DNA from: Candidatus Binataceae bacterium
GTDB taxonomy: Bacteria > Desulfobacterota > Binatia > Binatales > Binataceae
Reading direction: 5' to 3'
Assembly: GCA_015478645.1 (NCBI GenBank)
Contig: JADMIL010000008.1
Location: 1 to 64,000, forward strand
Length of the DNA: 64,000 nt
Made by a program: the position numbers and the translations under genes. The notes beneath the pieces are model-generated. The model did not search any database, had not been told where the DNA came from, and saw only the letters and a list, made by a program, of their open reading frames with translations. How positions within the stretch are numbered: position 1 is the first letter of the stretch; every line of letters begins with the position of its first letter. This document shows, piece after piece, positions 1 to 64,000 of the stretch.

Positions 1-53
1 GGGACCCATGCGCTTCGCTCAGGGTGACAGCAGAGCCTTGTGCAGAGGTTCCC
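1..53 (+). repeat. MITE-like palindromic repeat, copy A (right half only)
   Basis: This is the right half of the 110-bp element seen complete at 10780-10889 and 29674-29783. It begins at the central GGGACCC, runs through the CGCTCAGGGTGACAGCAGAGCC arm and ends with the terminal repeat TTGTGCAGAGGTTCCC. A TA dinucleotide follows at 54-55, as in the other copies. The left half lies outside the window. It sits 40 bases past the stop codon of the amidohydrolase gene. Confidence 0.8.
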
Positions 54-93
54 TAAAGGCGCTTCGCGCAAGCGACGGGGAGATGGCGCGCGC

Positions 94-1557
94 CTAACGC
101 CCGGCGTGAAAGTTCCGCACCTCGGAATCGATCGCGGTTCCCTTGAAAAAGTCGGCATTGAGGCCGGTCCACATCCGGATCGGATTGGCGAAGACGAACT
201 CGCGGAACTCCTGGTCGTCGATGAGCCCATGCTCGACCAGTTCGTAGGCCTCTTCGGTAACCTCGGTCATATCGGGAACGTCCCAATGGCCGATGTCGGA
301 GCTGAACAGCACGTTGAGCCGCGCGCCGTACGGATTGACTTTGGTGTTGAAGGCCCACGCATTGATCGGGTCGTCGGCCTCGCATCCGAAGTAGAACTGC
401 TTGACGAAGACCTCGCGGATATCCTCGGGGCGTTCGATTTTGCACGGTGCGAACTCATCGCGCGTGGCGGGATCTTCATGCGCGCCGCTGAAACGCTCGC
501 CGGCCTCGGCCAGGCGCGGAATCTTGTCCTGGATGATGGCCGTGCCGTAGCGGCGGCAGAGATCATAGAACAGTGTGCGATCGAGATTGGCCGGATTGTA
601 GTTCTCGACCGCGCGGCGATTGCGCTTGTGCCAGTGCGCGATGAGATCGGCGTAGAGCGTGCAGGCCCAGCCCGCGCCGCCCTCTAAAAAGGCGAAGCGC
701 AATTGCGGAAAGCGTTGCGGCACGCCGCCCATGAAGAGCGATTTGCATACGGCCTCGCCGGCGGCGGCGAAGTTGCCGATATGGTTGTAGACGTAATTGT
801 TGACCGAGTTGCGGCTGCCCCATCCCATGCTGCTCGAATGGAAGGTGGGAGCCACGCGCAACTCCACGCATTTGGCCCATACCGGGTCGTAATCGTAGAG
901 GCTGTCGATCGCCAGATGGTCGACCCAGAACGCCCAGCGCGCGACTTCGGGGGCGCGCTTGAGCACGGTCGCGATCGGACGGCGGACGTTGCCGGCCATC
1001 ATTACGGCCTTGAAGCCGAGCGTCTTGACCGCGAACTCGAGCTCCTCGATCGCCTCGGCCGGCGTATGCATCGGGATGACGGCGACCGGCGCGATGCGAT
1101 CGGCGAACTCGCGGAACAGGTCGGCGTGAAACATATTGTAGGCACGGCTCGCCCCGCGGCGCAGTTCGTCATCCTCGAGATGGGCGGCGAACATCGCGAG
1201 CGTCGGGTAGAGCACGGTGAAATCGAGACCGAACTGTTCGAGGCGCTGGTAGAGCAGCTTGGGCAGCGTCGCGGTCGCGCGATCGAGCGTATTTTTGGTC
1301 GGAAAGGCCCACCAGGGCGGGCGTGTCGAGCGCCGTTCGAGCCGTTCGGCGGGGCTCAGGCGATGCCATCCGCCGCCCGCGCCGCGCCCATTGCCGCTGC
1401 GGAAACGATCGACCAGCGCGGTGCCGCCGACCTGCTTCAGGTAATCCGCGATGGCCGGCGCGAATTCGATCGTATGGCCGTCGGAATCGATGACCGGATG
1501 TTTCAGGCGGGCGCGCAGGGCGGCCGATTTGCTGGTCGCGGAGACTGATGCTGCCAT
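94..1557 (-). CDS. Amidohydrolase family protein (amidohydrolase_2, TIM barrel)
   Basis: A 487-residue protein of the metal-dependent amidohydrolase_2 family (PF04909 type), which includes decarboxylases and hydrolases acting on small carboxylic or aromatic substrates. Visible signatures are the N-terminal strand HPVIDSDGHTIEF (about residue 20), a histidine in APTFHSSSMGWG in the middle of the barrel, FLEGGAGW, and the C-terminal LFSSDIGHWDVPD block carrying the expected metal-binding aspartate. It is the last gene of a minus-strand operon, 29 bases after a CaiB/BaiF CoA-transferase. That context suggests it processes a carboxylic acid or CoA-derived intermediate in the same catabolic route. 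The substrate cannot be read from the sequence. Confidence 0.85.
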   Translation of the reverse strand: MAASVSATSKSAALRARLKHPVIDSDGHTIEFAPAIADYLKQVGGTALVDRFRSGNGRGAGGGWHRLSPAERLERRSTRPPWWAFPTKNTLDRATATLPKLLYQRLEQFGLDFTVLYPTLAMFAAHLEDDELRRGASRAYNMFHADLFREFADRIAPVAVIPMHTPAEAIEELEFAVKTLGFKAVMMAGNVRRPIATVLKRAPEVARWAFWVDHLAIDSLYDYDPVWAKCVELRVAPTFHSSSMGWGSRNSVNNYVYNHIGNFAAAGEAVCKSLFMGGVPQRFPQLRFAFLEGGAGWACTLYADLIAHWHKRNRRAVENYNPANLDRTLFYDLCRRYGTAIIQDKIPRLAEAGERFSGAHEDPATRDEFAPCKIERPEDIREVFVKQFYFGCEADDPINAWAFNTKVNPYGARLNVLFSSDIGHWDVPDMTEVTEEAYELVEHGLIDDQEFREFVFANPIRMWTGLNADFFKGTAIDSEVRNFHAGR

Positions 1558-1586
1558 CTCACACTCTCATGCGGGCGGCCCGCGCG

Positions 1587-2804
1587 CTAGGCAAGCACGC
1601 CGGTCTTGCGCAACTGTTCGACCTGGTCGGCGGTGATGCCGAGCAACCGCTTAAGCACCTCTTCCGTATCGGCGCCGCGCAAGGGCGCGGGCGAGCGCAC
1701 GGCGCAGGGCGTGCCCGACATGGTCCAGGGGATGCCGGCGTGGGCGCGCTGGCCGACTTCCGGATGTTCAAGCCTGACGAGGTAGCCGCGTTCGTTGAGA
1801 TGCGCGTCCTCGGCGAGGTCGCGATTACTCATCGCGGGGAACGCGGCGACGCCGGCCGCCTGGAGCGCGCGGGTGGTCTCCCACCGGTCGCGCGTGCTGG
1901 TCCACGCTGTGATGATTTCGTCGAGCGCGTCTTCGTTCTGTTTGCGCAGCGCGGCGGTCTTGAAGCGCGGATCGCCGGCGAGGGCAGGCTGGCCGATGAC
2001 CTGGCATAGCGCACGCCATTCGGGTTCGCTGCCGACCGCGATCGAGACCCATTTTTCGTCATCGCCGGCCGCCTTGTAGCATTCGTGCGGCGCCATCACG
2101 GCGTCACGATTGCCGTTGCGCTCGGGCTCGCGCTGATTCATTTCGTATTCGAGCAGTCCCTCGGGCATCAGCACGACGGCGGTCTCGAGCTGCGACTGGT
2201 CGATATACTGGCCCTCGCCGGTGAGCGCGCGATGGGTGAGTGCGGCGACGATCGCAAAGGCGCCGAAAATGCCGGCGTTGGGGTCGGGATAGGAGACGCC
2301 GATTTCACCGGCGCCGCCGCCGCGATAGCCGGTGCCGAAGAACATCCCGGCGGCGGCCGAGGCCGGCGGTCCGTAGCCGACGAAGGCCTTGAACGGTCCG
2401 GTCTGCCCGTAGCCCGACATCTCGCTCATGATGATGTCGGCTTTGATGCCGCGCAGCTTGTTGTAGCCGAGGCCGAGCTTATCCATCACGCCGGCGGCGA
2501 AGTTGTTGACCACGACGTCGGCATGCTTGACCAGTTGGCAGGCGATATCGATCGCCTCGGGCTTGCTCAGGTCGAGCATGATCGATTTTTTGCCCTGATT
2601 GTATTGATTGAAGTAGCCGGCGCGATTGGGTCCGGCGATATCGTCGGCAAACGGGGGAATCGCGCGGGTGACGCAGGGGCGTCCGGCGGATTCGACCCGG
2701 ATTACTTCGGCGCCGAGATGCGCGAGCTGCATCGTGCAGAAGGGACCGGCCCAGGCCCAGGTGAAATCAAGCACGCGGATTCCCGCGAGCGGCAGATCGG
2801 CCAT
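1587..2804 (-). CDS. CaiB/BaiF family CoA-transferase (family III)
   Basis: A 405-residue family III CoA-transferase, which moves CoA between an acyl-CoA donor and a carboxylic acid through an aspartyl-CoA thioester. The N-terminus LAGIRVLDFTWAWAGPFCTMQLAHLGAEVIRVE is the typical CaiB/BaiF fold start. The likely catalytic aspartate is in SYPDPNAG near residue 175. The start ATG has a good GGAGG eight bases upstream. It lies 18 bases after the preceding CoA-transferase gene and 29 bases before the amidohydrolase gene, so the three are probably co-transcribed. The two neighbouring CoA-transferases are the same length but clearly diverged. They may form a heteromer or act on different acids. Confidence 0.9.
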   Translation of the reverse strand: MADLPLAGIRVLDFTWAWAGPFCTMQLAHLGAEVIRVESAGRPCVTRAIPPFADDIAGPNRAGYFNQYNQGKKSIMLDLSKPEAIDIACQLVKHADVVVNNFAAGVMDKLGLGYNKLRGIKADIIMSEMSGYGQTGPFKAFVGYGPPASAAAGMFFGTGYRGGGAGEIGVSYPDPNAGIFGAFAIVAALTHRALTGEGQYIDQSQLETAVVLMPEGLLEYEMNQREPERNGNRDAVMAPHECYKAAGDDEKWVSIAVGSEPEWRALCQVIGQPALAGDPRFKTAALRKQNEDALDEIITAWTSTRDRWETTRALQAAGVAAFPAMSNRDLAEDAHLNERGYLVRLEHPEVGQRAHAGIPWTMSGTPCAVRSPAPLRGADTEEVLKRLLGITADQVEQLRKTGVLA

Positions 2805-2822
2805 TGAAATATCCTCCAGAAC

Positions 2823-4040
2823 CTAAGCCAGACCGGCTTTGCGCAGGTCGTTGAAACGATCAGGGGCGACGCCGAGCTCGGTGCAGAAGACCTCGGCGCC
2901 ATGCTCGCCCAGGCGCGGCGCGGGCCGCCGGAGCGACCACGGCGTGCGTCCATACTGGGTGGGCCGGCCGGGCAATCGCAGCGTGCCGACGCCGGGCTGC
3001 TCGAGCGCGGCGAAGAACTGGCGTTCGGCGAGATGCTCGCTGTCGTAGAGGTCGCGCATCGTGTTGACCGGTGCCATCGGGATGCGGCGCCCTTGCGCGT
3101 TGCGATAAAGCTCCTGGACTTTCTGCGTGCTGAACCATTCGCCCATCAGCGCCTTGAGTGCGTCCTGGTTCTGGCCGCGCAACAGGCGATCCTTGAAGAG
3201 ATCCTCCGCGGCCCATTCGGGATTGCCCATCAGATCGACCAGCGCCTTCCACTGATGCTCCTCGACGGTGACGACAAAGATCTGCCCGTCGGCGCAATCG
3301 GCGATGAACCACGGGCCGATCAGGCGCGTGCCCAGCCGCGAGGTCTCGCGCTTGGCGTAAGTCCAGTGCATGAAGTTCATCTCGAGCATCGCGGCGATAC
3401 ATTCCTGCTCGGAGACGTCGATGGCCTGGCCCTTGCCCGACTTGAGGCGATGGAGATAGGCGGCGAGGGTGAGCATCGCGGCATGCACGCCGCCCTGGAA
3501 ATCGGACTGCGAGCCGAAGCATTTGAGCGGCGGCAGTTCGGGCGACGGTGACGCGCCGGGGCTCAAAAAGGCCCATCCGCCGGCGTTGCTCGCGGTCAAT
3601 TCGTAGCCGCGCCAGTTGGCGTAGGGGCCGGTGTCGCCGAAGATCGAGATCGCGGTGACAATCAATTTGGGATAGGCGGCGCAGAGCGCGGTGCTGTCGA
3701 GGCCGTGGGCGGCGCGATCGCGCGGGGCGACGTTATGGATCAGGACGTCGGCGTCGGCGAGCAGCTTGCCGAGCAGTTCGCGGCCTTCGGGTTTGGTCAG
3801 GTCGGCGACCACGCCGCGCTTGTTGGCGTTGAGGTAGATGAAGATGCCGCTCTTCTCGGGGTCGGCTTTATGGCCGGGAAAGGGGCCGCGGCGGCGGCTC
3901 AGGTCGCCGCCGGGCGGCTCGACCTTGATCACTTCGGCTCCGAGGTCGGCGAGCATCTTGGCGCCGTAGGCCGCCGAGATTCCCGCGCCGCATTCGACGA
4001 TTTTGATCGCTTTGAACGGCGATTGTTCGTGATTCTCCAC
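2823..4040 (-). CDS. CaiB/BaiF family CoA-transferase (family III)
   Basis: Second family III CoA-transferase of the operon. The open frame extends upstream to 4178, but homology begins only at FKAIKIVECGAGISAAYGAKMLADLGAEVIKVE, so I place the start at the GTG at 4040 (VENHEQSPF). This gives 405 residues, exactly the length of the downstream paralogue, and removes an unlikely Arg-rich 46-residue lead. The probable catalytic aspartate is in GSQSDFQGGVHAA. It is the first gene of the minus-strand operon, so the promoter should lie in 4041-4343; a TATAGT-like element reads towards it at about 4057-4062. Substrates are unknown. Confidence 0.88.
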   Translation of the reverse strand: MENHEQSPFKAIKIVECGAGISAAYGAKMLADLGAEVIKVEPPGGDLSRRRGPFPGHKADPEKSGIFIYLNANKRGVVADLTKPEGRELLGKLLADADVLIHNVAPRDRAAHGLDSTALCAAYPKLIVTAISIFGDTGPYANWRGYELTASNAGGWAFLSPGASPSPELPPLKCFGSQSDFQGGVHAAMLTLAAYLHRLKSGKGQAIDVSEQECIAAMLEMNFMHWTYAKRETSRLGTRLIGPWFIADCADGQIFVVTVEEHQWKALVDLMGNPEWAAEDLFKDRLLRGQNQDALKALMGEWFSTQKVQELYRNAQGRRIPMAPVNTMRDLYDSEHLAERQFFAALEQPGVGTLRLPGRPTQYGRTPWSLRRPAPRLGEHGAEVFCTELGVAPDRFNDLRKAGLA

Positions 4041-4343
4041 CGCTAGACAGGCCTCACTATAAATCTGCGGCCGCAGGGGCCGCGTGGTTGAATTAGCGCT
4101 TTCGCCCCATCCAAGGCAATCCTTGCGCGACGCCAAGATACGCGCGACGCCGCGCGGCCAAAGCCACATTCTATACATGGCGCGTCGGGCGGGTTATCAG
4201 CAAGAGCGTCGCGCAAGCGCCGATTATGTGCGCGCGACGTAATTGCGACGGGCCGGTGCTTGACCGACGGGCGACGCCGACCCATAGCTGGAACGGGAAG
4301 GAGATGGACGCGCGGCGAAGGCGGCCGGCGTCCGACGCATAAG
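4041..4343. other. Divergent intergenic region, 303 bases
   Basis: Separates the minus-strand CoA-transferase operon from the plus-strand glutamine amidotransferase. It should carry both promoters. Reading on the minus strand there are two weak -10-like boxes (TATAGT at about 4057-4062 and TAGAAT at about 4170-4175). I see no clear operator, terminator or RNA gene. Confidence 0.4.
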
Positions 4344-5051
4344 ATGGCGAAAATCCTGGTCCTGCAACATCACCCGGCAGAAAACCTGGGCGCGATTGCC
4401 GAGGCGCTCGAAGAGGCGGCGCTCGCCTGGCAATACGTGCGGGTCTTCGACGGCCATCCGATTCCGCGCGAGGTCAAGGGCCTGGGCGGCCTGATCGTGA
4501 TGGGCGGCGCGGAGACCGTCTATCAGCTCGATCGCTACCCGTATCTGCGCGACGAGATGGCGCTAATCGAGGCCGCGCTCAAGGCCGACAAGCCGATCCT
4601 CGGGGTGTGCCTCGGCAGTCAGTTGATCGCGTCGGTGCTGGGTGCCGAAGTGCGGCGCGGTGCCGAGCGCGAGATCGGATGGTATCGCGTGCGGCTCAGC
4701 GAGGCGGCGGCCGGCGACCGCCTGATGCGCGATCTGCCGAGCGAATTTGTCGGTGCGCATTGGCATAGCGACGTCTTCGATCTGCCGCGCGGCGCGGTCG
4801 CGCTGGCGTCGTCGGAGTTGACGCCGGTGCAGGCCTATCGCTACGGCGACAAGACTTACGCGACGCTGTTTCATGCCGAGATGACGGGCGAGATCATGAC
4901 CGCGCTGGTCGAGGAATTCGGCGCGGGGCTCAAGAAAGCCGGGATCGACGGCGCCGCGATCATGGCGGGGATCGACGCGCATATTCCCGCTCTCAAGCGA
5001 ATCGGCGCGACCATCTTCAGCCGCTGGGCGTCACCGATTCAGGGGACGTGA
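4344..5051 (+). CDS. Class I glutamine amidotransferase (GuaA-like)
   Basis: A 235-residue stand-alone class I glutamine amidotransferase, which releases ammonia from glutamine or a gamma-glutamyl compound. The nucleophile cysteine is in KPILGVCLGSQLIA (about residue 89), and the partner His and Glu are in TLFHAEMTGE (about residue 176). The fold matches the GMP-synthase-like subfamily with no synthetase domain attached. The frame is open 28 codons further upstream, but that lead is Arg/Gly-rich and MAKILVLQHHPAENLG is the natural start. It stands alone, convergent with the ferredoxin gene 39 bases later. The acceptor partner is unknown; gamma-glutamyl hydrolysis is an alternative. Confidence 0.82.
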   Translation: MAKILVLQHHPAENLGAIAEALEEAALAWQYVRVFDGHPIPREVKGLGGLIVMGGAETVYQLDRYPYLRDEMALIEAALKADKPILGVCLGSQLIASVLGAEVRRGAEREIGWYRVRLSEAAAGDRLMRDLPSEFVGAHWHSDVFDLPRGAVALASSELTPVQAYRYGDKTYATLFHAEMTGEIMTALVEEFGAGLKKAGIDGAAIMAGIDAHIPALKRIGATIFSRWASPIQGT

Positions 5052-5090
5052 ATTTCACGCCGCGCGATCGGCGGCATGTGGCGGACAACC

Positions 5091-5282
5091 CTATTCGGCG
5101 AGCGTGATGGCGTGCTTGGGACAGACCTTGATCGCGCGGAGCACGCGTTCGCGGGCCGACTCGGGCGGATTTTCGTCGAGCACGTAGAGCTTGTCGTCGT
5201 CGCGCACCTCGAAGATTTCGGGTGCGACATCCATACAGCGCGCGTTGCTCTCGCACAGGTCGTAATCGACGATAATCTTCAT
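5091..5282 (-). CDS. Small [3Fe-4S] ferredoxin
   Basis: A 63-residue ferredoxin with Cys at 10, 16 and 54 (C-ESNAR-C near the start and KVCPKHAI at the end). The position that would hold a fourth cysteine is Asn13, so a [3Fe-4S] cluster is expected. Short acidic ferredoxins of this type commonly pass electrons to cytochrome P450 enzymes or other oxygenases; no such gene is adjacent here. The start ATG has GGGAGAGG just upstream. The whole family motif is present and the length is normal. Confidence 0.9.
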   Translation of the reverse strand: MKIIVDYDLCESNARCMDVAPEIFEVRDDDKLYVLDENPPESARERVLRAIKVCPKHAITLAE

Positions 5283-5422
5283 GGGCCTCTCCCGGCGGAC
5301 GATCCCGGCGGATGATCTCGCGGGGTGATTCTAGGCGAAGGCGCGGCGCTGCGCCAAACGGGCGTGCGCTCCGCCCCGCCGTCGCGGTGCGTCCGGAGCC
5401 GGAGCGGCGTGCGCCTGCGCGA

Positions 5423-6100
5423 TCAGCCAAATTGCAGTGAAAGTTGAGCCAGCGCGCGCTCGTGATCGAGCAAGCGGCGCTTGTACTCGACGCCCCATCG
5501 GTAGCCGGTGAGCGCGCCGTCGGCGCCGATCGCGCGATGGCACGGGATGACGATGGCGAGCGGATTCGAGCCGTTGGCATGGCCGACGGCGCGCGAAGCG
5601 TCGGGGCGGCCGAGGCGCCGCGCGATCTCGCCGTACGAGCGCGTCGCGCCCCACGGAATCGCGCACAGCTCACGCCATACGGCGAACTGAAAGCTGGTGG
5701 CGCGGATATCGAGTGGCAAGTCGAGCGGCGGCGCGCCGTCAACGATACAATCGACAATCGTGCGGGCTAGCGGCGCGACCGCGCGATCGTCGCGGGCGAT
5801 CTCGGCGGCGCGCAGATCGAGGCGCAATTCATCGGCGAGATGCGGTTCCGAATCGCTGAGGCCGAGCCAGCATAGGCCGTGTGGCGTCGCCGCGACCAGG
5901 ATAATTCCGAACGGCGAAGCGATCGTGGTGTAACCGACGCGCGCGCCCAGACCGTGCGGGCCGTAGCTCGCGCGATACAGATGCAACTCGCCGACGCCGC
6001 CGCGCCCGGCCGGACAGACCAGATGACCGGGGCGTGTGCTGGCCGCAACGCCAATGCCCATAATCGCAGATGATATATTTTTCGTGAGACCGGAAGCCAT
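5423..6100 (-). CDS. ogt: Methylated-DNA--[protein]-cysteine S-methyltransferase
   Basis: A 225-residue suicide DNA-repair protein that removes O6-alkyl groups from guanine. The active-site motif IVIPCHRAIGADG is present, preceded by the DNA-binding segment FQFAVWRELCAIPWGATRSYGEIARRLG. The N-terminal ribonuclease-H-like part (YTTIASPFGIILVAATPHGLCWLGL) resembles the C-terminal half of Ada, but there is no Ada AraC-type or zinc-binding regulator domain. The start has GGAGG eight bases upstream. It is divergent from icd, with a MITE-like repeat between the two. The first 50 or so residues are not typical of the family, so a later start is possible. Confidence 0.9.
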   Translation of the reverse strand: MASGLTKNISSAIMGIGVAASTRPGHLVCPAGRGGVGELHLYRASYGPHGLGARVGYTTIASPFGIILVAATPHGLCWLGLSDSEPHLADELRLDLRAAEIARDDRAVAPLARTIVDCIVDGAPPLDLPLDIRATSFQFAVWRELCAIPWGATRSYGEIARRLGRPDASRAVGHANGSNPLAIVIPCHRAIGADGALTGYRWGVEYKRRLLDHERALAQLSLQFG

Positions 6101-6120
6101 CGCAGTTCCTCCCGCCGCTA

Positions 6121-6229
6121 GGAAACCTCTGCACCAGGCTCTGCTGTCGCCCTGAGCGAAGCGAACGGGTCCCGGATCCGGGATTCTTCGCTGCGCTCAG
6201 AATGACAGCCTAACTTGCGCCGAGGTCCC
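6121..6229 (-). repeat. MITE-like palindromic repeat, copy B
   Basis: A full-length but decayed copy in reverse orientation. The left end is GGAAACCTCTGCACC preceded by TA (6119-6120). The core has CCCGGATCCGGG at its centre with the CCTGAGCG and GCGCTCAG arms on either side. The right end is degraded (CGAGGTCCC) and lacks the TA. It lies between the divergent ogt and icd genes, so it is not restricted to 3' ends. Confidence 0.85.
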
Positions 6230-6461
6230 GCTCGTGCGTGATTCTAGTGTTATCAACCCCGCATCGCGACCGGCGTGATATTGGCGGCCGTTGAAGCGAG
6301 CCGGCCGACGGCGAGATTATTGGGTGGGGCGCGCGGACGAGCGCGGCGCGGCTGGCAATAGCGGGGGTTTGTTGTATGATGGCGGCGGTTGAGAGCGTCC
6401 CGGCGGGCGATATTGCCTACGCGGAGCGCGGATTCCTCATTACAAAGAGAGCGTGAGGCAA
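6230..6461 (+). promoter_or_regulatory. icd upstream region with candidate sigma-70 promoter
   Basis: Leader and promoter region of icd. The best candidate is TGGCAA (6353-6358), a 16-base spacer and TATGAT (6375-6380), which would give a 5' leader of about 75 bases. The -10 is good and the -35 is weak. No other structure is evident. Confidence 0.35.
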
Positions 6462-7706
6462 ATGGCGTTCGAGCATATCAAGATTCCCAGCGGCGGCGAA
6501 AAAATCCGGCTCGAGAGCGGCAAGCTGCAGGTCCCCGACCGGCCGATCATCCCGTATATCGAAGGCGACGGCACCGGCCGCGACATCTGGAAGGCGTCGC
6601 AATACGTCTTCGATCACGCGGTCGAAAAGACTTACGGGGGCAAGCGCAAGATCGCCTGGATGGAGGTCTTCGCGGGCGAAAAACCCTTCAACTTGTATAA
6701 GAGCTGGCTGCCCGACGAGACGGTCGAGGCCTTCAAAGAGTACCTCGTCGGCATCAAGGGGCCGCTGACCACGCCGATTGGCGGCGGTATCCGGTCGCTC
6801 AACGTGGCGCTGCGCCAGTTGCTCGACCTCTACGTCTGCCTGCGCCCGGTGCGCTACTTCAAGGGCGTGCCGAGTCCGGTCAAGAATCCCGACAAGCTCG
6901 ACGTGGTGATTTTCCGCGAGAACACGGAAGACATTTACGCCGGTATCGAATGGGCGGCCGAATCGCCCGAAGCGAAGAAGGTTATCAAGTTTTTGCGCGA
7001 GGAGATGGGCGTCAAGAATATCCGCTTCCCCAACACTTCGGGTATCGGCATCAAGCCCATTTCGCGCGAGGGATCGGAACGGCTGATCCGCGCGGCGCTG
7101 GATTACGCGATCGCGCACCAGCGCAAGAGCGTCACGATGGTGCATAAAGGCAACATCATGAAGTACACCGAAGGCGCTTTCCGCGACTGGGGCTACGAGC
7201 TGGTCAAGCGCGAGTACAAGGGCAAGGCGGTGGGCTGGGACGATTGCGACGGCAAGCCGCCGGCGGGACAGGTGCTGGTCAAGGACGCGATCGCGGATAT
7301 CACGCTGCAGCAGGTGCTGACGCGGCCCGACGAATTCGACGTCGTCGCGACGATGAACTTGAACGGCGACTACCTGTCCGACGCGCTCGCCGCGCAGGTC
7401 GGCGGTATCGGGATCGCGCCCGGCGCCAATATCAACTACCTGACGGGCCACGCGATCTTCGAGGCGACGCACGGCACCGCGCCGAAATACGCCGATCAGG
7501 ACAAGGTCAATCCGGGATCGGTGATCCTGTCGGGCGTGCTGATGTTCGAGCATATGGGATGGCAGGAGGTGGCCGACGGGATCATCCGCGGCATCGACAA
7601 GACGATCGGCAACAAGACCGTCACCTACGATTTTGAGCGGCTGATGACCGGCGCGAAGCTGCTGAAATGCTCGGAGTTCGGCAAGGCGATCGTCGACAAT
7701 ATGTAG
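6462..7706 (+). CDS. icd: NADP-dependent isocitrate dehydrogenase
   Basis: A 414-residue TCA-cycle enzyme that oxidatively decarboxylates isocitrate to 2-oxoglutarate. It has the [14 protein letters not shown] start, the substrate loop [13 protein letters not shown] with the serine that is phosphorylated in E. coli Icd, and [20 protein letters not shown], whose Lys-Tyr pair marks NADP rather than NAD specificity. The frame could also begin at GTG 6453, three codons upstream. I prefer ATG 6462 because it matches the family length (E. coli 416). It is followed at once by a strong intrinsic terminator, so it is monocistronic, although mdh, sucCD and ndk lie a few kilobases downstream. Confidence 0.97.
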
Positions 7707-7751
7707 AGCTACGGCGCGGCGATAATGGCTGCGCGACCGCGATTCATATCG

Positions 7752-7793
7752 ACGGCCGGAGCCGGATAAAATCCGCTCCGGCCGTTTTCATTT
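7752..7793 (+). terminator. Intrinsic terminator of icd
   Basis: A perfect 10-bp stem ACGGCCGGAG / CTCCGGCCGT (7752-7761 with 7776-7785), extended inside by CGGAT/ATCCG around an AAA loop. TTTTCATTT follows. It starts 45 bases past the icd stop codon. Confidence 0.9.
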
Positions 7794-7816
7794 GGCGGGC
7801 CCGATGATCGCTCGCG

Positions 7817-8335
7817 CTAATGCGTGCCCATCTTGAGGCGATCGGGCTGGGCCCAACCCTCTTTGAGCGGCACCATGAAGTAGGGCACCAGCGTCATCTT
7901 GGAGAATTTCCATTCGCCATTGACGCGTAAATATTCGTCGTCGTAGCGGGCCGCCACCAGGAACGCCTCGCCGTTGTAGATCGGTTTGGCCTCGAGGTAG
8001 GAAAAGCCGTGGCCGCGATCGCCGCTCAAATGGATCGTGTGGTTGTGGATGAACTGTTTGACCCAGGTGATGCGCGGCGCGTCGTCGGGGGTCCCGGCCG
8101 GCGGCTGCACCAGGCCGCCGAAAAAGCGCAGAATCTGTTCGCGCCCGGTGGCATGGCCCAGATGGGCGAAGTCGAGCACGCCATCTTTGGTGAAGAGGTC
8201 GGGGATCTCCTTGAACCGTGCCTCGTTGACGTACTCGTGATAGCGATAGCGCAAGTCGCGGACCGCCTCGCGGTCGTATAACTCGCGAACCTTGCTTTCC
8301 AGTTCCAGAACCCGCGCTTCAAGATCGGACGCCAT
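7817..8335 (-). CDS. SnoaL-like / NTF2-fold protein
   Basis: A 172-residue protein of the SnoaL_4 type (NTF2-like alpha+beta barrel), a fold used by small isomerases, dehydratases and subunits of ring-hydroxylating systems. A helix ELYDREAVRDLRYRYHEYVNEARFKEIPDLFTKDGVLDF opens the domain, and TIHLSGDRGHGFSYLEA and AARYDDEYLRVNGEWKFSKM are typical strands. I chose the ATG at 8335 because GGAGG lies seven bases upstream; the frame upstream is Arg-rich and unlikely to be coding. It is convergent with icd across the terminator. The substrate is unknown. Confidence 0.8.
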   Translation of the reverse strand: MASDLEARVLELESKVRELYDREAVRDLRYRYHEYVNEARFKEIPDLFTKDGVLDFAHLGHATGREQILRFFGGLVQPPAGTPDDAPRITWVKQFIHNHTIHLSGDRGHGFSYLEAKPIYNGEAFLVAARYDDEYLRVNGEWKFSKMTLVPYFMVPLKEGWAQPDRLKMGTH

Positions 8336-8731
8336 GGGTGGTCCTCCGTGGGATGCGATGGAGGGTATGTACCACGGAGCCGTCGCGAGCGCCAAAGGCG
8401 GGAGGCGCCGCCGCGAGCGGCCGCGGTCGCCATTCATTCCTCGGTTATCTACCTTAGCGAAAGTTGAGAAGCGTGAAACAAATTCGCGCTTCGATAAACG
8501 CTGATGTTCAGCCTGTTTCAGACCCGATCAAGATTTCAGACTAAACGCTCCGTAGGGCTCTGCCGATAATAACACCTTCCAAATCAGGCGATGACGCCTG
8601 CCCGCGTATGGCACCTGGTTTGCTCGTGTATCGACCTGGCACGAAATAGATGGTCTCGGACCGCGAGGGCCGGTTCCGATTCTATAGCTAGTCAATCGGC
8701 CTGATTTCAGGCGCAAACCAGGGAGGAGATC
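8336..8731. other. Intergenic region, 396 bases, lower G+C than flanks
   Basis: Region between two divergent genes. It holds a near-consensus sigma-54 promoter (8609-8624), a CAGGCG/CGCCTG inverted repeat just upstream of it (8585-8600), and two direct repeats TTTCAGAC (8517-8524 and 8535-8542). The base composition is visibly richer in A+T than the neighbouring genes. I see no RNA gene. Confidence 0.5.
8609..8624 (+). promoter_or_regulatory. Candidate sigma-54 (-24/-12) promoter
   Basis: TGGCACCTGGTTTGCT matches the RpoN consensus TGGCACG-N4-TTGCW at every defined position except the seventh (C for G), with exact GG-to-GC spacing. The predicted transcript would start near 8635, about 97 bases before the ATG of the secreted protein gene. 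An activator-type sigma-54 promoter implies control by an enhancer-binding protein not found in this window. Confidence 0.6.
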
Positions 8732-9568
8732 ATGCGAATCTATGGACTCAAGGCGGCGCTGGGCGCCGCTCTCATGCTGATGCTTGCGGCCAACCAGGGG
8801 ATGGCCCAAAGCCTGCCCACACCGGGACCGAATCAGACGCTCGGCTTCGGTAACGGCAAAATTGTCGAGTTCACCTACACCGAGAACTTCGATTGTGTCG
8901 ATGAACCGACCGAAGACTTGAACTTCAACGGCATTCTGGCCCAAGTCGATCCCAGCGAGCTCTACATCCCGATTTGCCAGCCGGGTAATGCACCAACATT
9001 CGACCCCACTGGCGCGCCGGTTAAACGGACCGATAAGCTCTACGTCTTGATCCCGTTTTTCTCATCGACCAACGACACCAATCCGGCCGATGCCATCCCC
9101 TGTCCAGCGGCCACCGTACCGGGTGAAGTATGTGGCTCCGCCCTTGGCACTTTTCTGGTCAGCAATTTCGGCATGGTTCCTGAGGCCTTCGAGGCCACTC
9201 CCGCGGTTGCCGTCCAATGCCCCAATCCGAGCGATCCGGCAGGCTCGTGCACGATGCATGGCGACACGGTTGACATGTCGCTGGTCCTCGCCACCCTTGG
9301 TAAGGCACCCAATCCGCCGACCGGCAACATCTTCGTGCCACTGCCGAATCATAGCCATCTGATCACGACCGACCTCGCGCACAAGAAATCGGTCTGGTGG
9401 CAAATAATCGCGGTGCTGGTCGAGAACCCAACCGATTGGCCGGCCGCTGATGGCAGCAGCGGTATCACCACGCTGAAGCAACTAAATGCGGCGATCTCTG
9501 CGAGCGGCGCGATCGAAGTGCCGAGCAACTTCTTCCTCTTTTTCGGCTCAAAGATCATCAAAAAGTAG
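8732..9568 (+). CDS. Secreted six-cysteine protein of unknown function
   Basis: A 278-residue protein that I do not recognise. It starts with a clean signal peptide (MRIYGLKAALGAALMLMLAANQGMAQ, cleavage expected after AQ), and GGGAGGAGA stands just before the ATG. The mature part holds six cysteines (in NFDCVDE, PICQPG, IPCPAA, EVCGS, VQCPNP and GSCTMH), which suggests three disulfides outside the cytoplasm. There are no membrane segments after the signal, and the C-terminus is lysine-rich (GSKIIKK). Codon use is less G+C-rich than in the housekeeping neighbours, which fits recent transfer or a fast-evolving extracytoplasmic role. It stands alone, behind a candidate sigma-54 promoter and before a large hairpin. 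Confidence 0.8.
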   Translation: MRIYGLKAALGAALMLMLAANQGMAQSLPTPGPNQTLGFGNGKIVEFTYTENFDCVDEPTEDLNFNGILAQVDPSELYIPICQPGNAPTFDPTGAPVKRTDKLYVLIPFFSSTNDTNPADAIPCPAATVPGEVCGSALGTFLVSNFGMVPEAFEATPAVAVQCPNPSDPAGSCTMHGDTVDMSLVLATLGKAPNPPTGNIFVPLPNHSHLITTDLAHKKSVWWQIIAVLVENPTDWPAADGSSGITTLKQLNAAISASGAIEVPSNFFLFFGSKIIKK

Positions 9569-9575
9569 CCGATTG

Positions 9576-9611
9576 TTGTGCGGCGCTGCGATCGATTGCG
9601 GCGCCGCACAA
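9576..9611 (+). terminator. Strong hairpin after the secreted-protein gene
   Basis: An 11-bp perfect stem TTGTGCGGCGC / GCGCCGCACAA (9576-9586 with 9601-9611), seven bases past the stop codon. There is no T-run after it, so it may stabilise the 3' end or act with Rho rather than be a classic intrinsic terminator. Confidence 0.45.
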
Positions 9612-9838
9612 CCGATCGCCGATGCGGTGCCGGGCGGGGGACGCGGCTTCACCTCGCGCGGTGCGGCGGCTAAAATTCCGGGCTTGCGGGCGCCCGGCGG
9701 CTTGCCGTGGGGCGCTTGAAATGGAATTTTAGAGCGTTAAGATTTGCGCAATCGGCGAAGGCGAAGATATAAGTTACGCTGAACGCGGCGTAATCGGCGC
9801 CGCCAATCCCGGAAACAGACGAACTGCGGAATAAAATC

Positions 9839-10780
9839 GTGGCGAAGAGAAAAAAGATTGCTTTCATCGGCGCCGGCAACGTCGGCGCGACCTGCGCCCA
9901 TCTGTGCTTCCTGCGCAGCCTCGGCGATATCATGCTGTACGACATTATCGACGGCCTGCCGCAGGGCAAGGCGCTCGATATGCTCGAGTCGGCGCCGGTG
10001 CTGGGCGTCGACGTCGAGGTGACCGGCTCAATCGAGATCAAGGATATCGCGGGCGCCGACTGTATCGTGGTGACCTCGGGGTCGCCGCGCAAACCGGGCA
10101 TGAGCCGCGACGACCTGCTCAAGATCAACGCGGGTGTGATGAATATAGTCGGCAAGGCGATCAAGGAGCATGCGCCGGAGGCCTTCGTGATCGCGGTGAC
10201 CAATCCGCTCGACGCGATGGTCACCCAGCTCAAACGGGTTACTGGACTGCCCAAGCATCGGATTGTCGGGCAGGCCGGCGTGCTCGATTCGGCACGCTAT
10301 CGGACTTTCCTGGCGGCCGAGCTCAACGTCTCGGTGGGCAGCGTGAGCGCGATGGTGCTCGGCGGCCATGGCGACGACATGGTGCCGGTGCGCAGTTACA
10401 CCACGGTCGGCGGGCAGCCGGTCGAGAAGCTGATCGGCGCTAAGCGGCTGGAAGAGATCGAAGTACGCACGCGCAATGGCGGCGCCGAGATCGTCAACCT
10501 GATGAAGACCTCGTCATATTACGCGGCCGGCACGGCGGTCTATCGGATGGTCGAGGCCTACATGCTCGACCGCAAAGAGGTGCTGCCGGCGGCGGCATAT
10601 CTCGAGGGCGAGTACGGCGTGCAGGGCCTGTTCGCCGGCGTGCCGGTGGTGGTCGGCGGCGGCGGGGTCGAGCGGATCGTCGAAATCGAGCTGACCGCGG
10701 GTGAGCGCAAGGCGTTCGAGAGTTCGGTCGCCCATGTGCGCGAACTGGTCGAGGCGATGGACAAGGTGATCGGCGCCTAG
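9839..10780 (+). CDS. mdh: Malate dehydrogenase (LDH-like type)
   Basis: A 313-residue NAD-dependent malate dehydrogenase of the lactate-dehydrogenase-like subfamily, interconverting malate and oxaloacetate. The NAD fold starts FIGAGNVGATCAHLCF. VTNPLDAMVTQLKRVTGLP, GQAGVLDSARYRTFLA and the catalytic histidine block VLGGHGDDMVP follow. The start is GTG at 9839. The TAG stop codon is built from the TA flank and the first G of a MITE-like repeat, but the length is normal, so no loss of function is implied. sucC, sucD and ndk follow on the same strand. Confidence 0.97.
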   Translation: MAKRKKIAFIGAGNVGATCAHLCFLRSLGDIMLYDIIDGLPQGKALDMLESAPVLGVDVEVTGSIEIKDIAGADCIVVTSGSPRKPGMSRDDLLKINAGVMNIVGKAIKEHAPEAFVIAVTNPLDAMVTQLKRVTGLPKHRIVGQAGVLDSARYRTFLAAELNVSVGSVSAMVLGGHGDDMVPVRSYTTVGGQPVEKLIGAKRLEEIEVRTRNGGAEIVNLMKTSSYYAAGTAVYRMVEAYMLDRKEVLPAAAYLEGEYGVQGLFAGVPVVVGGGGVERIVEIELTAGERKAFESSVAHVRELVEAMDKVIGA

Positions 10781-10889
10781 CGAACCTCGGCACAAGTTAG
10801 GTTGTCAATCTGAGCGCCGCGAAGAATCCCGGATCCGGGACCCATGCGCTGCGCTCAGGGTGACAGCAGAGCCTTGTGCAGAGGTTCCC
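10780..10889 (+). repeat. MITE-like palindromic repeat, copy C
   Basis: A full 110-bp copy. It starts GCGAACCTCGGCACAAG right after TA (10778-10779) and ends TTGTGCAGAGGTTCCC followed by TG instead of TA. The centre is ATCCCGGATCCGGGAC. It begins inside the mdh stop codon and fills most of the mdh-sucC gap, so any operon transcript would contain this long hairpin. Confidence 0.9.
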
Positions 10890-10953
10890 TGGCGGCGGCC
10901 GCAACGGTGGTGCACGGAACGTCAGCCGACAAGCATTGAACTACAGGTAGCGC

Positions 10954-12123
10954 ATGAATATTCATGAATTTCAGGCCAAGCAGATTCTCGGCCGCTTCGG
11001 CGTGCCGGTGCCCAAGGGTCATCCGGCCGCGACGCCCGAAGAGGCGGCCAAAGCCTTCGAGACCTTGGGCCTGGCGAAGGCCGTCATCAAGGCGCAGATC
11101 CATGCCGGTGGACGGGGCAAGGCGGGCGGCGTCAAGCTGATCGCGAGCGCCGCCGAGGCACGCGATTTCGCCACGCGGTTGTTAGGCAAGCCACTCGTGA
11201 CGCATCAGACGGGGCCGGACGGACGTATCGTCCGGCGGGTCTACGTCGAGCAGGCGAGCGAGGTCGCGCGCGAGCTCTACCTGGGGATGGTGGTCGACCG
11301 CAAAGCCGAGGGCGTTTCGGTGATTGCGAGCACCGAGGGCGGGATGGAGATCGAGGAGGTCGCGGCCAAGACGCCCGAGCGCATCTTGACCGAGCCGATC
11401 GACCCCGTGATCGGGCTGAGCGGCTTCCAGGCGCGCAAAATCGCCTTCGCACTCGGACTGCGCGACAAGCAGGTGGGGCAGTTCGGCGCGCTGATTGCGG
11501 CGCTCTACCGGGCGTTCGTCGAGACCGACGCGTCGCTGCTCGAGATCAATCCGCTGGTGGTGACCAAGGACGGCACGGTGCTGTGCCTCGACGCGAAGAT
11601 GTCGTTCGACGACAATGCGCTGTTTCGCCATCCGGAGATTCGCGAGCTGCGCGACGCGAACGAGGAAGATCCGGCCGAGACCGAAGCGGCGAAGTACGAT
11701 CTGAGCTACGTCAACCTCGACGGCAATATCGGCTGCATGGTCAACGGCGCGGGGCTGGCGATGGCGACGATGGACATCGTCAAGTATTACGGCGCGGAGC
11801 CGGCCAACTTCCTCGACGTCGGCGGCGGCGCCAATTCGCAAAAGGTCGCGGCCGCGTTCCGCATCCTGCTCGCCGACGAGCGGGTCAAGGCGGTGCTGGT
11901 CAATATCTTCGGCGGGATCATGCAATGCGACGTGCTGGCGCAGGGCGTGGTCGACGCCGCGCGCGAGGTCAAGCTGAGTATCCCGCTGGTGGTGCGGATG
12001 GAGGGCACCAACGTGGATAAGGGCAAGCAGATTCTCAAGGACTCGGGCATCAAGGTGATCGCGGCGAACGACATGGCCGACGCGGCGCGGCGGGTGGTCG
12101 AAGCGATCGGACAGCGCGCCTAG
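10954..12123 (+). CDS. sucC: Succinyl-CoA synthetase, beta subunit
   Basis: A 389-residue ATP-grasp subunit that, with SucD, converts succinyl-CoA to succinate with ATP or GTP formation. It begins MNIHEFQAKQILGRFGVPVPKG (normal start) and contains KAQIHAGGRGKAGGVK, LEINPLVVTKDG, the Mg/nucleotide loop, and FLDVGGGANSQKVAAAFRILL and NIFGGIMQCD in the CoA-ligase half. Length is normal. sucD follows after 44 bases, and a MITE-like repeat lies upstream, between it and mdh. Confidence 0.98.
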   Translation: MNIHEFQAKQILGRFGVPVPKGHPAATPEEAAKAFETLGLAKAVIKAQIHAGGRGKAGGVKLIASAAEARDFATRLLGKPLVTHQTGPDGRIVRRVYVEQASEVARELYLGMVVDRKAEGVSVIASTEGGMEIEEVAAKTPERILTEPIDPVIGLSGFQARKIAFALGLRDKQVGQFGALIAALYRAFVETDASLLEINPLVVTKDGTVLCLDAKMSFDDNALFRHPEIRELRDANEEDPAETEAAKYDLSYVNLDGNIGCMVNGAGLAMATMDIVKYYGAEPANFLDVGGGANSQKVAAAFRILLADERVKAVLVNIFGGIMQCDVLAQGVVDAAREVKLSIPLVVRMEGTNVDKGKQILKDSGIKVIAANDMADAARRVVEAIGQRA

Positions 12124-12167
12124 CCGAACGGGCGTAACGGACAGATAAGCGGCGGACAGATAATAAG

Positions 12168-13049
12168 ATGAGCATCCTGGTTAACAAGCACACCCGCGTT
12201 ATCACGCAGGGTATCACCGGCGCGACCGGCCAGATTCATACGCGCGCGTGCAAGGCGTACGGCACCCAGATGGTCGGCGGGGTGGTGCCGGGCAAGGGCG
12301 GCACGGAGTTCGAGGGTATCCCGATTTTCGACACGGTCGAGCAGGCGCGCAAGGCGACCGGCGCCAACGCGACGGTGATCTATGTACCGCCGCCATTTGC
12401 CGCCGACGCGATCCTGGAGGCGGTGGCCGCGGGCCTCGAGCTGGTCATCTGCATCACCGAGGGCGTGCCGGTGCTCGATATGGTCAAGGTGCGGCGCTAC
12501 ATGCGCGGCACCCGGAGCCGGCTAATCGGGCCGAACTGCCCCGGCGTGATCACGCCTGGCGAATGCAAAATCGGCATCATGCCGGGCTATATCCACAAGC
12601 CGGGCGATATCGGCGTGGTCTCGCGCTCGGGCACGCTGACCTACGAGGCGGTCTACCAGTTGACCCAATTGGGTATCGGTCAGTCGAGCTGCGTGGGGAT
12701 TGGCGGCGACCCGATCGTCGGCACCAGCCATATCGACGTGCTCAAGCTGTTCAATGAGGATTTGGCGACGCGCGCGGTGATCATGATCGGCGAAATTGGC
12801 GGCACGGCCGAGGAAGAGGCCGCGCAATATGTAAAGGATAACTTTAAGAAACCGGTGGTCGCATTTATCGCCGGCCAGACCGCGCCGAAGGGGCGCCGGA
12901 TGGGCCATGCGGGCGCGATCATCTCGGGCGGGCGCGGTACCGCGGCGGACAAGATTGCGGCGCTCAAGGCCGCCGGTATCACGGTGGCGATGAGCCCGGC
13001 CGAGCTGGGCATCACGATGCAATCGGCGCTGGCCGGCAAGGCGGCCTGA
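12168..13049 (+). CDS. sucD: Succinyl-CoA synthetase, alpha subunit
   Basis: A 293-residue CoA-binding subunit carrying the phospho-histidine. The CoA-binding Rossmann start ([31 protein letters not shown]), [20 protein letters not shown], and the active-site block [21 protein letters not shown] are all present. Length matches the family. It forms the complex with the sucC product and is followed by ndk, which can equilibrate the nucleoside triphosphate made. Confidence 0.98.
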
Positions 13050-13111
13050 AGCACGCGCGATCGCGGAATCGGCGGCCAATCGATAATTGCCGATAATCTA
13101 AAGTAATGGAT

Positions 13112-13117
13112 TAAATT
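13112..13117 (+). promoter_or_regulatory. Candidate -10 box just upstream of ndk
   Basis: TAAATT lies seven bases before the ndk ATG in a locally A+T-rich stretch without a ribosome-binding site. The placement would put the transcript start at or next to the A of the ATG (leaderless). This is speculative. Confidence 0.25.
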
Positions 13118-13124
13118 GTAGATA

Positions 13125-13541
13125 ATGGAACGAACTTTCGCGATCATCAAACCGGACGCTGTCGGGCGTCATCTGGCGGGCGATATCATCAAGCGGATCG
13201 AGGCCAGCGGACTGAAAATTATCGGGATGCGGCTGCTCCAGATGTCCGGGGCGCAGGCCGAAACCTTCTATGACGTGCATAAGGAGCGCCCGTTCTACAA
13301 ATCGCTCTGCGACTACATGACGTCGGGACCGGTCGTCGTGATGGCGCTCGCTGGGGAGGGCGCGATCAAACGCTGGCGCGACCTGATGGGTGCGACCGAT
13401 CCGGCCAAGGCTGAGGCCGGGACGATCCGCAAGGACTTCGGCCAAAACGTCGAGCAGAACGCGACGCATGGATCGGACGCGCCGGAGACGGCGGCCCGCG
13501 AACTGAGCTTCTTCTTCCGCACCTCGGAACTGGTTTCCTGA
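13125..13541 (+). CDS. ndk: Nucleoside diphosphate kinase
   Basis: A 138-residue enzyme transferring the gamma phosphate between nucleoside di- and triphosphates. It begins MERTFAIIKPDAVGRHLAGDIIKRIE and has the active-site histidine in EQNATHGSDAPETAARELSFFF. Length and motifs are complete. It lies 75 bases downstream of sucD, a common arrangement because succinyl-CoA synthetase yields a nucleoside triphosphate. No Shine-Dalgarno sequence is visible before its ATG. Confidence 0.98.
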   Translation: MERTFAIIKPDAVGRHLAGDIIKRIEASGLKIIGMRLLQMSGAQAETFYDVHKERPFYKSLCDYMTSGPVVVMALAGEGAIKRWRDLMGATDPAKAEAGTIRKDFGQNVEQNATHGSDAPETAARELSFFFRTSELVS

Positions 13542-13589
13542 CCGCTGGCGCTTCCGGCGACGTATACGCCGGAGCCAAGGCGAAGATTG

Positions 13590-14621
13590 ATGGCGACGAA
13601 AACGCGGGAGGAAATCGACCGGAACAGCGCTGCGGACGCCCGTCGCGTCATCGAGGTTATTTTACCCGACGAGTCCGAACGGCGGGCCGTTCTGAGTCTG
13701 CTTGCGGATTTGATAGAGCGTGCGAACCGTGCTTCGGTCAAGGCGTGGGGCCTGACGCTTAAGCGTCAAGCGTTCAGACTCAACGTTGGCCCAATTGAAG
13801 AGTTTACGCTGTTCGGCCCTCACCCCGGTTTGGTGCGCATATTGGTCGATGGCCGCTCGGTAAGTGTGGCGGAGGTTGAGCGGCTGAAGTCGTTCGACGC
13901 CGAGACTCATGGTCCGCCGTTCCACAAATCGGTGCCGGCGTCGATGCTCGTTGCAATTCCGTCCGTTAATCTGGAGCGGGCCGCCGGGTCGCTCTTGCCT
14001 GCGGCGCTCAGTCTAGTCGATGCTGCGGTCGCACGCCGTCGTGGCCGGCTGTCATGGTCGTACGCGCATTCGCCAGGAGCGGTCCAATATCTCGGCGAAT
14101 TTCTCGGACGCGACCTACCCCAGCCGTCATACGACGCCCCGCCGGAGCCAGCGGCGTCGGTCCAGATCGAGGAGGTTCCGATCCTCGAAGAGATTCCAAT
14201 CGAAGAGCTGAACGTCGATTCGGCTACCGTCGCTGGCGCTCTGGAGCCGCACGACGCGGAATTCAGAGAGCGCGCGATGGTAATTCGTTACGCCGCCTAC
14301 CTGCGCGAACGCAGCGTCCGCGCCGTTCGCTACCGCATCAAATTAGCCGACGGGACGGGCGATCTGTTTTGCGATCTTTGGGACGCGCGCCGGCGCAATC
14401 TGATCGAAGCCAAGGGCGAGGTCACGCGCGACTCAATCCGGATGGCGATCGGCCAGCTTGCCGATTACGGGCGCTTTCTCGAACCAGACCGCTCCGCCGT
14501 GCTGCTGCCTGAACGGCCGCCGCGCGACCTCGAAGATTTGCTGCGCCACGTTAAAATCGGCGTGGTGTGGGAGCCGCCGACCGGCGGGTTCGAGGATAAT
14601 TCCAGCGGCCGCTTCATCTGA
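13590..14621 (+). CDS. Hypothetical protein with PD-(D/E)XK-like C-terminal domain
   Basis: A 343-residue protein that I do not recognise by name. The C-terminal third reads GDLFCDLWDARRRNLIEAKGEVTRDSIRMAIGQLADYGRF (about residues 255-295). The D...E-A-K arrangement on adjacent strands followed by an amphipathic helix fits a PD-(D/E)XK nuclease core, as in many restriction or repair endonucleases. The N-terminal part is unassigned, and an acidic linker (VQIEEVPILEEIPIEELNVDSA) separates the halves. No methyltransferase partner is nearby. A TTG one codon upstream is an alternative start. Codon use is somewhat less biased than in the TCA genes, so it may be acquired. Confidence 0.7.
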   Translation: MATKTREEIDRNSAADARRVIEVILPDESERRAVLSLLADLIERANRASVKAWGLTLKRQAFRLNVGPIEEFTLFGPHPGLVRILVDGRSVSVAEVERLKSFDAETHGPPFHKSVPASMLVAIPSVNLERAAGSLLPAALSLVDAAVARRRGRLSWSYAHSPGAVQYLGEFLGRDLPQPSYDAPPEPAASVQIEEVPILEEIPIEELNVDSATVAGALEPHDAEFRERAMVIRYAAYLRERSVRAVRYRIKLADGTGDLFCDLWDARRRNLIEAKGEVTRDSIRMAIGQLADYGRFLEPDRSAVLLPERPPRDLEDLLRHVKIGVVWEPPTGGFEDNSSGRFI

Positions 14622-14704
14622 CCGCGCGTATGATCGGCCGCGACTGCGCGTAATTGATATTGGGCGGGCGCGCGGGCAGAATCCTCGTGTAAGCTCCAAC
14701 GCGC

Positions 14705-14989
14705 ATGCGCAAACTCTCGTCTCCCCGCTCGTCCGCGACCGCGCGGATCGCAGTATCCGCGCTGGCGCCGGCGCTGGCCGGATGCGATCCGGTGATCGAT
14801 ATCGCGGGCGCCAATTTTCCCGGATGGCTGGTCTGTGCGATTGCCGGGATTATCGTGGCGGCGGCGATGCGGCCGTTGTTCGTTGCACTGAAACTCGAGC
14901 CGCATCTAGGACCGCTGATGATCGTCTATCCATGCCTGGCGCTGCTCGCGGCGTGCGCAACATTTCTCATCTTCTTTAACCGGATCTGA
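14705..14989 (+). CDS. ytcA: YtcA-family small lipoprotein/membrane protein
   Basis: A 94-residue protein with a lipobox (ALAPALAGC) and the typical YtcA sequence CDPVIDIAGANFPGWLVCAIAGIIVA, then a second hydrophobic stretch LEPHLGPLMIVYPCLALLAACATFLIFF. YtcA proteins are encoded beside MdtN-type HlyD adaptors, and here the adaptor begins nine bases after the stop codon. It is probably a small inner-membrane component of an export system; its biochemical role is not known. Confidence 0.75.
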   Translation: MRKLSSPRSSATARIAVSALAPALAGCDPVIDIAGANFPGWLVCAIAGIIVAAAMRPLFVALKLEPHLGPLMIVYPCLALLAACATFLIFFNRI

Positions 14990-14998
14990 GGGCGCGCG

Positions 14999-16033
14999 AT
15001 GGCTGAGGCGCGGGCATTGGCGGGCGGCGACCTGGGCGTGCGCATCGCGGGCCGCGCGCTGGGCGCCGCGATCGTGATCGGCGCGATCGTGCTGAGCTTA
15101 TGGGTCGCGCGCCTGTATTACCTCTATCCGCGCACCGACGACGCTTACGTCCGCGCCAATATCGTCGGGCTGGCGCCGCACGTGAGCGGTCCGATCGTCG
15201 GGTTGCCGATTCACGACAACCAGCACGTGAAGCAGGGCGAGTTGCTGTTTGTGGTCGATCCGCGGCCCTACCGGTCGGCGCTGGACAGCGCGATGGCCAA
15301 CCTGGCGTTGACCAACTTGCAGATCAAGGGACTCGAGGACGCGATCCGCGCCGCACAGTCGCGGCAGGCGCAGCTCGCCGCCAACGCCGCGTATGACCGC
15401 CAGTATCTCGCGCGGATCGAGCCGCTGCTCGCACGCCATTTCGTGACCGCCAACGACGTTTACAATGCGCGCAGCCGGGTCGCGAGCGATCTCGCGGCGA
15501 TCGCGAGCGCGCGCAGCGACGTGAGCCGGGCGGGCAACGAGCTGGGCCAGGACGGCGCGATCAATGCGCGGCGCAAGGCGGCGGAAGCGGCGGTCTACGA
15601 TGCCAAACTAAACGTAGAGTATTGCTACGTTCAGGCGCCGTTCGACGCTTACATCACCAACCTCAATATCACCAATGGCCAGTACGCCAACGAGGGGCGC
15701 GAAGTAGTGAGCCTGGTCGACAACCGGACGTGGTACGTGATGGCGAATTTCCGCGAGGACTTTCTCGCCCATATCGCGCCGGGGATGGCCGCGCAGGTCT
15801 ACCTGCGCAGCTACCCCGGGCATCCGTTTCGCGGCCGGGTGCAGGGGGTTGGCTGGGCGCTGTACCAGGGCAACGGCGCGAGCGTGGCGGGGCTGCCGGA
15901 GGTCGAGCCGACGCTCAACTGGGTGCGGCTGTCGCAGCGCTTTCCGGTGCGGATTACGATGGGAGCCAACGACGACGCGTTTCCCTTCCGGATGGGGGCG
16001 ACGGCGGTGGTGACGATCCAGGGCGCCCGTTGA
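14999..16033 (+). CDS. HlyD/EmrA-family membrane fusion protein (MdtN-like)
   Basis: A 344-residue periplasmic adaptor. One N-terminal membrane helix (ALGAAIVIGAIVLSLWVARLYYLY) is followed by the EmrA/MdtN signature RTDDAYVRANIVGLAPHVSGPIVGLPIHDNQHVKQGELLFVVDPRPY, a coiled-coil hairpin (about residues 85-200), and the beta-barrel part with IKIRAPFDAY-type strand VQAPFDAYITNLNITNGQYA. E. coli MdtN is essentially the same length. It should link an inner-membrane pump to an outer-membrane channel, but neither is encoded next to it: rlmN follows 56 bases later. Together with ytcA it makes a truncated mdtNOP-like set. Confidence 0.9.
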   Translation: MAEARALAGGDLGVRIAGRALGAAIVIGAIVLSLWVARLYYLYPRTDDAYVRANIVGLAPHVSGPIVGLPIHDNQHVKQGELLFVVDPRPYRSALDSAMANLALTNLQIKGLEDAIRAAQSRQAQLAANAAYDRQYLARIEPLLARHFVTANDVYNARSRVASDLAAIASARSDVSRAGNELGQDGAINARRKAAEAAVYDAKLNVEYCYVQAPFDAYITNLNITNGQYANEGREVVSLVDNRTWYVMANFREDFLAHIAPGMAAQVYLRSYPGHPFRGRVQGVGWALYQGNGASVAGLPEVEPTLNWVRLSQRFPVRITMGANDDAFPFRMGATAVVTIQGAR

Positions 16034-16089
16034 GCGGCGCGGCCGCCCGACCCGGCGGGAGGCTTCGATCGACCGGGGAATGGTTTACA

Positions 16090-17190
16090 ATGATCGGCGT
16101 GATTGTCGCCGATGAAACCGCCGCACGCGAGGTGCCACGCGCGCTATCCGATATACGCGACCTTGCGCTCGGCGAACTCGAACAGTTCGTCGTCGAGGCC
16201 GGCGAGCGGGCGTTTCGCGCGCGCCAGATCATGGCGTGGCTATGGCGCCGCGGGGCCGAATCGTTCGCCGCGATGCGCGATCTGCCGGCGCCCTTGCGCG
16301 AGCGGCTGGCGGCGCGCTTTACGATCGGGTCGGGCGCGCCGGCACACGTGGCGCGATCGACTGACGGCACGCGCAAGCTGCTGATCCGGCTGGGCGACGC
16401 CGAAGAGATCGAGAGCGTGATCATCCCAACCGACGGGCGCACCACGCTGTGCGTTTCGAGCCAGGCCGGATGCGCGATGGCGTGCGAGTTCTGCGCCACC
16501 GCGCGGATGGGGCTGCATCGCAATTTGGCGCCGGGCGAAATCCTGGGCCAGATAATCGCGGCGCGCCGTGAACTGTTCGCCGGCGAGACGCTGACCAATT
16601 ACGTCTTCATGGGGATGGGCGAGCCGTTGGCGAACTACGAGCGGCTCAAGCGCGCGCTGGCCACGATGATCGCGCCGTGGGGCATGGGCGTGTCGCCGCG
16701 GCGGATCACGGTGTCGACGGTCGGGCTGGTGCCGGCGATGGAGCGGCTGCTGGCGGAGTTCGCGGTCAACCTGGCGGTCTCGCTCCATGCGACGACCGAC
16801 GAGGTGCGCGATCGGATCGCGCCGATCAATCGGCGCTACCCGCTGCGCGCGCTGATCGACGCGTGCGCGGGCTTGCCGATCGCGCGGCGGCGGCGCATCA
16901 CGTTCGAGTACGTGATGCTCGAGGATGTGAACGATTCGTCCGAGGACGCGCGGCGGCTGGCCAGGATGCTCGCGCCGCTGCGCGCGAAGGTCAATCTGAT
17001 CTTCTTTAATCCGTTTCCGGGCGCCGCGTTCACGCCGAGTCCGCGGGCCCGGGTCGAGGCCTTTCAAGCGATCCTTCATCGGGGTAACTTGACCGCAACG
17101 TTGCGCGAGAGCCGCGGCCGCGATATCGCGGCGGCGTGCGGGCAGTTGTACGCCGAACGCAATCCGGCGGCGGCGGCACCGCCCGGCTGA
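16090..17190 (+). CDS. rlmN: Dual-specificity 23S rRNA/tRNA A2-methyltransferase
   Basis: A 366-residue radical-SAM enzyme that methylates C2 of A2503 in 23S rRNA and A37 in tRNA. The cluster motif GCAMACEFCATARMG (C-x3-C-x2-C) is intact, and FMGMGEPLANYERLKRAL and LIFFNPFPGAAFTPSP are typical. The open frame extends far upstream inside the HlyD gene. I use the ATG at 16090 (MIGVIVADETAAREVPRALSD) because the protein then has the normal family length. Confidence 0.96.
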   Translation: MIGVIVADETAAREVPRALSDIRDLALGELEQFVVEAGERAFRARQIMAWLWRRGAESFAAMRDLPAPLRERLAARFTIGSGAPAHVARSTDGTRKLLIRLGDAEEIESVIIPTDGRTTLCVSSQAGCAMACEFCATARMGLHRNLAPGEILGQIIAARRELFAGETLTNYVFMGMGEPLANYERLKRALATMIAPWGMGVSPRRITVSTVGLVPAMERLLAEFAVNLAVSLHATTDEVRDRIAPINRRYPLRALIDACAGLPIARRRRITFEYVMLEDVNDSSEDARRLARMLAPLRAKVNLIFFNPFPGAAFTPSPRARVEAFQAILHRGNLTATLRESRGRDIAAACGQLYAERNPAAAAPPG

Positions 17191-17274
17191 TCACGCGGTG
17201 GCGCGCGGCTGCGGACTTCATCGGCAAACCAGAGCACGAGCGCATCCAAAGCGGACGGAAACGATCAAGGACGC

Positions 17275-18144
17275 ATGGCGAAAACGGTACTCGGCATAAT
17301 CGGCGGCAGCGGCTTCTACCAGATCAGCGGACTCGAGCGGATCGAACGGATCGATCTCGAGACGCCCTTCGGCGCGCCTTCGGATTCGTATTACCGGGGC
17401 GCGATCGGCGGCGTCGAGGTGGTCTTCCTGGCGCGCCACGGCAAGGGCCATCGGATCTTGCCGAGCGAGCTGAATTACCGCGCCAACCTGTGGGGGATGA
17501 AGCAGCTCGGCGTCGAACAACTCGTCTCGGTCAGCTCGGCCGGCAGCATGAAGGACGAGATTGCGCCGGGCGATCTGCTGGTCGCCGATCAGTTCATCGA
17601 TCATACCTATGCACGGCGGCCGAGCTTTTTCGGCGACGGGATTGTCGGCCACGTCTCGCTCGCCGATCCGGTATGCGCCGACTTGAGCCGCGACCTGGCC
17701 GCCGCCGCGCGCGCCGCGGGTGGCAAAGTCCATCACGGCGGCACCTACCTCTGTGTCGAGGGGCCGCAGTTCTCGACCCGCGCCGAATCGCGGCTGTATC
17801 GGAGCTGGGGCGTCGACGTGATCAGCATGACCGCGATGCAGGAGGCGCGGCTCGCGCGCGAGGCCGAGCTTTGCTACGCGGTGCTGGTGCTGGTGACCGA
17901 CTATGATTGCTGGCATGCGAGCGTCGCGGCGGTCGATATCGGTGAAATTCTGCGTGTCATGCGGCTCAACGTCGACCTGGCGCAGCAGGCGGTGGCGACC
18001 CTGGCGAACACGCTGGGTGGCCGGACGCGGAGTTGCCGATGCGGCGCGTCGCTCAAGGACGCGATCATCACCGATCGGGCGGCGATTCCGGCGGAGGTCG
18101 CGGAGCGGCTCAAGCCGATAATCGGCAAATATCTCAAGGCGTAG
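17275..18144 (+). CDS. mtnP: S-methyl-5'-thioadenosine phosphorylase
   Basis: A 289-residue purine-nucleoside phosphorylase of the MTAP class, splitting methylthioadenosine to adenine and methylthioribose 1-phosphate (methionine salvage). It shows IIGGSGFYQISGL, the phosphate-binding LARHGKGHRILPSELNYRAN, VEGPQFSTRAESRLYRSWGVDVISMTAMQEA, and TDYDCWH, in which the aspartate marks adenine (MTAP) rather than 6-oxopurine preference. AAGGA stands eight bases before the ATG. A PfkB-family kinase follows, a common partner in nucleoside salvage. Other methionine-salvage genes are not nearby. Confidence 0.94.
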   Translation: MAKTVLGIIGGSGFYQISGLERIERIDLETPFGAPSDSYYRGAIGGVEVVFLARHGKGHRILPSELNYRANLWGMKQLGVEQLVSVSSAGSMKDEIAPGDLLVADQFIDHTYARRPSFFGDGIVGHVSLADPVCADLSRDLAAAARAAGGKVHHGGTYLCVEGPQFSTRAESRLYRSWGVDVISMTAMQEARLAREAELCYAVLVLVTDYDCWHASVAAVDIGEILRVMRLNVDLAQQAVATLANTLGGRTRSCRCGASLKDAIITDRAAIPAEVAERLKPIIGKYLKA

Positions 18145-18249
18145 CGCGCGCGGAACGGCGGGGCGCCCACTCGTCCGCAATGACTATTCGGAAGCGTGGC
18201 AAATCGGCTGACTGAATGACTATTTGGCGCACACGCAAAGAATTGAGAA

Positions 18250-18255
18250 TACAAT
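18250..18255 (+). promoter_or_regulatory. Candidate -10 box just upstream of the PfkB gene
   Basis: TACAAT ends four bases before the ATG at 18260. There is no Shine-Dalgarno sequence in the 25 bases before the ATG. A leaderless start is the simplest reading; no good -35 is visible. Confidence 0.35.
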
Positions 18256-18259
18256 AGAT

Positions 18260-19183
18260 ATGAGTATTGTCGCGGTAGGCACTATCGGTTACGACACGGT
18301 CGAGACGGCGCATGGCAAGGTCGTCGGCGCGCTGGGCGGATCGGCCAGCTACTTCGCACTGGCGGCGCGTTTTTTCGCCCCGGTGAGTATCGTCGCGGCG
18401 GTGGGCCGCGATTTTCGCGAGGAGGATCGCCGGCTCTTCTCGGACCGCGGAATCGATATTCGCGGGATGGTGCAGCGCGATGGCGAGACCTTCCGCTGGC
18501 ACGGGCGCTATCACGAGGACCTGAACGTGCGCGACACGATCAGCCTCGAACTCAACGTCTTCGCCGACTTCATGCCCGAGCTGCTGCCCGACCAGCGCCG
18601 CGCCGACTATGTATTCCTCGCGAATATCTCACCGGAGCTTCAGGCGCACGTGCTGGCGCAGGTGGCGAGCCCCAAAATCGTCGCCGCCGACACGATGAAC
18701 CATTGGATTGAAAACGATCGCGCGGCGCTCATGCGGTTGCTCCCGCGCATCAACATACTGACGCTGAACGACGAAGAAGCGCGGATGCTCTCGGGCGAAC
18801 ATAACCTGCTCAAGGCCGGGCGCGCGATTCTGAAGATGGGTCCGGGAACGGTACTGGTCAAGCGCGGCGAATATGGCGTGCTGCAATTCAGCAAGGACGC
18901 GCTGTTCGCGGTGCCGGCCTATCCGCTCGAAGTAGTGGTCGATCCGACCGGCGCGGGCGATACCTTCGCCGGCGCCTTCATGGGCTATCTCGCGCGCAAG
19001 GGCGGGACGAGCGAAGCGATCCTGCGCGCCGGCGTGGTCTACGGATGCGTGCTCGGATCGTTCGTGGTCGAGCAGTTTTCGGTGGGCGGGGTCGCGGGTC
19101 TGGCGTGGGACACGATCGAGAGCCGCTACCGGGCGTTTCTCGAGCTAACGGATTCGCATCATCCGCGATGGACTACTCAATAA
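18260..19183 (+). CDS. PfkB-family sugar/nucleoside kinase
   Basis: A 307-residue ribokinase/adenosine-kinase-type protein. The start MSIVAVGTIGYDTVETAHG is followed by the substrate lid region GALGGSASYFALAARFF and the C-terminal catalytic signature VVDPTGAGDTFAGAFMGYLARKG with the base Asp. The frame is open 12 codons further upstream, but the ATG at 18260 matches the family start. It lies 115 bases after mtnP, which suggests a nucleoside or pentose substrate, though PfkB specificity cannot be read from motifs. Its last codons fall inside a short direct repeat (19171-19202). Confidence 0.88.
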   Translation: MSIVAVGTIGYDTVETAHGKVVGALGGSASYFALAARFFAPVSIVAAVGRDFREEDRRLFSDRGIDIRGMVQRDGETFRWHGRYHEDLNVRDTISLELNVFADFMPELLPDQRRADYVFLANISPELQAHVLAQVASPKIVAADTMNHWIENDRAALMRLLPRINILTLNDEEARMLSGEHNLLKAGRAILKMGPGTVLVKRGEYGVLQFSKDALFAVPAYPLEVVVDPTGAGDTFAGAFMGYLARKGGTSEAILRAGVVYGCVLGSFVVEQFSVGGVAGLAWDTIESRYRAFLELTDSHHPRWTTQ

Positions 19184-19202
19184 ATAGACTACTCAATAAT
19201 AT
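19171..19202 (+). repeat. Two-unit 16-bp tandem repeat at the end of the PfkB gene
   Basis: GACTACTCAATAAATA (19171-19186) and GACTACTCAATAATAT (19187-19202). The first unit encodes the last residues (TTQ) and the stop codon; the second lies just after it. This looks like a small duplication in the A+T-rich spacer before the next gene. Confidence 0.8.
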
Positions 19203-19248
19203 GAAACTCTCAGTAGACCGATATCTCAGTAACCGGATTCGCCAATAG

Positions 19249-20187
19249 ATGGACCTATCAATAGTTGTTCCGGTCTTTAATGAGCGGGACAGCCTGGCGC
19301 CGCTCCACCAGGAGCTGGACCGCGTGCTCGGCGCACTCGGACGATCGTATGAAATTCTCTTTATAGACGATGGCAGCGGCGACGGCAGCGACGTTGTGCT
19401 GCGCGAAATCAAGTCTCGCGATGCGCACGTACGCGTAATTCGGCTCGCACGCAATTCGGGTCAAACCGCCGCTCTGGCCTGCGGCTTTCAGCGATCGACG
19501 GGCGCGGTGATCGTTGCGATCGACGCCGACGGCGAGAACGACCCGGCCGATATTCCGCGGCTGCTCGCGCGGCTCGACGAGGGCTTCGACCTGGTGAGCG
19601 GATGGCGCGCGGATCGCTGGCGCGCGTCGGCGATCACGCGGCGGATGCCTTCGTTAGCGGCCAACGCGCTCATCTCGCGCATTACGGGCGTTGCGCTGCA
19701 TGACTACGGATGCACACTTAAAGCGTATCGTGGCGAGCTGGCGCGACGACTGATGCTCTATGGCGAAATGCATCGATTTGTTCCCGCGATCGCCGCCGAG
19801 CAGGGCGCGCGGATCTCCGAGGTCCCAGTAAATTTCCGGCCGCGCCGCACCGGCCATTCCAAGTACGGGCCGGGGCGGATCGTGCGCACGGTACTCGATC
19901 TGCTGACGGTGCGATTTCTGTCGGGCTATTCGACGCGGCCGATCCAGGCCTTCGGCGCGATCGGAGTTTTGCTCGGCGGACTCGGTGCGCTATGGACCAC
20001 GGTATTGGTATTTGAAAAGGTTATACTCGGGCATCCGCTGGGCAATCGGCCCGCCCTGCTGCTGGCAGTGTTGCTGGTGGTGGTCGGCGTGCAGTTTGTC
20101 AGCCTGGGACTAATCGGCGAGATGATTGCGCGTACCTACCATGAATCCCAGAACAAGCCGATCTACGTAATCAAAGAGGAGGTCTAG
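19249..20187 (+). CDS. Glycosyltransferase family 2, polyprenyl-phosphate type (GtrB/ArnC-like)
   Basis: A 312-residue protein with a GT-A catalytic domain (LSIVVPVFNERDSLAPLHQEL, FIDDGSGDGSDVVLREI, IDADGENDPADIPRLL) and two C-terminal membrane helices (about residues 235-258 and 270-292). This matches dolichyl/undecaprenyl-phosphate sugar transferases such as GtrB, ArnC and DPM, which load a nucleotide sugar onto a lipid carrier at the cytoplasmic face. It is followed after seven bases by UDP-glucose dehydrogenase and then an epimerase, so the sugar is probably derived from UDP-glucuronate or UDP-galactose. Confidence 0.9.
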   Translation: MDLSIVVPVFNERDSLAPLHQELDRVLGALGRSYEILFIDDGSGDGSDVVLREIKSRDAHVRVIRLARNSGQTAALACGFQRSTGAVIVAIDADGENDPADIPRLLARLDEGFDLVSGWRADRWRASAITRRMPSLAANALISRITGVALHDYGCTLKAYRGELARRLMLYGEMHRFVPAIAAEQGARISEVPVNFRPRRTGHSKYGPGRIVRTVLDLLTVRFLSGYSTRPIQAFGAIGVLLGGLGALWTTVLVFEKVILGHPLGNRPALLLAVLLVVVGVQFVSLGLIGEMIARTYHESQNKPIYVIKEEV

Positions 20188-20194
20188 CCGCCCG

Positions 20195-21502
20195 ATGAAT
20201 ATCACGGTGGTGGGCTCGGGCTACGTCGGCCTGGTCAGTGGCACCTGCTACGCCGAGAGCGGCAACGAAGTGATCTGCGTGGATATCGATCGCGCGCGCA
20301 TCGAGCGGCTTGCGGCCGGCCATATACCGCTATACGAGCCGGGCCTCGAGGAGCTGGTGCGCCGCAACGTCAAGGAGCAGCGGCTGAGCTTTACCACCGA
20401 CCTGGCGGCCGCGGTCCAGCAATCGATGGTCACGTTCATCGCGGTGGGCACGCCGATGAGCGCGAGCGGGGCGGCCGACTTGAGCGGTGTGCTGAAGGCG
20501 GCGGAAGAGATCGCGCGCGCGGCGATCGGCTACCATATAATCGTGATCAAGAGCACAGTGCCGGTCGGCACCAACGACAAGGTGCGCGAGATCGTCGCGC
20601 GTGCGGCCGACCATCGCATCGACATCTGCTCGGTGCCGGAGTTCCTCAAGGAGGGATCGGCGATCGAGGATTTCATGCGCCCGGACCGCGTGGTGATCGG
20701 CAGCACCAGCGAGCAGGCGACGGCGATTCTGCGCGAGATTCATTCACCCTTCATGCGCACCGACAATCCGATCCTGGTAATGCATCCGCGGTCATCCGAG
20801 CTGACCAAGTACGCCTCCAATGCGATGCTCGCGATCCGGATATCGTTCATCAACCAGATGGCCAATCTGTGCGAAGCGGTCGGCGCCGAGATCAATGACG
20901 TGCGCCGCGGCATGGGTACGGACCGGCGCATCGGATCGCAGTTTCTGTTTCCGGGCGTGGGCTATGGCGGATCGTGTTTTCCCAAGGACGTGCAGGCGCT
21001 GATTCATAGCGCGGGGCAGCACGAACTGGATTTTTCGATTCTCAAGGCGACCGACGCGGTTAACGGCGAACAGAAGCGGATGCTGGCCGACCGCGTGCGT
21101 ATGCACTTTGGCGACGATCTGAGCGGCCGTACCTTTGCCGTCTGGGGGCTGGCCTTTAAGCCGCGCACCGACGATATGCGCGAAGCGCCGTCGCTGGCGG
21201 TGATCGAGGAGTTGTTGCGCCGCGGGGCGCGGATTCGCGCGCACGATCCCGAGGCGCTGGCCAACGCGCGCAGCCTGTTCGGCGATCGCATCAGCTACCA
21301 TGAGAACAATTACGACGCGCTCAAGGACGCCGACGCGCTGATCATCCTGACGGAATGGAACGAGTTCCGGCATCCGAATTTCCAGCGGATTCGTACCGCA
21401 CTGAAGCAGGCGGTGATTTTCGACGGGCGCAATCTTTACGATCCGTCGCTGATGAAGGCACTCGAGTTCCGCTACTACTCAATTGGACGCCGACCGGTCT
21501 GA
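20195..21502 (+). CDS. ugd: UDP-glucose 6-dehydrogenase
   Basis: A 435-residue NAD-dependent enzyme oxidising UDP-glucose to UDP-glucuronate for polysaccharide or lipid A modification. It has MNITVVGSGYVGLVSGTCYAESGNEV, STVPVGTNDKV, VPEFLKEGSAIEDFMRPDRVVIG, and the catalytic cysteine in GVGYGGSCFPKDVQAL. UDP-binding residues occur in LAFKPRTDDMREAPSL. Length is typical. It is in a tight cluster with the GT2 gene (7-base gap) and the epimerase (27-base gap). Confidence 0.96.
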   Translation: MNITVVGSGYVGLVSGTCYAESGNEVICVDIDRARIERLAAGHIPLYEPGLEELVRRNVKEQRLSFTTDLAAAVQQSMVTFIAVGTPMSASGAADLSGVLKAAEEIARAAIGYHIIVIKSTVPVGTNDKVREIVARAADHRIDICSVPEFLKEGSAIEDFMRPDRVVIGSTSEQATAILREIHSPFMRTDNPILVMHPRSSELTKYASNAMLAIRISFINQMANLCEAVGAEINDVRRGMGTDRRIGSQFLFPGVGYGGSCFPKDVQALIHSAGQHELDFSILKATDAVNGEQKRMLADRVRMHFGDDLSGRTFAVWGLAFKPRTDDMREAPSLAVIEELLRRGARIRAHDPEALANARSLFGDRISYHENNYDALKDADALIILTEWNEFRHPNFQRIRTALKQAVIFDGRNLYDPSLMKALEFRYYSIGRRPV

Positions 21503-21529
21503 CGGCGCCCGAAGGACAAGCATCAGGCT

Positions 21530-22468
21530 ATGCGAATTCTGGTTACCGGTGGCGCCGGCTTTATCGGCTCGCATACGGTCGACGGGCTGATCGCTGCGGA
21601 CGGGCATGAAGTCGCCGTGCTCGACGATCTGTCGGCGGGCAAGCGCGATCGCCTCAATCCGCGGGCGCGCTTTCACCCGGCCGACCTGCGCGACGCGGCG
21701 GCAGTCGCAGCGATCGTCGAACGCGAGCGGCCGGAGGTTATCGTCCATCTGGCGGCGCAGATGGACGTGCGGCGATCGGTGGCCGATCCCGCGTTCGACG
21801 CGCAGATCAACCTGGTCGGCTTTCTCAACCTGATGGAGGCGGCGCGCATCCGCGGCCTCAAGCGGGTGGTCTTCTCGTCGACCGGCGGCGCGATTTACGG
21901 CGAGCAGGATACGTTTCCGGCTGACGAAGGGCATCCGTGCCGCCCGGTGAGTCCCTACGGCGTGGCGAAATTTTCAACCGAAGCGTATTTGTTTTTCTAT
22001 CGTGCGCAGTACGGTATCGAATACGCCGCGATGCGTTACGCCAACGTCTACGGTCCCCGGCAGGATCCGCACGGCGAAGCCGGAGTAATTGCGATTTTCT
22101 GCGGGCGGATGCTTGCCGGACAGCCGGTGACGATCTTCGGCGACGGCGAACAGACCCGCGACTACGTCTATGTGGGCGACGTGGTGCGGGCCAACGTCGC
22201 CGCGGTCACGGCGGCCGCGGAAGGCGCGATCAATATCGGCACCGGCGTCGAGACCAGCGTCAACCGGCTCTATCGCGCGCTGGCGGCGGCCGCCGGCGTC
22301 GCGGCCGAGCCGATCTATGCGCCGGCCCGGCCGGGTGAGCAGAGCCGATCGGTGATCGCGGCGGGGCGCGCGGCGCGGGAACTCGGGTGGCATCCCGCGG
22401 TCACGCTCGAGGACGGGCTCCGGCGCACTTTCGAGTTTTTCCAGGCGCGGCGCGCGCAACCCGATTGA
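21530..22468 (+). CDS. NAD-dependent epimerase/dehydratase (UDP-glucose 4-epimerase-like)
   Basis: A 312-residue extended short-chain dehydrogenase. The NAD fold starts ILVTGGAGFIGSHTVDGL. The catalytic set is SSTGGAIYG and the Y-x3-K in SPYGVAKFSTEAY, followed by MRYANVYGPRQDP and the sugar-nucleotide region NIGTGVETSVNRLYRAL. It is most like GalE-type 4-epimerases. With ugd next door a UDP-glucuronate epimerase or decarboxylase is possible, and motifs alone do not decide. It closes the sugar-nucleotide cluster. Confidence 0.9.
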   Translation: MRILVTGGAGFIGSHTVDGLIAADGHEVAVLDDLSAGKRDRLNPRARFHPADLRDAAAVAAIVERERPEVIVHLAAQMDVRRSVADPAFDAQINLVGFLNLMEAARIRGLKRVVFSSTGGAIYGEQDTFPADEGHPCRPVSPYGVAKFSTEAYLFFYRAQYGIEYAAMRYANVYGPRQDPHGEAGVIAIFCGRMLAGQPVTIFGDGEQTRDYVYVGDVVRANVAAVTAAAEGAINIGTGVETSVNRLYRALAAAAGVAAEPIYAPARPGEQSRSVIAAGRAARELGWHPAVTLEDGLRRTFEFFQARRAQPD

Positions 22469-22592
22469 CGCCATGCTATGATCGCGTGAATTGCCGGCGC
22501 GACGTGTGCTGAATGCGTGCGCGCCGGCGCATCCGTCCGTCCGGTGCTCCGCGGCGACGGCAAGGAAGTCGCCGCAGGCGCGCAAGCTATAA

Positions 22593-24395
22593 ATGATCCC
22601 ACGCGAACTGATCCGGAATTTCTCCATAATCGCGCATATCGATCACGGCAAGTCGACGCTGGCCGACCGCCTGCTCGAGCATACCGGCGCGCTCAGCAAG
22701 CGCGAGTTGAAGGAGCAATTCCTCGATTCGATGGACCTCGAGCGCGAGCGCGGCATCACGATCAAGGCGCGATCGGTGCGGATCAACTATACGGCCAAAG
22801 ACGGCCGCACCTATGTGCTCAATCTGATCGACACGCCCGGCCACGTCGATTTCGCCTACGAAGTTTCGCGCAGTCTGGCGGCCTGCGAGGGCGCGCTGCT
22901 GGTGGTCGACGCGAGCCAGGGGGTCGAGGCGCAGACTTTGGCCAACGTCTACATGGCGCTGGACCACGGACTGGAAATCGTTCCGGTGATCAACAAGATC
23001 GATCTGCCGGGCGCCGACGTCGAGCGCACGCGCGAGGAGATCGAACGGATTATCGGGCTCGACGCCAGCGGCGCGATTCTGACCAGCGCGAAAGAGGGTA
23101 TCGGGATCGGCGAGGTGCTTGAGGCGCTGGTCGAGCTGGTGCCGCCGCCGCCGGCGGGCGAGGGCAAGCCGCCGCGCGCGCTGATTTTTGACAGTTGGTA
23201 CGACACTTACGAGGGCGTGATCGGATTGGTGCGCGTGTTCGACGGCGAATTGCGCCGGGGCATGAAGGTGCGCCTGATGGGTACCGGCAAGCCGGGCGAA
23301 GTGCTGCGGCTGGGCTACTTCACCCCGCACGAGGTCCCGACTGAAGCGATCACGGCGGGCGAGGTCGGCTTCGTGGTCGCGGGGATCAAAACGGTGGCCG
23401 ACATGCGGGTCGGCGATACGCTGACCGACGCCGATAATCCGGCCGCCGAGATGCTCGCGGGCTTCAAGGAGCTCAAGCCGATGGTCTTCGCGGGGCTGTA
23501 TCCGACTGAGGCCAACCAGTACGGCGAGCTGCGCGAGGCGATCGAGAAGCTGCGCCTCAACGACGCCAGTATCGTGGTCGAACCGGAAAGCTCGCAGGCG
23601 CTGGGCTTCGGCTTCCGCGCGGGCTTCCTGGGTCTGCTGCACATGGAGATTGCGCAGGAGCGGCTCGAGCGCGAATTTGGCCTCGACCTGATCGTCACCG
23701 CACCGACCGTCGCCTACCAGGTGCGGACCACCGCCGGCGAGACCATGATGGTCGACAATCCGGCGCGGCTGCCGGACGAGACCGCGGTCGAGGCGATCGA
23801 GGAGCCGTTCATCCTGGCGTCAATCCACGTGCCCGAGGAGTTTCTGGGCGCCGTGATGCATCTGTGCGAGGAGCGGCGCGGAGTGCGGCGCGACTTGCGT
23901 TTTTCGGGCCATCAGCGGGCGATTTTGCAATACGAAATGCCGCTGGGCGAAATCGTTTTCGATTTTTACGACCGGCTCAAGTCGGCGACCCGCGGCTACG
24001 CGTCGCTCGATTATGAGTTTCTGGACTTCCGCCGCGAGTCTCTGGTTAAATTGGACGTTCGGATTAACGGCGAGGTGGTCGACGCGCTCTCGATGATCGT
24101 GCATCGTGACCGATCCTATGAGCGCGGGCGGGCGCTATGCGAGAAGCTGCGTGAGCTGATTCCGCGCCAGATGTTCGAAGTGGCGATCCAGGCCGCGATT
24201 GGTTCCAAGGTAATCGCGCGCGAGAGTGTCAAGGCGTTGCGCAAGAACGTCACCGCGAAGTGTTACGGCGGCGATATTTCGCGCAAGCGCAAGCTGCTGG
24301 AAAAGCAAAAAGAGGGCAAGAAGCGCATGAAACAGGTCGGCCGCGTCGAGATTCCGCAGGAGGCGTTCCTGGCCCTGCTCAAGGTCGGGGAGTAA
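22593..24395 (+). CDS. lepA: Elongation factor 4 (LepA)
   Basis: A 600-residue ribosomal GTPase related to EF-G. The G motifs are intact: HIDHGKST (G1), DTPGHVDF (G3) and NKIDLPGAD (G4). The LepA-specific C-terminal domain ends [40 protein letters not shown]. Length is normal. It overlaps the functional context of lepB, which starts eight bases after its stop codon, reproducing the classic lepA-lepB operon. Confidence 0.98.
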
Positions 24396-24403
24396 GCGCG
24401 AGC

Positions 24404-25114
24404 GTGGCTGAACCGGTGCGCAAGGTGAACGGCGCCCAGGCGGGCGCGATCGCTCCGCAGGCGGAAAAATCCGCCGTACGCGAGTATGCCGAAGCGTTCG
24501 TCGTCGCGCTGATGCTGGCGCTGGTGCTGCGCACCTTCGTCATCCAGGCCTACAAGATTCCGTCGGGCTCGATGGAGCCGACGCTGCTGGTCGGCGACCA
24601 CATCATTGTCAACAAGCTGATCTACGGCCTGCGGCTGCCCGATTCGTTCTTCGGGCTGACCCCATTGGCCGGCGAAATCCCTTGGGGACATTACGTTTTC
24701 CAGCTCGAAGCGGTGCATCGCGGCGACGTGGTGGTGTTCGTTTTTCCGCCCGACCCGACCAAGGATTTCATCAAGCGGGTGATCGGCGTGCCCGGCGATA
24801 CGGTCGAAATCAAGGACGGGATGCTCTATGTTAACGGCGCGCGGGCCGCGGATCCGCACGCGCATTTCGAGCTCTCGCCGGACCAGCGCGAGAGTTCGTC
24901 GCCGCGCGACTATTTCGGTCCGCTGACGGTGCCCGCAGGCCATTATTTCATGATGGGCGACAATCGCGACCGCAGCTACGACAGCCGCTTCTGGGGCGTG
25001 GTCGACCGCGACGAGGTCGAAGGCCGCGCGATGTTCATCTACTGGTCGTGGGACAGTGACGGATCGTCATTCTTTCCGGTGCGTTGGAGCCGGTTTTTTA
25101 AGATAATCAGGTAG
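24404..25114 (+). CDS. lepB: Signal peptidase I
   Basis: A 236-residue membrane serine protease that removes signal peptides. One membrane anchor (VREYAEAFVVALMLALVLRTFVIQAY) leads straight into the catalytic serine motif IPSGSMEPTLLVGDHI. The catalytic lysine is in DFIKRVIGVPGDTVEIKDG, and MMGDNRDRSYDSRFWGVV completes the family boxes. The frame is open back into lepA, but the GTG at 24404 with GGGGAG at the lepA stop gives the normal length. It is translationally close to lepA. Confidence 0.95.
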   Translation: MAEPVRKVNGAQAGAIAPQAEKSAVREYAEAFVVALMLALVLRTFVIQAYKIPSGSMEPTLLVGDHIIVNKLIYGLRLPDSFFGLTPLAGEIPWGHYVFQLEAVHRGDVVVFVFPPDPTKDFIKRVIGVPGDTVEIKDGMLYVNGARAADPHAHFELSPDQRESSSPRDYFGPLTVPAGHYFMMGDNRDRSYDSRFWGVVDRDEVEGRAMFIYWSWDSDGSSFFPVRWSRFFKIIR

Positions 25115-25146
25115 CGCAGGGCCCAAGGGCCAAGAGGGGGCGTGCG

Positions 25147-25824
25147 GTGACCAACGAACTGGAAAACAAGATGGGCGCGATCCTCGAGCAACTGGCGGCG
25201 CGCTTCGACCTGGTGCTCGAAGCAGTGACCGGATTCGGCGGGCGCCTGGACGCGTTGCGCGGCGAGATGATGAGCCAGTTCAGCGAGGTCGGACGTCAGG
25301 TGCGCTTTCTCTCGGACCGGATCGCCGAGAACCGCGACGGAGTGGCGATCACGCGTGCCGATCTGGGCGCCGAGATGGTCCGGATTGGCGAGAACCTGGG
25401 CGCCACGCGAGTCGAATTCCGCGAGCAGATCGCCTCGATTCGCGACGACCTGCAGGCTCAGGCGATGGGCGAGGCCGAACGGACCCGCGCCAGCGTAACC
25501 ACCGAACTCGAGCGCACGGCGGGCGAGATTCGCGCGCAAATCGGGCACGAAGTAGCCGCCGCCGGAGCGTCGATTCGCGGCGAATTGGCGGCCGCCCGTG
25601 AGGATCTCGGCAGTGAACTACCGGCCGCCACCGCGCAGATTCGCGCCGGCATCGCCTCGTCGGCTGAAACCGTAGTCAAAAAACTCGACAGCGAACTCAA
25701 GCAGACCAACAAGGCGCTCACTGCGCTGACCCGCAAATTCGAGCGTTTCGACGATCGCCTGACGATCCAGTCGAAGGATCAGGACCAGCGCCTGCGCAAG
25801 CTCGAGCACCGCGCGGCGCGCTAA
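25147..25824 (+). CDS. Hypothetical coiled-coil protein
   Basis: A 225-residue, Ala/Glu/Arg-rich protein with heptad-like repeats over nearly its whole length (for example ATRVEFREQIASIRDDLQAQ and VKKLDSELKQTNKALTALTRKFERFDDRL). There is no signal peptide and no membrane segment. It starts with GTG, 32 bases after lepB, with GGGGGCG as a weak ribosome-binding site. It resembles the many uncharacterised apolipophorin-like or phage-tail-like coiled-coil proteins, and I assign no function. Confidence 0.7.
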   Translation: MTNELENKMGAILEQLAARFDLVLEAVTGFGGRLDALRGEMMSQFSEVGRQVRFLSDRIAENRDGVAITRADLGAEMVRIGENLGATRVEFREQIASIRDDLQAQAMGEAERTRASVTTELERTAGEIRAQIGHEVAAAGASIRGELAAAREDLGSELPAATAQIRAGIASSAETVVKKLDSELKQTNKALTALTRKFERFDDRLTIQSKDQDQRLRKLEHRAAR

Positions 25825-25968
25825 TTCGCCGCCCTTCGCGAGAATTCCAGTTATTCCCTGCTCGCTGGTCGTTCCTCGCCGGGCGATTGTTTGTTCGTTT
25901 CCGCGTTTACACCGAGAAATAAACGTGAATATAGGGTTGTAGACATACGAACGCTTGCCGTAGCGAGA

Positions 25969-25974
25969 TATAAT
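25969..25974 (+). promoter_or_regulatory. Perfect -10 box upstream of a small ORF
   Basis: TATAAT in an A+T-rich stretch (25860-26020) that contrasts with its surroundings. It is 48 bases before the GTG of the small Cys/His ORF. No convincing -35 at 16-18 bases is visible. Confidence 0.35.
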
Positions 25975-26022
25975 AGATAAAGATTGTCATAGCTAATCAG
26001 ATCTTGCTAGGACAATTTTAGA

Positions 26023-26262
26023 GTGGACGACGACCAAATAGAATCGCTAATCGAGTACGCCAAGCATCGCTTTCTCGGCTATTTTCGCCGAATGATCGTG
26101 GGCGAGCCGTCGTACATCTACCGATGCATTTGCGGGTATATCGAAGCAGCCCCCGTGCATGGCGGACCTTCGCGGACACTTAGCTCGAGTTTCAGCCCGC
26201 AGCCCGACGCCCGTCGGCAGGCGGCGCATCTGCACCTGGAACGCGCCCACGAGCTGAATTAG
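26023..26262 (+). CDS. Small hypothetical Cys/His protein
   Basis: A 79-residue ORF starting with GTG. It contains YRCICGY and, 40 residues later, AAHLHLERAHEL; the Cys pair and the His residues could bind a metal in a zinc-finger-like way. It has its own A+T-rich upstream region with a TATAAT box, and the initiator region is acidic (MDDDQIESLIEYAKHRF). There is no recognisable family. It could be a fragment, but its composition looks coding. Confidence 0.45.
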   Translation: MDDDQIESLIEYAKHRFLGYFRRMIVGEPSYIYRCICGYIEAAPVHGGPSRTLSSSFSPQPDARRQAAHLHLERAHELN

Positions 26263-26348
26263 GCCGGCTGGGTCCGCGCCTCATGCGATGACGCTACCGT
26301 GCCGGCCGAGCGATCGTCCGTCCACGTGGACGATGCCCTGCGCGCCGA

Positions 26349-27188
26349 TCACTTGGGCTCGAACGACGGCCCCGACCATTGCGCGGACCCCGCGTACGGG
26401 CTCGAGGCGCCACCGCCGAGCAGATTGCCCCCGGCCATCAGGCCGCCGTCGACCACCATCGCGGTGCCGGTGACCCATTGCGAATCGTCGCTCGCCAGAT
26501 AGAGCGCCATCCCAGCGATATCGTCACCCGTGCCGGCGCGCGGAATCGGCTGAATGGTGTCGAAGATCTGCTGCACGACCGGCTCGCCACCGGGGATTAG
26601 CTTCTGCACGAGCGGCGTGTTGATACCGCCCGGGCAGATGCAGTTGACGCGGATTCGGTCTGGACCCAGGTCGATCGCGGCGCATTTCGTAAGATGGATC
26701 ACGCCGGCCTTGGCGACGCTGTAGACGATCGGACCGGCGCCGCCGCGCAAGCCGGCGACCGATGCGGTCGAAATGATCGAGCCGCCGCCCGCACGGCGCA
26801 TCGCGGGAATCGCATGCTTGATGCCGAAGAAGACCGAGCGCAGCAGGACCGCGATAGTGCGGTCCCAGTTCTCGGCGCTGGTCTGCTCGAGCGCGCCGAG
26901 CGCGCCGGCCAGGCCGGCGTTATTGAACATCACGTCGAGGCGGCCGAATTCCTTAATCGCGCGATCGATCGCGGCCTCGATTGCGGCCTCGGCCGCCACG
27001 TCGGTCTGCTGAAAGACGGCGTGGCCGCCGTTCTCGCGGCATTCGCGCACCGCAGCTTCGCCGCCCTCGGCGTTGAGGTCGGCGACTACGATACTGGCGC
27101 CTTCGCCGGCGAAGCGGGCGGCGGTCGCCCGGCCCATCCCGCTGGCCGCACCGGTGATCACTGCTACTTTGCCATTGAGTCTGCCCAT
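26349..27188 (-). CDS. Short-chain dehydrogenase/reductase
   Basis: A 279-residue classical SDR. The NAD(P) motif is VAVITGAASGMGRATAARFAGEG, with the conserved Asp in VVADLNAEGG suggesting NAD preference. NNAG is present, the catalytic serine is in IISTASVAG and the YxxxK in VYSVAKAGVIHLTK, and VNCICPGGINTPLV and the WVTGTAMVVDGG end motif follow. The frame stays open on the minus strand up to 28808, but that part lies antisense to uvrC and is not coding. The start ATG at 27188 is the family start. The substrate is unknown. Confidence 0.92.
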   Translation of the reverse strand: MGRLNGKVAVITGAASGMGRATAARFAGEGASIVVADLNAEGGEAAVRECRENGGHAVFQQTDVAAEAAIEAAIDRAIKEFGRLDVMFNNAGLAGALGALEQTSAENWDRTIAVLLRSVFFGIKHAIPAMRRAGGGSIISTASVAGLRGGAGPIVYSVAKAGVIHLTKCAAIDLGPDRIRVNCICPGGINTPLVQKLIPGGEPVVQQIFDTIQPIPRAGTGDDIAGMALYLASDDSQWVTGTAMVVDGGLMAGGNLLGGGASSPYAGSAQWSGPSFEPK

Positions 27189-27349
27189 AACGTTCGGACC
27201 TCGACGATATTTATATCGTTCATGCGCACGGCCAGGGCCGGGCGCATAGCGACGTGGCTGATCGGTGCGAGTATGTTGCCCGATCGGATGTGACGGCGCT
27301 ATCGGAACCCGCGTTGACTCCGGCTGCGTCAAAACGTTCGAGCCGGGTG

Positions 27350-27355
27350 TATAAT
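27350..27355 (+). promoter_or_regulatory. Perfect -10 box just upstream of uvrC
   Basis: TATAAT ends four bases before the first ATG of uvrC (27360), with GTCAAA 16 bases upstream as a weak -35. There is no Shine-Dalgarno sequence before the ATG, so transcription could begin at the start codon itself. Confidence 0.45.
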
Positions 27356-27359
27356 CGGC

Positions 27360-29657
27360 ATGGCCATGGTGGCGGAGAAACCAGACAGCAAACGTGACGA
27401 TGCGGCGGCGACGACCACGCCCGGCACGCCGGCGCATAACGAAGCCGCCGGGCGCGCCGCGGCGGCGGTGCGGAACGACGATGCGGGCGCGACGGGCGCC
27501 AGCGAAGTCGGACCGCGCTACGATTCGCTGGTGTCGTATCCCAAGGGCGCGACGGACGCGTTGCCGGGCGCGGCGGCGGATGCTGGCGTAACATCGGATG
27601 CGGCGGCGCGGGGTCAACGGCCCAGGCTCGAGCTCGAAGCCGACGAACCCGCCGAAGCGATCGACGACGAACTGGCGCGCCGGCTCGAGGGCGTTGCGAC
27701 TGAGCCGGGCGTCTACCTGCTGCGCGATCGCAACGGCAAGGTGCTCTACGTCGGCAAGGCCAAGTCGCTGCGGCCGCGCGTGCGATCGTATTTTCGCGAC
27801 GGCGGCGACGGGCGCTTCCAGGTGCGCTTCCTGATGCGGCGGGTGCGCGACTTCGAGACGATCGTCACGCGCAGCGAGAAAGAGGCGCTGATCCTCGAAA
27901 ACAACCTGATCAAGCAGTACAAACCGCGCTACAATATCCGCCTCAAAGACGATAAATCCTACTTGAGCGCCAAAGTCACCAATCACGCGTGGCCGCGCAT
28001 CACGGTCACCCGCCGGATCGTCAAAGACGGCGGCCGCTACTTCGGCCCGTTCGGTTCGGCCGACGGCCTGCGCGAGACGATCGACGTGATCCGCAAGGTC
28101 TTTCCGCTGCGCACCTGCTCGGACGCGGTCTTCCGCAATCGATCGCGCCCGTGCATCGAGTACCAGATCAAGCGCTGCCTGGGGCCGTGCTGCCTGCCGG
28201 TCGATCGCGCCGAGTACGATCGCGCGCTGCACGCCGCCGAGCTGCTGCTCGAAGGCAAAAACCTGGAGCTGCTGCGCGACCTGCGCGAGCGGATGAAGGC
28301 GCACGCCGAGCTGCTCGAATTCGAGGAGGCGGCGCGGATGCGCGACCGGGTGCGCGCGCTCGAGAAGACCGTCGAGCGGCAGACCGTGCTGCATCATTGG
28401 GGCGGCGACCAGGACGTCTTCGGGCTCTATCGCGAGGGCGGGTTTATCGAGGCGATCGTGCTGATGGTGCGCAACGGCAAGCTCACCAGCACGCGCGGAT
28501 GGAGCTTTGGGGATCTCGAATTTCCGGTCGAGGAGATCCTCGGCGACCTGCTGACGCAATACTACGCGGGTGCGCATTTCCTGCCCGATGAGGTGATTCT
28601 GCCGATCGCGCTGGAAGACGCGGAGGTGCGCGCCGAGCTGCTGACCGAGCGGCGCGGGCGCAAGGTCGAGGTGATCGTGCCGCAGCGCGGCGACAAACTG
28701 CGCCTGCTCGAGATGGCGATGGACAACGCGCGGCAGAGCTTCAGCGCGCGGCGCGACAACGAGAACACGCGCGAGAAGATGCTCGCCGAGCTGCGCGCCA
28801 AGCTCCATCTGCGCAACACCCCCAAGCGCATCGAATGCTACGACATCTCAAATCTGCAAGGCTCGATGGTGGTCGGGTCGCAAGCGACCTTCGACGAGGG
28901 CGAGCCGCAAAAGGCGCTCTATCGCCGCTACCGGATCCGCTCGGTCGACGGGCAGGACGACTTTGCCAGCCTCTACGAAATCCTGAGCCGGCGGCTCAAG
29001 CGCGCGCGCGAGGAAAACGAATATCCCGACCTGTGGGTAATCGATGGCGGCAAGGGCCAGCTCAACGTGGCGATCCAGGTGCTCAAGGAATTCGCGCTGA
29101 GCGAGCAAATCGAAGTGATTTCGCTGGCCAAGCAGCACGTGCTGAACGCCGGGCGCGAGGGGGCGGTGGTCAAGTCGGAGGAGCGCGTGTTCGTGCCGCG
29201 GCGCAAGGATCCGATCGTGCTGCCGCGCAATTCGACCGCGCTGTTCCTGCTCGTGCGGATTCGCGACGAGGCCCATCGCTTCGCGATTACCTACAATCGC
29301 GAGCTGCGCCGGCGCGCGCGGCTGCGATCGGTGCTCGACGATATCGAAGGCGTCGGTCCGGTGCGGCGGCGGGCGCTGCTGCGGACTTTCGGCAGCCTGC
29401 GGCGGATTCGCGAGGCCTCGCTGGAAGAGCTGACGGCGCTCAAGGGCGTGAACCTGGAACTCGCGGCGGCCATCCGGCGGCATCTCGATCTGATGGCCGG
29501 GCTGCTCGATCAGGAAGAGCGCGTCGAGCGCGAGGAAGATCGGGTCGCGGCGGAATATCTCGATGCAGGTAACGGCCAGTTGCAATTGCTGGCGCACAAA
29601 CCCGACGCGCGGGCCGCCGCGGAGGCGCCCGTACCGGACGGGGATTCCCCACCTTGA
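27360..29657 (+). CDS. uvrC: Excinuclease ABC subunit C with long N-terminal extension
   Basis: A 765-residue UvrC, the nuclease that cuts both sides of a lesion in nucleotide excision repair. The GIY-YIG domain begins at about residue 118 (PGVYLLRDRNGKVLYVGKAKSLRPRVRSYF). The UvrBC domain (LELLRDLRERMKAHAELLEFEEAARMRDRV), the RNase H-like endonuclease domain (IECYDISNLQGSMVVGSQATFDEGEP, VIDGGKGQLNVA) and C-terminal HhH (LRRIREASLEELTALKG) all follow. The usual start is just before the GIY-YIG domain, so about 110 residues of Ala/Asp-rich low-complexity sequence are extra. The exact start is uncertain, but a TATAAT box directly before 27360 supports it. Confidence 0.95.
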   Translation: MAMVAEKPDSKRDDAAATTTPGTPAHNEAAGRAAAAVRNDDAGATGASEVGPRYDSLVSYPKGATDALPGAAADAGVTSDAAARGQRPRLELEADEPAEAIDDELARRLEGVATEPGVYLLRDRNGKVLYVGKAKSLRPRVRSYFRDGGDGRFQVRFLMRRVRDFETIVTRSEKEALILENNLIKQYKPRYNIRLKDDKSYLSAKVTNHAWPRITVTRRIVKDGGRYFGPFGSADGLRETIDVIRKVFPLRTCSDAVFRNRSRPCIEYQIKRCLGPCCLPVDRAEYDRALHAAELLLEGKNLELLRDLRERMKAHAELLEFEEAARMRDRVRALEKTVERQTVLHHWGGDQDVFGLYREGGFIEAIVLMVRNGKLTSTRGWSFGDLEFPVEEILGDLLTQYYAGAHFLPDEVILPIALEDAEVRAELLTERRGRKVEVIVPQRGDKLRLLEMAMDNARQSFSARRDNENTREKMLAELRAKLHLRNTPKRIECYDISNLQGSMVVGSQATFDEGEPQKALYRRYRIRSVDGQDDFASLYEILSRRLKRAREENEYPDLWVIDGGKGQLNVAIQVLKEFALSEQIEVISLAKQHVLNAGREGAVVKSEERVFVPRRKDPIVLPRNSTALFLLVRIRDEAHRFAITYNRELRRRARLRSVLDDIEGVGPVRRRALLRTFGSLRRIREASLEELTALKGVNLELAAAIRRHLDLMAGLLDQEERVEREEDRVAAEYLDAGNGQLQLLAHKPDARAAAEAPVPDGDSPP

Positions 29658-29673
29658 TCGAAGTTGCCGGCTA

Positions 29674-29783
29674 GGGAACCTCTGCACAAATTAGGTTGTC
29701 ATTCTGAGCGCAGCAAAGAATCCCGGATCCGGGACCCATGCGCTGCGCTCAGGGTGACCGCAGAGCCTTGTGCCGAGGTTCCC
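29674..29783 (+). repeat. MITE-like palindromic repeat, copy D (best preserved)
   Basis: 110 bp bounded by TA on both sides (29672-29673 and 29784-29785). The ends are GGGAACCTCTGCACAA and TTGTGCCGAGGTTCCC, a 16-bp inverted repeat with one mismatch. Inside, GTCATTCTGAGCGCAGC pairs with GCTGCGCTCAGGGTGAC, and the centre is CCCGGATCCGGG. It separates the convergent uvrC and GST genes; its right end supplies the GST stop codon. Confidence 0.92.
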
Positions 29784-30394
29784 TAGGCCTTGGCGCTGGG
29801 GCGGCTCGAAACCGCGGTGTGCCAGCGCTTGAGGTGCCTGGCCTCGTCGGGCATCTTGACCCCGGCGAGGTTCTGGCCGAGATCGATCGCGGCCAGCGCC
29901 GTGATATCCGCGATCGTAAACCGATCGCCGGCGACAAATTCACGCTGCGCCAGAATCGAGTCGAGCCATTCCATGCGCTTGAGCCCATGCTCCTTGCGCA
30001 TCGCGCCAAACTCGGGAATTTGCGTGACCCGATCCTTGAACAGCGGATGCGTGTGCTGGAGGACGTTCGCGACCGGACCCAGTAATTCGAGCTCCATGCG
30101 CCGATTCCACATCTCGACGAAGGCACAATCGCGCGGCCCAACGCCCATCAGGGGCGGCTCGGGATAGCTCATTTCGAAGTAGCGGCAGATGGCGACCGAT
30201 TCGGCGAGATAGGTGCCGTCGTCGAATTCGAGGACCGGCAGCCCGCCCAGCGGATTTTTCTCGATAAACCAGGCCTCGCGGTTCTTGCCCGCAAAGATGT
30301 CGACCTGCTCGAAGACCATCGCGAGCGATTTTTCGGCAAGAAAGATGCGCACGCGGCGCGGATTCGGGGCGAGGTGAAAATCGTAAAGTTTCAT
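29783..30394 (-). CDS. Glutathione S-transferase family protein
   Basis: A 203-residue GST with an N-terminal thioredoxin fold (MKLYDFHLAPNPRRVRIFLAEK, NPLGGLPVLEFDDGTYLAESVAICRYFE) and the C-terminal all-helical domain (REFVAGDRFTIADITALAAIDLGQN). The glutathione-binding E-S pair is in YLAESVAI. The frame is open upstream, but MKLYDFHLAPNP at 30394 is the family start. The stop codon TAG is made by the TA flank and the terminal base of MITE-like copy D; the C-terminus (HTAVSSRPSAKA) looks complete. Detoxification or thiol transfer is likely; the substrate is unknown. Confidence 0.9.
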   Translation of the reverse strand: MKLYDFHLAPNPRRVRIFLAEKSLAMVFEQVDIFAGKNREAWFIEKNPLGGLPVLEFDDGTYLAESVAICRYFEMSYPEPPLMGVGPRDCAFVEMWNRRMELELLGPVANVLQHTHPLFKDRVTQIPEFGAMRKEHGLKRMEWLDSILAQREFVAGDRFTIADITALAAIDLGQNLAGVKMPDEARHLKRWHTAVSSRPSAKA

Positions 30395-30608
30395 AGCCGC
30401 AAGGATACGGCGGCGGCGCCAGTCGAACAAGGAATGCACGCGAGGGGGAATCTCATCGCAAGAAGCTGCGTAGCGGAGTCGCAGCGCGGAAGCCGGGCGC
30501 GCAAATCGTGGCTGAACGCGGGGTTGGAACATCGCGGACGCTCGATTATAGGGAGAGCACGTCTTACGGGTTCGCGCGCGAGGTTTCGCTATCGCAGCCG
30601 CGACGCCA

Positions 30609-33242
30609 TTGGCCGCCGATCCGGCATCCCAACCGCATCCCGAGGCGGTCTGGCCGGAGCGCCGCGCCGCGATCGACGCGATCGCGAGGATTCCGCCGCT
30701 CTACCTGACGACGATCGCGGTAGTCGCCGGCGACGCGCTCGGCAGTGCGGGATGCGCCGTGTCGATCTGGATCGCGATGGCGCTCGCGATCGGCGCGGCG
30801 ATCGCCTTCATGCGGGTGCGGGTCGCGATGGGTCTCGGCGCGGCGCTGCTCGCGATCGCGGCGGCGGCGACAATTCCGGCGCACCAGTTGCTTAATCCAC
30901 CGGACGGGCCAGAGAGCCTCGCGCGCTATGCCGACGATGCGGTGGTCACGGTCGTGGGCTGGATTGTCCGCGAACCGGAAAATCCGGGCGGCGACCGTAC
31001 CTACCTTTACCTTGGCGCCGAGCGGGCGGGCAGCGACCCGGCGCATCTGACGCCGGCGGCGGGAATCGTGCGCGTGACGGTCCGCGGTGAGGCCGGCTAC
31101 CGCGTCGGCGACGAAGTTCGCGTGACCGCGCGCATGCGCTTTCCGCGCAATGACGGCAACCCCGGCGAATTCGACTATCGCGCGTGGATGCTGCGCCGGC
31201 GAATCGTCGCGACCATGTTTATCGAGCCGCCGCGTCATAAGGCGCCGGCGGCGATCGCGACCGTCGGCTATCGCGCGGTCTTTCCCGCCTCGCAGATCGA
31301 GGCCGTGCGCGAGCATATCGGCGCGTTTATCGACGCGAACCTCGGCTACCCCGAGAGCGCCGAGATGCGCGCGATCATCATCGGCGATCGCGGCGGTATC
31401 GACGAGGCGCTGCGCCAGCGCTTCGCGCTCACCGGCATGGCGCATCTGCTGGTGATCTCGGGGCTGCATCTGGGGATCGCGGCGGCGGCGGCATTTTTCA
31501 TAGTGCGGCTGGTGATGGGACTTTTCCCCACGCTGATGGCGCGCGGCTACGCGAACAAAGTCGCGGCGGGAGCGGCGGCGATCGCGGCGATGGCCTATGC
31601 GTTGATCGCGGGCGATCACGTCTCGACGATGCGCGCGCTGGCGATGGTGATCGCCTACGCGATTGCGATCGTGATCGATCGATCGCGCGAGCTGATGTCG
31701 AGCATCGCATTAGCGGCGCTGGTTATCTGTTTCGCGATGCCGGGATCGACCGCCGATATCGGCTTCCAGCTTTCGTTCGTCTCGGTGATAGCGATTTTGC
31801 TCGGGATGCGCCGGTTCGCGGCGTGGTGGCGGGTCCGCTTCGCCCATCCGCTGGCGCCGGTGGCGGCGCGATCGTGGGCGGGACGGATTGCGGAAGTGGT
31901 CGCCGGCTACGTCGCACTATCGTTCTGGGCGCTGGTCGGCACGGCGCCGCTGACCGCGTTCCATTTCAACCAGTTCTCGATCGTCGGGATCGTCGCCAAC
32001 GTGATCGTCGTGCCGATCATGGGTTTTGGCGCGGTGATCTTCGGGCTCGCGGCGGCGGCGCTGAGCTTTGTCTGGATGGACGGGGCGCGCGCGGTGCTCG
32101 GACTGGCGGGCGGATGCACCGCGGCGGGTACGCGGCTCGCGGGATGGTTTCTCGGCTGGCCGCTGGCGTGGACGCGCATCTTCACGCCGACGATGGTTGA
32201 GATTGCGCTGGCCTACGGATTAATCGCGCTGTGGATCACGCGTCCGCCGGCCGACGCGGAGTTTCAATCGCTCATGGCAGGCGCCGGGCGCGAGCGGGCG
32301 CGGATCGGCGAGATCGCGCGGGCGCGGCGCTGGCGACGGCGCGCGGCGGGGACAATCGCAATCGCGATCGCGATCGATGCGGGCTACTGGACGCACCAGC
32401 GTTTCTTCAATCCCGATCTGCGAGTGACGTTTCTCGCGGTCGGGCAGGGCGACGGCGCGGTAGTGCGCTTTCCCGGATCGCGGGTGATGGTAATCGACGG
32501 CGGCGGCGCGTTCGGCGGGACGTTCGATCCGGGCGAGCGGATCGTCGCGCCCTATCTGTGGGCGCAGAAAATCATGCACGTCGATTACGTCGCCCTGAGC
32601 CATCCGGACCGCGACCATTTCGGCGGCCTGACATTTATCGTCGAGAATTTTTCGCCGGCGGAATTCTGGAGCGGCGGAGCCGCAAGCGACGATTATTCTT
32701 ACGCGCGGTTGCTCGACGCGGTCGCGCGGGTAGATGCGCGCGACGTGCTCTGCAATGCGGCGACGCCGGCGCGGACGATCGGCGGCGTCGAGGTGCGCTG
32801 TCTGTGGCCGGCGGCCAAGCCGCATGAGGCAAAAGATAACAATTCGTCGACGGTGATCCGGCTCAGCTATGGCGGCCTGGCGATTCTGTTTGCCGGCGAC
32901 CTCGAGGCGCGCGGCGAGCGCGAGCTGATCGCCACGGGGGCGGACCTGCGCGCGGCGATCCTCAAGGCGCCGCATCACGGAAGCGCGACCTCGTCGAGCG
33001 CGGCGCTGATCGCGGCGGTGCATCCGGCGGCGGCGGTGATTTCGCTCGGCTGGCATAATCAGTTCCACTTTCCGGCCGCGGCGGTGATCGACCGCTACCA
33101 GGCTGCGAGCGTGGCCGTGTTACGCACGGATCAACTCGGCGCAATCACCGTCGACGTCACCGGCGACGGGCTCGCGATGCGCAGCTTGCGCGGCGGGCGA
33201 ATCGCAATGCCGCCGGATGGGGCAGCCAGTGCGCTTCATTGA
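30609..33242 (+). CDS. comEC: DNA internalisation channel ComEC/Rec2
   Basis: An 877-residue polytopic protein. It has N-terminal membrane helices, the OB-fold DUF4131 region (about residues 100-200), the Competence domain with about ten helices (starting MRAIIIGDRGGIDEALRQRFALTGMAHLLVISGLHLGIAAAA), and a C-terminal metallo-beta-lactamase-like domain (FLAVGQGDGAVVRFPGSRVMVIDGGG, LSHPDRDHFGGLTF, LKAPHHGSATSSSAALI). Such proteins form the inner-membrane channel for single-stranded DNA uptake, and the nuclease-like domain has its key residues. The frame opens with TTG at 30609; the start is uncertain, since no ribosome-binding site is clear. No other competence genes are near. Confidence 0.93.
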   Translation: MAADPASQPHPEAVWPERRAAIDAIARIPPLYLTTIAVVAGDALGSAGCAVSIWIAMALAIGAAIAFMRVRVAMGLGAALLAIAAAATIPAHQLLNPPDGPESLARYADDAVVTVVGWIVREPENPGGDRTYLYLGAERAGSDPAHLTPAAGIVRVTVRGEAGYRVGDEVRVTARMRFPRNDGNPGEFDYRAWMLRRRIVATMFIEPPRHKAPAAIATVGYRAVFPASQIEAVREHIGAFIDANLGYPESAEMRAIIIGDRGGIDEALRQRFALTGMAHLLVISGLHLGIAAAAAFFIVRLVMGLFPTLMARGYANKVAAGAAAIAAMAYALIAGDHVSTMRALAMVIAYAIAIVIDRSRELMSSIALAALVICFAMPGSTADIGFQLSFVSVIAILLGMRRFAAWWRVRFAHPLAPVAARSWAGRIAEVVAGYVALSFWALVGTAPLTAFHFNQFSIVGIVANVIVVPIMGFGAVIFGLAAAALSFVWMDGARAVLGLAGGCTAAGTRLAGWFLGWPLAWTRIFTPTMVEIALAYGLIALWITRPPADAEFQSLMAGAGRERARIGEIARARRWRRRAAGTIAIAIAIDAGYWTHQRFFNPDLRVTFLAVGQGDGAVVRFPGSRVMVIDGGGAFGGTFDPGERIVAPYLWAQKIMHVDYVALSHPDRDHFGGLTFIVENFSPAEFWSGGAASDDYSYARLLDAVARVDARDVLCNAATPARTIGGVEVRCLWPAAKPHEAKDNNSSTVIRLSYGGLAILFAGDLEARGERELIATGADLRAAILKAPHHGSATSSSAALIAAVHPAAAVISLGWHNQFHFPAAAVIDRYQAASVAVLRTDQLGAITVDVTGDGLAMRSLRGGRIAMPPDGAASALH

Positions 33243-33380
33243 GAGTGTAGGCGCGGCGGAGCACGGTTGACGGTCTGCCCCGGCCTGTGGGAAACTCGGC
33301 GGCTCATAGGCGCGTGCGGATCGCGGCTGGAAGCCAGACGCGAGGAATATGTGCTCTCGGTTACGTGCCGGAGGAAGTCA

Positions 33381-33830
33381 ATGCCCGATAAATCCAAGGA
33401 ACAGACCAACGAACAGCCGGGACCTCGCCCGATCCTGCCGATATTCGAGTTGCAGCCGACGCCCCATCTGGTGGGCAGCAAATGCCCGTCGTGCGGCGCG
33501 GTCTATCTCGATCTGAAACGGCTGGCGTGCTCGAAATGCGGCGGCACGGGACCATTTTTGCAGATTCCGCTCTCGACCAAGGGCAACGTGTGGGTCTTTT
33601 CGGTGATTCATCAGTCGTTCCCCGGAATCAAGACACCGTACATCACGGCGATCGTCGATCTGCCGGAAGGTGTCAGCGTGAAATCGACGCTGGTCGACGT
33701 CGATCCGGAGGAGTTGCAGAAAAATCCCAAGATGGCGTTCGGCATGGCGGTCGAGTTGGTGGCCAACGTGGTCGCCAAGGATCGCCAGGGCAACGACGTG
33801 GTGGCGTTTCAGTTCCGGCCCAGCGCCTGA
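33381..33830 (+). CDS. DUF35 / Zn-ribbon OB-fold protein (acyl-CoA-associated)
   Basis: A 149-residue protein with a rubredoxin-like zinc ribbon (GSKCPSCGAVYLDLKRLACSKCGG) and a following OB fold (GNVWVFSVIHQSFPGIKTPYITAIVDLPEGVSVKSTLVDV). DUF35 proteins pair with thiolase-like or hydratase partners that act on CoA esters; in steroid side-chain catabolism DUF35 and SCP2-thiolase subunits form an aldolase. GGAGG stands eight bases before the ATG; the frame upstream is non-coding. A thiolase follows 131 bases later. Confidence 0.9.
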   Translation: MPDKSKEQTNEQPGPRPILPIFELQPTPHLVGSKCPSCGAVYLDLKRLACSKCGGTGPFLQIPLSTKGNVWVFSVIHQSFPGIKTPYITAIVDLPEGVSVKSTLVDVDPEELQKNPKMAFGMAVELVANVVAKDRQGNDVVAFQFRPSA

Positions 33831-33961
33831 TCGAAAGCTAAAGTATCGGATTAAGTATTGCGAGGCATAAAGCTTTGCGGAGCAAAGTTCAAAGTTAACC
33901 TGCGGATGGCGCGCGGAGCTTCGCCAAACGGCCCCAAGCCCAGACCCGAGGAGGATTCGAG

Positions 33962-35125
33962 ATGCGCAACGTTTACGTATTAGGCACGGGCATGATCAAG
34001 TTCGGCCGCTATCCGACCAAGTCGGTCCCCGAGTTGGGCGCCGAGGCGGCGCTCGAAGCGATCAAGGATGCGGGCGTCAGTATCCAGGATGTCGAACTGT
34101 TCGCGAGTGGCAATCTGTTCATGGCCAACGCGATGATCGGCCAGAAGATCCTGCAGCAAATCGGCCAGACCGGGATTCCGGTGGTCAACGTCTCAAACGC
34201 CTGCGCGACCGGATCGACCGCGTTCCGCGAAGCCTTCATGGCCGTCGCGTCGGGGATGTACGACGTGACGATGGCGGTGGGCGTCGAGCAGATGGGCAAG
34301 CAGGGGCTGCTCGGTGGCGGCGGTGGCGGCAGCGATCCGGCGTACTCGACCGAAGGACGGCTGGGATCGGGCCTGATGCCGGCGGTGTTCGGCCAGGCCG
34401 GCCTCGAGCATATGCGCAAGTACGGCACCACGCTCGAGCATTTCGGCAAAATTTCGGTGAAGTCGCACAAACATGCGACGCGCAATCCGTATTCGCAGTA
34501 TCGCAATGAAGTGACGCTCGAAGACGTGCTCAACGCGCGCATGGTCGCGTTTCCGAACACGCTCTATATGTGCTGCCCGACCGGCGACGGCGCGGCGGCG
34601 GCGATCCTGGTCTCCGAAGACAAGCTCAAGCAATTCGCGGCCGGGCGCAAGCGCGCGCGGGTGGCGGCGTCGATCCTGACCTCAGATCCCTACACCGATC
34701 GCGATCTCACGCTGCCCGACGTCAGCACGCTGACCCGGCGCGCGGCGAAGAAGGCCTACGAGACGGCCGGGATCGGACCGCAGGACGTCTCACTGACGGA
34801 GTTGCACGACTGCTTCGCCACGGCGGAGCTGGTGCATTACGAGAATCTCGGCCTGTGCGGCGACGGCGAGGCCGGCAAGTTTATCGACGAGGGCGGCGGA
34901 ATGCATCCCGATTTGGGCGGCAAGGCGCCGGTCAACGTATCGGGCGGACTGCTCTCCAAGGGCCATCCGCTGGGCGCCACCGGAGTGGCAAATATCTGCG
35001 AAGTCGTATGGCATCTGACCCAGGACGACCGCGCCAAGCAGCGCCTGGTGCCGAATGCGAAGGTTGGCATGGCGCATGTGATCGGGCTGGGCTCCGCCTG
35101 CACGATCCATCTGCTGACGGTCTAG
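33962..35125 (+). CDS. SCP2-type thiolase / lipid-transfer protein
   Basis: A 387-residue thiolase-fold protein of the SCP-x / nonspecific lipid-transfer class, with the nucleophile cysteine in VVNVSNACATGSTAFREA and the C-terminal histidine in SGGLLSKGHPLGATGVANI. A glycine-rich loop (GGGGGGSDPAYS) lies at about residue 120. GAGGAGG precedes the ATG. The adjacent DUF35 gene suggests a heteromeric complex acting on branched acyl-CoA, either as a thiolase or as a retro-aldolase (Ltp2-ChsH2 type). An intrinsic terminator follows. Confidence 0.93.
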   Translation: MRNVYVLGTGMIKFGRYPTKSVPELGAEAALEAIKDAGVSIQDVELFASGNLFMANAMIGQKILQQIGQTGIPVVNVSNACATGSTAFREAFMAVASGMYDVTMAVGVEQMGKQGLLGGGGGGSDPAYSTEGRLGSGLMPAVFGQAGLEHMRKYGTTLEHFGKISVKSHKHATRNPYSQYRNEVTLEDVLNARMVAFPNTLYMCCPTGDGAAAAILVSEDKLKQFAAGRKRARVAASILTSDPYTDRDLTLPDVSTLTRRAAKKAYETAGIGPQDVSLTELHDCFATAELVHYENLGLCGDGEAGKFIDEGGGMHPDLGGKAPVNVSGGLLSKGHPLGATGVANICEVVWHLTQDDRAKQRLVPNAKVGMAHVIGLGSACTIHLLTV

Positions 35126-35167
35126 GGGCTGCGCTGCGCAACGAAAGTCCCTATAATGACGGTTGCG

Positions 35168-35195
35168 AAGGGGCCGCTCGCGGGCGGCCCCTTTT
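35168..35195 (+). terminator. Intrinsic terminator after the thiolase gene
   Basis: A 10-bp stem AAGGGGCCGC / GCGGCCCCTT (35168-35177 with 35184-35193), six-base loop, and T-rich tail TTTTGCTTGCTT. It lies 43 bases past the thiolase stop codon. Confidence 0.9.
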
Positions 35196-35277
35196 GCTTG
35201 CTTGACGCGCGGATCACGATGGCGCGCGCGCCGACGATTGGCGGGCGGATGGCGACTCGCGAAGGGACGGAATTAGC

Positions 35278-36549
35278 TTGGCTCTGACGCGGCTTAGAGG
35301 ATTTCAGGATCAAATCGGCGCCGACGCGCGGGCGGTCGCCCTGGTCGAGGAGTGCGCGCGGACGGTGGCCGAGCGCTATGCAATCAACGAGATCCGGATC
35401 CCGTTGCTTGAGCGTATCGAGCTTTACGAACGATCGAGCGGCGAAACTTCAGACGTGGTGCAAAAGCAGCTTTACCGCGTTCCGAGGTCGCCCGAGAGCC
35501 AGGGCGCCGGTGACCAGGTCCTTCGGCCCGAGGGCACACCGGGAGTAATTAGAGCCTACATTGAGGCAGGACTTGACCGAAGCGATCCGGAGCAACGCTT
35601 CTTCTATAGCGGGCCGATGTTTCGTTACGAGCGGCCGCAGAAGGGGCGCTTTCGCCAGTTCAACCAGTTCGGCGTCGAGATTTTCGGACGGGCCGACGCG
35701 GCGTGCGACGCCGAGCTGATGATCATGGTCGACGAATTCCGGCGCGCGCTCGGACTCGAGGTCGAGTTCGAGATCAACTCGCTGGGCGACGGCAATTGCC
35801 GGCCGGCGTTTCGCGCGGCACTGCTCGAATGGGGCCGCGCGCATCTCGATGAGCTGTGCGAGGATTGCCATCAGCGGCTCGAACGCAATCCGCTGCGCCT
35901 GCTGGATTGCAAGAACGACGCAAAGCTCGCCGCCGGCGCGCCGCGCAGTTCGGACTATCTGTGCGATCCGTGCCGCAAGCATTTCGCCACGGTGGAAGAA
36001 TTGCTGACGCAGGCGGGTGTGCCGTACGTGGTCAATCCGCGCCTGGTGCGCGGACTGGATTACTACACGCGGACGACTTTCGAGGCGGTCTCGAAAGCGG
36101 TCGGCGCGCAGAGCGCGGTGGTCGCCGGCGGGCGTTATGACGGGCTGATCGAGGCGCTGGGCGGCGCGGCGGTGGCCGGCACGGGCTTCGCGATCGGGGT
36201 CGAACGGATCGCGATCGCGCTCGACGCGAGCCGCGTGCGAAGCAAGAGCGCGCCCGACGTGGCGCTGATCGCGATGGGCGAGGCGGCGGCAATCCGGGCG
36301 ATGGCGCTGGCGCAGACGATTCGCGCGGCGCGTCTGCGGGTCGAGATGCTCTCGCCCGAGCGCGGGCTCAAGGCGTTGCTCAGGCGGGCGGACAAGATCG
36401 GCGCGCACTACGCATTGATCATGGGTGAAAACGAACTGGCGCGCGGCGTGGTCCAGATGCGCGACTTGAGCGCGAGCACGCAGCGCGAGGTGGCGATCGA
36501 CGCGGTCGCGGCCGAATTGGCGGCGGCCGCCGCCGCGCCGCGCGGATGA
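35278..36549 (+). CDS. hisS: Histidyl-tRNA synthetase
   Basis: A 423-residue class II aminoacyl-tRNA synthetase. It has the N-terminal RGFQD element, motif 2 (FFYSGPMFRYERPQKGRFRQFNQFGVEIFG), the HisRS signature LVRGLDYYTRTTFEAV, motif 3 (GTGFAIGVERIAIAL) and the C-terminal anticodon-binding domain. The start is TTG at 35278, as no ATG or GTG lies nearby and AAGGGA stands upstream. It is followed by aspS after 49 bases, the common hisS-aspS arrangement. Confidence 0.97.
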   Translation: MALTRLRGFQDQIGADARAVALVEECARTVAERYAINEIRIPLLERIELYERSSGETSDVVQKQLYRVPRSPESQGAGDQVLRPEGTPGVIRAYIEAGLDRSDPEQRFFYSGPMFRYERPQKGRFRQFNQFGVEIFGRADAACDAELMIMVDEFRRALGLEVEFEINSLGDGNCRPAFRAALLEWGRAHLDELCEDCHQRLERNPLRLLDCKNDAKLAAGAPRSSDYLCDPCRKHFATVEELLTQAGVPYVVNPRLVRGLDYYTRTTFEAVSKAVGAQSAVVAGGRYDGLIEALGGAAVAGTGFAIGVERIAIALDASRVRSKSAPDVALIAMGEAAAIRAMALAQTIRAARLRVEMLSPERGLKALLRRADKIGAHYALIMGENELARGVVQMRDLSASTQREVAIDAVAAELAAAAAAPRG

Positions 36550-36598
36550 GTGTTTCGTAGCGCGGCCCGCGCAGGTATTCTTGCAGGCTTGGATCCCG

Positions 36599-38404
36599 AT
36601 GCCGGAAAACAATAACGCATTCTCGCCGATGCCGCCGTGGCCGCGGACCAATTACTGCGGTGCGCTGCGCGCCGCCGACGCCGGCCGCGAAGTCGCGCTG
36701 TGGGGCTGGGTGGCGACGCGCCGCGACCACGGCGGACTGATCTTTATCGACCTGCGCGACCGCGAAGGAATCGTGCAGCTGGTCTTCAACCCGGCGCATA
36801 ATCCGGCGGCCCACGCGGTCGCCGAAGGCGTGCGCGGCGAGTATTATCTGGCGATCAAGGGCGCCGCGGTGCGCCGCTCGGCGGCGACGATCAACGCCGA
36901 ATTACCGACCGGCGAAATCGAGATCATGGCGTCGGCGGCAGAGGTGCTCAACACCTCGCTAGCGCCGCCGTTCCCGCTGGCGGGGCCCGACAGCGCCGCC
37001 GAAGAGATCCGCCTCAAGTACCGCTATCTCGATCTGCGGCGCGCCGAGATGCAGAGTAATTTGCGCCGACGCCATCAGGCGTTGCGCGGCGCGCGCGCCT
37101 ATCTCGATGAGCACGGCTTCATCGAAATCGAAACGCCCATCCTGTTTCGCGCCACGCCCGAAGGGGCGCGCGACTACCTGGTGCCGAGCCGGGTGAATCC
37201 GGGGCGCTTCTACGCGCTGCCGCAATCGCCGCAACTGCTCAAGCAGATCCTGATGGTGGCCGGCTTCGACCGCTACTACCAGATCGCGCGCTGCTTTCGC
37301 GACGAGGACCTGCGCGCCAATCGCCAGCCCGAGTTCAGCCAGATCGATATCGAGATGACCGGACCACGCCTCGAGGATATCCATCGGATGGCCGAGGGGA
37401 TGATGGCGTCGATTTACCAATACGGCGCGGGGATCACGATCGAGCGGCCGTTCGCGCAGATGCCGTACGACGAGGCGATGGAGCGTTTCGGTTCGGACAA
37501 GCCCGACCTGCGCTGCGCCCTCGAGCTCAAGAATCTGACGGCGGCCTTCGCCGGCACGTCGTTCAAGGTCTTCGCCGAGGCGATCGCGCGCGGCGAGTCG
37601 ATCTACGCAATCGCGCTTAAGGGCGAGCATCAGCTTTCACGGCGCGAGCTGGACGAGATGGCCGAGACGCTGCGCTCGCGCCAGGGGATGGGCCTGGCGT
37701 GGGCGAAGGTCGCGGCCGACGGATGGCAGGGGCCGATCGCCAAATTCGTCAGCGCCAAAGAGCGCGCGCGGGTCGCCGACGTGGCCGGGCTCGTGCCCGG
37801 AGCAACCCTCCTGATGCTGGCCGGGCCGCGCGGCAAGGTGCGCCCGCTGCTCGGCGATCTGCGGCTTGCGCTCGCGGCCAAATTCAAGCTGCTCGATGCG
37901 GCGGCGCTCAAGTTCCTGTGGGTGGTCGACTTTCCGCTGTTCGATTACAGCGAGGAGGAAAAGCGCCTGGTCTCCGTCAACCATCCGTTCACCGCGCCGC
38001 GTCCGGAGGATTTGCCGCTGCTCGAGGCGGGCCCGCAGCGCGCGCTCGAAGCGCATGCGCTGGCTTACGACATGGTGCTCAACGGACAGGAGATGGGTGG
38101 AGGATCGATTCGTATTCATAATGCGGAACTTCAGCTCAAGGTGTTCGAACTGCTCGGTATCCCGCGCGCCGAGGCGGCCGCCAAGTTTGGCTTTCTGCTC
38201 GACGCGCTGGCCTACGGGGCGCCGCCGCACGGCGGTATCGCGTTCGGCGTGGACCGGATCGCGATGATGCTGTGCGGCACCGACTCGCTGCGCGACGTGA
38301 TGGCCTTTCCGAAGACCCAGCGGGCGGTCGATCCGATGAGCGGGGCGCCGTCGGAAGTCGACGCGCGCCAGCTGCGCGAGCTGTCGATCCGGGTGGCGCA
38401 GTGA
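36599..38404 (+). CDS. aspS: Aspartyl-tRNA synthetase
   Basis: A 601-residue bacterial-type class II synthetase with the N-terminal OB-fold anticodon domain (WGWVATRRDHGGLIFIDLRDREGIVQLVF), motif 2 (YQIARCFRDEDLRANRQPEFSQIDIEM), a GAD insertion, and motif 3 (GIAFGVDRIAMMLCGTDSLRDVMAFPKTQ). The ATG at 36599 (MPENNNAFSPMPPWPRTN) is preferred over a TTG six codons upstream. Its stop codon overlaps the GTG start of the next gene (GTGA), which suggests translational coupling. Confidence 0.97.
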   Translation: MPENNNAFSPMPPWPRTNYCGALRAADAGREVALWGWVATRRDHGGLIFIDLRDREGIVQLVFNPAHNPAAHAVAEGVRGEYYLAIKGAAVRRSAATINAELPTGEIEIMASAAEVLNTSLAPPFPLAGPDSAAEEIRLKYRYLDLRRAEMQSNLRRRHQALRGARAYLDEHGFIEIETPILFRATPEGARDYLVPSRVNPGRFYALPQSPQLLKQILMVAGFDRYYQIARCFRDEDLRANRQPEFSQIDIEMTGPRLEDIHRMAEGMMASIYQYGAGITIERPFAQMPYDEAMERFGSDKPDLRCALELKNLTAAFAGTSFKVFAEAIARGESIYAIALKGEHQLSRRELDEMAETLRSRQGMGLAWAKVAADGWQGPIAKFVSAKERARVADVAGLVPGATLLMLAGPRGKVRPLLGDLRLALAAKFKLLDAAALKFLWVVDFPLFDYSEEEKRLVSVNHPFTAPRPEDLPLLEAGPQRALEAHALAYDMVLNGQEMGGGSIRIHNAELQLKVFELLGIPRAEAAAKFGFLLDALAYGAPPHGGIAFGVDRIAMMLCGTDSLRDVMAFPKTQRAVDPMSGAPSEVDARQLRELSIRVAQ

Positions 38405-39126
38405 AGCGTTGCGCGCGCCTGGTAGCGGTCGCCCTGGCGGCTTGCGCGCTGGCGGCGGGCTGCAACCGGAATTTCGATCAGCAGTTCGAGGACCAGATCA
38501 ACGACACCGTGCACAGCCTGCCGATAATCGGCGACCAATCCGGCCTCAACGTGCATGCCGTGCGATCGATCAAGCAAGTGATCATCCACAAGATTGCCGT
38601 GATGCCGCTGGTCGATGCGCCCGATCAGATCGACAAGGAGCTGCCGCCGGGCGCGTCCGATTCGGTCTCGGCGAGCCTGTACGCCCAGGCCGCGGTGGTC
38701 GGCGGATGGGAAGTGGTGCCGCAGGACGATGTCGGCGACGCGCTGCAGAAGCTGCCGCCGACGACGCTCGCCAACATGGATCAGAACGCGCTGGCGCTGG
38801 GCCGGCAGGTCAACGCCGACGGCGTGCTGTATGGCGCGGTCAACAAATATCGCGAGCGCGTGGGCTTCGACTATTCCGCGCAGACGCCGGCCGCCGTGGC
38901 GTTCAGCCTGTACTTCGTCGACGAGCACTCCGGGCAGATCGTATGGTCGGCCAAGTTCGCCCGCGAGCAAAAGGCGCTGAGCCAGAATATCTTCGAATTG
39001 CCGACCTTTCTCGCCAACAAGGGGCGCTGGGTGCGCGCGCACGATATCGCGCAGGAGGGCGTGCAGGCGTCGATCGCGAATCTCTCCTCCAAGCTGACGA
39101 TTCAGCCGGTCGTGCAGGGGCAATAG
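38401..39126 (+). CDS. Lipoprotein of unknown function
   Basis: A 241-residue protein starting with GTG inside the aspS stop (GTGA). It has a classic lipoprotein signal (MKRCARLVAVALAACALAAGC) with the lipid-bearing cysteine at about residue 21. The mature part contains DGVLYGAVNKYRERVGFDYSAQTPAAVAFSLYFVDEHSGQIVWSAKF, a pattern I associate with outer-membrane-associated CsgG/FlgO-like lipoproteins common in deltaproteobacteria. Function is unknown. Coupling to aspS is probably just operon position. Confidence 0.8.
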   Translation: MKRCARLVAVALAACALAAGCNRNFDQQFEDQINDTVHSLPIIGDQSGLNVHAVRSIKQVIIHKIAVMPLVDAPDQIDKELPPGASDSVSASLYAQAAVVGGWEVVPQDDVGDALQKLPPTTLANMDQNALALGRQVNADGVLYGAVNKYRERVGFDYSAQTPAAVAFSLYFVDEHSGQIVWSAKFAREQKALSQNIFELPTFLANKGRWVRAHDIAQEGVQASIANLSSKLTIQPVVQGQ

Positions 39127-39177
39127 CCGCACTCGGGCGTTCCCGCGCGCGCCCCATTCCGGCGCCCATCGAACACG

Positions 39178-40284
39178 CTAATTCCACGGCGAGACCGGCT
39201 TGGCGCCGAGCGCCGCCGCCACCGCCGGATGGACCACCTTGCCGCCGTGGGTGTTGAGGCCGTGGCGAATCGCGCCGCTGGCCGCGCCCGCGGCGAGCAG
39301 CCCGTGATCGGCGATATCGAGCGCGTAGGAGATGGTCGCGTTGGTCAGCGCGTAGGTCGACGTATGCGGCACGACGCCGGGCATATTGGTGACGCAGTAG
39401 TGCACGACGCCATCGCGGATATAGATCGGCCGGCGATGGGTGGTCGGGCGCGAGGTCTCCGAAATGCCGCCCTGATCGATCGACAGATCGACCAGCGCCG
39501 CGCCCGGCTTCATCCGGGCGACCATCCGCGACGTGATCAGGCGCGGCGTGCGCGCGCCGGGCAGCAGGACCGTGCCGATCACGAGGTCGGCCTGGCGCAA
39601 CTCCTCTTCGAGCGTCGCCCGGTTGGACATCACGGTGATCGCGGTGCCGCCGAGCACGTCGCTCAGGTAGCGCAGGCGCAGCGGATTGACGTCGAGGATC
39701 GTGACCTCGGCGCCCACGCCGGCGGCGACGCGGCAGGCGTTGAAGCCCGCGATTCCCCCGCCCAGGATCAGCACCTTGCCCGGACGCACGCCGGGCGCGC
39801 CGCTAAGCAGCACACCCGCACCGCCGTTTTGCGCCTGCAGGCACCAAGAGCCGACCTGCACGGCCAGGCGTCCCGCGACTTCGCTCATCGGGGCCAGCAG
39901 GGGCAGGCTCAAATCCTCGAGCTGAACGGTTTCATAGCCGAGCGCGCTCACCCCGCGGCGCATCAGCTCGCGCGAGAGCCGGCGGTCGGGCGCGAGATGG
40001 AGGTAAGTGAAAAGGATCAGATCGGGGCGCAGGAAGCGGTATTCGGCGGGCTGCGGCTCCTTGACCTTCAGCACCATCGTGGCGCGGCTCCAGACCGCGG
40101 CGGCCGAATCGCCGATCCGTGCACCGGCCGTGCGATACGCGCGATCGCTGAAGCCGCTGCCCAGGCCCGCGCCGCGCTGGACGATTACCGTGTGTCCATG
40201 ATGATGCAGCGCGGCGGCGCCGGCGGGGGTCAGCGCGACGCGCCGCTCGTCGGATTTTATTTCAGTGGGAACGCCAATAATCAT
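39178..40284 (-). CDS. ald: Alanine dehydrogenase
   Basis: A 368-residue NAD-dependent enzyme interconverting alanine and pyruvate plus ammonia. It starts MIIGVPTEIKSDERRVALTPAGAAAL and has the substrate lysine in LKVKEPQPAEY, the catalytic histidine in TYLHLAPD, the NAD fold VLILGGGIAGFNACRVAAGVGAEVTILDVN, and NMPGVVPHTSTYALTNATISYAL. All residues expected for activity are visible. It is divergent from gcvH across 347 bases. Some alanine dehydrogenases also aminate glyoxylate to glycine, which would fit the gcvH neighbour, but that is inference. Confidence 0.96.
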   Translation of the reverse strand: MIIGVPTEIKSDERRVALTPAGAAALHHHGHTVIVQRGAGLGSGFSDRAYRTAGARIGDSAAAVWSRATMVLKVKEPQPAEYRFLRPDLILFTYLHLAPDRRLSRELMRRGVSALGYETVQLEDLSLPLLAPMSEVAGRLAVQVGSWCLQAQNGGAGVLLSGAPGVRPGKVLILGGGIAGFNACRVAAGVGAEVTILDVNPLRLRYLSDVLGGTAITVMSNRATLEEELRQADLVIGTVLLPGARTPRLITSRMVARMKPGAALVDLSIDQGGISETSRPTTHRRPIYIRDGVVHYCVTNMPGVVPHTSTYALTNATISYALDIADHGLLAAGAASGAIRHGLNTHGGKVVHPAVAAALGAKPVSPWN

Positions 40285-40631
40285 CGCGCGGTCTCCGCAG
40301 GTTGATGGTCGAACGGGGCGAATGCGTTTGACTCACGCGCACCGCGCAGAGGAATCGATCTTTCATCGCCGGGGCGGTGGCGTGCAAGCCGGCCATGCGT
40401 CACGCTTGAGGACGCGCGGGCGTCCGGCGGAATTTCATCCACCGGCCGCGGCGCCTGATCGCGAGGCGATTTGGTGCCGGCGCGGACACGAATTCGCGCG
40501 GCGGGCAAGCCCGAGGAAATCTTGACAACCGGATTGACGCCGCGCTTCATGGTTCAAGGGCAACGAAGTTCATCCGCGGTGTCCGGATGCCACGATCATG
40601 CGGACACGGCGAGCGATTTGGAGAGGCAACG
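40285..40631. other. Divergent ald-gcvH intergenic region, 347 bases
   Basis: It should hold both promoters. A perfect TTGACA (40522-40527) reads towards gcvH, but the -10 candidate 18 bases on (TTCATG) is weak. I searched by eye for a glycine riboswitch on both strands and did not find its conserved cores. Nothing else is evident. Confidence 0.4.
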
Positions 40632-41021
40632 ATGGAGGCTCCGCCGGGACTTAAGTACTCGAAGGAACACGAATGGGTGGCGTCCGAAGAAACGGTCGCG
40701 ACCATCGGCATAACCGATCATGCGCAGGAACAGCTCGGCGAAATCGTCTATATCGAATTGCCGTCGGTCGGCGAAAAGGTCAGCAAGGACGATCCGTTCG
40801 GCGTGGTCGAATCGGTCAAAGCGGTCTCGGACATCTATGCGCCGGTCAGCGGCACGGTGGTCGAGGTCAACGAGGATCTGCCCGAGAGCCCCGAGGTGGT
40901 CAACGAAGATCCGTACGGCGACGGCTGGCTGATCAAGGTGCGGGTCACCGATCCGACCGATTTTGACGATCTGATGGACAACGAGGAATACGAAGAGATG
41001 GTCGCGCGCGACAAGGAATGA
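40632..41021 (+). CDS. gcvH: Glycine cleavage system H protein
   Basis: A 129-residue lipoyl carrier that shuttles the aminomethyl group between the P and T proteins. The lipoylated lysine is in GVVESVKAVSDIYAPVSG, and the fold is complete (KYSKEHEWVASEETVATIGITDHAQEQLGEIVYIELP). GAGAGG lies six bases before the ATG. The P and T genes are not adjacent. H proteins also donate lipoate or octanoate to other complexes, so a stand-alone copy need not be idle. Confidence 0.96.
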   Translation: MEAPPGLKYSKEHEWVASEETVATIGITDHAQEQLGEIVYIELPSVGEKVSKDDPFGVVESVKAVSDIYAPVSGTVVEVNEDLPESPEVVNEDPYGDGWLIKVRVTDPTDFDDLMDNEEYEEMVARDKE

Positions 41022-41051
41022 TCGCGGCCGGCGCCCGGTGCGCCGCATCGT

Positions 41052-42389
41052 TCAGGATCCCGGCATCTCGGCCGCCGGGGCTGGCGCCGGGACCGCGCTC
41101 GCAATCGCGACGTCGAAGCGGCTCACCGCGCGCGGCGGGTCGATGAACACGATCACGAACGGCGCGGTGGCCGAGGGCTCGAGCGCGAAGCTTTTCGGCG
41201 GGTCGAGCTTCTGGAAAAATTCGAGCTCATGCGGCGTCATCTGCGCGACCATCGCGGCCGAAAGATTGTTGCCGCAGTAAACCTCGCGGATGGCCAGCGG
41301 ACGCGGCGTGGGGTCGCGCAGCGCCACCGCGATCTGCACGGTATGCAGCGACGCCTGGCCGACGTTCTCGGCGATCCCGGTGATCACGAGGCCGGTGTGG
41401 CCGCCCTTGGTCGGCAGGTAGTCGGCGTGAACGTCGCGCAGGGCGACCAGCCGCGCCGGTGTGATCGGCATCACGAAGCGATCGCCAACCACCGGCAGGC
41501 GGCTCAACAGATCGGCGGCGCTGGCCGGCGCGCTGCGAATCAGCATCGTGGTCAGCGCGTAGGCGATCGCGAACAGCGCCATCACTCCGATCACGATCCG
41601 CGACGAATGGGTGACGCCATGGTTGTAAATCGGCGCCGCGGTTTCGTCGACAAATTCATCGGGCGCGGGTTTCGGTTTGCGCGCCGCGGCCGCCCGGGCG
41701 CGGATCCGCGCTGCCGGGGACGCGTCGGTGGCGGCCGCGCGCGCGGGATTGGGCGGAGGCGATCGGTCGGGTGAAGCGGGAAAGTCTTCGTGGCCCGGAT
41801 CGATTTCGGGTTCGCCCACCCGCCATTCGCCGGAGTCGCGCGCGGTGGCGCGCTCGTCGGTAAAGGAATTCTCGTCCAGGGAATGCGCGGTGGAGGAGTC
41901 CGGAGTAAAGGATTCGCGGTCGAGCGGGTTATGCGCACGCTCATGGTCGGGCGGCGGTTCGTGCGCGTCGAAGCCCGAAGTTACGTCGTTGAAATCGAAT
42001 CTGAGATTTTCGCCCGCGCCCGCCGCGTCTTCGTCATCGGCGCGAAACGGCTGGGCCAGCAGATCGGCGGTCGGGGTACGCGGCCCGGCGGGAGTGGCGG
42101 GCGATGCGGCCGGCGGTGCGGCAGATGCGGCGGCGGCGCTCGCCGGAGTGACCCGGGGGCGGCTCGCTCCACGTGGCCCGTCGCCAATCGATTGCGCGGG
42201 CGGTGCGGGCGTCGGCCTTACGGCCTCACCGCGCGGCGTCGATGGCTGAGCGTCGCGCGCGGCGCGCGGCTCCAGGGTGAACACATGGCCGCAGCGCGAG
42301 CACTTGAATGTCGGAGTCCCGTCGGGCAATACCTGCTCGTCGATCCGATAGCGGGTATGGCAACTGGTACATTGAATCTCGATCGTCAC
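41052..42389 (-). CDS. Zinc-ribbon (MJ0042) and DUF3426 membrane protein
   Basis: A 445-residue protein with three parts. An N-terminal MJ0042-type zinc ribbon (CTSCHTRYRIDEQVLPDGTPTFKCSRCGHVFTLE) leads into a long Pro/Ala/Asp-rich disordered linker (about residues 45-270). One membrane helix (IVIGVMALFAIAYALTTML) follows, and then a C-terminal DUF3426 beta domain (ENVGQASLHTVQIAVALRDPT, YCGNNLSAAMVAQMTPHE). The start is a GTG with GGAGAGG before it. This is a common deltaproteobacterial architecture of unknown function. It is divergent from the glycosyltransferase gene. Confidence 0.85.
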   Translation of the reverse strand: MTIEIQCTSCHTRYRIDEQVLPDGTPTFKCSRCGHVFTLEPRAARDAQPSTPRGEAVRPTPAPPAQSIGDGPRGASRPRVTPASAAAASAAPPAASPATPAGPRTPTADLLAQPFRADDEDAAGAGENLRFDFNDVTSGFDAHEPPPDHERAHNPLDRESFTPDSSTAHSLDENSFTDERATARDSGEWRVGEPEIDPGHEDFPASPDRSPPPNPARAAATDASPAARIRARAAAARKPKPAPDEFVDETAAPIYNHGVTHSSRIVIGVMALFAIAYALTTMLIRSAPASAADLLSRLPVVGDRFVMPITPARLVALRDVHADYLPTKGGHTGLVITGIAENVGQASLHTVQIAVALRDPTPRPLAIREVYCGNNLSAAMVAQMTPHELEFFQKLDPPKSFALEPSATAPFVIVFIDPPRAVSRFDVAIASAVPAPAPAAEMPGS

Positions 42390-42498
42390 CGCCTCTCCAC
42401 CTCGCCGAGTCAAGTTAACATATCCGCGGCGCGTGATCAGCCGGGCCGCGCGCCGCATGGCGGTCATCCGCGCGGCCCGCGACGGTCGTCGTGACGCG

Positions 42499-43626
42499 AT
42501 GCGTATCGGGCTGATAACGCGGCGCTTCGACCCGGCGGGCGGCGGCACCGAACGCGATCTCGTGATCACGGCGCGCATCCTGACCCGCGCGGGCCATCAG
42601 GTGACGATCTATGCTGCCGAGGTGCGCGCGCCGAGTAGCGAATGGCGGGTGCGGCGGGTGGGCGGTTCGTGGCCGGGCCGCGCGCTTGGATTATTGTGGT
42701 TTGCGCGGACGGCGGGTGCGCGCGCGCGTCGCGACGGCGCGGAACTGGTGCTCAGCTTCGCGCGTATTTTCGACGCCGATATCTTGCGCTCCGGCGGCGG
42801 CGCGCACGCCAGTTACATTCGCGCGGCGCGCCGCTGGCAGACCGTGGGGCAGGGTGCGGCGATGCGCCTTAGCCCGTACCATCGCGTGCAGATGATGGTC
42901 GAGGCGCGGGGCTTTCATGGGCCGCGCCTGCGCCGCGCGATCGCGGTGTCGCGGCTCGTGCGCGACGATCTGATCGCGACTTTTGCCCTGGCGCCGGCCG
43001 CGGCGGTCACGCTCTACAATGGCGTCGAACTCGAGCGCTTCGCGCCGGCGGCCGACGCCGGCGAACGGCGCGCGATTCGATCCGCGATCGGCGTCGCCGA
43101 CGACGCGCCCGCCGTAATGTTCGTCGGCAATGGCTTCGCGCGCAAGGGTTTGCGCTTTCTGATCGAGGCGTGGCCCGCGCTCGGCGATGCGCCGCGACTG
43201 ATCGTGATCGGCACCGATCGCGCGGCCGAGGCGTATCAGCGGCTGGCGCGTCCAATGGGCGAGCGGGTAATTTTTCTCGGGCGGCGCGGCGACGTCGATC
43301 GCCTCCTGCGCGCTGCCGACGCGCTGGCGTTGCCCTCGCTCTTCGAGCCCTTCGGCAATGTCGCGCTGGAGGCGATGGCGTGCGGCGCGCCGGCTCTCGC
43401 CAGTGCGCAATGCGGCGTGGCCGAATTGATGTCCGGGGCGTTGGGCGCCTTCGTCGTCAAAGACCCCGCCAATCGCGTCGAACTGGCCGATCGGATGGGC
43501 GCGTTGATCGAGGCGGCGCCGGCTCTGTCGCGCGCGGCACGGCTCGCGGCGGAGCAATTCACCTGGGACCGGCACGCGCGAGAATTACTGGCGATTATCG
43601 AGCAGGCGGCCGACACGCGCGCTTGA
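42499..43626 (+). CDS. Glycosyltransferase family 4
   Basis: A 375-residue GT-B fold glycosyltransferase. The N-terminal acceptor domain begins MRIGLITRRFDPAGGGTERDL. The donor domain has FVGNGFARKGLRFLIEAWPAL and the E-x7-E type motif SLFEPFGNVALEAMACGAPALAS. It is close to WaaG-like LPS-core glucosyltransferases. The frame is open upstream, but the ATG at 42499 is the family start. It is convergent with a GT2 gene 27 bases on. LPS core or other surface glycan assembly is likely. Confidence 0.9.
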   Translation: MRIGLITRRFDPAGGGTERDLVITARILTRAGHQVTIYAAEVRAPSSEWRVRRVGGSWPGRALGLLWFARTAGARARRDGAELVLSFARIFDADILRSGGGAHASYIRAARRWQTVGQGAAMRLSPYHRVQMMVEARGFHGPRLRRAIAVSRLVRDDLIATFALAPAAAVTLYNGVELERFAPAADAGERRAIRSAIGVADDAPAVMFVGNGFARKGLRFLIEAWPALGDAPRLIVIGTDRAAEAYQRLARPMGERVIFLGRRGDVDRLLRAADALALPSLFEPFGNVALEAMACGAPALASAQCGVAELMSGALGAFVVKDPANRVELADRMGALIEAAPALSRAARLAAEQFTWDRHARELLAIIEQAADTRA

Positions 43627-43653
43627 GCCCGGGCCGGACGCAGTCCCGCCGCG

Positions 43654-44535
43654 CTAGTCGTCGTGACCTTGGGCGCGCGCCTGGCGGATTCCGTCGCGCA
43701 TCCCGCGCGCGATCGCCAGCCGCCGTTCCTCCCGCGCGATCCGCTCGAGCGGCGCGCGCAGACCCCGCGCGATCGCTAGACGGAGTGTGGCGACGACCTC
43801 TTTCGTAATGATCTCGGCTGTCGAATGCGCTTCGTGGATCGTGCGGCAGTAGCCGCGTTCGCGCGCGATTCGAATGAAGCGGGCGCGGTCGGCGCGCGCG
43901 GCGTCGACCTCGTGATAGACGATCGCGCCGGGAGCATAGCCGATGCGGTAGCCGGCGCGCGTCAGCCGCCGCGACATCTCGGTCTCCTCCTCATGGCCGG
44001 CCGCACCGGGGCCAAGGCGCTCGTCGAACGGGCCGACCCGGCGGAGCGCGTCGGAGCGAAAGGCCATGTTGGCGCCGAGCACGCCGCGCACCTCGATCAC
44101 GGCGTGACCGTGATCGGCGATCGGCAGGTCGAGATACGGCGCCATCGCGCCGGCCTTGGCGATCGGATCTTCGGCGGGCAGGATCCGGCCCTTCATCGCG
44201 GCGAACTCGGGATGCGCGGCGAAGAAGCGCTCGACCTCGGCGACGTAGCCGGGCGTCACCGCCAGGTCGTCGTCGAGGCAGGCAATGATCTCGCCGCGCG
44301 CTTGCGCGATCGCGCGATTCTGCACGCGGCATTTGCCCGGCCGCGGATCGTGAAGATGGATGATGTCGGCCGCCGTGGCGATCGCGCCGCGCTCGATTGC
44401 GGTGGGCGCCGGCGTGCCGTTTTCGGCGATGAAGAGTTCGTGCTGGCCGGCTTCGAGTTGCGGTGCGAGGCTCGCGATCAGGCGGATCAGCGAGGCCGGG
44501 CGCGCATGGCTGGCGATAATGATCGCGAGTTTCAA
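43654..44535 (-). CDS. Glycosyltransferase family 2
   Basis: A 293-residue GT-A protein. It begins MKLAIIIASHARPASLIRLIASLAPQL and has the nucleotide-sugar and metal motifs ENGTPAP and EIIACLDDDLAVTPGYVAEVERFF, then GVLGANMAFRSDALRRVGPFDERLGPGAAGHEEETEMSRRL, the acceptor/catalytic block typical of rhamnosyl- or cell-wall glycosyltransferases. It has no membrane helices. It is probably part of the same surface-glycan task as the neighbouring GT4 although on the opposite strand. Confidence 0.9.
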   Translation of the reverse strand: MKLAIIIASHARPASLIRLIASLAPQLEAGQHELFIAENGTPAPTAIERGAIATAADIIHLHDPRPGKCRVQNRAIAQARGEIIACLDDDLAVTPGYVAEVERFFAAHPEFAAMKGRILPAEDPIAKAGAMAPYLDLPIADHGHAVIEVRGVLGANMAFRSDALRRVGPFDERLGPGAAGHEEETEMSRRLTRAGYRIGYAPGAIVYHEVDAARADRARFIRIARERGYCRTIHEAHSTAEIITKEVVATLRLAIARGLRAPLERIAREERRLAIARGMRDGIRQARAQGHDD

Positions 44536-44745
44536 GCGGGCGCGGCCGCGCCGCCGCGCGCGATCGTCGCGATCGAATCCGGCTCGCGCGCGCTACGGCA
44601 TCGATCGTCCATCGGAGCGATTTTCCGCCACGCGGCGGCCACGCTCAAGCCGTCCTACGGCCTCGGCCGCGCAGGGGGCCGTCTTGAATTAGCCGGATGG
44701 AGCGGTTAAACCCTTTCATCTGCCCGTGTGCGAATTTGATTGCGT

Positions 44746-44828
44746 GCGAGAGTGGCGGAACGGCAGACGCGCAAGGCTCAGGACCTTGTGAGGGAAACTT
44801 CGTGGGGGTTCAAGTCCCCCCTCTCGCA
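44746..44828 (+). tRNA. tRNA-Leu(CAG)
   Basis: An 83-base class II tRNA. The acceptor stem is GCGAGAG/CTCTCGC with discriminator A. The anticodon stem CAAGG/CCTTG encloses CTCAGGA with anticodon CAG at 44779-44781. A long variable arm (TGAGGGAAACTTCG) and T arm GGGGGTTCAAGTCCCCC confirm leucine. CCA is not encoded. A T-run follows (ATTTTTCG), 3' of the gene. Confidence 0.97.
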
Positions 44829-44955
44829 TTTTTCGCTATCCGGAACGTCTCCTTGCCGGAAAGTCTTCGGATCTCCGCCTGCACCTTCCATCGCGCCGTG
44901 ACGTGCTCCCCCTCGCGCAGGGCGTCCCGCGATTGGTAAACTTCAGCCTCGACCT

Positions 44956-47697
44956 ATGGAACTGAGCAAGACATTCGATCCCAAAACGGCCGAGGAGCAT
45001 TGGTTTCAGCTCTGGATCGACCGCGGCTATTTCACCGCCGACCCGGCGCGCGCGGGCGCGGCATTCGCGATCGTGATCCCGCCGCCCAACGTCACCGGCC
45101 AATTGCATCTCGGCCATGCGCTCAACGTCACGCTGCAGGACGTGATCGTGCGCACGCGGCGGATGCAGGGCTTCAATACGCTGTGGATGCCGGGAACCGA
45201 TCACGCCGGGATCGCCACGCAAAACGTGGTCGAGCGCGAAATCGCCAAGACCGGCAAGAGCCGTCACGACCTGGGCCGCGAGGAATTCGTCGCCCGCGTA
45301 TGGCAATGGAAAGAGACCTACGGCGGCAAGATTCTTCATCAGTTGCGCCGGCTCGGCGCCTCGTGCGACTGGAGCCGCGAGCGCTTCACGCTCGATCCGG
45401 GTCTATCGCGCGCGGTCACGCGGGTCTTCGTCATGCTCTATCGCGACGGGCTGATCGAGCGCGACCGGCGGTTGATTAACTGGTGTCCGCGATGCGAGAC
45501 GGCAATCTCCGATCTCGAAGTCGAGCACAAGGACGCGAAGGGTAATCTCTGGTACATCCGCTATCCGCTGAGCGACGGCGGCGGATCGATCACGGTCGCG
45601 ACGACCCGGCCCGAGACCATGCTCGGCGACACCGCCGTGGCGATTAATCCCGACGACGAACGCTATCGCGCGATGGCCGGGCGGACCATCCGGTTGCCGC
45701 TGGCGCGGCGCGAGATTCCGATCGTCGCCGACCCGTCGGTCGATCGCGAATTCGGCAGCGGCGCGGTGAAAATCACGCCGGCGCACGACTTCAACGACTT
45801 TGAGCTGGGCCGCCGGCACAATCTGCCGCAAATCTCCGTGATGGATACGCACGGGCGGATGAGCGCCGAGGCCGGAGTCTACCAGGGTCTGACGCGCGAG
45901 GACGCCCGCAAGCGGATCGTCGAAGATCTCACGGCGCTGGAATTGATCGAGAAGATCGAACCGCACGCGCATAAGGTCGGCGTCTGCTCACGCTGCGACA
46001 CGGTGGTCGAGCCGATGCTCTCGCTGCAATGGTTCGTGCGGGTCAACAAGCCGGGACCGAGCGGGATGTCGCTCGCCGGCGCGGCGATTGCGGCGGTCGA
46101 ACAGGGCGACACCACCTTTCATCCGAAGTTCTGGGAGAACACCTATTTCGCGTGGATGCGCAATATCCAGGACTGGTGCATCTCGCGCCAACTCTGGTGG
46201 GGCCATCGGATCCCGGCCTACTGGTGCGACGCGTGTAACGATGGAACTCCGATCGTCGCCGAGGAGCGTCCGGCCGCATGCCCACGATGCGGCGGCGCCG
46301 ATTTGCGCCAGGACGACGACGTGCTCGACACCTGGTTTTCGTCGGGGCTGTGGCCGTTCTCGACTCTGGGATGGCCCGCGGCGACGCCCGAACTCGCGCG
46401 CTACTACCCGACCAGCCTGCTGCTGACCGGATTCGACATAATTTTTTTCTGGGTCGCGCGGATGATGATGCTGGGAATTTATTGCCTCGACGATCGCCCC
46501 GCGCCCGAGCGCGTGCCGTTCAGGGGCGTCTATATCACGCCGCTGGTGCGCGATCAGTACGGCAAGAAGATGACCAAGTCGCGCGGCAACGTGGTCGATC
46601 CGCTCGAGATCATGGAGAAGTACGGCACCGACGCGGTGCGCTTCACGCTCGCGCAATTGGCGGTGCAGGGGCGCGACCTGATCCTGTCGGACGATCGGCT
46701 GGCGGCGTCGCGCGCCTTCGCCAACAAGATCTGGAACGCGGCGCGCTTCGTGATGATGAACCTCGACGGCGCGTCGCATCCGCTTGCGCCAGTCGATACG
46801 GCGCAACTCGGCCTGGCTGAGCGCTGGATCATGAGCCGCCTCGATAATGCGGTGCGCGACGTGACGGCGGCGATCGATGCGTACGAATTCAACCGCGCGG
46901 CGCTAATCGTCTATCAATTCGTCTGGCACGAATTCTGTGACTGGTATATTGAGCTGGCCAAGGATCCGCTCAAGGCGGGCGGCGATCGGCAGGCCGCCGC
47001 GCGCTTCGTGCTGGTGTCATGCTTCGACGGGATGCTGCGGATGCTGCATCCGTTCATGCCGTTTATCTCTGAAGAGATCTGGCAGGCGTTGCGCCCGTAT
47101 TTCAACGCGCCGGGTCTCGCGGAGCATCTGGCGATCGCGAAGTTTCCGACGCCCGCGGAAACCCCGTGGCTCACGCCCGACGAAGCGACGACGATGAACG
47201 AGTGTATTGCCGCAACGGAGGCGGTCAATTCACTACGCGCCCTCGTTGGGCATCATCCGGGACAAAAAATCGACGTCCAGTTTCGACCTCGCTTTAAGGA
47301 CGCGGGTTCAGTGGCGGATATGCAATACCAAGTACAGATGAGGGTTTCTGCTTTCCGCCCTTATTTCGAATTGCTGGCAAAGGCACATATCGTGAGCTTT
47401 GGGGATTTCGGCAAAGATAATACCGGTCGGACAGTCACGACTTTACTTGATTGGTGTGAAATTTCCGTAGGGACACCAGAGGAATTCGACTTCGCCAAGG
47501 CGCGGGAACTTACCTCAAAAAAGCTTGCCGAAGTAAGAAAACATCTGGAACAGCACCTGGCGCGGCTGGGTAGTAAAGAATTTATGGCAAAAGCTGACCG
47601 AGATACCCGCGAATCGACTCGCGCACGCTCCGAGCAGCTCAAGGACGAAGAACTTCGACTCGGTGTGCAATTGAGAGACCTAGCCTCAGCGGACTAA
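44956..47697 (+). CDS. valS: Valyl-tRNA synthetase
   Basis: A 913-residue class I synthetase with the HIGH-type motif PNVTGQLHLGHALN, an editing domain, the KMSKS-type KKMTKSRGNVVDPL, and a C-terminal coiled coil (EEFDFAKARELTSKKLAEVRKHLEQHL). Motifs are intact and the length is normal. The last 480 bases or so (from about 47220) are far less G+C-rich than the rest: hand counts of four lines give 45-52% against about 70% upstream. The coiled coil is complete, so this looks like an allele replacement rather than decay. There is no Shine-Dalgarno sequence before the ATG. Confidence 0.96.
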   Translation: MELSKTFDPKTAEEHWFQLWIDRGYFTADPARAGAAFAIVIPPPNVTGQLHLGHALNVTLQDVIVRTRRMQGFNTLWMPGTDHAGIATQNVVEREIAKTGKSRHDLGREEFVARVWQWKETYGGKILHQLRRLGASCDWSRERFTLDPGLSRAVTRVFVMLYRDGLIERDRRLINWCPRCETAISDLEVEHKDAKGNLWYIRYPLSDGGGSITVATTRPETMLGDTAVAINPDDERYRAMAGRTIRLPLARREIPIVADPSVDREFGSGAVKITPAHDFNDFELGRRHNLPQISVMDTHGRMSAEAGVYQGLTREDARKRIVEDLTALELIEKIEPHAHKVGVCSRCDTVVEPMLSLQWFVRVNKPGPSGMSLAGAAIAAVEQGDTTFHPKFWENTYFAWMRNIQDWCISRQLWWGHRIPAYWCDACNDGTPIVAEERPAACPRCGGADLRQDDDVLDTWFSSGLWPFSTLGWPAATPELARYYPTSLLLTGFDIIFFWVARMMMLGIYCLDDRPAPERVPFRGVYITPLVRDQYGKKMTKSRGNVVDPLEIMEKYGTDAVRFTLAQLAVQGRDLILSDDRLAASRAFANKIWNAARFVMMNLDGASHPLAPVDTAQLGLAERWIMSRLDNAVRDVTAAIDAYEFNRAALIVYQFVWHEFCDWYIELAKDPLKAGGDRQAAARFVLVSCFDGMLRMLHPFMPFISEEIWQALRPYFNAPGLAEHLAIAKFPTPAETPWLTPDEATTMNECIAATEAVNSLRALVGHHPGQKIDVQFRPRFKDAGSVADMQYQVQMRVSAFRPYFELLAKAHIVSFGDFGKDNTGRTVTTLLDWCEISVGTPEEFDFAKARELTSKKLAEVRKHLEQHLARLGSKEFMAKADRDTRESTRARSEQLKDEELRLGVQLRDLASAD

Positions 47698-47701
47698 TGG
47701 C

Positions 47702-48565
47702 GTGGAAATTCTCCGTCAAATCGATCTCGCCGAACTCGTCCGCCGCGCGCTGGCCGAAGATGTGGGCCAGGGCGACCTCACCACCGCTTCGACCGTCGCA
47801 TCGGATCAGGCCGGCCGCGCGCGGATCACCGTCAAGGAGCCCGACGGGATCGTCTTTTGCGGCGGGATGCTTCTCGCCCAGACCTTCGCGCTGTCGGCGA
47901 GCGAACCGCGGATGACGCTGCTCGCGGCCGAGGGCGAGCGGCTCGCGCGCGGCGCCGTGGCGGCCGAGATCGAAGGGCGGCTGGCCGGCCTGCTGACCGG
48001 CGAGCGGGTCGCGCTCAACTTCGTCCAACTGATGTCGGGTATCGCGACCGCCACGCGCCGCTACGTCGACGCGGTGGCCGGCACGCGGGCGCGGATCGTC
48101 GACACCCGCAAGACCCATCCGGGTCTGCGCGCGATCGAGAAATATGCCGTGCGCATCGGCGGCGCCAGCAACCATCGCTTCGGCCTCGATAGCGGCGTGC
48201 TGATCAAGGACAACCATATCGCCGCCGCCGGTTCGATCCGCGTCGCGCTCGAACGGGCGCGGCGGCTTGCACCGCATACCTTTCGCGTCGAGATCGAATG
48301 CGAGACGCTGGCGCAGGTCGAGGAGGCGCTCAAGCACGGCGCGACCGCGATCCTGCTCGACAACATGGACGTCGCCGCGATGAGCCGCGCGCGCGAAATC
48401 GCCGGCGATGCGATACTGCTCGAAGCGTCGGGCGGCGTCACGCTCGAAGCGGTGCGCGCGATCGCGGCGGCCGACGTCGATCTGATCTCGGTCGGCGCGC
48501 TGACCCATTCGGTCAAGGCCGTCGATCTCAGCATGCGGATCGAACAGGTTGATCGCGATGCATAG
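47702..48565 (+). CDS. nadC: Nicotinate-nucleotide pyrophosphorylase (carboxylating)
   Basis: A 287-residue quinolinate phosphoribosyltransferase of NAD synthesis. It has RRALAEDVGQGDLTTAS, LLTGERVALNFVQLMSGIATATRRYVDAV, the DTRKTHPGLRAIEKYAVRIGGASNHRFGLDSGVLIKDNHI substrate block, and ILLDNMDVAAM. Length is typical. The GTG start is five bases after the valS stop codon, and birA follows in the same direction. Confidence 0.97.
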   Translation: MEILRQIDLAELVRRALAEDVGQGDLTTASTVASDQAGRARITVKEPDGIVFCGGMLLAQTFALSASEPRMTLLAAEGERLARGAVAAEIEGRLAGLLTGERVALNFVQLMSGIATATRRYVDAVAGTRARIVDTRKTHPGLRAIEKYAVRIGGASNHRFGLDSGVLIKDNHIAAAGSIRVALERARRLAPHTFRVEIECETLAQVEEALKHGATAILLDNMDVAAMSRAREIAGDAILLEASGGVTLEAVRAIAAADVDLISVGALTHSVKAVDLSMRIEQVDRDA

Positions 48566-48613
48566 GGCGATGCCTAACGCGATGCCTGAGCGGCGCGTCA
48601 GGCCGCGTGGCAA

Positions 48614-49414
48614 ATGATGGCGGCCAATCCCTACCAGGCGATCGAAAGCGGCCAGCCCGGCACGATCGGCTGGCGAATCCATTACTTTGACGAAGTCGGC
48701 TCGACCCAGCGCGTGGCCGCCGACCTGGCGGGCGAGGGCGCCGCGCAGGGTACGATCGTGATCGCCGAGCGCCAGAGCGCCGGGCGCGGCCGGATGGGCC
48801 GCACGTGGCATTCGCCGTCCGGCGTCAATCTCTACCTGACGATTATCCTGCGCCCGGCGCTGCCGATTGCCGAAGTGCCGCGGCTTAGCCTGGTCGCCGG
48901 CGTGGCAGCGGCCGAGGCGCTCGAGAGCGCCGCACCCGGCCTGGTCGCGCTGAAATGGCCCAACGACGTATGGCTCGGCGGGCGCAAGACCGGCGGGATT
49001 ATCGCCGAGGCGGTGACCGACTTCCGCCAGGGCTTGCGCTGCGTGCTGCTCGGCATCGGCCTCAACGTCAACCTGCCAGCCGCGGATCTATTGCCGGAAC
49101 TGCGCGACAAGGCGACCTCGGTCCGGATCGCAACGGGCCGCGAATGCGATCGGATCGGGCTCGCGAGGGTGCTGTTTAATCGGCTCGACTCGCGCTATAT
49201 GGAAATTGAGCGCGACGGCTTTGCCGCGATTCGCCCGGCCTGGGAGCGCTACTCGGCGCTGACCGGGCGGCGGGTCACGGTGGTCGACGGCGCGGCGCGT
49301 ATCGCCGGCGTGGTCAGGGGCATCGACGCCGGCGGCGCGCTGCTGCTCGACACCGATACGGGCCGCGCGCGTATCGTCACGGGGGATGTGAGTATCGAAG
49401 GAGCCTACGATTAG
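48614..49414 (+). CDS. birA: Biotin--[acetyl-CoA-carboxylase] ligase
   Basis: A 266-residue biotin protein ligase. The biotinyl-AMP motif is GRGRMGRTWHSPSGVNLYLTIILRP, followed by LKWPNDVWLGGRKTGGIIAEAV and a C-terminal SH3-like cap (GRRVTVVDGAARIAGVVRGIDAGGALLLDT). There is no N-terminal helix-turn-helix domain, so it is a group I enzyme without repressor function. Downstream of nadC by 48 bases, a common pairing. A second ATG one codon on is equally possible as start. Confidence 0.95.
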   Translation: MMAANPYQAIESGQPGTIGWRIHYFDEVGSTQRVAADLAGEGAAQGTIVIAERQSAGRGRMGRTWHSPSGVNLYLTIILRPALPIAEVPRLSLVAGVAAAEALESAAPGLVALKWPNDVWLGGRKTGGIIAEAVTDFRQGLRCVLLGIGLNVNLPAADLLPELRDKATSVRIATGRECDRIGLARVLFNRLDSRYMEIERDGFAAIRPAWERYSALTGRRVTVVDGAARIAGVVRGIDAGGALLLDTDTGRARIVTGDVSIEGAYD

Positions 49415-49537
49415 CACAGGAACGCGGCGGCACGCGCGACCGGGCCGTACGTCAGGAAGGCTGCGGCAGGCCGGCTGCGCGATAAATTCGCGCGCTCCGA
49501 GAGACGTTACGCAAACGTTGCGGAGAGGTGAATCGCT

Positions 49538-51640
49538 ATGGCAGTCGAGGAAACCGGTGGCTTAAGGACAATCGCAATCGTCGGCCAAGGTGGCGCCGGC
49601 AAGACGCAGCTCGCCGAGGCGATGCTGTTTACGGCCGGCGCGACCAAGAATCTCGGCCGTCCCGACGACGGCAGTGCCGCGATGGACTTCGAACCCGAAG
49701 AACTCGCGCGGCATATCTCGATCAGCTCCTCGTTTCATCATCTGAACTGGAAAAAGACCGACGTAATTATCGGCAACACCCCCGGTTACGCGGCCTTTCT
49801 GCCCGAAGCCTTCACGACCATGCGCGCGGTCGACGGCGTGGTCTTCGTGGTCAGCGCGGGCGGCGATCTCAAGGTCGAAGCGGAAAAGATCGCCGACGAG
49901 ATCAAACGGCTCGGCCTGCCGCGAATTGCCTTCGTCTCACGCCTGGAGCGCGAACGGATGAACTTCGCGGCGGCGCTCGAGGACCTCGAAAAGACGCTCG
50001 AACTCAAGCCGGTGGTCCTCACCTTGCCGATCGGCGAGGAGAGCGCGTTCAACGGCGTTATCGATCTGCTCGCGATGCGCGCCGTAATTTACGGCGACGC
50101 CAAGGCCCGGCCGCGCGAAGAAGAATTGACCGGCGATCTGTTGAGCCGCGCCGCGGCCGCGCGCACCCGCCTGTGCGAGGCCGTCGCCGAGACCGACGAC
50201 GCGCTGCTCGAGCGCTATCTCGAGCAGGGTGAATTGACCGAGGCCGAATTGCGCGCGGCGCTGCGCGTCGCGGTGCTCGAAGGCCAACTGATGCCGGTGC
50301 TGTGCGGATCCGGCGCGAAAAATATCGGCACCGGACCGCTGCTCGACGCGATCGCCGGCCTGCTGCCCGCGCCGGGCGAGCGCCCGGCCAATCAGGGCCA
50401 GGGCCCCGCCAACGGCACGCCGGCCGAACGTCCGCACGACCCCGCCGCACCGTTCTCGGCGATCGTCTTCAAGACCATCATCGATCCGTTCGCCGGCAAG
50501 CTCTCGATCATGCATGTGCTGTCGGGGCGTGCCGTGACCGATATGGCGGTGCTCAATTCGACCCGCGGCACCCGCGAGCACCTGGGGCATTTGCTGCGCC
50601 TGGAGGGCAAGAAGCAGGCGCCCGTGAATGCGGCGACGGCCGGCGAAATAATCGCCGTGGCCAAGCTCAAAGATACCACCACCGGCGACACGCTGTGCGA
50701 CGAGAAGGCGCCGATTATCTACCCGGTGCCGGAAAAGCCCGCGCCGGTGATCTCGTTTGCGATTCGGCCCAAGACCCGCTCCGACGAGGAGAAATCGTCG
50801 ATCGCGCTGCAGCGCCTGGTCGAAGAGGATCCCGCGCTCGAAACCCATCGCGACCCGCAGACCCATGAGATCATCCTGTCGGGTACCGGCCAGATGCATA
50901 TCGAGGTGACGGTCGAAAAGCTCAAGCGCAAGTTCAACGTCGAGGTCGAACTACAGGCGCCCAAGGTCCCGTACCTCGAGGCGATCAAGGGACGCGCCGA
51001 GGCCCAGGGCAAGTACAAGCGCCAATCGGGCGGACGCGGCCAGTACGGCGATTGCTGGCTCCGGATCGAACCGCGGCCGCGCGGCTCGGGCTTCGAGTTC
51101 GTCGACGAAATCGTCGGCGGCTCGATCCCGCGCCAGTTTATCCCGTCGGTCGAAAAGGGCGTGCGCAATACGCTGGCCGAGGGCTTCCAGGCGGGCTTTC
51201 CGATGGTTGACGTGCGCGTGACGGTTTACGACGGCAGCTATCACGACGTCGATTCGTCGGACATGGCGTTTCAAATCGCCGCCTCGATGGGGCTCAAGAA
51301 TGCGCTCGAAAAGGCCCGCCCGATTCTGCTCGAGCCGGTGATGGCGGTCGACGTGAGTGCGCCCGACGAATGCATGGGCGACGTGATTGGCGATATCAAT
51401 TCGCGCCGCGGCCGCGTGCTCGGAATGGACAGCAAGGGCCACGGCCAGGTGATCAAGGCGCTGGTCCCGATGGCCGAGATTCTCAAGTATGCGCCCGACC
51501 TGCGCTCGATCACCTCGGGGCGCGGATCGTTCGAGGTGCGCTTCGATCATTATGACGAAGTGCCCGCACCGATCGCCGAGAAGGTGATCAAAGAGGTGCA
51601 GGCGGCACAAGCCGGGGCCAAGGCTCACGCCCACGTCTGA
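49538..51640 (+). CDS. Elongation factor G-like protein with degenerate GTPase motifs
   Basis: A 700-residue EF-G homologue with all five domains (domains III-V are clear: FNVEVELQAPKVPYLEAIKGRAEAQGKYKRQSGGRGQYGDCWLRIEP, LLEPVMAVDVSAPDECMGDVIGDINSRRGRVLGMD). The P-loop GQGGAGKT (16-23) is kept. The G3 box, normally DTPGH, is NTPGY (80-84), and the G4 box, normally NKxD, is SRLE (134-137). Switch I has serines (SISSSF) where EF-G has threonines. This is the EF-G2-like paralogue family, but guanine recognition and hydrolysis residues are eroded here. GAGAGG precedes the ATG. It could be a pseudo-GTPase; it is unlikely to be the main elongation factor. Confidence 0.9.
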   Translation: MAVEETGGLRTIAIVGQGGAGKTQLAEAMLFTAGATKNLGRPDDGSAAMDFEPEELARHISISSSFHHLNWKKTDVIIGNTPGYAAFLPEAFTTMRAVDGVVFVVSAGGDLKVEAEKIADEIKRLGLPRIAFVSRLERERMNFAAALEDLEKTLELKPVVLTLPIGEESAFNGVIDLLAMRAVIYGDAKARPREEELTGDLLSRAAAARTRLCEAVAETDDALLERYLEQGELTEAELRAALRVAVLEGQLMPVLCGSGAKNIGTGPLLDAIAGLLPAPGERPANQGQGPANGTPAERPHDPAAPFSAIVFKTIIDPFAGKLSIMHVLSGRAVTDMAVLNSTRGTREHLGHLLRLEGKKQAPVNAATAGEIIAVAKLKDTTTGDTLCDEKAPIIYPVPEKPAPVISFAIRPKTRSDEEKSSIALQRLVEEDPALETHRDPQTHEIILSGTGQMHIEVTVEKLKRKFNVEVELQAPKVPYLEAIKGRAEAQGKYKRQSGGRGQYGDCWLRIEPRPRGSGFEFVDEIVGGSIPRQFIPSVEKGVRNTLAEGFQAGFPMVDVRVTVYDGSYHDVDSSDMAFQIAASMGLKNALEKARPILLEPVMAVDVSAPDECMGDVIGDINSRRGRVLGMDSKGHGQVIKALVPMAEILKYAPDLRSITSGRGSFEVRFDHYDEVPAPIAEKVIKEVQAAQAGAKAHAHV

Positions 51641-51714
51641 GCGGCGCGCGCGGCGGTCGCGCATGGGCCGACCGGCTGATACCATCGCATGAGCCCCCTG
51701 AGGGGCTTGTGCCG

Positions 51715-51936
51715 ATGGCCGCGCTGGGCAAATACCTGATCGTGTTCGGGTTCGCGATCGCCGCATGCGGGCTGATGGTCTGGTGCGCGTCGGCGCTGCC
51801 GATCGGCGGCCGGCTGGGCCGCCTGCCGGGCGACATTTACGTCCGGCGGGCTAACTTTACCTTCTACTTTCCGATCGCCACATCGATTGTCGTGAGCGTC
51901 GTGCTATCGATTCTCGTGGCCCTGCTGAGGCGTTGA
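51715..51936 (+). CDS. DUF2905 membrane protein
   Basis: A 73-residue protein with two membrane helices (YLIVFGFAIAACGLMVWCASA and FYFPIATSIVVSVVLSILVALL) and the DUF2905 signature LPGDIYVRRANFTFYFPIATSIVVS between them. A GTG two codons upstream (51709) is an alternative start. The stop codon TGA overlaps the ATG of the sensor kinase gene, so the two are translationally coupled. Function is unknown. Confidence 0.85.
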   Translation: MAALGKYLIVFGFAIAACGLMVWCASALPIGGRLGRLPGDIYVRRANFTFYFPIATSIVVSVVLSILVALLRR

Positions 51937-54158
51937 TGGCTGGTGAAGACGATACCGCGCTGACCGCCGCGGAGCTCAAGCGGCGCCATCGCGAGATGAT
52001 CGCGGTCGGCGTCGCCGCCGCCACGCTGATCGCCTTCGTCCTGGCGCAGACCACGCTGCCGCCGCTGACCTCGCATACTTCGCTGATCTCGAACCTGGTC
52101 GTAATCCTGCTTTTCGATCTGAGCTTCCTGCTGCTCGGACTGATGCTCCTGCTGGTCGGGCGCAATCTCGCCAAGGCCTTCTTCGAGCGGCGCCGCGGGT
52201 TGATCGGCTCGAAGCTGCAAGTGCGCCTGGTCTTTGGCTTTATCGCGGTGGCGCTGGTGCCGAGCGCGTTCCTGCTGTACGTCGCCGGCACCTTCCTGCA
52301 CGCCGACATGGATAGCTGGTTTAATCCCGAGTACGAACAGGTGCTCGACGATTCGCTCGATATCGCCAAGGTCTACTACCTCAACTCGGCCAACAACGCG
52401 GCGCATTTCGCCCGCGTGCTGGCCGAAAAGGTCGCCGATCACGACCTGCTCAATCCGGCCCGGCATCGCGACTTGCGCAAGATGGTCGAGAAGGCGCAGC
52501 AGGAGTTCAATCTCGGCACGGTCGAAGTGTTCTCCGCCAATCGGAGCCTGGTGATGTTCGTGCTGAGCCAGCGCACACCCACCGGAATCGGCGTCTCGCC
52601 GGACTCCGCGATCGTGATTGGCACGCTTGCCGGCCATACCATGACGCGCACCGATCGGCTGGGCAAATCCGACGTGATTCGCGGCAGCGCGCCGATCTAC
52701 GCCTCGCCCGATTCCGACAACGTGGTCGGCGCGATCGTCATCGACTACTACCTGCCCAAGAGTCTCGCGCAAAAGGCCGCCGGCATCTCGCGCACCTTCG
52801 AGGAATATTTCCAGTTGCGCATCCTCGACCAGCCGATCATGCACAGCTACATCCTGGCCCTGGTGCTGATCGGCCTGGCCGTCGTGCTCCTGGCGAGCTG
52901 GTTCGGCATCTACCTGGCGCGCGGAATTACCGGGCCGATCAAACTGCTGGCCGAGGGTACGCAGGCGGTCGCCGGCGGCAATCTGAGCTACGAGATTCCG
53001 CCCGTCGGCGACGACGAGATCGGCCACCTGGTCGGCTCCTTCAATCGCATGACGACCGATCTGCGCGCCTCGCGCGCCGAACTCGAGCGCCGCCGGCGCT
53101 ACACTGAGACGCTGCTGCGCAACGTCTCGGCCGGGGTCGTCGGGCTCGACCGCGAGGGCGCCGTGACCGCCATCAATCCGTGCGCCGAGCGGATGCTCGG
53201 ACTGCGCGGCGCCGAGGTGCTCGGCCGGCGCTACGGCGAATGCTTTCCGACGCCGCTGACCCGCACGCTCGACGAGATGCACGCCGCCGGTCCGCGCACG
53301 CAGGAGGATCGCGCCTCGCTTAAGCTCGAGGCCGGGGGCGCCGAAGCCGAACTCATGATGACGGCGAGTCCGCTCGGCGACGAAGCCGGCGAACTGGGCA
53401 CGGTGCTGTTTTTCGAAGACGTGAGCCAGATCGCCAAGGTCGAACGGATGGAAGCGTGGCGCGAAGTCGCGCGGCGCATCGCACACGAAATCAAGAATCC
53501 GCTCACCCCCATCCAGCTCTCGGCCGAGCGGCTGCGCCGCCAACTGGCCCCCGGCTCGGACGGCGACGCGCGCCTGCTCGACGAATGCACGCATACGATC
53601 ATCGGCGAGGTCGAGGACTTGAAGCGCCTGGTCAACGAGTTCGCCGCGTTCGCGCGGATGCCGCAGTTGAACCCGGTTCCGGGCGATCTCAACGCGCTAG
53701 CCGAGGAGACCGTCAACAATTTCCGCGAGGCCCACGGCGGCGTCGAGTTCGCGATGGCGCTCGCCGCGCGCCTGCCACTGATCGAGATCGATCGCGAGGC
53801 GCTCAAGCGCGCGCTGGTCAACCTGCTCGACAACGCCGTCGCCGCCGCGGTCGACGCCAACCACAATGGCGACCGGCCGCGGATCGACGTGCGCACGACC
53901 ACCGATCACAACAGCGGCGTGGTCACGCTGGAGATCTGCGACAACGGCCCGGGCATCGAGCCGCGCAATCGCGCACGCATCTTCGAGCCCTACTTTTCGA
54001 CCAAGAAAGGCGGCACCGGATTGGGCCTCGCGATTGTCGCGACGATCGTCACCGACCATCACGGCTTCATCCGGGTGCGCGACAACCGGCCGCGGGGAAG
54101 TAGATTTATCGTCGAATTCCCGGTAAAAGATCAGGTATCGGTAAAGCTTCCGGCATAG
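51936..54158 (+). CDS. NtrY-like membrane sensor histidine kinase
   Basis: A 740-residue kinase. It has three N-terminal membrane helices (about residues 20-115), a periplasmic sensor region (about 118-285), a fourth helix, a HAMP domain (ITGPIKLLAEGTQAVAGGNLSYEI), a PAS domain (about 380-490), a HisKA domain with the phospho-histidine in RRIAHEIKNPLTPIQLSAERLRR (about residue 515), and an HATPase domain with N, G1, F and G2 boxes (NLLDNAV, DNGPGI, FEPYFS, GTGLGL). This is the NtrY layout. NtrY normally phosphorylates the AAA+ regulator NtrX; here the next gene, 85 bases on, encodes a receiver domain fused to LpxC. Its start overlaps the stop codon of the DUF2905 gene. Confidence 0.94.
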   Translation: MAGEDDTALTAAELKRRHREMIAVGVAAATLIAFVLAQTTLPPLTSHTSLISNLVVILLFDLSFLLLGLMLLLVGRNLAKAFFERRRGLIGSKLQVRLVFGFIAVALVPSAFLLYVAGTFLHADMDSWFNPEYEQVLDDSLDIAKVYYLNSANNAAHFARVLAEKVADHDLLNPARHRDLRKMVEKAQQEFNLGTVEVFSANRSLVMFVLSQRTPTGIGVSPDSAIVIGTLAGHTMTRTDRLGKSDVIRGSAPIYASPDSDNVVGAIVIDYYLPKSLAQKAAGISRTFEEYFQLRILDQPIMHSYILALVLIGLAVVLLASWFGIYLARGITGPIKLLAEGTQAVAGGNLSYEIPPVGDDEIGHLVGSFNRMTTDLRASRAELERRRRYTETLLRNVSAGVVGLDREGAVTAINPCAERMLGLRGAEVLGRRYGECFPTPLTRTLDEMHAAGPRTQEDRASLKLEAGGAEAELMMTASPLGDEAGELGTVLFFEDVSQIAKVERMEAWREVARRIAHEIKNPLTPIQLSAERLRRQLAPGSDGDARLLDECTHTIIGEVEDLKRLVNEFAAFARMPQLNPVPGDLNALAEETVNNFREAHGGVEFAMALAARLPLIEIDREALKRALVNLLDNAVAAAVDANHNGDRPRIDVRTTTDHNSGVVTLEICDNGPGIEPRNRARIFEPYFSTKKGGTGLGLAIVATIVTDHHGFIRVRDNRPRGSRFIVEFPVKDQVSVKLPA

Positions 54159-54243
54159 CGACGCAAGCCTTGGCGGTGCCACGTGCAGCCTTCCGCGGCA
54201 TCCGCGATTCCGAAATCGGACAAATTTGCATAGCGCAGGAGTC

Positions 54244-55509
54244 ATGGTGAACACGACCGTACTGGTGGTGGACGATGAGGAGCGGATTCGTTCTTCACTG
54301 CGCGGCATCCTGAGCGACGAGGGCTTTCGCGTGCTCGACACCGGCGACGCGCCGGGCGTGATGGAGCTTATCGCGCGCGAAAATCCCGAGGTCGTGCTGC
54401 TCGACGTCTGGATGCCCGACCTCGACGGGATCGAGCTGCTCCGCCGGATTAAGGCCGAGCAGCCCGCCACTCGCGTGATCATGATTTCGGGCCACGCCAA
54501 TATCCAGAATGCGGTCGCCGCGACGCGCCTGGGCGCCGAAGATTTCCTCGAGAAGCCGTTTTCGGTGGGCGGCCTGCTGGCCTCGATCGAGCGCGTGCTT
54601 GCCGGCGCAAGCGGCCGGCCGCGCGGTCTCGACGTGAGCGTCGACCCGGCCGTGCGCGACGCCGCGGGCCCGCGCTTGGCAAAAGCCCTCGCGCATCCGC
54701 AGCGCACCGTGCGCGAGTCGCTGGTGCTGGCGGGGCAGGGGCTGCATTCGGGCCTCAAGACCGGGGTGATCCTGCATCCGGCGCCGGCCGGCACGGGCAT
54801 CGTGTTTTCCTCGCTGGCGGCGCAGTCGGAGATCGCGGCGCGGATCGAGAACGTCTCGGAGACCGGCTACAACACCACGCTGAGCGGCGGCGGCCATTCG
54901 ATTCGCACGGTCGAGCATCTCATGTCGGCGCTGCACGGACTCGGCATCACTAATCTGATGGTCAAGACCGATGACGAAGTGCCGGCGCTCGATGGCTCCG
55001 CACTCGAGTTCTGCACGCAATTGCGCGCGGTCGGGATGCGCGATCAGCCGGCCGCGGCCGATCCGATCGCGGTCACCCGGCCGATCCGGATTGGCGCCGG
55101 CGACGAGTTCATCCGCATCGCGCCGGCCGACCGCCTGATCATCGACTACACGCTCGACTATCCTCATCCGATCGGTGTCCAGCACGTGCATTTCGAGTTG
55201 ACCTCGCCCGACGCCTACGTCGATGAAATCGCGCCGGCGCGGACCTTTGGCTTCGTGCGCGAATTCCGCAAGCTGGCCGAGATGGGCCTGGCGAGCGGTG
55301 GCCGCCTCGACAATCTGATCCTGGTCGACGACGAAAAAGTCGTGAACACCACGCTGCGCTTCCCCGACGAATTCGCCCGTCACAAGGTGCTCGATCTGAT
55401 CGGCGACCTGTACCTGCTCGGCCGGCCGATCGTGGGCCACGTGACCGCCTCGAAATCAGGCCATTCCGACAATCTCGCCCTGCTGCGCGCGATCGCCGCA
55501 CAAGGGTAA
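54244..55509 (+). CDS. lpxC: Response-regulator receiver domain fused to LpxC deacetylase
   Basis: A 421-residue fusion. Residues 5-122 are a receiver domain with the acidic pair D10/D11 (VVDDEE), phospho-acceptor D54 (LLDVWMP), S82 (MISGH) and K104 (EKPF). After a linker, residues 157-421 are LpxC (UDP-3-O-acyl-GlcNAc deacetylase, committed step of lipid A synthesis), with E224/H225 (RTVEHLMSAL), H380, K381, D384, D388 (HKVLDLIGDL) and H407 (SKSGHSDNL), that is, all zinc and catalytic residues. E. coli LpxC has 305 residues and no receiver. A GTG one codon on (54247) fits the AGGAG spacing better and may be the true start. Partner kinase is probably the upstream NtrY-like protein. Confidence 0.93.
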   Translation: MVNTTVLVVDDEERIRSSLRGILSDEGFRVLDTGDAPGVMELIARENPEVVLLDVWMPDLDGIELLRRIKAEQPATRVIMISGHANIQNAVAATRLGAEDFLEKPFSVGGLLASIERVLAGASGRPRGLDVSVDPAVRDAAGPRLAKALAHPQRTVRESLVLAGQGLHSGLKTGVILHPAPAGTGIVFSSLAAQSEIAARIENVSETGYNTTLSGGGHSIRTVEHLMSALHGLGITNLMVKTDDEVPALDGSALEFCTQLRAVGMRDQPAAADPIAVTRPIRIGAGDEFIRIAPADRLIIDYTLDYPHPIGVQHVHFELTSPDAYVDEIAPARTFGFVREFRKLAEMGLASGGRLDNLILVDDEKVVNTTLRFPDEFARHKVLDLIGDLYLLGRPIVGHVTASKSGHSDNLALLRAIAAQG

Positions 55510-55594
55510 CGCGGTCCGCGCGCCGCCGCCGCGGTTATCGATCGCGCCGCGCGCCGCCGCCGCTCGACGGCGGCCGTTCAATCAACTACACAAC

Positions 55595-56344
55595 ATGCGC
55601 ATGACGACCGCTGCCAAACCTCTTTCAGCGCCGCCCGCGGCGGCAGACTTCCAGATCACGCCGGTCCCGGGCCGCATCGCGATTTTGGCCAGCGGCGGCC
55701 TCGACAGCTCCGTGATGCTGGGTATCGTGGCGCGTGCCGGCCGCCAGGTCTTTCCGATCTATATTCGCGCCGGACTCAAATGGGAGCCCGACGAACTGGC
55801 GACGCTGCGGCGCTTCGTGCGCGCACTCAAGCTCAAGAATATCGCGCCGATCGCGGTGCTCAAGCTGCCGATGGGCGATCTGGCGGGCGACCATTGGAGC
55901 GTGACCGGGCGCAAGGTGCCGGGCTACCAGGCCGCCGTCACCTCGAATTATATCGTCGGACGTAATCTCACGCTGCTGACCAAGGCGGCGCTGTTTTGCG
56001 CGCGCAACCGGATTGGCGACCTCGCGATGGCGCCGCTCGAAAGCAATCCGTTTCCCGACGCGCGGCCGGAGTTTTTCCGCGCCTTCGCCCGCGCCGTCGA
56101 ACTCGGCGTCGGCCTCAAGCTCAAGGTGCGCACGCCGTTTGCCGGCCTGAGCAAGGGCGAGGTGGTGCGGCGCGGCGCGGCGATGCCGCTCGAGTTGACG
56201 GTCTCGTGCGCGCGGCCCAAAGGCAATCTTCATTGCGGCGCATGCACCAAATGTGCCGAGCGCGTCGCCGGATTTATTGAAGCGGGCGTCGCCGATCCGA
56301 CGCTCTACGCGCGCAAGCCGGCGCGTCCGAAAGCGATGCATTGA
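55595..56344 (+). CDS. 7-cyano-7-deazaguanine synthase-like (QueC family)
   Basis: A 249-residue PP-loop ATPase. The pyrophosphatase loop is AILASGGLDSSVMLGI, and the four zinc-binding cysteines are in VSCARPKGNLHCGACTKCAERV, as in QueC, which converts carboxydeazaguanine to preQ0. Length is close to the family (231 in E. coli), with an extra N-terminal 20 residues. The central part is not a close match to textbook QueC, so another ExsB/TtuA-like role is possible. No other queuosine genes are adjacent. Confidence 0.8.
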   Translation: MRMTTAAKPLSAPPAAADFQITPVPGRIAILASGGLDSSVMLGIVARAGRQVFPIYIRAGLKWEPDELATLRRFVRALKLKNIAPIAVLKLPMGDLAGDHWSVTGRKVPGYQAAVTSNYIVGRNLTLLTKAALFCARNRIGDLAMAPLESNPFPDARPEFFRAFARAVELGVGLKLKVRTPFAGLSKGEVVRRGAAMPLELTVSCARPKGNLHCGACTKCAERVAGFIEAGVADPTLYARKPARPKAMH

Positions 56345-56412
56345 CGGCGCGCCGGCGGCGCGATCGCTCATCACCGCGCCGCATATTCTCGCGCGGCGTG
56401 ATCTTGCGAAGG

Positions 56413-57189
56413 TTAATCTTGCCCGGCTTGACGGGGAATCGCCGCGCGCTCGAAAGGCGCGGTGCAGGGCGGACCGGCGGCGTAGAAATGCTCGACCGTA
56501 TGGCTTTCTCGGCCCATGAAGATCAGGCTCGACGATCGCGTGCCGTAGCTGCCCAGATGCATGCAGAGCGCGTTGGGCCGGCCACTGCGCGGGTCGAGTT
56601 GCGTCGAATGGTCGGCGAGCAGTCGGCCCAACTCGCCGCGCAGCGCGACCGGGTCACGGGCAAAATCCTCGCGCTCGCCAAGTTCCGCAAAGCGCCCGTA
56701 GGCGCGGCTGATGCGCGGACATTCAAAATCATTGACGTCGGCGTTGGTCAGCAGATGCAACCCCGGGGTCAGCTTCACGATCTCGATCTCGCCGCCGCGA
56801 TTGTAGGTGACGTAGGCGCCGTCGCGCCCCGCAAGCAGCAGGTTGAAGGCGTTGTACGCCGCGCCCTGCTGACTCGCGACGAACTCCGCCGCCGGCGCCG
56901 CCTCGGCATAGCCGAGCACGTCGAGGCAGAGCAGCCCGCGCGAGCGCAGATTCGGATTGGCCGGGCCGTAATCGGCCGTGCGCCGATTGAGTAGTCCGGC
57001 CACCATCCCGTGCTGGTTGAGGCCGAGCCAGGTGCCGCTCGCGCGCAGATCCTTGCCGCCCACGATATGCGGATGATCGCCAAGCGTGGTCGGCGCGAGC
57101 GCCGGCCGCTCGAGATATTCGTCGCGATTGGCCGCCACCACGATCGGATAGGCGGGGAACACGCGGTAGTAGATAGCGAGCGTGCACAT
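56413..57189 (-). CDS. NRDE (TANGO2-like) family protein
   Basis: A 258-residue protein beginning MCTLAIYYRVFPAYPIVVAANRDEYLERPA, which has the N-terminal cysteine and the defining N-R-D-E motif of the TANGO2/DUF833 family. LLNRRTADYG and VTYNRGGEIEIVKLTPGLHLLTN are further family blocks. Members have been linked to heme trafficking and membrane lipid homeostasis, and bacterial function is not settled. It is divergent from the FAD oxidoreductase gene, with 75 bases between. Confidence 0.9.
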   Translation of the reverse strand: MCTLAIYYRVFPAYPIVVAANRDEYLERPALAPTTLGDHPHIVGGKDLRASGTWLGLNQHGMVAGLLNRRTADYGPANPNLRSRGLLCLDVLGYAEAAPAAEFVASQQGAAYNAFNLLLAGRDGAYVTYNRGGEIEIVKLTPGLHLLTNADVNDFECPRISRAYGRFAELGEREDFARDPVALRGELGRLLADHSTQLDPRSGRPNALCMHLGSYGTRSSSLIFMGRESHTVEHFYAAGPPCTAPFERAAIPRQAGQD

Positions 57190-57252
57190 GGCGATCCAAA
57201 GCTGGCAAATCCGGGGCGGTCAGCACAAGGGGTTTGCGATCGGGCGATTTGC

Positions 57253-57258
57253 TAGAAT
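57253..57258 (+). promoter_or_regulatory. Candidate -10 box just upstream of the FAD oxidoreductase gene
   Basis: TAGAAT ends six bases before the ATG at 57265, with no Shine-Dalgarno sequence in between. It would place the transcript start at or next to the start codon. No good -35 is visible. Confidence 0.35.
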
Positions 57259-57264
57259 CGCCGC

Positions 57265-58491
57265 ATGGCCGCGATCGATCCCCGCGAACGCTTCGACGCC
57301 GTGATGATTGGCGGCGGGATTATCGGCAGCGCGGTCGCGATGGGCCTGGCGGAGCGCGGCCTGCGCGTCGCGATCGCCGACGTCGACCTGAGCGGCCGCC
57401 TGAGCTCGAGCGAAAAGAACGCCGGCGGCGTTCGCGCGACCTGGTGGCAGCCGGTCAACGTCGCGCTGTGCCGCGCGTCGATCGCCTATTACGAAAGCAT
57501 CCGCGATGAAGTCGGCTTTCGCCAAAAAGGCTACCTGTGGCTCTACGACGAGGCGACCTGGCCGCAAGCCTGCGCCCATCTCGAGATGCAGCGTTCGTTC
57601 GGCCATCGCATCGCGACGCTCACCCCGGCCGAGGTCGCGCGGCGCGTGCCCGAAATCGATCGGCTCGACGCGATCGCCGGGGCTACCTTTTCGCCGGCCG
57701 ACGGCCTGATCAACCCCAACCTGCTCAAGGAACACTATCGCGCGCGCGCCCGCGCCGCCGGCGCACAATTTCTTGATCGCACGCTCGTCCACGCGGCGAT
57801 CGTCGACGCCGGCGAGGTGCGCCTGCAATGCTGGCAGGCGGCCGCGCCGCTCTCCGACGCCGGCCTGACCCGCCTGATGACCGAGGACGGACCCGGCGCG
57901 GCCGAGCCCGGACGCCTGTTCGAACTGCGCGCGAGCGCGGTCGCGATCACCACCGGCGCCTGGTCGGACAACGCGCAGCGCATTTTCGGCCTGCGCAACT
58001 ACAGCGAGGCGATCCGCCGCCAGATCTGCCTCGCCGACAATCGCGCCGCCAGCTTCGCCGCCTATGGCATGATCGTCGACACCTCGGGGGTCTATTTTCA
58101 TAACGAGGGCGTGCATATTCTCGCCGGCTACTCGCCGCCCGATACACCGCCCGGCCATCATTTCACCTACGATGGCGAAGCCTTTTTTATCGACCAGGTA
58201 TGGCCCCGGATGTACGCGCGGATGAGCTGCTGCGAGCGGATGCGCCACGTCACCGGATGGGCCGGGCTGTACGAGGTCAGTCCCGATCGCAGCGCGATTA
58301 TCGGTCGCGCCGCGCCGCGGATCTTCGAGGCGCATTCGTTCAGCGGGCGCGGCGTGATGCAGTCCTATGGCGCGGGGCAGGCGTTGGCCAATCTGATCGC
58401 GCGCGGCGAATGGGGCGCATTTGACGCCGCCGCGCTCACCCGCGAGCGTTTTGCGGACAATCGGCTGGTCTTTGAGGAATTGCACATTTGA
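57265..58491 (+). CDS. FAD-dependent oxidoreductase (DAO family)
   Basis: A 408-residue flavoprotein of the D-amino-acid/glycine/sarcosine oxidase-like (DAO) family. The FAD-binding Rossmann start is DAVMIGGGIIGSAVAMGLAERGLRVAIAD. The substrate/covalent-flavin region includes AGLYEVSPDRSAIIGRAAPRIFEAHSFSGRGVMQSYGAGQALANLIARG. No signal peptide, so it acts in the cytoplasm on a small amine or hydroxyacid. The start ATG lacks a ribosome-binding site. Confidence 0.9.
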   Translation: MAAIDPRERFDAVMIGGGIIGSAVAMGLAERGLRVAIADVDLSGRLSSSEKNAGGVRATWWQPVNVALCRASIAYYESIRDEVGFRQKGYLWLYDEATWPQACAHLEMQRSFGHRIATLTPAEVARRVPEIDRLDAIAGATFSPADGLINPNLLKEHYRARARAAGAQFLDRTLVHAAIVDAGEVRLQCWQAAAPLSDAGLTRLMTEDGPGAAEPGRLFELRASAVAITTGAWSDNAQRIFGLRNYSEAIRRQICLADNRAASFAAYGMIVDTSGVYFHNEGVHILAGYSPPDTPPGHHFTYDGEAFFIDQVWPRMYARMSCCERMRHVTGWAGLYEVSPDRSAIIGRAAPRIFEAHSFSGRGVMQSYGAGQALANLIARGEWGAFDAAALTRERFADNRLVFEELHI

Positions 58492-58615
58492 GCCGGGTCG
58501 GCGACGAGCCGTGTTAGCGTGGCCTGCGGCGCGGGTTTCCCCCCGTGATTTGAAATGATATTGAACAGGGATTGCGCGGCACGGACCGGCCAGCCGCAGC
58601 CATCGAGGAGGATGA

Positions 58616-59599
58616 ATGTTTTCATCGATTGAAGACGTTATCGAGCGTTTCGGCAAAAATAATTACATTGCCAGCCGCCGTATCGCGACCGTGGTTTATC
58701 TCGCCGCCGCCATGCAGAAACCGATCCTCGTCGAAGGGCCCGCCGGCGTCGGCAAGACCGATCTCGGCAAGGTTCTGGCGATCACGCTCGGCGAAGATAT
58801 GATCCGCCTGCAGTGCTACGAGGGACTCGACGAGGGCAAGGCGCTCTACGAATGGGAGTACGCCAAGCAACTCCTCTACACGCAGATTCTCAAGGACAAG
58901 ATTAGCGAGGTGCTCACCGGCACCGACAGCCTGGCCCAGGCGGTCGATCGTATCGCCAGCCAGGACGAGGTCTTCTTCTCGGAGCGCTTTGTGGTGCCGC
59001 GCCCGCTGATGAAGGCGATCACGTCGGAGAAGCAGGTGGTTTTGCTGATCGACGAAATCGACAAGGCCGACGCCGAATTCGAAGCCTTCCTGCTCGAGTT
59101 GCTGTCGGATTTTCAGGTCACCGTGCCGGAAATCGGCACCTTCAAGGCCAAGAAAATTCCGCTCGTCATCCTGACCTCGAATAACGCGCGCGAGATGTCC
59201 GACGCACTCAAGCGCCGCTGCCTCCATCTGTATATCGACTTTCCCAATCGCGAACAGGAACTCGCGATCGTCCGCCTCAAGGTGCCCGAGGCCGCCGAGA
59301 AACTCGCCGAGGAGGTCGTCGCGGTCGTCCAGGCGCTGCGCAAGCTCGACCTGAAGAAGACTCCCGGTATCAGCGAGACCCTCGATTGGGTCAAGGCGCT
59401 GACCCTGCTCAACGTCCAGAATCTCGACGACGCGCTGGTCGACGAAACCCTCGACACCATCGTCAAATACGAGGGCGACGTGCGCAAGGCGCAGGAAGAG
59501 CTCAAGGAATATCTGCGCAAGGTGCGCACGCGCCGCGGCGGCACCGAGACCCCCGCCACCACCGACGCGGGCAAGAGCGACAAGGACATGCTTAACTAG
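58616..59599 (+). CDS. MoxR-family AAA+ ATPase
   Basis: A 327-residue AAA+ chaperone. Walker A is EGPAGVGKTDLGK, Walker B LLIDEIDKADAEFEAFLLELL, sensor 1 LTSNNAR, and the arginine region RRCLHLYIDF. It is of the CoxD type that pairs with a VWA protein, here encoded 56 bases downstream. Such pairs insert metal cofactors or remodel enzyme complexes, but no client enzyme is adjacent. GAGGAGG precedes the ATG. Confidence 0.93.
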   Translation: MFSSIEDVIERFGKNNYIASRRIATVVYLAAAMQKPILVEGPAGVGKTDLGKVLAITLGEDMIRLQCYEGLDEGKALYEWEYAKQLLYTQILKDKISEVLTGTDSLAQAVDRIASQDEVFFSERFVVPRPLMKAITSEKQVVLLIDEIDKADAEFEAFLLELLSDFQVTVPEIGTFKAKKIPLVILTSNNAREMSDALKRRCLHLYIDFPNREQELAIVRLKVPEAAEKLAEEVVAVVQALRKLDLKKTPGISETLDWVKALTLLNVQNLDDALVDETLDTIVKYEGDVRKAQEELKEYLRKVRTRRGGTETPATTDAGKSDKDMLN

Positions 59600-59655
59600 C
59601 TGGGGCGCAAGCCGTATCGCGCGCCCGCGGGCGGCATCGCAGGGCAGGGTTAACG

Positions 59656-61068
59656 ATGGAAGAAAAGCTGGTCGAATTTGCCAATCTGCTGAGGCAGAAC
59701 GGCGTGCGCGTCTCGCTCGCCGAGACGCTCGACGCGGTCAGCGCGTCCGAGGTCACCGGCCTCGGCGAGCGCGACGCCTTTCGCGCCGCGCTGCGCGCCA
59801 CCATGATCAAGCGGGCCAGCGAGCTGCCGGTCTTCGAGGAGCTCTTCGACGTCTACTTCTCGGGCCTCGGCGAGATCATCAAGGGCGCCAGCAAGGAAGT
59901 GCAGGACGCGCTCTCGATGTCCGACCAGGACTTCCAGCAGTTCCTCGACGACGTCGACAAGATGCTCAAGGAGCACGGCCAGGAATTATCCGATCTCGCC
60001 AAGCAGCTCCTGCAGAACAACAACGGCCAGCTTGAAAAGATGATGCGTGAGGCGGCGCGCGCCGTGCGCATGCAGGGTATCCAGCGCACGATCGAGGAGA
60101 ATTACTTCGCCCGCGCCCTGGCCCGCGCGCTCGGCCTCGACAAGATCGAAGCCGAGATCAAGGAGCTGCGCGATCAGTTGCAGAAGCTCGACATGGGCTC
60201 CGAGCTGCGCGCCAAGATGGAGGAATATCTCGACCGCCGGCTCAAGATGCTCGAGGACATCATCCGCAAGTACGTCCGCCAGGAGCGCGAGAAACGCGAT
60301 ATGAAATCGCGCGAAGAGCAGCGGATGAACCAGCTCGCCGACAAGAGCTTCTACTACCTCAGCGACGAGGAGCTCGAGAAGATGCGCGAGGCGGTCACGC
60401 GCCTGGCCCAGCGCCTCAAGAATATCATCACCGTGCGCCGCAAGCGGATGAAAAAGGGCCGCTTCGACGTCAAGCGCACGATGCGCGCGAACCTCGCCAA
60501 CGGCGGCGTGCCGTTCAAGCTCAAGTTCGAAAAGCGCAAGCGCGAAAAGCCGCAGATTCTCGTGATGTGCGACGTCTCGGACTCGGTCCGCAACGCCTCG
60601 CGCTTTATGCTCCAGTTCGTCTACTCGCTCCAGGATCTCTACTCGCGCGTGCGCAGCTTCGTCTTCGTCGCCGACGTGGGCGAGGTCACCGAGAGCTTCC
60701 GCACCAACGATGTCAAGGAGGCGCTCGACGTCGCGCTCAAGGGCGATGTGATCAACGTCTATGCGCATTCGGATTTCGGCCGATCGTTCCGCAACTTCGT
60801 CACTGACCATATCGGCGCGGTCAACAAGCGCACCACCGTGCTTATCCTGGGCGACGCGCGCAACAATTATAATTTGCCGCATGACTGGTGCTTGCGCGAG
60901 ATTCGTCAGCGCGCCAAGCGCATAATCTGGCTAAACCCGGAAAGCCGTAACACGTGGGGATTCGGCGACAGCGAAATGGAGCGGTACGCAGTTCACTGCG
61001 ACCTGGTGGAGGAATGCCGCAATCTGGGCCAGCTCTACCGGGTCATCGATCAGCTGGTGCCGCGCTAA
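59656..61068 (+). CDS. VWA domain-containing protein (CoxE-like)
   Basis: A 470-residue protein. Its N-terminal half is helical and charged (EEELEKMREAVTRLAQRLKNI and similar). The C-terminal VWA domain starts KPQILVMCDVSDSVRNASRFMLQFVYSL, with the metal-binding D-x-S-x-S motif, followed by a second metal residue region NVYAHSDFGRSFRNF. It is the usual partner of the MoxR ATPase gene just upstream. Function depends on an unknown client; CoxE matures CO dehydrogenase in other bacteria, but no cox genes are here. Confidence 0.92.
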   Translation: MEEKLVEFANLLRQNGVRVSLAETLDAVSASEVTGLGERDAFRAALRATMIKRASELPVFEELFDVYFSGLGEIIKGASKEVQDALSMSDQDFQQFLDDVDKMLKEHGQELSDLAKQLLQNNNGQLEKMMREAARAVRMQGIQRTIEENYFARALARALGLDKIEAEIKELRDQLQKLDMGSELRAKMEEYLDRRLKMLEDIIRKYVRQEREKRDMKSREEQRMNQLADKSFYYLSDEELEKMREAVTRLAQRLKNIITVRRKRMKKGRFDVKRTMRANLANGGVPFKLKFEKRKREKPQILVMCDVSDSVRNASRFMLQFVYSLQDLYSRVRSFVFVADVGEVTESFRTNDVKEALDVALKGDVINVYAHSDFGRSFRNFVTDHIGAVNKRTTVLILGDARNNYNLPHDWCLREIRQRAKRIIWLNPESRNTWGFGDSEMERYAVHCDLVEECRNLGQLYRVIDQLVPR

Positions 61069-61214
61069 GCTGCGTCCGCGATCGGCTGTCGAATTGCGTT
61101 ACGACGATCGTCAGGTTGACGATCGCACCGCTTTGGTCCAAAATCAGTAAACGCGCTAGCGGGGGTAGCTATAGGCGCCGCAAAGTCGGATTGGCCGCGC
61201 CGAGAAGACCTTTT

Positions 61215-61757
61215 ATGACCGGTCCCAAGGAAGATTTCATCCTCATGATGGTGGGTGGCCTGACGCTCGATCCGACCACTAAAATGCCGATCGTGGTGCT
61301 CAAGGATCCTGATAACAAGCTCAATCTGCCCATCTGGATCGGCCAGCTTGAAGCCGCCTCGATGGCCACCGAGCTCGAAGGCATCAAGCCCCAGCGTCCG
61401 ACCACCCACGACCTCATCCGCAACCTGCTCGGCGAGTTGGGCGCGACGGTCGAGGCGGTCGAGATCACCGAGCTGCGCGAGAACACCTACTTCGCCCGTA
61501 TCGAACTCAAGACCCGCGACGGCGGGGCGCTCCAGATCGATTCCCGGCCCTCCGACGCGATCTCGGTCGCGCTGCGCACCAAGTCGCCGATCTACGTCGC
61601 CAAGGCCGTCCTTGAGGTCTCGAGCGAGCTCCACGAAGCGGCCGGCGACCCGGGCGGCGCGGCCAACACCGATCAGAACCTGGCCAGCGTCTCGCGCGAC
61701 AAATGGTCCGAGATTCTCGAAAAAATGTCGCCCGAGGACTTCAAATACAAGATGTGA
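61215..61757 (+). CDS. DUF151 / bifunctional nuclease domain protein
   Basis: A 180-residue protein. The core reads MPIVVLKDPDNKLNLPIWIGQLEAASMATELEGIKPQRPTTHDLIRNLLGELG, then TYFARIELKTRDGGALQIDSRPSDAISVALRTKSPIYV, the full BFN domain. Members have been reported to have nuclease activity in a few organisms; their general role is unclear. The ATG at 61215 is the family start, and the frame is open upstream without homology. Confidence 0.93.
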   Translation: MTGPKEDFILMMVGGLTLDPTTKMPIVVLKDPDNKLNLPIWIGQLEAASMATELEGIKPQRPTTHDLIRNLLGELGATVEAVEITELRENTYFARIELKTRDGGALQIDSRPSDAISVALRTKSPIYVAKAVLEVSSELHEAAGDPGGAANTDQNLASVSRDKWSEILEKMSPEDFKYKM

Positions 61758-61849
61758 GCGCCCGCGCGCTCCGTGCGAACTTTCCGGCCGTCCGCCGCGG
61801 GCGCGCAGGGCAGGGCGCTTAACCTCCCGGCTTCGCTGAATTTCCCTTC

Positions 61850-62650
61850 ATGGCGACATCACACTACCGGCTCGATCCCAAAGAGCTCAGGCAGCCCGAC
61901 GAGTTCGTCACTCTCGCCGATCGCACCTGGGAATATGTCAATAACCATCTCGGCCGCGTGATCGTCGTCGCGGTCGCGCTGATCGCGATCGCCAGCGTGG
62001 CCTTTGGCGTCGGCTTCTACTACCAGCATCGCGAACGCGTCGAGTCCGCCAGCTTCTACGCCGCGCTCACCGCGCTCGATCAGAAAAAGTACAACGACGC
62101 CGCGGCCGGCTTCAGCGCGCTCAGCCAGACCGGCGCGGGCCGCCTCGCACAACTCGCCCAGCTCTATCTCGCCACCGCCTATCTCGACGCTAACCAGCCG
62201 GCCAAGGCACGCGACGCGCTCGCCGCCTATCTCGCCGCGGGCAGCCAGCCATTGTTCAAAGAGATGGCCCTGATGCAACTCGGCGTGGTCAACGAGAACC
62301 TCGGCGATTTCAAGGCCGCGCATCAGGCCTACAGCGACGCCGCCGCGCTCAACGGCCCGGAAAGCCATACCGCGCAGATCGAAGCCGCGCGCACGCTCGC
62401 CCGCCTGGGCGATACGGCCGGCGCGATCGCCGCCTACCGCCAGTTCCTCGCCGCCAATCCATTTTCCGAAGAGCGCACCGACGTGATCGAGGCGCTGGCC
62501 CAACTCGGCGCGGCGCCCGCCGCCACCACTCCCGGCACCAGCGCGCCAGGCCCTGCGAAACTGCCCGCGGGTGTCGCGATTCCGCCCGCCGCGGCAGGCA
62601 ATCCCGCGACAGCCGCGGCGTCTGCGTCACAAGCCTCGCCGACCAGGTAG
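61850..62650 (+). CDS. TPR-repeat membrane protein (YfgM-like)
   Basis: A 266-residue protein with one membrane helix (VIVVAVALIAIASVAFGVGFYY, about residues 42-63), a periplasmic tetratricopeptide domain (AAGFSALSQTGAGRLAQLAQLYLATAYLDANQPAKARDAL and later copies) and a Pro/Ala-rich tail. This matches YfgM/TPR_21 proteins, which assist envelope protein folding near the Sec and BAM machineries. It begins 92 bases after the DUF151 gene. Confidence 0.85.
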   Translation: MATSHYRLDPKELRQPDEFVTLADRTWEYVNNHLGRVIVVAVALIAIASVAFGVGFYYQHRERVESASFYAALTALDQKKYNDAAAGFSALSQTGAGRLAQLAQLYLATAYLDANQPAKARDALAAYLAAGSQPLFKEMALMQLGVVNENLGDFKAAHQAYSDAAALNGPESHTAQIEAARTLARLGDTAGAIAAYRQFLAANPFSEERTDVIEALAQLGAAPAATTPGTSAPGPAKLPAGVAIPPAAAGNPATAAASASQASPTR

Positions 62651-62726
62651 GCGTTAGCCGGGCAGCGTGGCGTACGCGCCCGTCCGGACGCCGCCCGAGG
62701 GCCTCACGATCGCCGCACGCGCCCTA

Positions 62727-62836
62727 AGGAACCGCTGCACAAGGCTCTGCTGTCACCCTGAGCGCAGCGCATGGGTCCCCGATCCGGGATTCTTCGCTGC
62801 GCTCAGAATGACAACCTAACTTGTGCAGAGCTTCCC
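62727..62836 (-). repeat. MITE-like palindromic repeat, copy E
   Basis: A full 110-bp copy in reverse orientation, flanked by TA on both sides (62725-62726 and 62837-62838). The ends are AGGAACCGCTGCACAAG and TTGTGCAGAGCTTCCC; the core is CCCCGATCCGGGATTC. It separates the convergent TPR and DsbA-like genes. Confidence 0.9.
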
Positions 62837-62847
62837 TAAGCGCCGCC

Positions 62848-63771
62848 TCACCTGGCCGCGTGAGCGCTCTGCAACTGCGCCTTGATCACAAAATCGAAGA
62901 CACTGCTGCTCGGTAGTCCGATCACCGGCACGCCGTTGACGATAAAAGTCGGCGTCGAGCTCAGATGGGCGTTCTGGGCGTCCTTGAGATCCTGCTGGAC
63001 GCGATCCTCCGCGGTCTTGCCCAGGATGCAGGCGTTCATCGCGGTCTGATCGAGGCCGGTCGCCTTGGTGTAAGCGTCGATATGGTCGCGCAGGTTCTGC
63101 GGCGTGATCTCGCTCTGATCCTTATAGAAGCTCCGCACGACATCCCAGAACGCGGCCGGCTTCTGCTCGCGCGCACATTCGGCGGCCACCGCGGCCTGCT
63201 CGGCCCACGGATGCACGTTGAGCGGGAAATTCTTCCAGATCAGCCGCACGCGATCCTTGTAGGTGGTGTTGACCACCGTCTCGATCTCGCTGAAGGCGCG
63301 CGCGCAGTAGGGGCATTGCAGGTCGCCGAACTCGACGATCGTCACCGGCGCGTCGGCCGGCCCGAGCGTCGCATGGTCCTCCAGATGCATCTGCTTCAGA
63401 TCGATCTGTTCCCACGGATGGGCGCTGTCGACGATCGCAAAATGCTGCGCCAGGATGACCGTCTTGCCGTCGGCGTCGCTGAACATCTGCAGCTCAACCT
63501 TCTGCGCCGGCACGTCCGGATTGACCAGCGTCACGGTCCGGCTCGACATCCCGGCGAAGGGGCCGGGCGCGGGCGGTCCGAGCACGATATTTTTGGCGTC
63601 GGGCACCAGCAGGCGCTTCTGCAGCATCGCCTTGACGGTGGCGTCTTGGCTGGAGGATGAGGTTGCGGCGGCGCCGGCGCACGCGGGCCGCGCGGCGATC
63701 GTCGAGATCGCGAGCGCGAATATAGCGGCGGCGGCGAGACGCGGGAAGAGGTCAGGTTTTTTCAGGTGCAT
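62848..63771 (-). CDS. DsbA-like thiol-disulfide oxidoreductase
   Basis: A 307-residue secreted thioredoxin-fold protein. A signal peptide (FPRLAAAAIFALAISTIAARPACA) is followed by an extra domain of about 100 residues (KAMLQKRLLVPDAKNIVLGPP ... VILAQHFAIVD) found before some DsbA/DsbG-like proteins. The thioredoxin_4 domain starts LGPADAPVTIVEFGDLQCPYCARAF with the CPYC active site, and the cis-proline is in SSTPTFIVNG. Likely an oxidant or isomerase of envelope disulfides. It ends 11 bases from copy E of the repeat. Confidence 0.92.
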   Translation of the reverse strand: MHLKKPDLFPRLAAAAIFALAISTIAARPACAGAAATSSSSQDATVKAMLQKRLLVPDAKNIVLGPPAPGPFAGMSSRTVTLVNPDVPAQKVELQMFSDADGKTVILAQHFAIVDSAHPWEQIDLKQMHLEDHATLGPADAPVTIVEFGDLQCPYCARAFSEIETVVNTTYKDRVRLIWKNFPLNVHPWAEQAAVAAECAREQKPAAFWDVVRSFYKDQSEITPQNLRDHIDAYTKATGLDQTAMNACILGKTAEDRVQQDLKDAQNAHLSSTPTFIVNGVPVIGLPSSSVFDFVIKAQLQSAHAAR

Positions 63772-63933
63772 AGCGGTTATTGATGATAGAGATGCGGCGG
63801 CTTGCGCGCCAGCGCCGCCGGGTCTCCGTATTTGGGCCTCCCCGCCCCGCCCACATCCAACGTCGCATAAGATATATACGCGTAACTAGGCAGGGCTTTT
63901 AGAACCGCTCGTGCGTCGGGTTCACCTCCGTCT

Positions 63934-64000
63934 TTAGCCGAATTCTCGGGCAATCCGGGCCGCTAGCTGCATCTCGCGAAGGCCGGTCGCGGTGATCCCG
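63934..64000 (-). CDS. C-terminal end of an unidentified gene (partial)
   Basis: The last 21 codons of a minus-strand frame are visible before the window edge (ITATGLREMQLAARIAREFG, then TAA). The composition looks coding and helical. It is too short to identify, and could be chance. Confidence 0.35.
   Translation of the reverse strand, partial: GITATGLREMQLAARIAREFG

Follow-up and report, generated by a model that had tools for sequence, protein, structure and literature searches.

A near-consensus sigma-54 sequence stands before the gene of a six-cysteine secreted protein in a Candidatus Binataceae genome. The locus raises the question of whether this sequence is a working promoter and how a member of this protein family came to lie behind it. 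In the window, which is the whole 64,000-nt stretch of DNA that was analysed, the site has the following surroundings:

6453 to 7706, plus strand: isocitrate dehydrogenase gene (icd), the left neighbour (Pfam Iso_dh, E 3.8e-91)
7817 to 8335, minus strand: SnoaL-like gene (SnoaL_4), divergent (Pfam E 5.6e-22)
8609 to 8624, plus strand: putative sigma-54 (RpoN) -24/-12 promoter, TGGCAC-CTGGT-TTGCT, called from sequence, matrix score and placement statistics
8635, plus strand: predicted transcription start, about 12 nt past the -12 element, derived from sigma-54 geometry
8732 to 9568, plus strand: secreted protein gene (278 aa), with a signal-peptide-like start, six cysteines and invariant CTMH and HxH motifs
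9575 to 9612, no strand: self-complementary stretch just past the secreted gene, 89% over 38 nt, no T-run; it may terminate the secreted-gene transcript
9839 to 10780, plus strand: malate/lactate dehydrogenase gene (mdh), the right neighbour, with homologues in 28 of 29 genomes

The consensus of RpoN promoters is TGGCACG-N4-TTGCW. A check of the sequence placed TGGCACCTGGTTTGCT at 8609-8624 on the plus strand, upstream of the secreted-protein gene. It departed from the consensus by a single base, C for G after TGGCAC (one mismatch in 16), and its GG-to-GC distance was exact for the -24/-12 spacing, which confirmed the original prediction of a near-perfect fit at all but one position. The placement and orientation claimed there for the six-cysteine protein also held, as the site lies 108 nt before the ATG at 8732 on the same strand, and AGGGAGGAG stands before this ATG. 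Scored with a sigma-54 weight matrix, the site reached 16.6 bits, the highest value in the window, followed by 12.1 for the next best. The same score was attained by 1 of 1200 shuffled 250-nt upstream regions.

A perfect 10-bp inverted repeat, CCTGGTTTGC at 8614-8623 and GCAAACCAGG at 8713-8722, links the -12 region with the ribosome-site region. In a transcript beginning upstream of 8614, this repeat could mask the start site of the secreted gene. The leader also contains the palindrome GCCTGATTTCAGGC at 8699-8712, and the direct repeat TTTCAGAC occurs at 8516-8523 and 8534-8541, 18 nt apart.

The strongest rival explanation holds that the string is RpoN-like by chance and that a housekeeping-type promoter, so far unrecognised, drives the gene. 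Genome-wide counts speak for it. The exact pattern TGGCACN5TTGCW had 2 matches in the 3.06-Mb genome compared to 1 for the reversed control, and with at most one mismatch there were 46 genomic matches compared to 68. The site was also not conserved in the homologues. The bare match is therefore near chance by genome-wide count, a string match alone was rejected as proof of a promoter, and placement decides.

All 46 signal matches and all 68 control matches were sorted with one gene caller, a home-made program using codon usage and a ribosome-site bonus, which picked the starts automatically. A match was counted as promoter-placed when it was intergenic and 10-260 nt ahead of a same-strand start, a definition that covers about 5% of the position-strands within the window. 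The sigma-54 pattern was promoter-placed in 25 of 46 cases and the reversed control in 4 of 68 (Fisher one-sided 6e-9), so that the control rate was exceeded about ninefold. Intergenic matches numbered 30 of 46 and 12 of 68, respectively, and 8 of the 10 matches with at least 15 bits were promoter-placed. By estimate, chance accounts for about 21/0.94 = 22 of the 46 matches and, among the 25 placed ones, for 1 to 2, so roughly 95% of the placed matches should be real. The original prediction had proposed a genome scan with an RpoN matrix to see how rare such a score is; the matches proved strongly promoter-placed, while the raw match itself is not rare. A consensus scan detected no sigma-70-type promoter in 8336-8731, which, together with the placement excess and the shuffle result, makes a chance string an unlikely explanation. 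The reading of 8609-8624 as an RpoN promoter is well supported by the genome-wide placement and is very probably correct.

The genome also carries the required machinery. The rpoN gene, whose absence had been named as evidence against the original prediction, was found on contig C76 (E 1.6e-62), in a cluster that resembles the usual lpt/rpoN/hpf/ptsN/rapZ one, with neighbour names assigned by eye. A genome search with Sigma54_activat matched 15 proteins, 8 of them above 200 bits and the other 7 weak. The second exact match, ATGGCACCAGGATTGCT at C91:32089-32104, is flanked by an enhancer-binding-protein gene, which ends just ahead of it, and by a small ORF that begins 84 nt further on; it is probably the RpoN promoter of its neighbour. 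At this place TGGCACCAGGATTGCT is found on the minus strand (1501-1516 of locus L003), the ORF ahead has 87 aa, and the preceding activator gene has, by eye, a GAF-like N-terminus. The stretches surrounding the other seven activators contained 16 matrix matches of at least 9.5 bits, of which 8 were intergenic.

PII genes are classical RpoN targets, and a promoter-placed match was found upstream of a PII-like gene (L222, identified by eye). Placed sigma-54-like matches preceded two pilus-assembly-like genes as well (L227 and L237, names by eye), and locus L235 has a sigma-54-like site ahead of a gene that looks by eye like a permease gene. These four loci are predicted to be the start of an RpoN regulon for the genus. 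In this way, a single motif call leads to an RpoN regulon that can be put to the test, in a genome of which only draft contigs exist.

The mature secreted protein has cysteines at C55, C82, C124, C134, C163 and C173. Four cysteines and the histidines H176, H207 and H209 were invariant in 39 of 39 family members, and these histidines may form a metal site. Pfam and NCBIfam gave no family match for the protein, and 1 of the 39 members reached E 0.038, with a DUF. The structure model was confident, with a mean pLDDT of 84.8; compared with PDB folds, it had no match by Foldseek at E 0.001, a second look at Z 2 also gave none, and a sequence search of the PDB gave no helpful match. Two distant Pseudonocardia matches were found in a plasmid search. 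This Pseudonocardia protein, present on two plasmids, resembles the secreted protein with 28.7% identity over 87% of its length, and is annotated merely as hypothetical, with no function or regulation on record. The regulated extracellular function suggested in the original prediction may apply to the protein.

The secreted protein occurred in 11 of 96 related genomes, at 13 places, and a search of 148 genomes of the class returned the same 13 places. One of these is a 3.9-kb contig (G022:C101; L005/L065) identical to positions 7232-11065 of the window, including parts of icd and mdh. Lying in the MAG of another genus, it is most likely a misbinned contig. We treated it as the same DNA, excluded it from the promoter counts and rejected it as independent support. 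A search of named genomes yielded 42 loci, distributed over Acidobacteria, Rhodanobacter and relatives, Burkholderiales, Alphaproteobacteria and others, 40 of which were counted after removal of L065 (identical) and L106 (truncated). The tree and alignment A2 further exclude L104 and L105, which have short open frames.

Elsewhere, this family appears to be controlled by a different system, one of the envelope-stress type. With no motif model given beforehand, we searched all 4-mer pairs at a fixed distance in the 150 nt upstream of 11 homologues, with the window excluded. ATCC stood at distance 20 from CGTA (ATCC-N16-CGTA) in 9 of the 11 upstreams, compared to a maximum of 4 in 60 shuffles. 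The exact motif was present in 30 of the 40 named homologues. Among the 32 homologues outside the first set it was found in 24, while the shuffles gave a mean of 0.10 and a maximum of 2, and the reverse strand gave 0. A matrix for this extracytoplasmic-function (ECF) motif was trained on the nine motif-bearing upstreams.

The same motif with the same spacing was the top match ahead of the sigma gene in 15 of 18 sigma/RskA operons; in the remaining ones it was the second-ranked match (L046), weak (L040) or missing (L050). The operon in the genome of the window, C5:22553-23989, encodes an ECF sigma factor and, after it, an RskA_C protein (63.9 bits, cut-off 29.4), and AATCCACC...CCGTATCT lies immediately upstream. 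This operon (6512-7990 of locus L025) has its own copy of the motif and so probably regulates itself; about 80 nt past the anti-sigma gene, the contig ends. Each of the 11 genomes having the secreted gene contained an RskA match of E 1.9e-52 or lower, while 7 of the 85 genomes without it reached 1e-50 and 42 had some match at 0.001. In 5 of the 11 genomes (G006, G008, G009, G010 and G022), the secreted and RskA genes were no more than 1.1 kb apart, and a sigma gene was present in the fetched flank of 11 of the 40 named loci, one of them only partial. These sequence patterns indicate that the family is elsewhere controlled by an ECF/RskA-type system.

The window copy departs from this pattern. 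Within 400 nt upstream it had no ATCC/T-N15-17-CGTA, and its best ECF score, 6.7, was matched by 25% of the shuffled upstreams. The tree placed it inside a clade of eight (support 88/96), where it forms a group (90/92) with two ECF-driven homologues, L066 and L079; these supports are moderate. The seven other members of the clade had ECF scores of 22 to 28.5, most of them being in the training set. No homologue had a sigma-54 score above 12.2, compared to 16.6 for the window copy, and the sigma-54 site is private to the window copy. The paralogue in the same genome (contig C33, locus L016) is 54-55% identical to the window copy and retains the ECF motif with a score of 26.9, as a member of the training set; its upstream showed no sigma-54 site above 6.4. 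Ten of the 40 named homologues also had no exact ECF motif, yet had gained no sigma-54 site, so a missing motif is in itself no sign of a swap. Apart from the identical 3.9-kb contig, no orthologue of the window copy was detected in the 148 genomes of the class, which leaves the sigma-54 site untestable by conservation.

One ECF-like sequence does lie next to the site:

8582 to 8608, plus strand: candidate relic of an ECF promoter, AATC-N19-CGTA, with a background score; speculative

Being the sole near-match in the 400 nt upstream of a gene whose family mostly has ECF promoters, it invites a second rival explanation, in which ECF/RskA still drives the gene through this degenerate element and the RpoN-like string is merely adjacent. 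The spacing of N19, compared to N17 in the family, is 2 nt over a near-invariant value, and the score of 6.7 that a quarter of the shuffles reach stands against the range of the seven clade members. We consider this explanation quite improbable. An overlapping ECF promoter, in which CGTAT of the homologues would correspond to CGTATGGCAC of the window, was rejected on spacing and score. On the swapped duplicate, the new -24 element might derive directly from the ECF -10 element as it decayed, with CGTA abutting TGGCAC (the candidate relic ends one base ahead of the latter); we regard this origin as doubtful.

The surrounding genes bear on how the promoter was acquired. In 5 of 16 loci of relatives, the SnoaL gene has mdh as its neighbour and the secreted gene is missing, which makes an insertion of the secreted gene at this place within the present lineage most likely. 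We considered the capture of a pre-existing sigma-54 site from the gap between SnoaL and mdh and rejected it: the best score in the gaps of five relatives was 8.9, and the promoter was thus not there before the gene arrived.

Taken jointly, a functional RpoN promoter at 8609-8624 and a swap from ECF/RskA to sigma-54 on a duplicate form the likely explanation of the locus. The gene would be a duplicate from a secreted family whose usual transcription depends on an ECF sigma factor, itself restrained by an RskA-type anti-sigma factor. We infer that the change ran in this direction: the duplicate would have been inserted without an ECF promoter into the SnoaL-mdh gap and come under sigma-54, and the genome would retain two paralogues under two sigma factors. 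RNA polymerase with sigma-54 would bind 8609-8624 as a closed complex, and would initiate near 8635 only upon ATP hydrolysis by an upstream-bound AAA+ enhancer-binding protein, one of the eight. The activator may perhaps be bound at the following element:

8468 to 8492, no strand: 25-bp palindrome GAAGCGTGAA-N5-TTCGCGCTTC, about 155 nt before the predicted start, a weak candidate enhancer (UAS)

This palindrome was unique in the genome, and an equally good one appeared in 47 of 400 shuffles. It was not common to other RpoN-like promoters, among which its half-sites GAAGCG/CGCTTC also had no same-place pair, and it may just as well belong to the divergent SnoaL gene. With the -24 element as the strongest part of the site and no clear enhancer found, RpoN might instead bind without being activated and block or silence another promoter, but both the position 108 nt ahead of the gene and the excess of matches placed in this way fit an ordinary promoter and make this very hard to credit.

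Compared with known RpoN promoters, the site shares the consensus, the exact spacing, the place before a gene, and the presence of rpoN and AAA+ activators in the genome. It differs in being private to one gene copy, and in that its enhancer and cognate activator are only candidates. In passages of a comparative work, sigma-54 is linked with exported components and the cell surface (PMC3162934); the present case agrees with this link but is not tested by it.

The ECF side of the explanation resembles the SigK/RskA regulon of Mycobacterium (mpt70/mpt83) in that an RskA_C anti-sigma gene comes after the ECF sigma gene, and in that the ECF motif lies ahead of both the operon itself and a secreted-protein gene. 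The mycobacterial system is described in parts of one report as autoregulated and as driving mpt70 (PMC7509140). In the same parts, two cysteines are reported in most ECF18 and about half of ECF19 sigma factors (PMC7509140), while the sigma protein here has no cysteines and scores 124.7 bits against the SigK cut-off of 226. Judged by these sequence features, the system is RskA-type and not SigK proper. Further differences from the mycobacterial system are that the target protein here had no solved-structure match and that the window copy itself has no ECF promoter. Among the titles and abstract starts returned by an open-access full-text search, no description of the family or of an ECF-to-sigma-54 exchange between paralogues was seen, which is a weak negative.

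As a promoter, the site is of a known kind, and its interest lies in the control swap and in the widespread uncharacterised secreted family. If, in addition, the -24 element did arise from the ECF -10 element, the locus would be a visible intermediate in the exchange of one sigma-factor system for a mechanistically different one, with both versions in one genome. The paralogue pair under two unrelated sigma systems would be a natural case for how regulation shifts between sigma factors, and also for asking which signal the secreted protein answers. The family itself combines the lack of a known domain or fold match with an ECF/RskA-type control that appears conserved from Acidobacteria to relatives of Rhodanobacter.

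In addition, two secreted proteins, at L234 and at 5761-7119 of L033, have by eye a similar start and both contain AIAPGT; one of them lies downstream of a sigma-54-like site and the other beside the ECF-driven paralogue.

Follow-up and report, generated by a model that had tools for sequence, protein, structure and literature searches.

The window analyzed here, a 64,000-nucleotide stretch of a Candidatus Binataceae bacterium genome, encodes a protein in which a response-regulator receiver domain precedes LpxC, which catalyzes the committed step toward the lipid anchor of the bacterial outer membrane. We propose that NtrX was turned into a receiver belonging to LpxC itself and that NtrY controls lipid A synthesis after translation, a reading we consider likely; the effect of phosphorylation on LpxC and the sign of that effect are inferred, and there are no biochemical data. 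The anatomy and descent of the fusion are well supported. The flux into lipid A is set by LpxC, which is essential in most cases and serves as a drug target; this enzyme is known to be controlled through proteolysis in E. coli, through MurA activation in P. aeruginosa, or at the level of transcription.

Anatomy of the fused protein

The initial annotation had placed an intact receiver and a complete LpxC in one frame, and each part of this held. The frame is open throughout (Table 1), and every named residue was found: the receiver's phospho-acceptor set D10, D11, D54, S82 and K104 and, by alignment to P. aeruginosa LpxC, the zinc ligands H225, H380 and D384 (H78, H237 and D241 in that enzyme) together with the catalytic set E224, K381, D388 and H407. 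The start was slightly corrected. Rather than ATG 54244, GTG 54247 is probably the true start, because the first methionine of relatives aligns with residue 2 and because the AGGAG motif lies 5 nt from the GTG and only 2 nt from the ATG.

Table 1 Features of the fusion locus and of related loci. Positions refer to the window unless a locus (L) is named.
Feature	Position	Strand	Remarks
NtrY-type membrane histidine kinase, probable partner kinase	51933..54158	+	Pfam NtrY_N, HAMP, PAS, HisKA, HATPase_c; exact start uncertain
Shine-Dalgarno-like AGGAG	54237..54241	+	Before GTG 54247; relatives start at the aligned residue
REC-LpxC fusion gene	54244..55509	+	421 codons from ATG 54244, 420 from the likelier GTG 54247; stop 55507-55509
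Receiver domain, residues 6-115	54259..54588	+	Pfam Response_reg, E 5.2e-30; closest family NtrX (regulator models, receiver tree)
Codon of predicted phospho-acceptor D54	54403..54405	+	Kept in 82/83 fused sequences
Variable, probably flexible linker, residues 122-144	54607..54675	+	pLDDT <50; length variable
LpxC deacetylase domain, residues 153-418	54700..55497	+	Pfam LpxC, E 2.7e-89; catalytic residues complete; lacks the C-terminal tail seen in unfused LpxCs
NtrX::LpxC forms	L085-L092, L167-L172, e.g. L086:5959-8190 (-)		14 proteins; architecture unlike the window's
DUF4390 gene examples	L104:4104-4691 (-); L141:6562-7218; L224:6094-6747; L014:209-880		

The LpxC half scores 299.7 bits with the Pfam model PF03331 (cut-off 27), and the protein passes the TIGR00325 lpxC model with 266.9 bits (cut-off 187.25). 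Judged from sequence alone this half is catalytically complete by its residues, and deacetylase activity, inferred from these residues and from sole-copy status, is likely. NtrX is the best response-regulator model for the receiver. Pfam detects only receiver and LpxC, the AAA+ and helix-turn-helix domains of NtrX being absent. The protein is probably NtrX-derived yet no NtrX: it has the receiver likeness and the place behind ntrY but not the AAA+ and DNA-binding domain.

No other LpxC was found in the window's genome, which is 92% complete and contains LpxB; of 14 further fusion genomes tested, 13 likewise have no LpxC besides the fused protein. As the sole LpxC, the fused enzyme must supply lipid A in these genomes.

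Divergent receiver-LpxC proteins with 38% identity to that of the window occur at L103:4516-5832 (-) and L143:5262-6578 (-) in genomes G299 and G257, respectively, which also keep an ordinary LpxC and LapB; such a second-copy fusion may have another role. In family f51 (G130, G162, G190, G216, G240, G262, G303 and G324, all 99-100% complete) we found no LpxC match at all, and this could be a lineage without lipid A.

AlphaFold2 predicted two well-defined domains (mean pLDDT 81.5), with a low-confidence stretch around residues 336-371 of the LpxC domain and an unstructured linker. The best structural matches of the model are solved LpxC structures, with about 42% identity to P. aeruginosa LpxC in the comparison. 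We also considered whether the receiver docks in a fixed position on the active site; given the disordered linker and the lack of an interdomain error estimate, no contact is claimed. According to the model, a rigid allosteric contact is neither shown nor excluded, and docking, oligomerisation, localisation and turnover all remain compatible. Against a single rigid contact speak the predicted disorder of the linker and its widely variable length, about 19 to 67 residues in receiver-LpxC proteins. Some positions separate fused from unfused LpxC, e.g. K241 (Glu in unfused), C257 and Y306; on sequence evidence only, these may be candidates for receiver-LpxC contacts.

Spread of the fusion and its origin from NtrX

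In a sample of 57 genomes of relatives, the window's own included, 53 contain a near full-length match to the fusion, sharing 62-83% identity if from the same family and 48-55% if from elsewhere in the class. The remaining four comprise two copies cut by contig ends and two genomes without any. Across the phylum (297 genomes sampled; spread outside the phylum was not part of the counts) about 68 genomes have a fused LpxC: about 40 align over both domains (with one truncated at a contig end), 14 have a longer linker and 14 an AAA+ domain between receiver and LpxC. The fusion was also detected in a Nitrospinota record and in a contig-end record labelled Spirochaetes. The spirochaete-labelled match (L016) starts at the contig end, and a binning error is possible. 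In the LpxC tree, all 73 fused rows fall into one group (support 100), which a long stem (1.14) separates from 30 unfused rows. The fusion is old and widespread.

The worry that a frameshift or assembly error had joined two genes can be set aside. We found no evidence supporting such an artefact, and it is all but excluded by the identical architecture in about 68 phylum genomes and the Nitrospinota record, in many independent assemblies, and by dozens of relatives that share the fusion with 48-83% identity. Extra N-terminal domains were considered for very long frames (L109, L111, L112 and L134) and rejected; these frames are merely open upstream, and Pfam finds receiver and LpxC alone.

Across 83 unique fused sequences none of the seven catalytic residues varies. 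D10, D11 and D54 are each kept in 82 of them, position 82 carries Ser or Thr in 81, and no sequence lacks K104. Such conservation would not be expected of an idle receiver. This bears on a rival reading in which the halves are independent: LpxC would be constitutive, the receiver would serve another partner, for instance as a phosphate sink for NtrY or a phosphorelay link, and fusion would only fix their ratio. The long, variable linker is in its favor, as is the bulky degenerate AAA+ domain kept between the halves in the NtrX::LpxC forms described below. However, a receiver without a role for the enzyme should have separated from it or degenerated in at least some of the many lineages, whereas fusion and residues are kept in 83 sequences, and the enzyme involved is a sole copy, here and in 13/14 other fusion genomes tested. 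We regard independent halves as very unlikely.

The NtrX::LpxC proteins, of about 705-776 residues, consist of a receiver, a sigma-54-type AAA+ domain, a vestigial helix-turn-helix and LpxC. In the L086 protein the NtrX model matches residues 6-456 and LpxC starts at 468. GAFTGA, the Walker-B Glu and the sensor-II Arg (of WPGNxREL) are lost in 14/14, so that these forms can hardly activate sigma-54 polymerase. Stand-alone NtrX-like proteins have the Walker-B DE and the WPGNxREL Arg in 13/13 and an exact GAFTGA in 11/13; NtrX-like proteins of the phylum score below the cut-off of the NtrX model, which was not used to count them. One of the 14, L168 (5815-7704, -), has no receiver in its frame and its close relative L087 has one; either an assembly frameshift or a real loss is possible. 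In a weakly resolved receiver tree, fused receivers are mixed with NtrX receivers and nearly all other regulators lie apart. The receiver of LpxC is thus likely to derive from an NtrX merged with the enzyme. The order of the receiver-LpxC and receiver-AAA+-LpxC forms is not settled by the LpxC tree; the order proposed below rests on NtrX as the evident source of both.

NtrY and the gene neighborhood

The kinase directly upstream of the fusion has the only NtrY_N match in the window's genome, and the next-best kinase is far weaker (E 6e-36 vs 0). In 17/17 loci examined of the window's class, and in all loci of the family with enough upstream DNA, ntrY is the gene immediately upstream of the fusion. 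In other families the fusion is found away from ntrY, and a full-length or nearly full-length NtrY with 37-43% identity is kept elsewhere in 10/10 such genomes checked. None of these ten has an NtrX gene beside the surviving NtrY, and several of the surviving NtrYs still stand behind DUF4390. Of 29 loci sampled from unfused genomes of the phylum, 15 have lpxC followed closely by ntrY on the same strand, with ntrX right behind in 10 of those 15, and a DUF4390 gene often lies between lpxC and ntrY. NtrY is the probable partner kinase, phosphotransfer being inferred from gene order, co-retention and conserved residues; in the many families where the fusion is not beside ntrY, the pairing rests on indirect evidence.

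Intermediates, unfused gene order, NtrY retention and the receiver tree together support both the descent of the receiver from NtrX and its continued pairing with NtrY. On balance we favor, with some reserve, a bolder reading: an lpxC-linked transcription regulator fused with LpxC and shed its transcription machinery through a preserved series, which includes separate NtrX and LpxC and then NtrX::LpxC with a dead AAA+ domain.

Several observations concern the neighborhood itself. In several families a DUF4390 (PF14334) gene stands between lpxC and ntrY or immediately precedes ntrY, and its product is perhaps accessory to NtrY sensing. Genome G102 holds an unfused lpxC-DUF4390-ntrY cluster without ntrX behind it (L232:1459-5467, -) and a receiver-LpxC fusion elsewhere (L101), an arrangement that may resemble a transitional state. 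In the window, a gene for an EF-G-like GTPase (49538-51640, +; Pfam EF-G domains) directly precedes ntrY.

Control of the fused enzyme and relation to known systems

In the proposed mechanism the protein would act as an enzymatic response regulator with LpxC as its output. An ancestral lpxC-DUF4390-ntrY-ntrX neighborhood would have given rise to an NtrX::LpxC fusion (the evidence is comparative, the order of events inferred). The AAA+ and DNA-binding parts would have lost their motifs in some lineages and disappeared in most, leaving receiver-linker-LpxC as the only LpxC. NtrY would phosphorylate D54 on an unidentified, probably envelope-related signal, as inferred from gene order, co-retention and conserved residues, and the state of the receiver would alter LpxC output, with the activity or the quaternary state of the tethered enzyme as the likeliest point of action. 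Control via the fusion would replace both control of lpxC transcription and control through the C-terminal tail. In alphaproteobacteria NtrYX reduces lpxC expression, and by analogy the phosphorylated form of the receiver may reduce LpxC output here; this inference is weak and the sign is unknown. The phosphorylation switch on LpxC put forward in the initial annotation as a direct post-translational control is supported by comparison, while the effect of D54 phosphorylation on activity or amount, and its sign, remain unproven.

Beyond the core fold of LpxC, unfused proteins of the phylum have a tail with a median of 33 residues (20-53) and fused ones a median of 4 (2-21), the window's LpxC having a few residues only. 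In E. coli the C-terminal region of LpxC contains an FtsH degron and is bound by LapB, and many LpxCs outside Enterobacteriaceae have no recognisable degron (PMC12444477). We found no LapB match at E 1e-20 in the window's genome, and its LpxC does not meet the criteria of the E. coli-type FtsH/LapB-controlled subtype, namely a degron tail and LapB. LapB-like proteins (E <1e-50) occur in 53/297 genomes and in 0/66 fusion genomes; two fusion genomes that have an ordinary LpxC too, G257 and G299, both have one. Weak LapB-like matches, with E between 1e-20 and 1e-34, came from 18 genomes (5 fusion genomes among them) and do not enter this count. The association between fusion and LapB absence (Fisher p 6e-7) is without phylogenetic correction. 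Because most unfused genomes also lack LapB, a swap of the degron for the receiver is possible as a consistent pattern and is not proven.

These data support an alternative in which the receiver sets the stability or location of LpxC and not its catalysis. Phosphorylation would decide hand-over to a protease or adaptor, or recruitment to the membrane near NtrY, and the receiver would stand in for the lost degron. The missing tail, the absence of a strong LapB homolog from 66 fusion genomes, the flexible, variable linker and the fact that E. coli controls LpxC through its amount (PMC12444477) agree with it. On the other hand, no adaptor or protease partner was identified and LapB is missing from most unfused phylum genomes too, and we consider it unlikely. 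A reverse flow, in which substrate or product is sensed by the LpxC domain, which in turn adjusts the receiver or NtrY so that the protein reports lipid A precursor levels, is less likely still. Active-site residues are retained and substrate-level sensing would suit feedback, without direct data; against it, there is no known output, as receiver-LpxC lacks a DNA-binding part and the AAA+ motifs of NtrX::LpxC are lost. We retain NtrY-to-LpxC control as the preferred reading.

The fusion resembles ordinary LpxC (UDP-3-O-acyl-GlcNAc deacetylase) in its whole domain, zinc ligands, catalytic residues and sole-copy status, but has an N-terminal receiver, no C-terminal tail and a long-stemmed group of its own within LpxC. 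Its likeness to NtrX lies in a receiver closest to that family and in the gene position directly behind ntrY, and full-length NtrX is still recognisable in the NtrX::LpxC forms; in contrast, the AAA+ and helix-turn-helix parts are absent from the window's protein and motif-dead in NtrX::LpxC, and the output is an enzyme. Response regulators with enzymatic output include CheB, PleD/WspR and the HD-GYP and PP2C types. In these, too, a receiver is fused directly to an enzyme domain, but one of signalling or adaptation, whereas here it is a sole-copy, committed enzyme of envelope biosynthesis. LpxC-FabZ (NF009667) is likewise a natural LpxC fusion, but joins two biosynthetic enzymes without a signalling domain; the window's protein scores 197 bits against its cut-off of 465. 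What is new is a sole-copy lipid A enzyme as output, with the NtrX::LpxC intermediate preserved. The initial annotation left open whether this architecture had been described, and we found no description of it in the open-access literature searched (subscription literature and domain-architecture databases were outside the scope); automatic domain databases probably list it.

Two-component systems of the same type act on LpxC supply elsewhere, though on transcription and with LpxC as a separate protein. In Desulfovibrio vulgaris the single target of the regulator DVU2934 is lpxC, and the Syntrophobacter fumaroxidans operon orthologous to that of DVU2934 comes immediately downstream of lpxC (PMC3333781). 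R. sphaeroides and Caulobacter both repress lpxC transcription through NtrYX, and without NtrYX lpxC mRNA rises 8.8-fold in R. sphaeroides, apparently indirectly (PMC7240162, PMC12444477). Since both act on lpxC, a type of regulator already tied to the gene appears here joined to the enzyme, although orthology of DVU2934 to this NtrX is not established.

Beyond the initial annotation, the comparison adds the source of the receiver (NtrX), the probable kinase (NtrY), the fusion intermediate, the single fused group and the loss of the degron region. The preserved series shows a transcription regulator turned into a domain of an enzyme and suggests that NtrYX, still a little-understood system, regulates the envelope or lipid A in these bacteria. 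A single phosphotransfer apparently leads from sensor to enzyme, which makes the response of lipid A synthesis to an external signal testable with two proteins, and the fusion would place outer-membrane synthesis under the direct control of a membrane sensor kinase.
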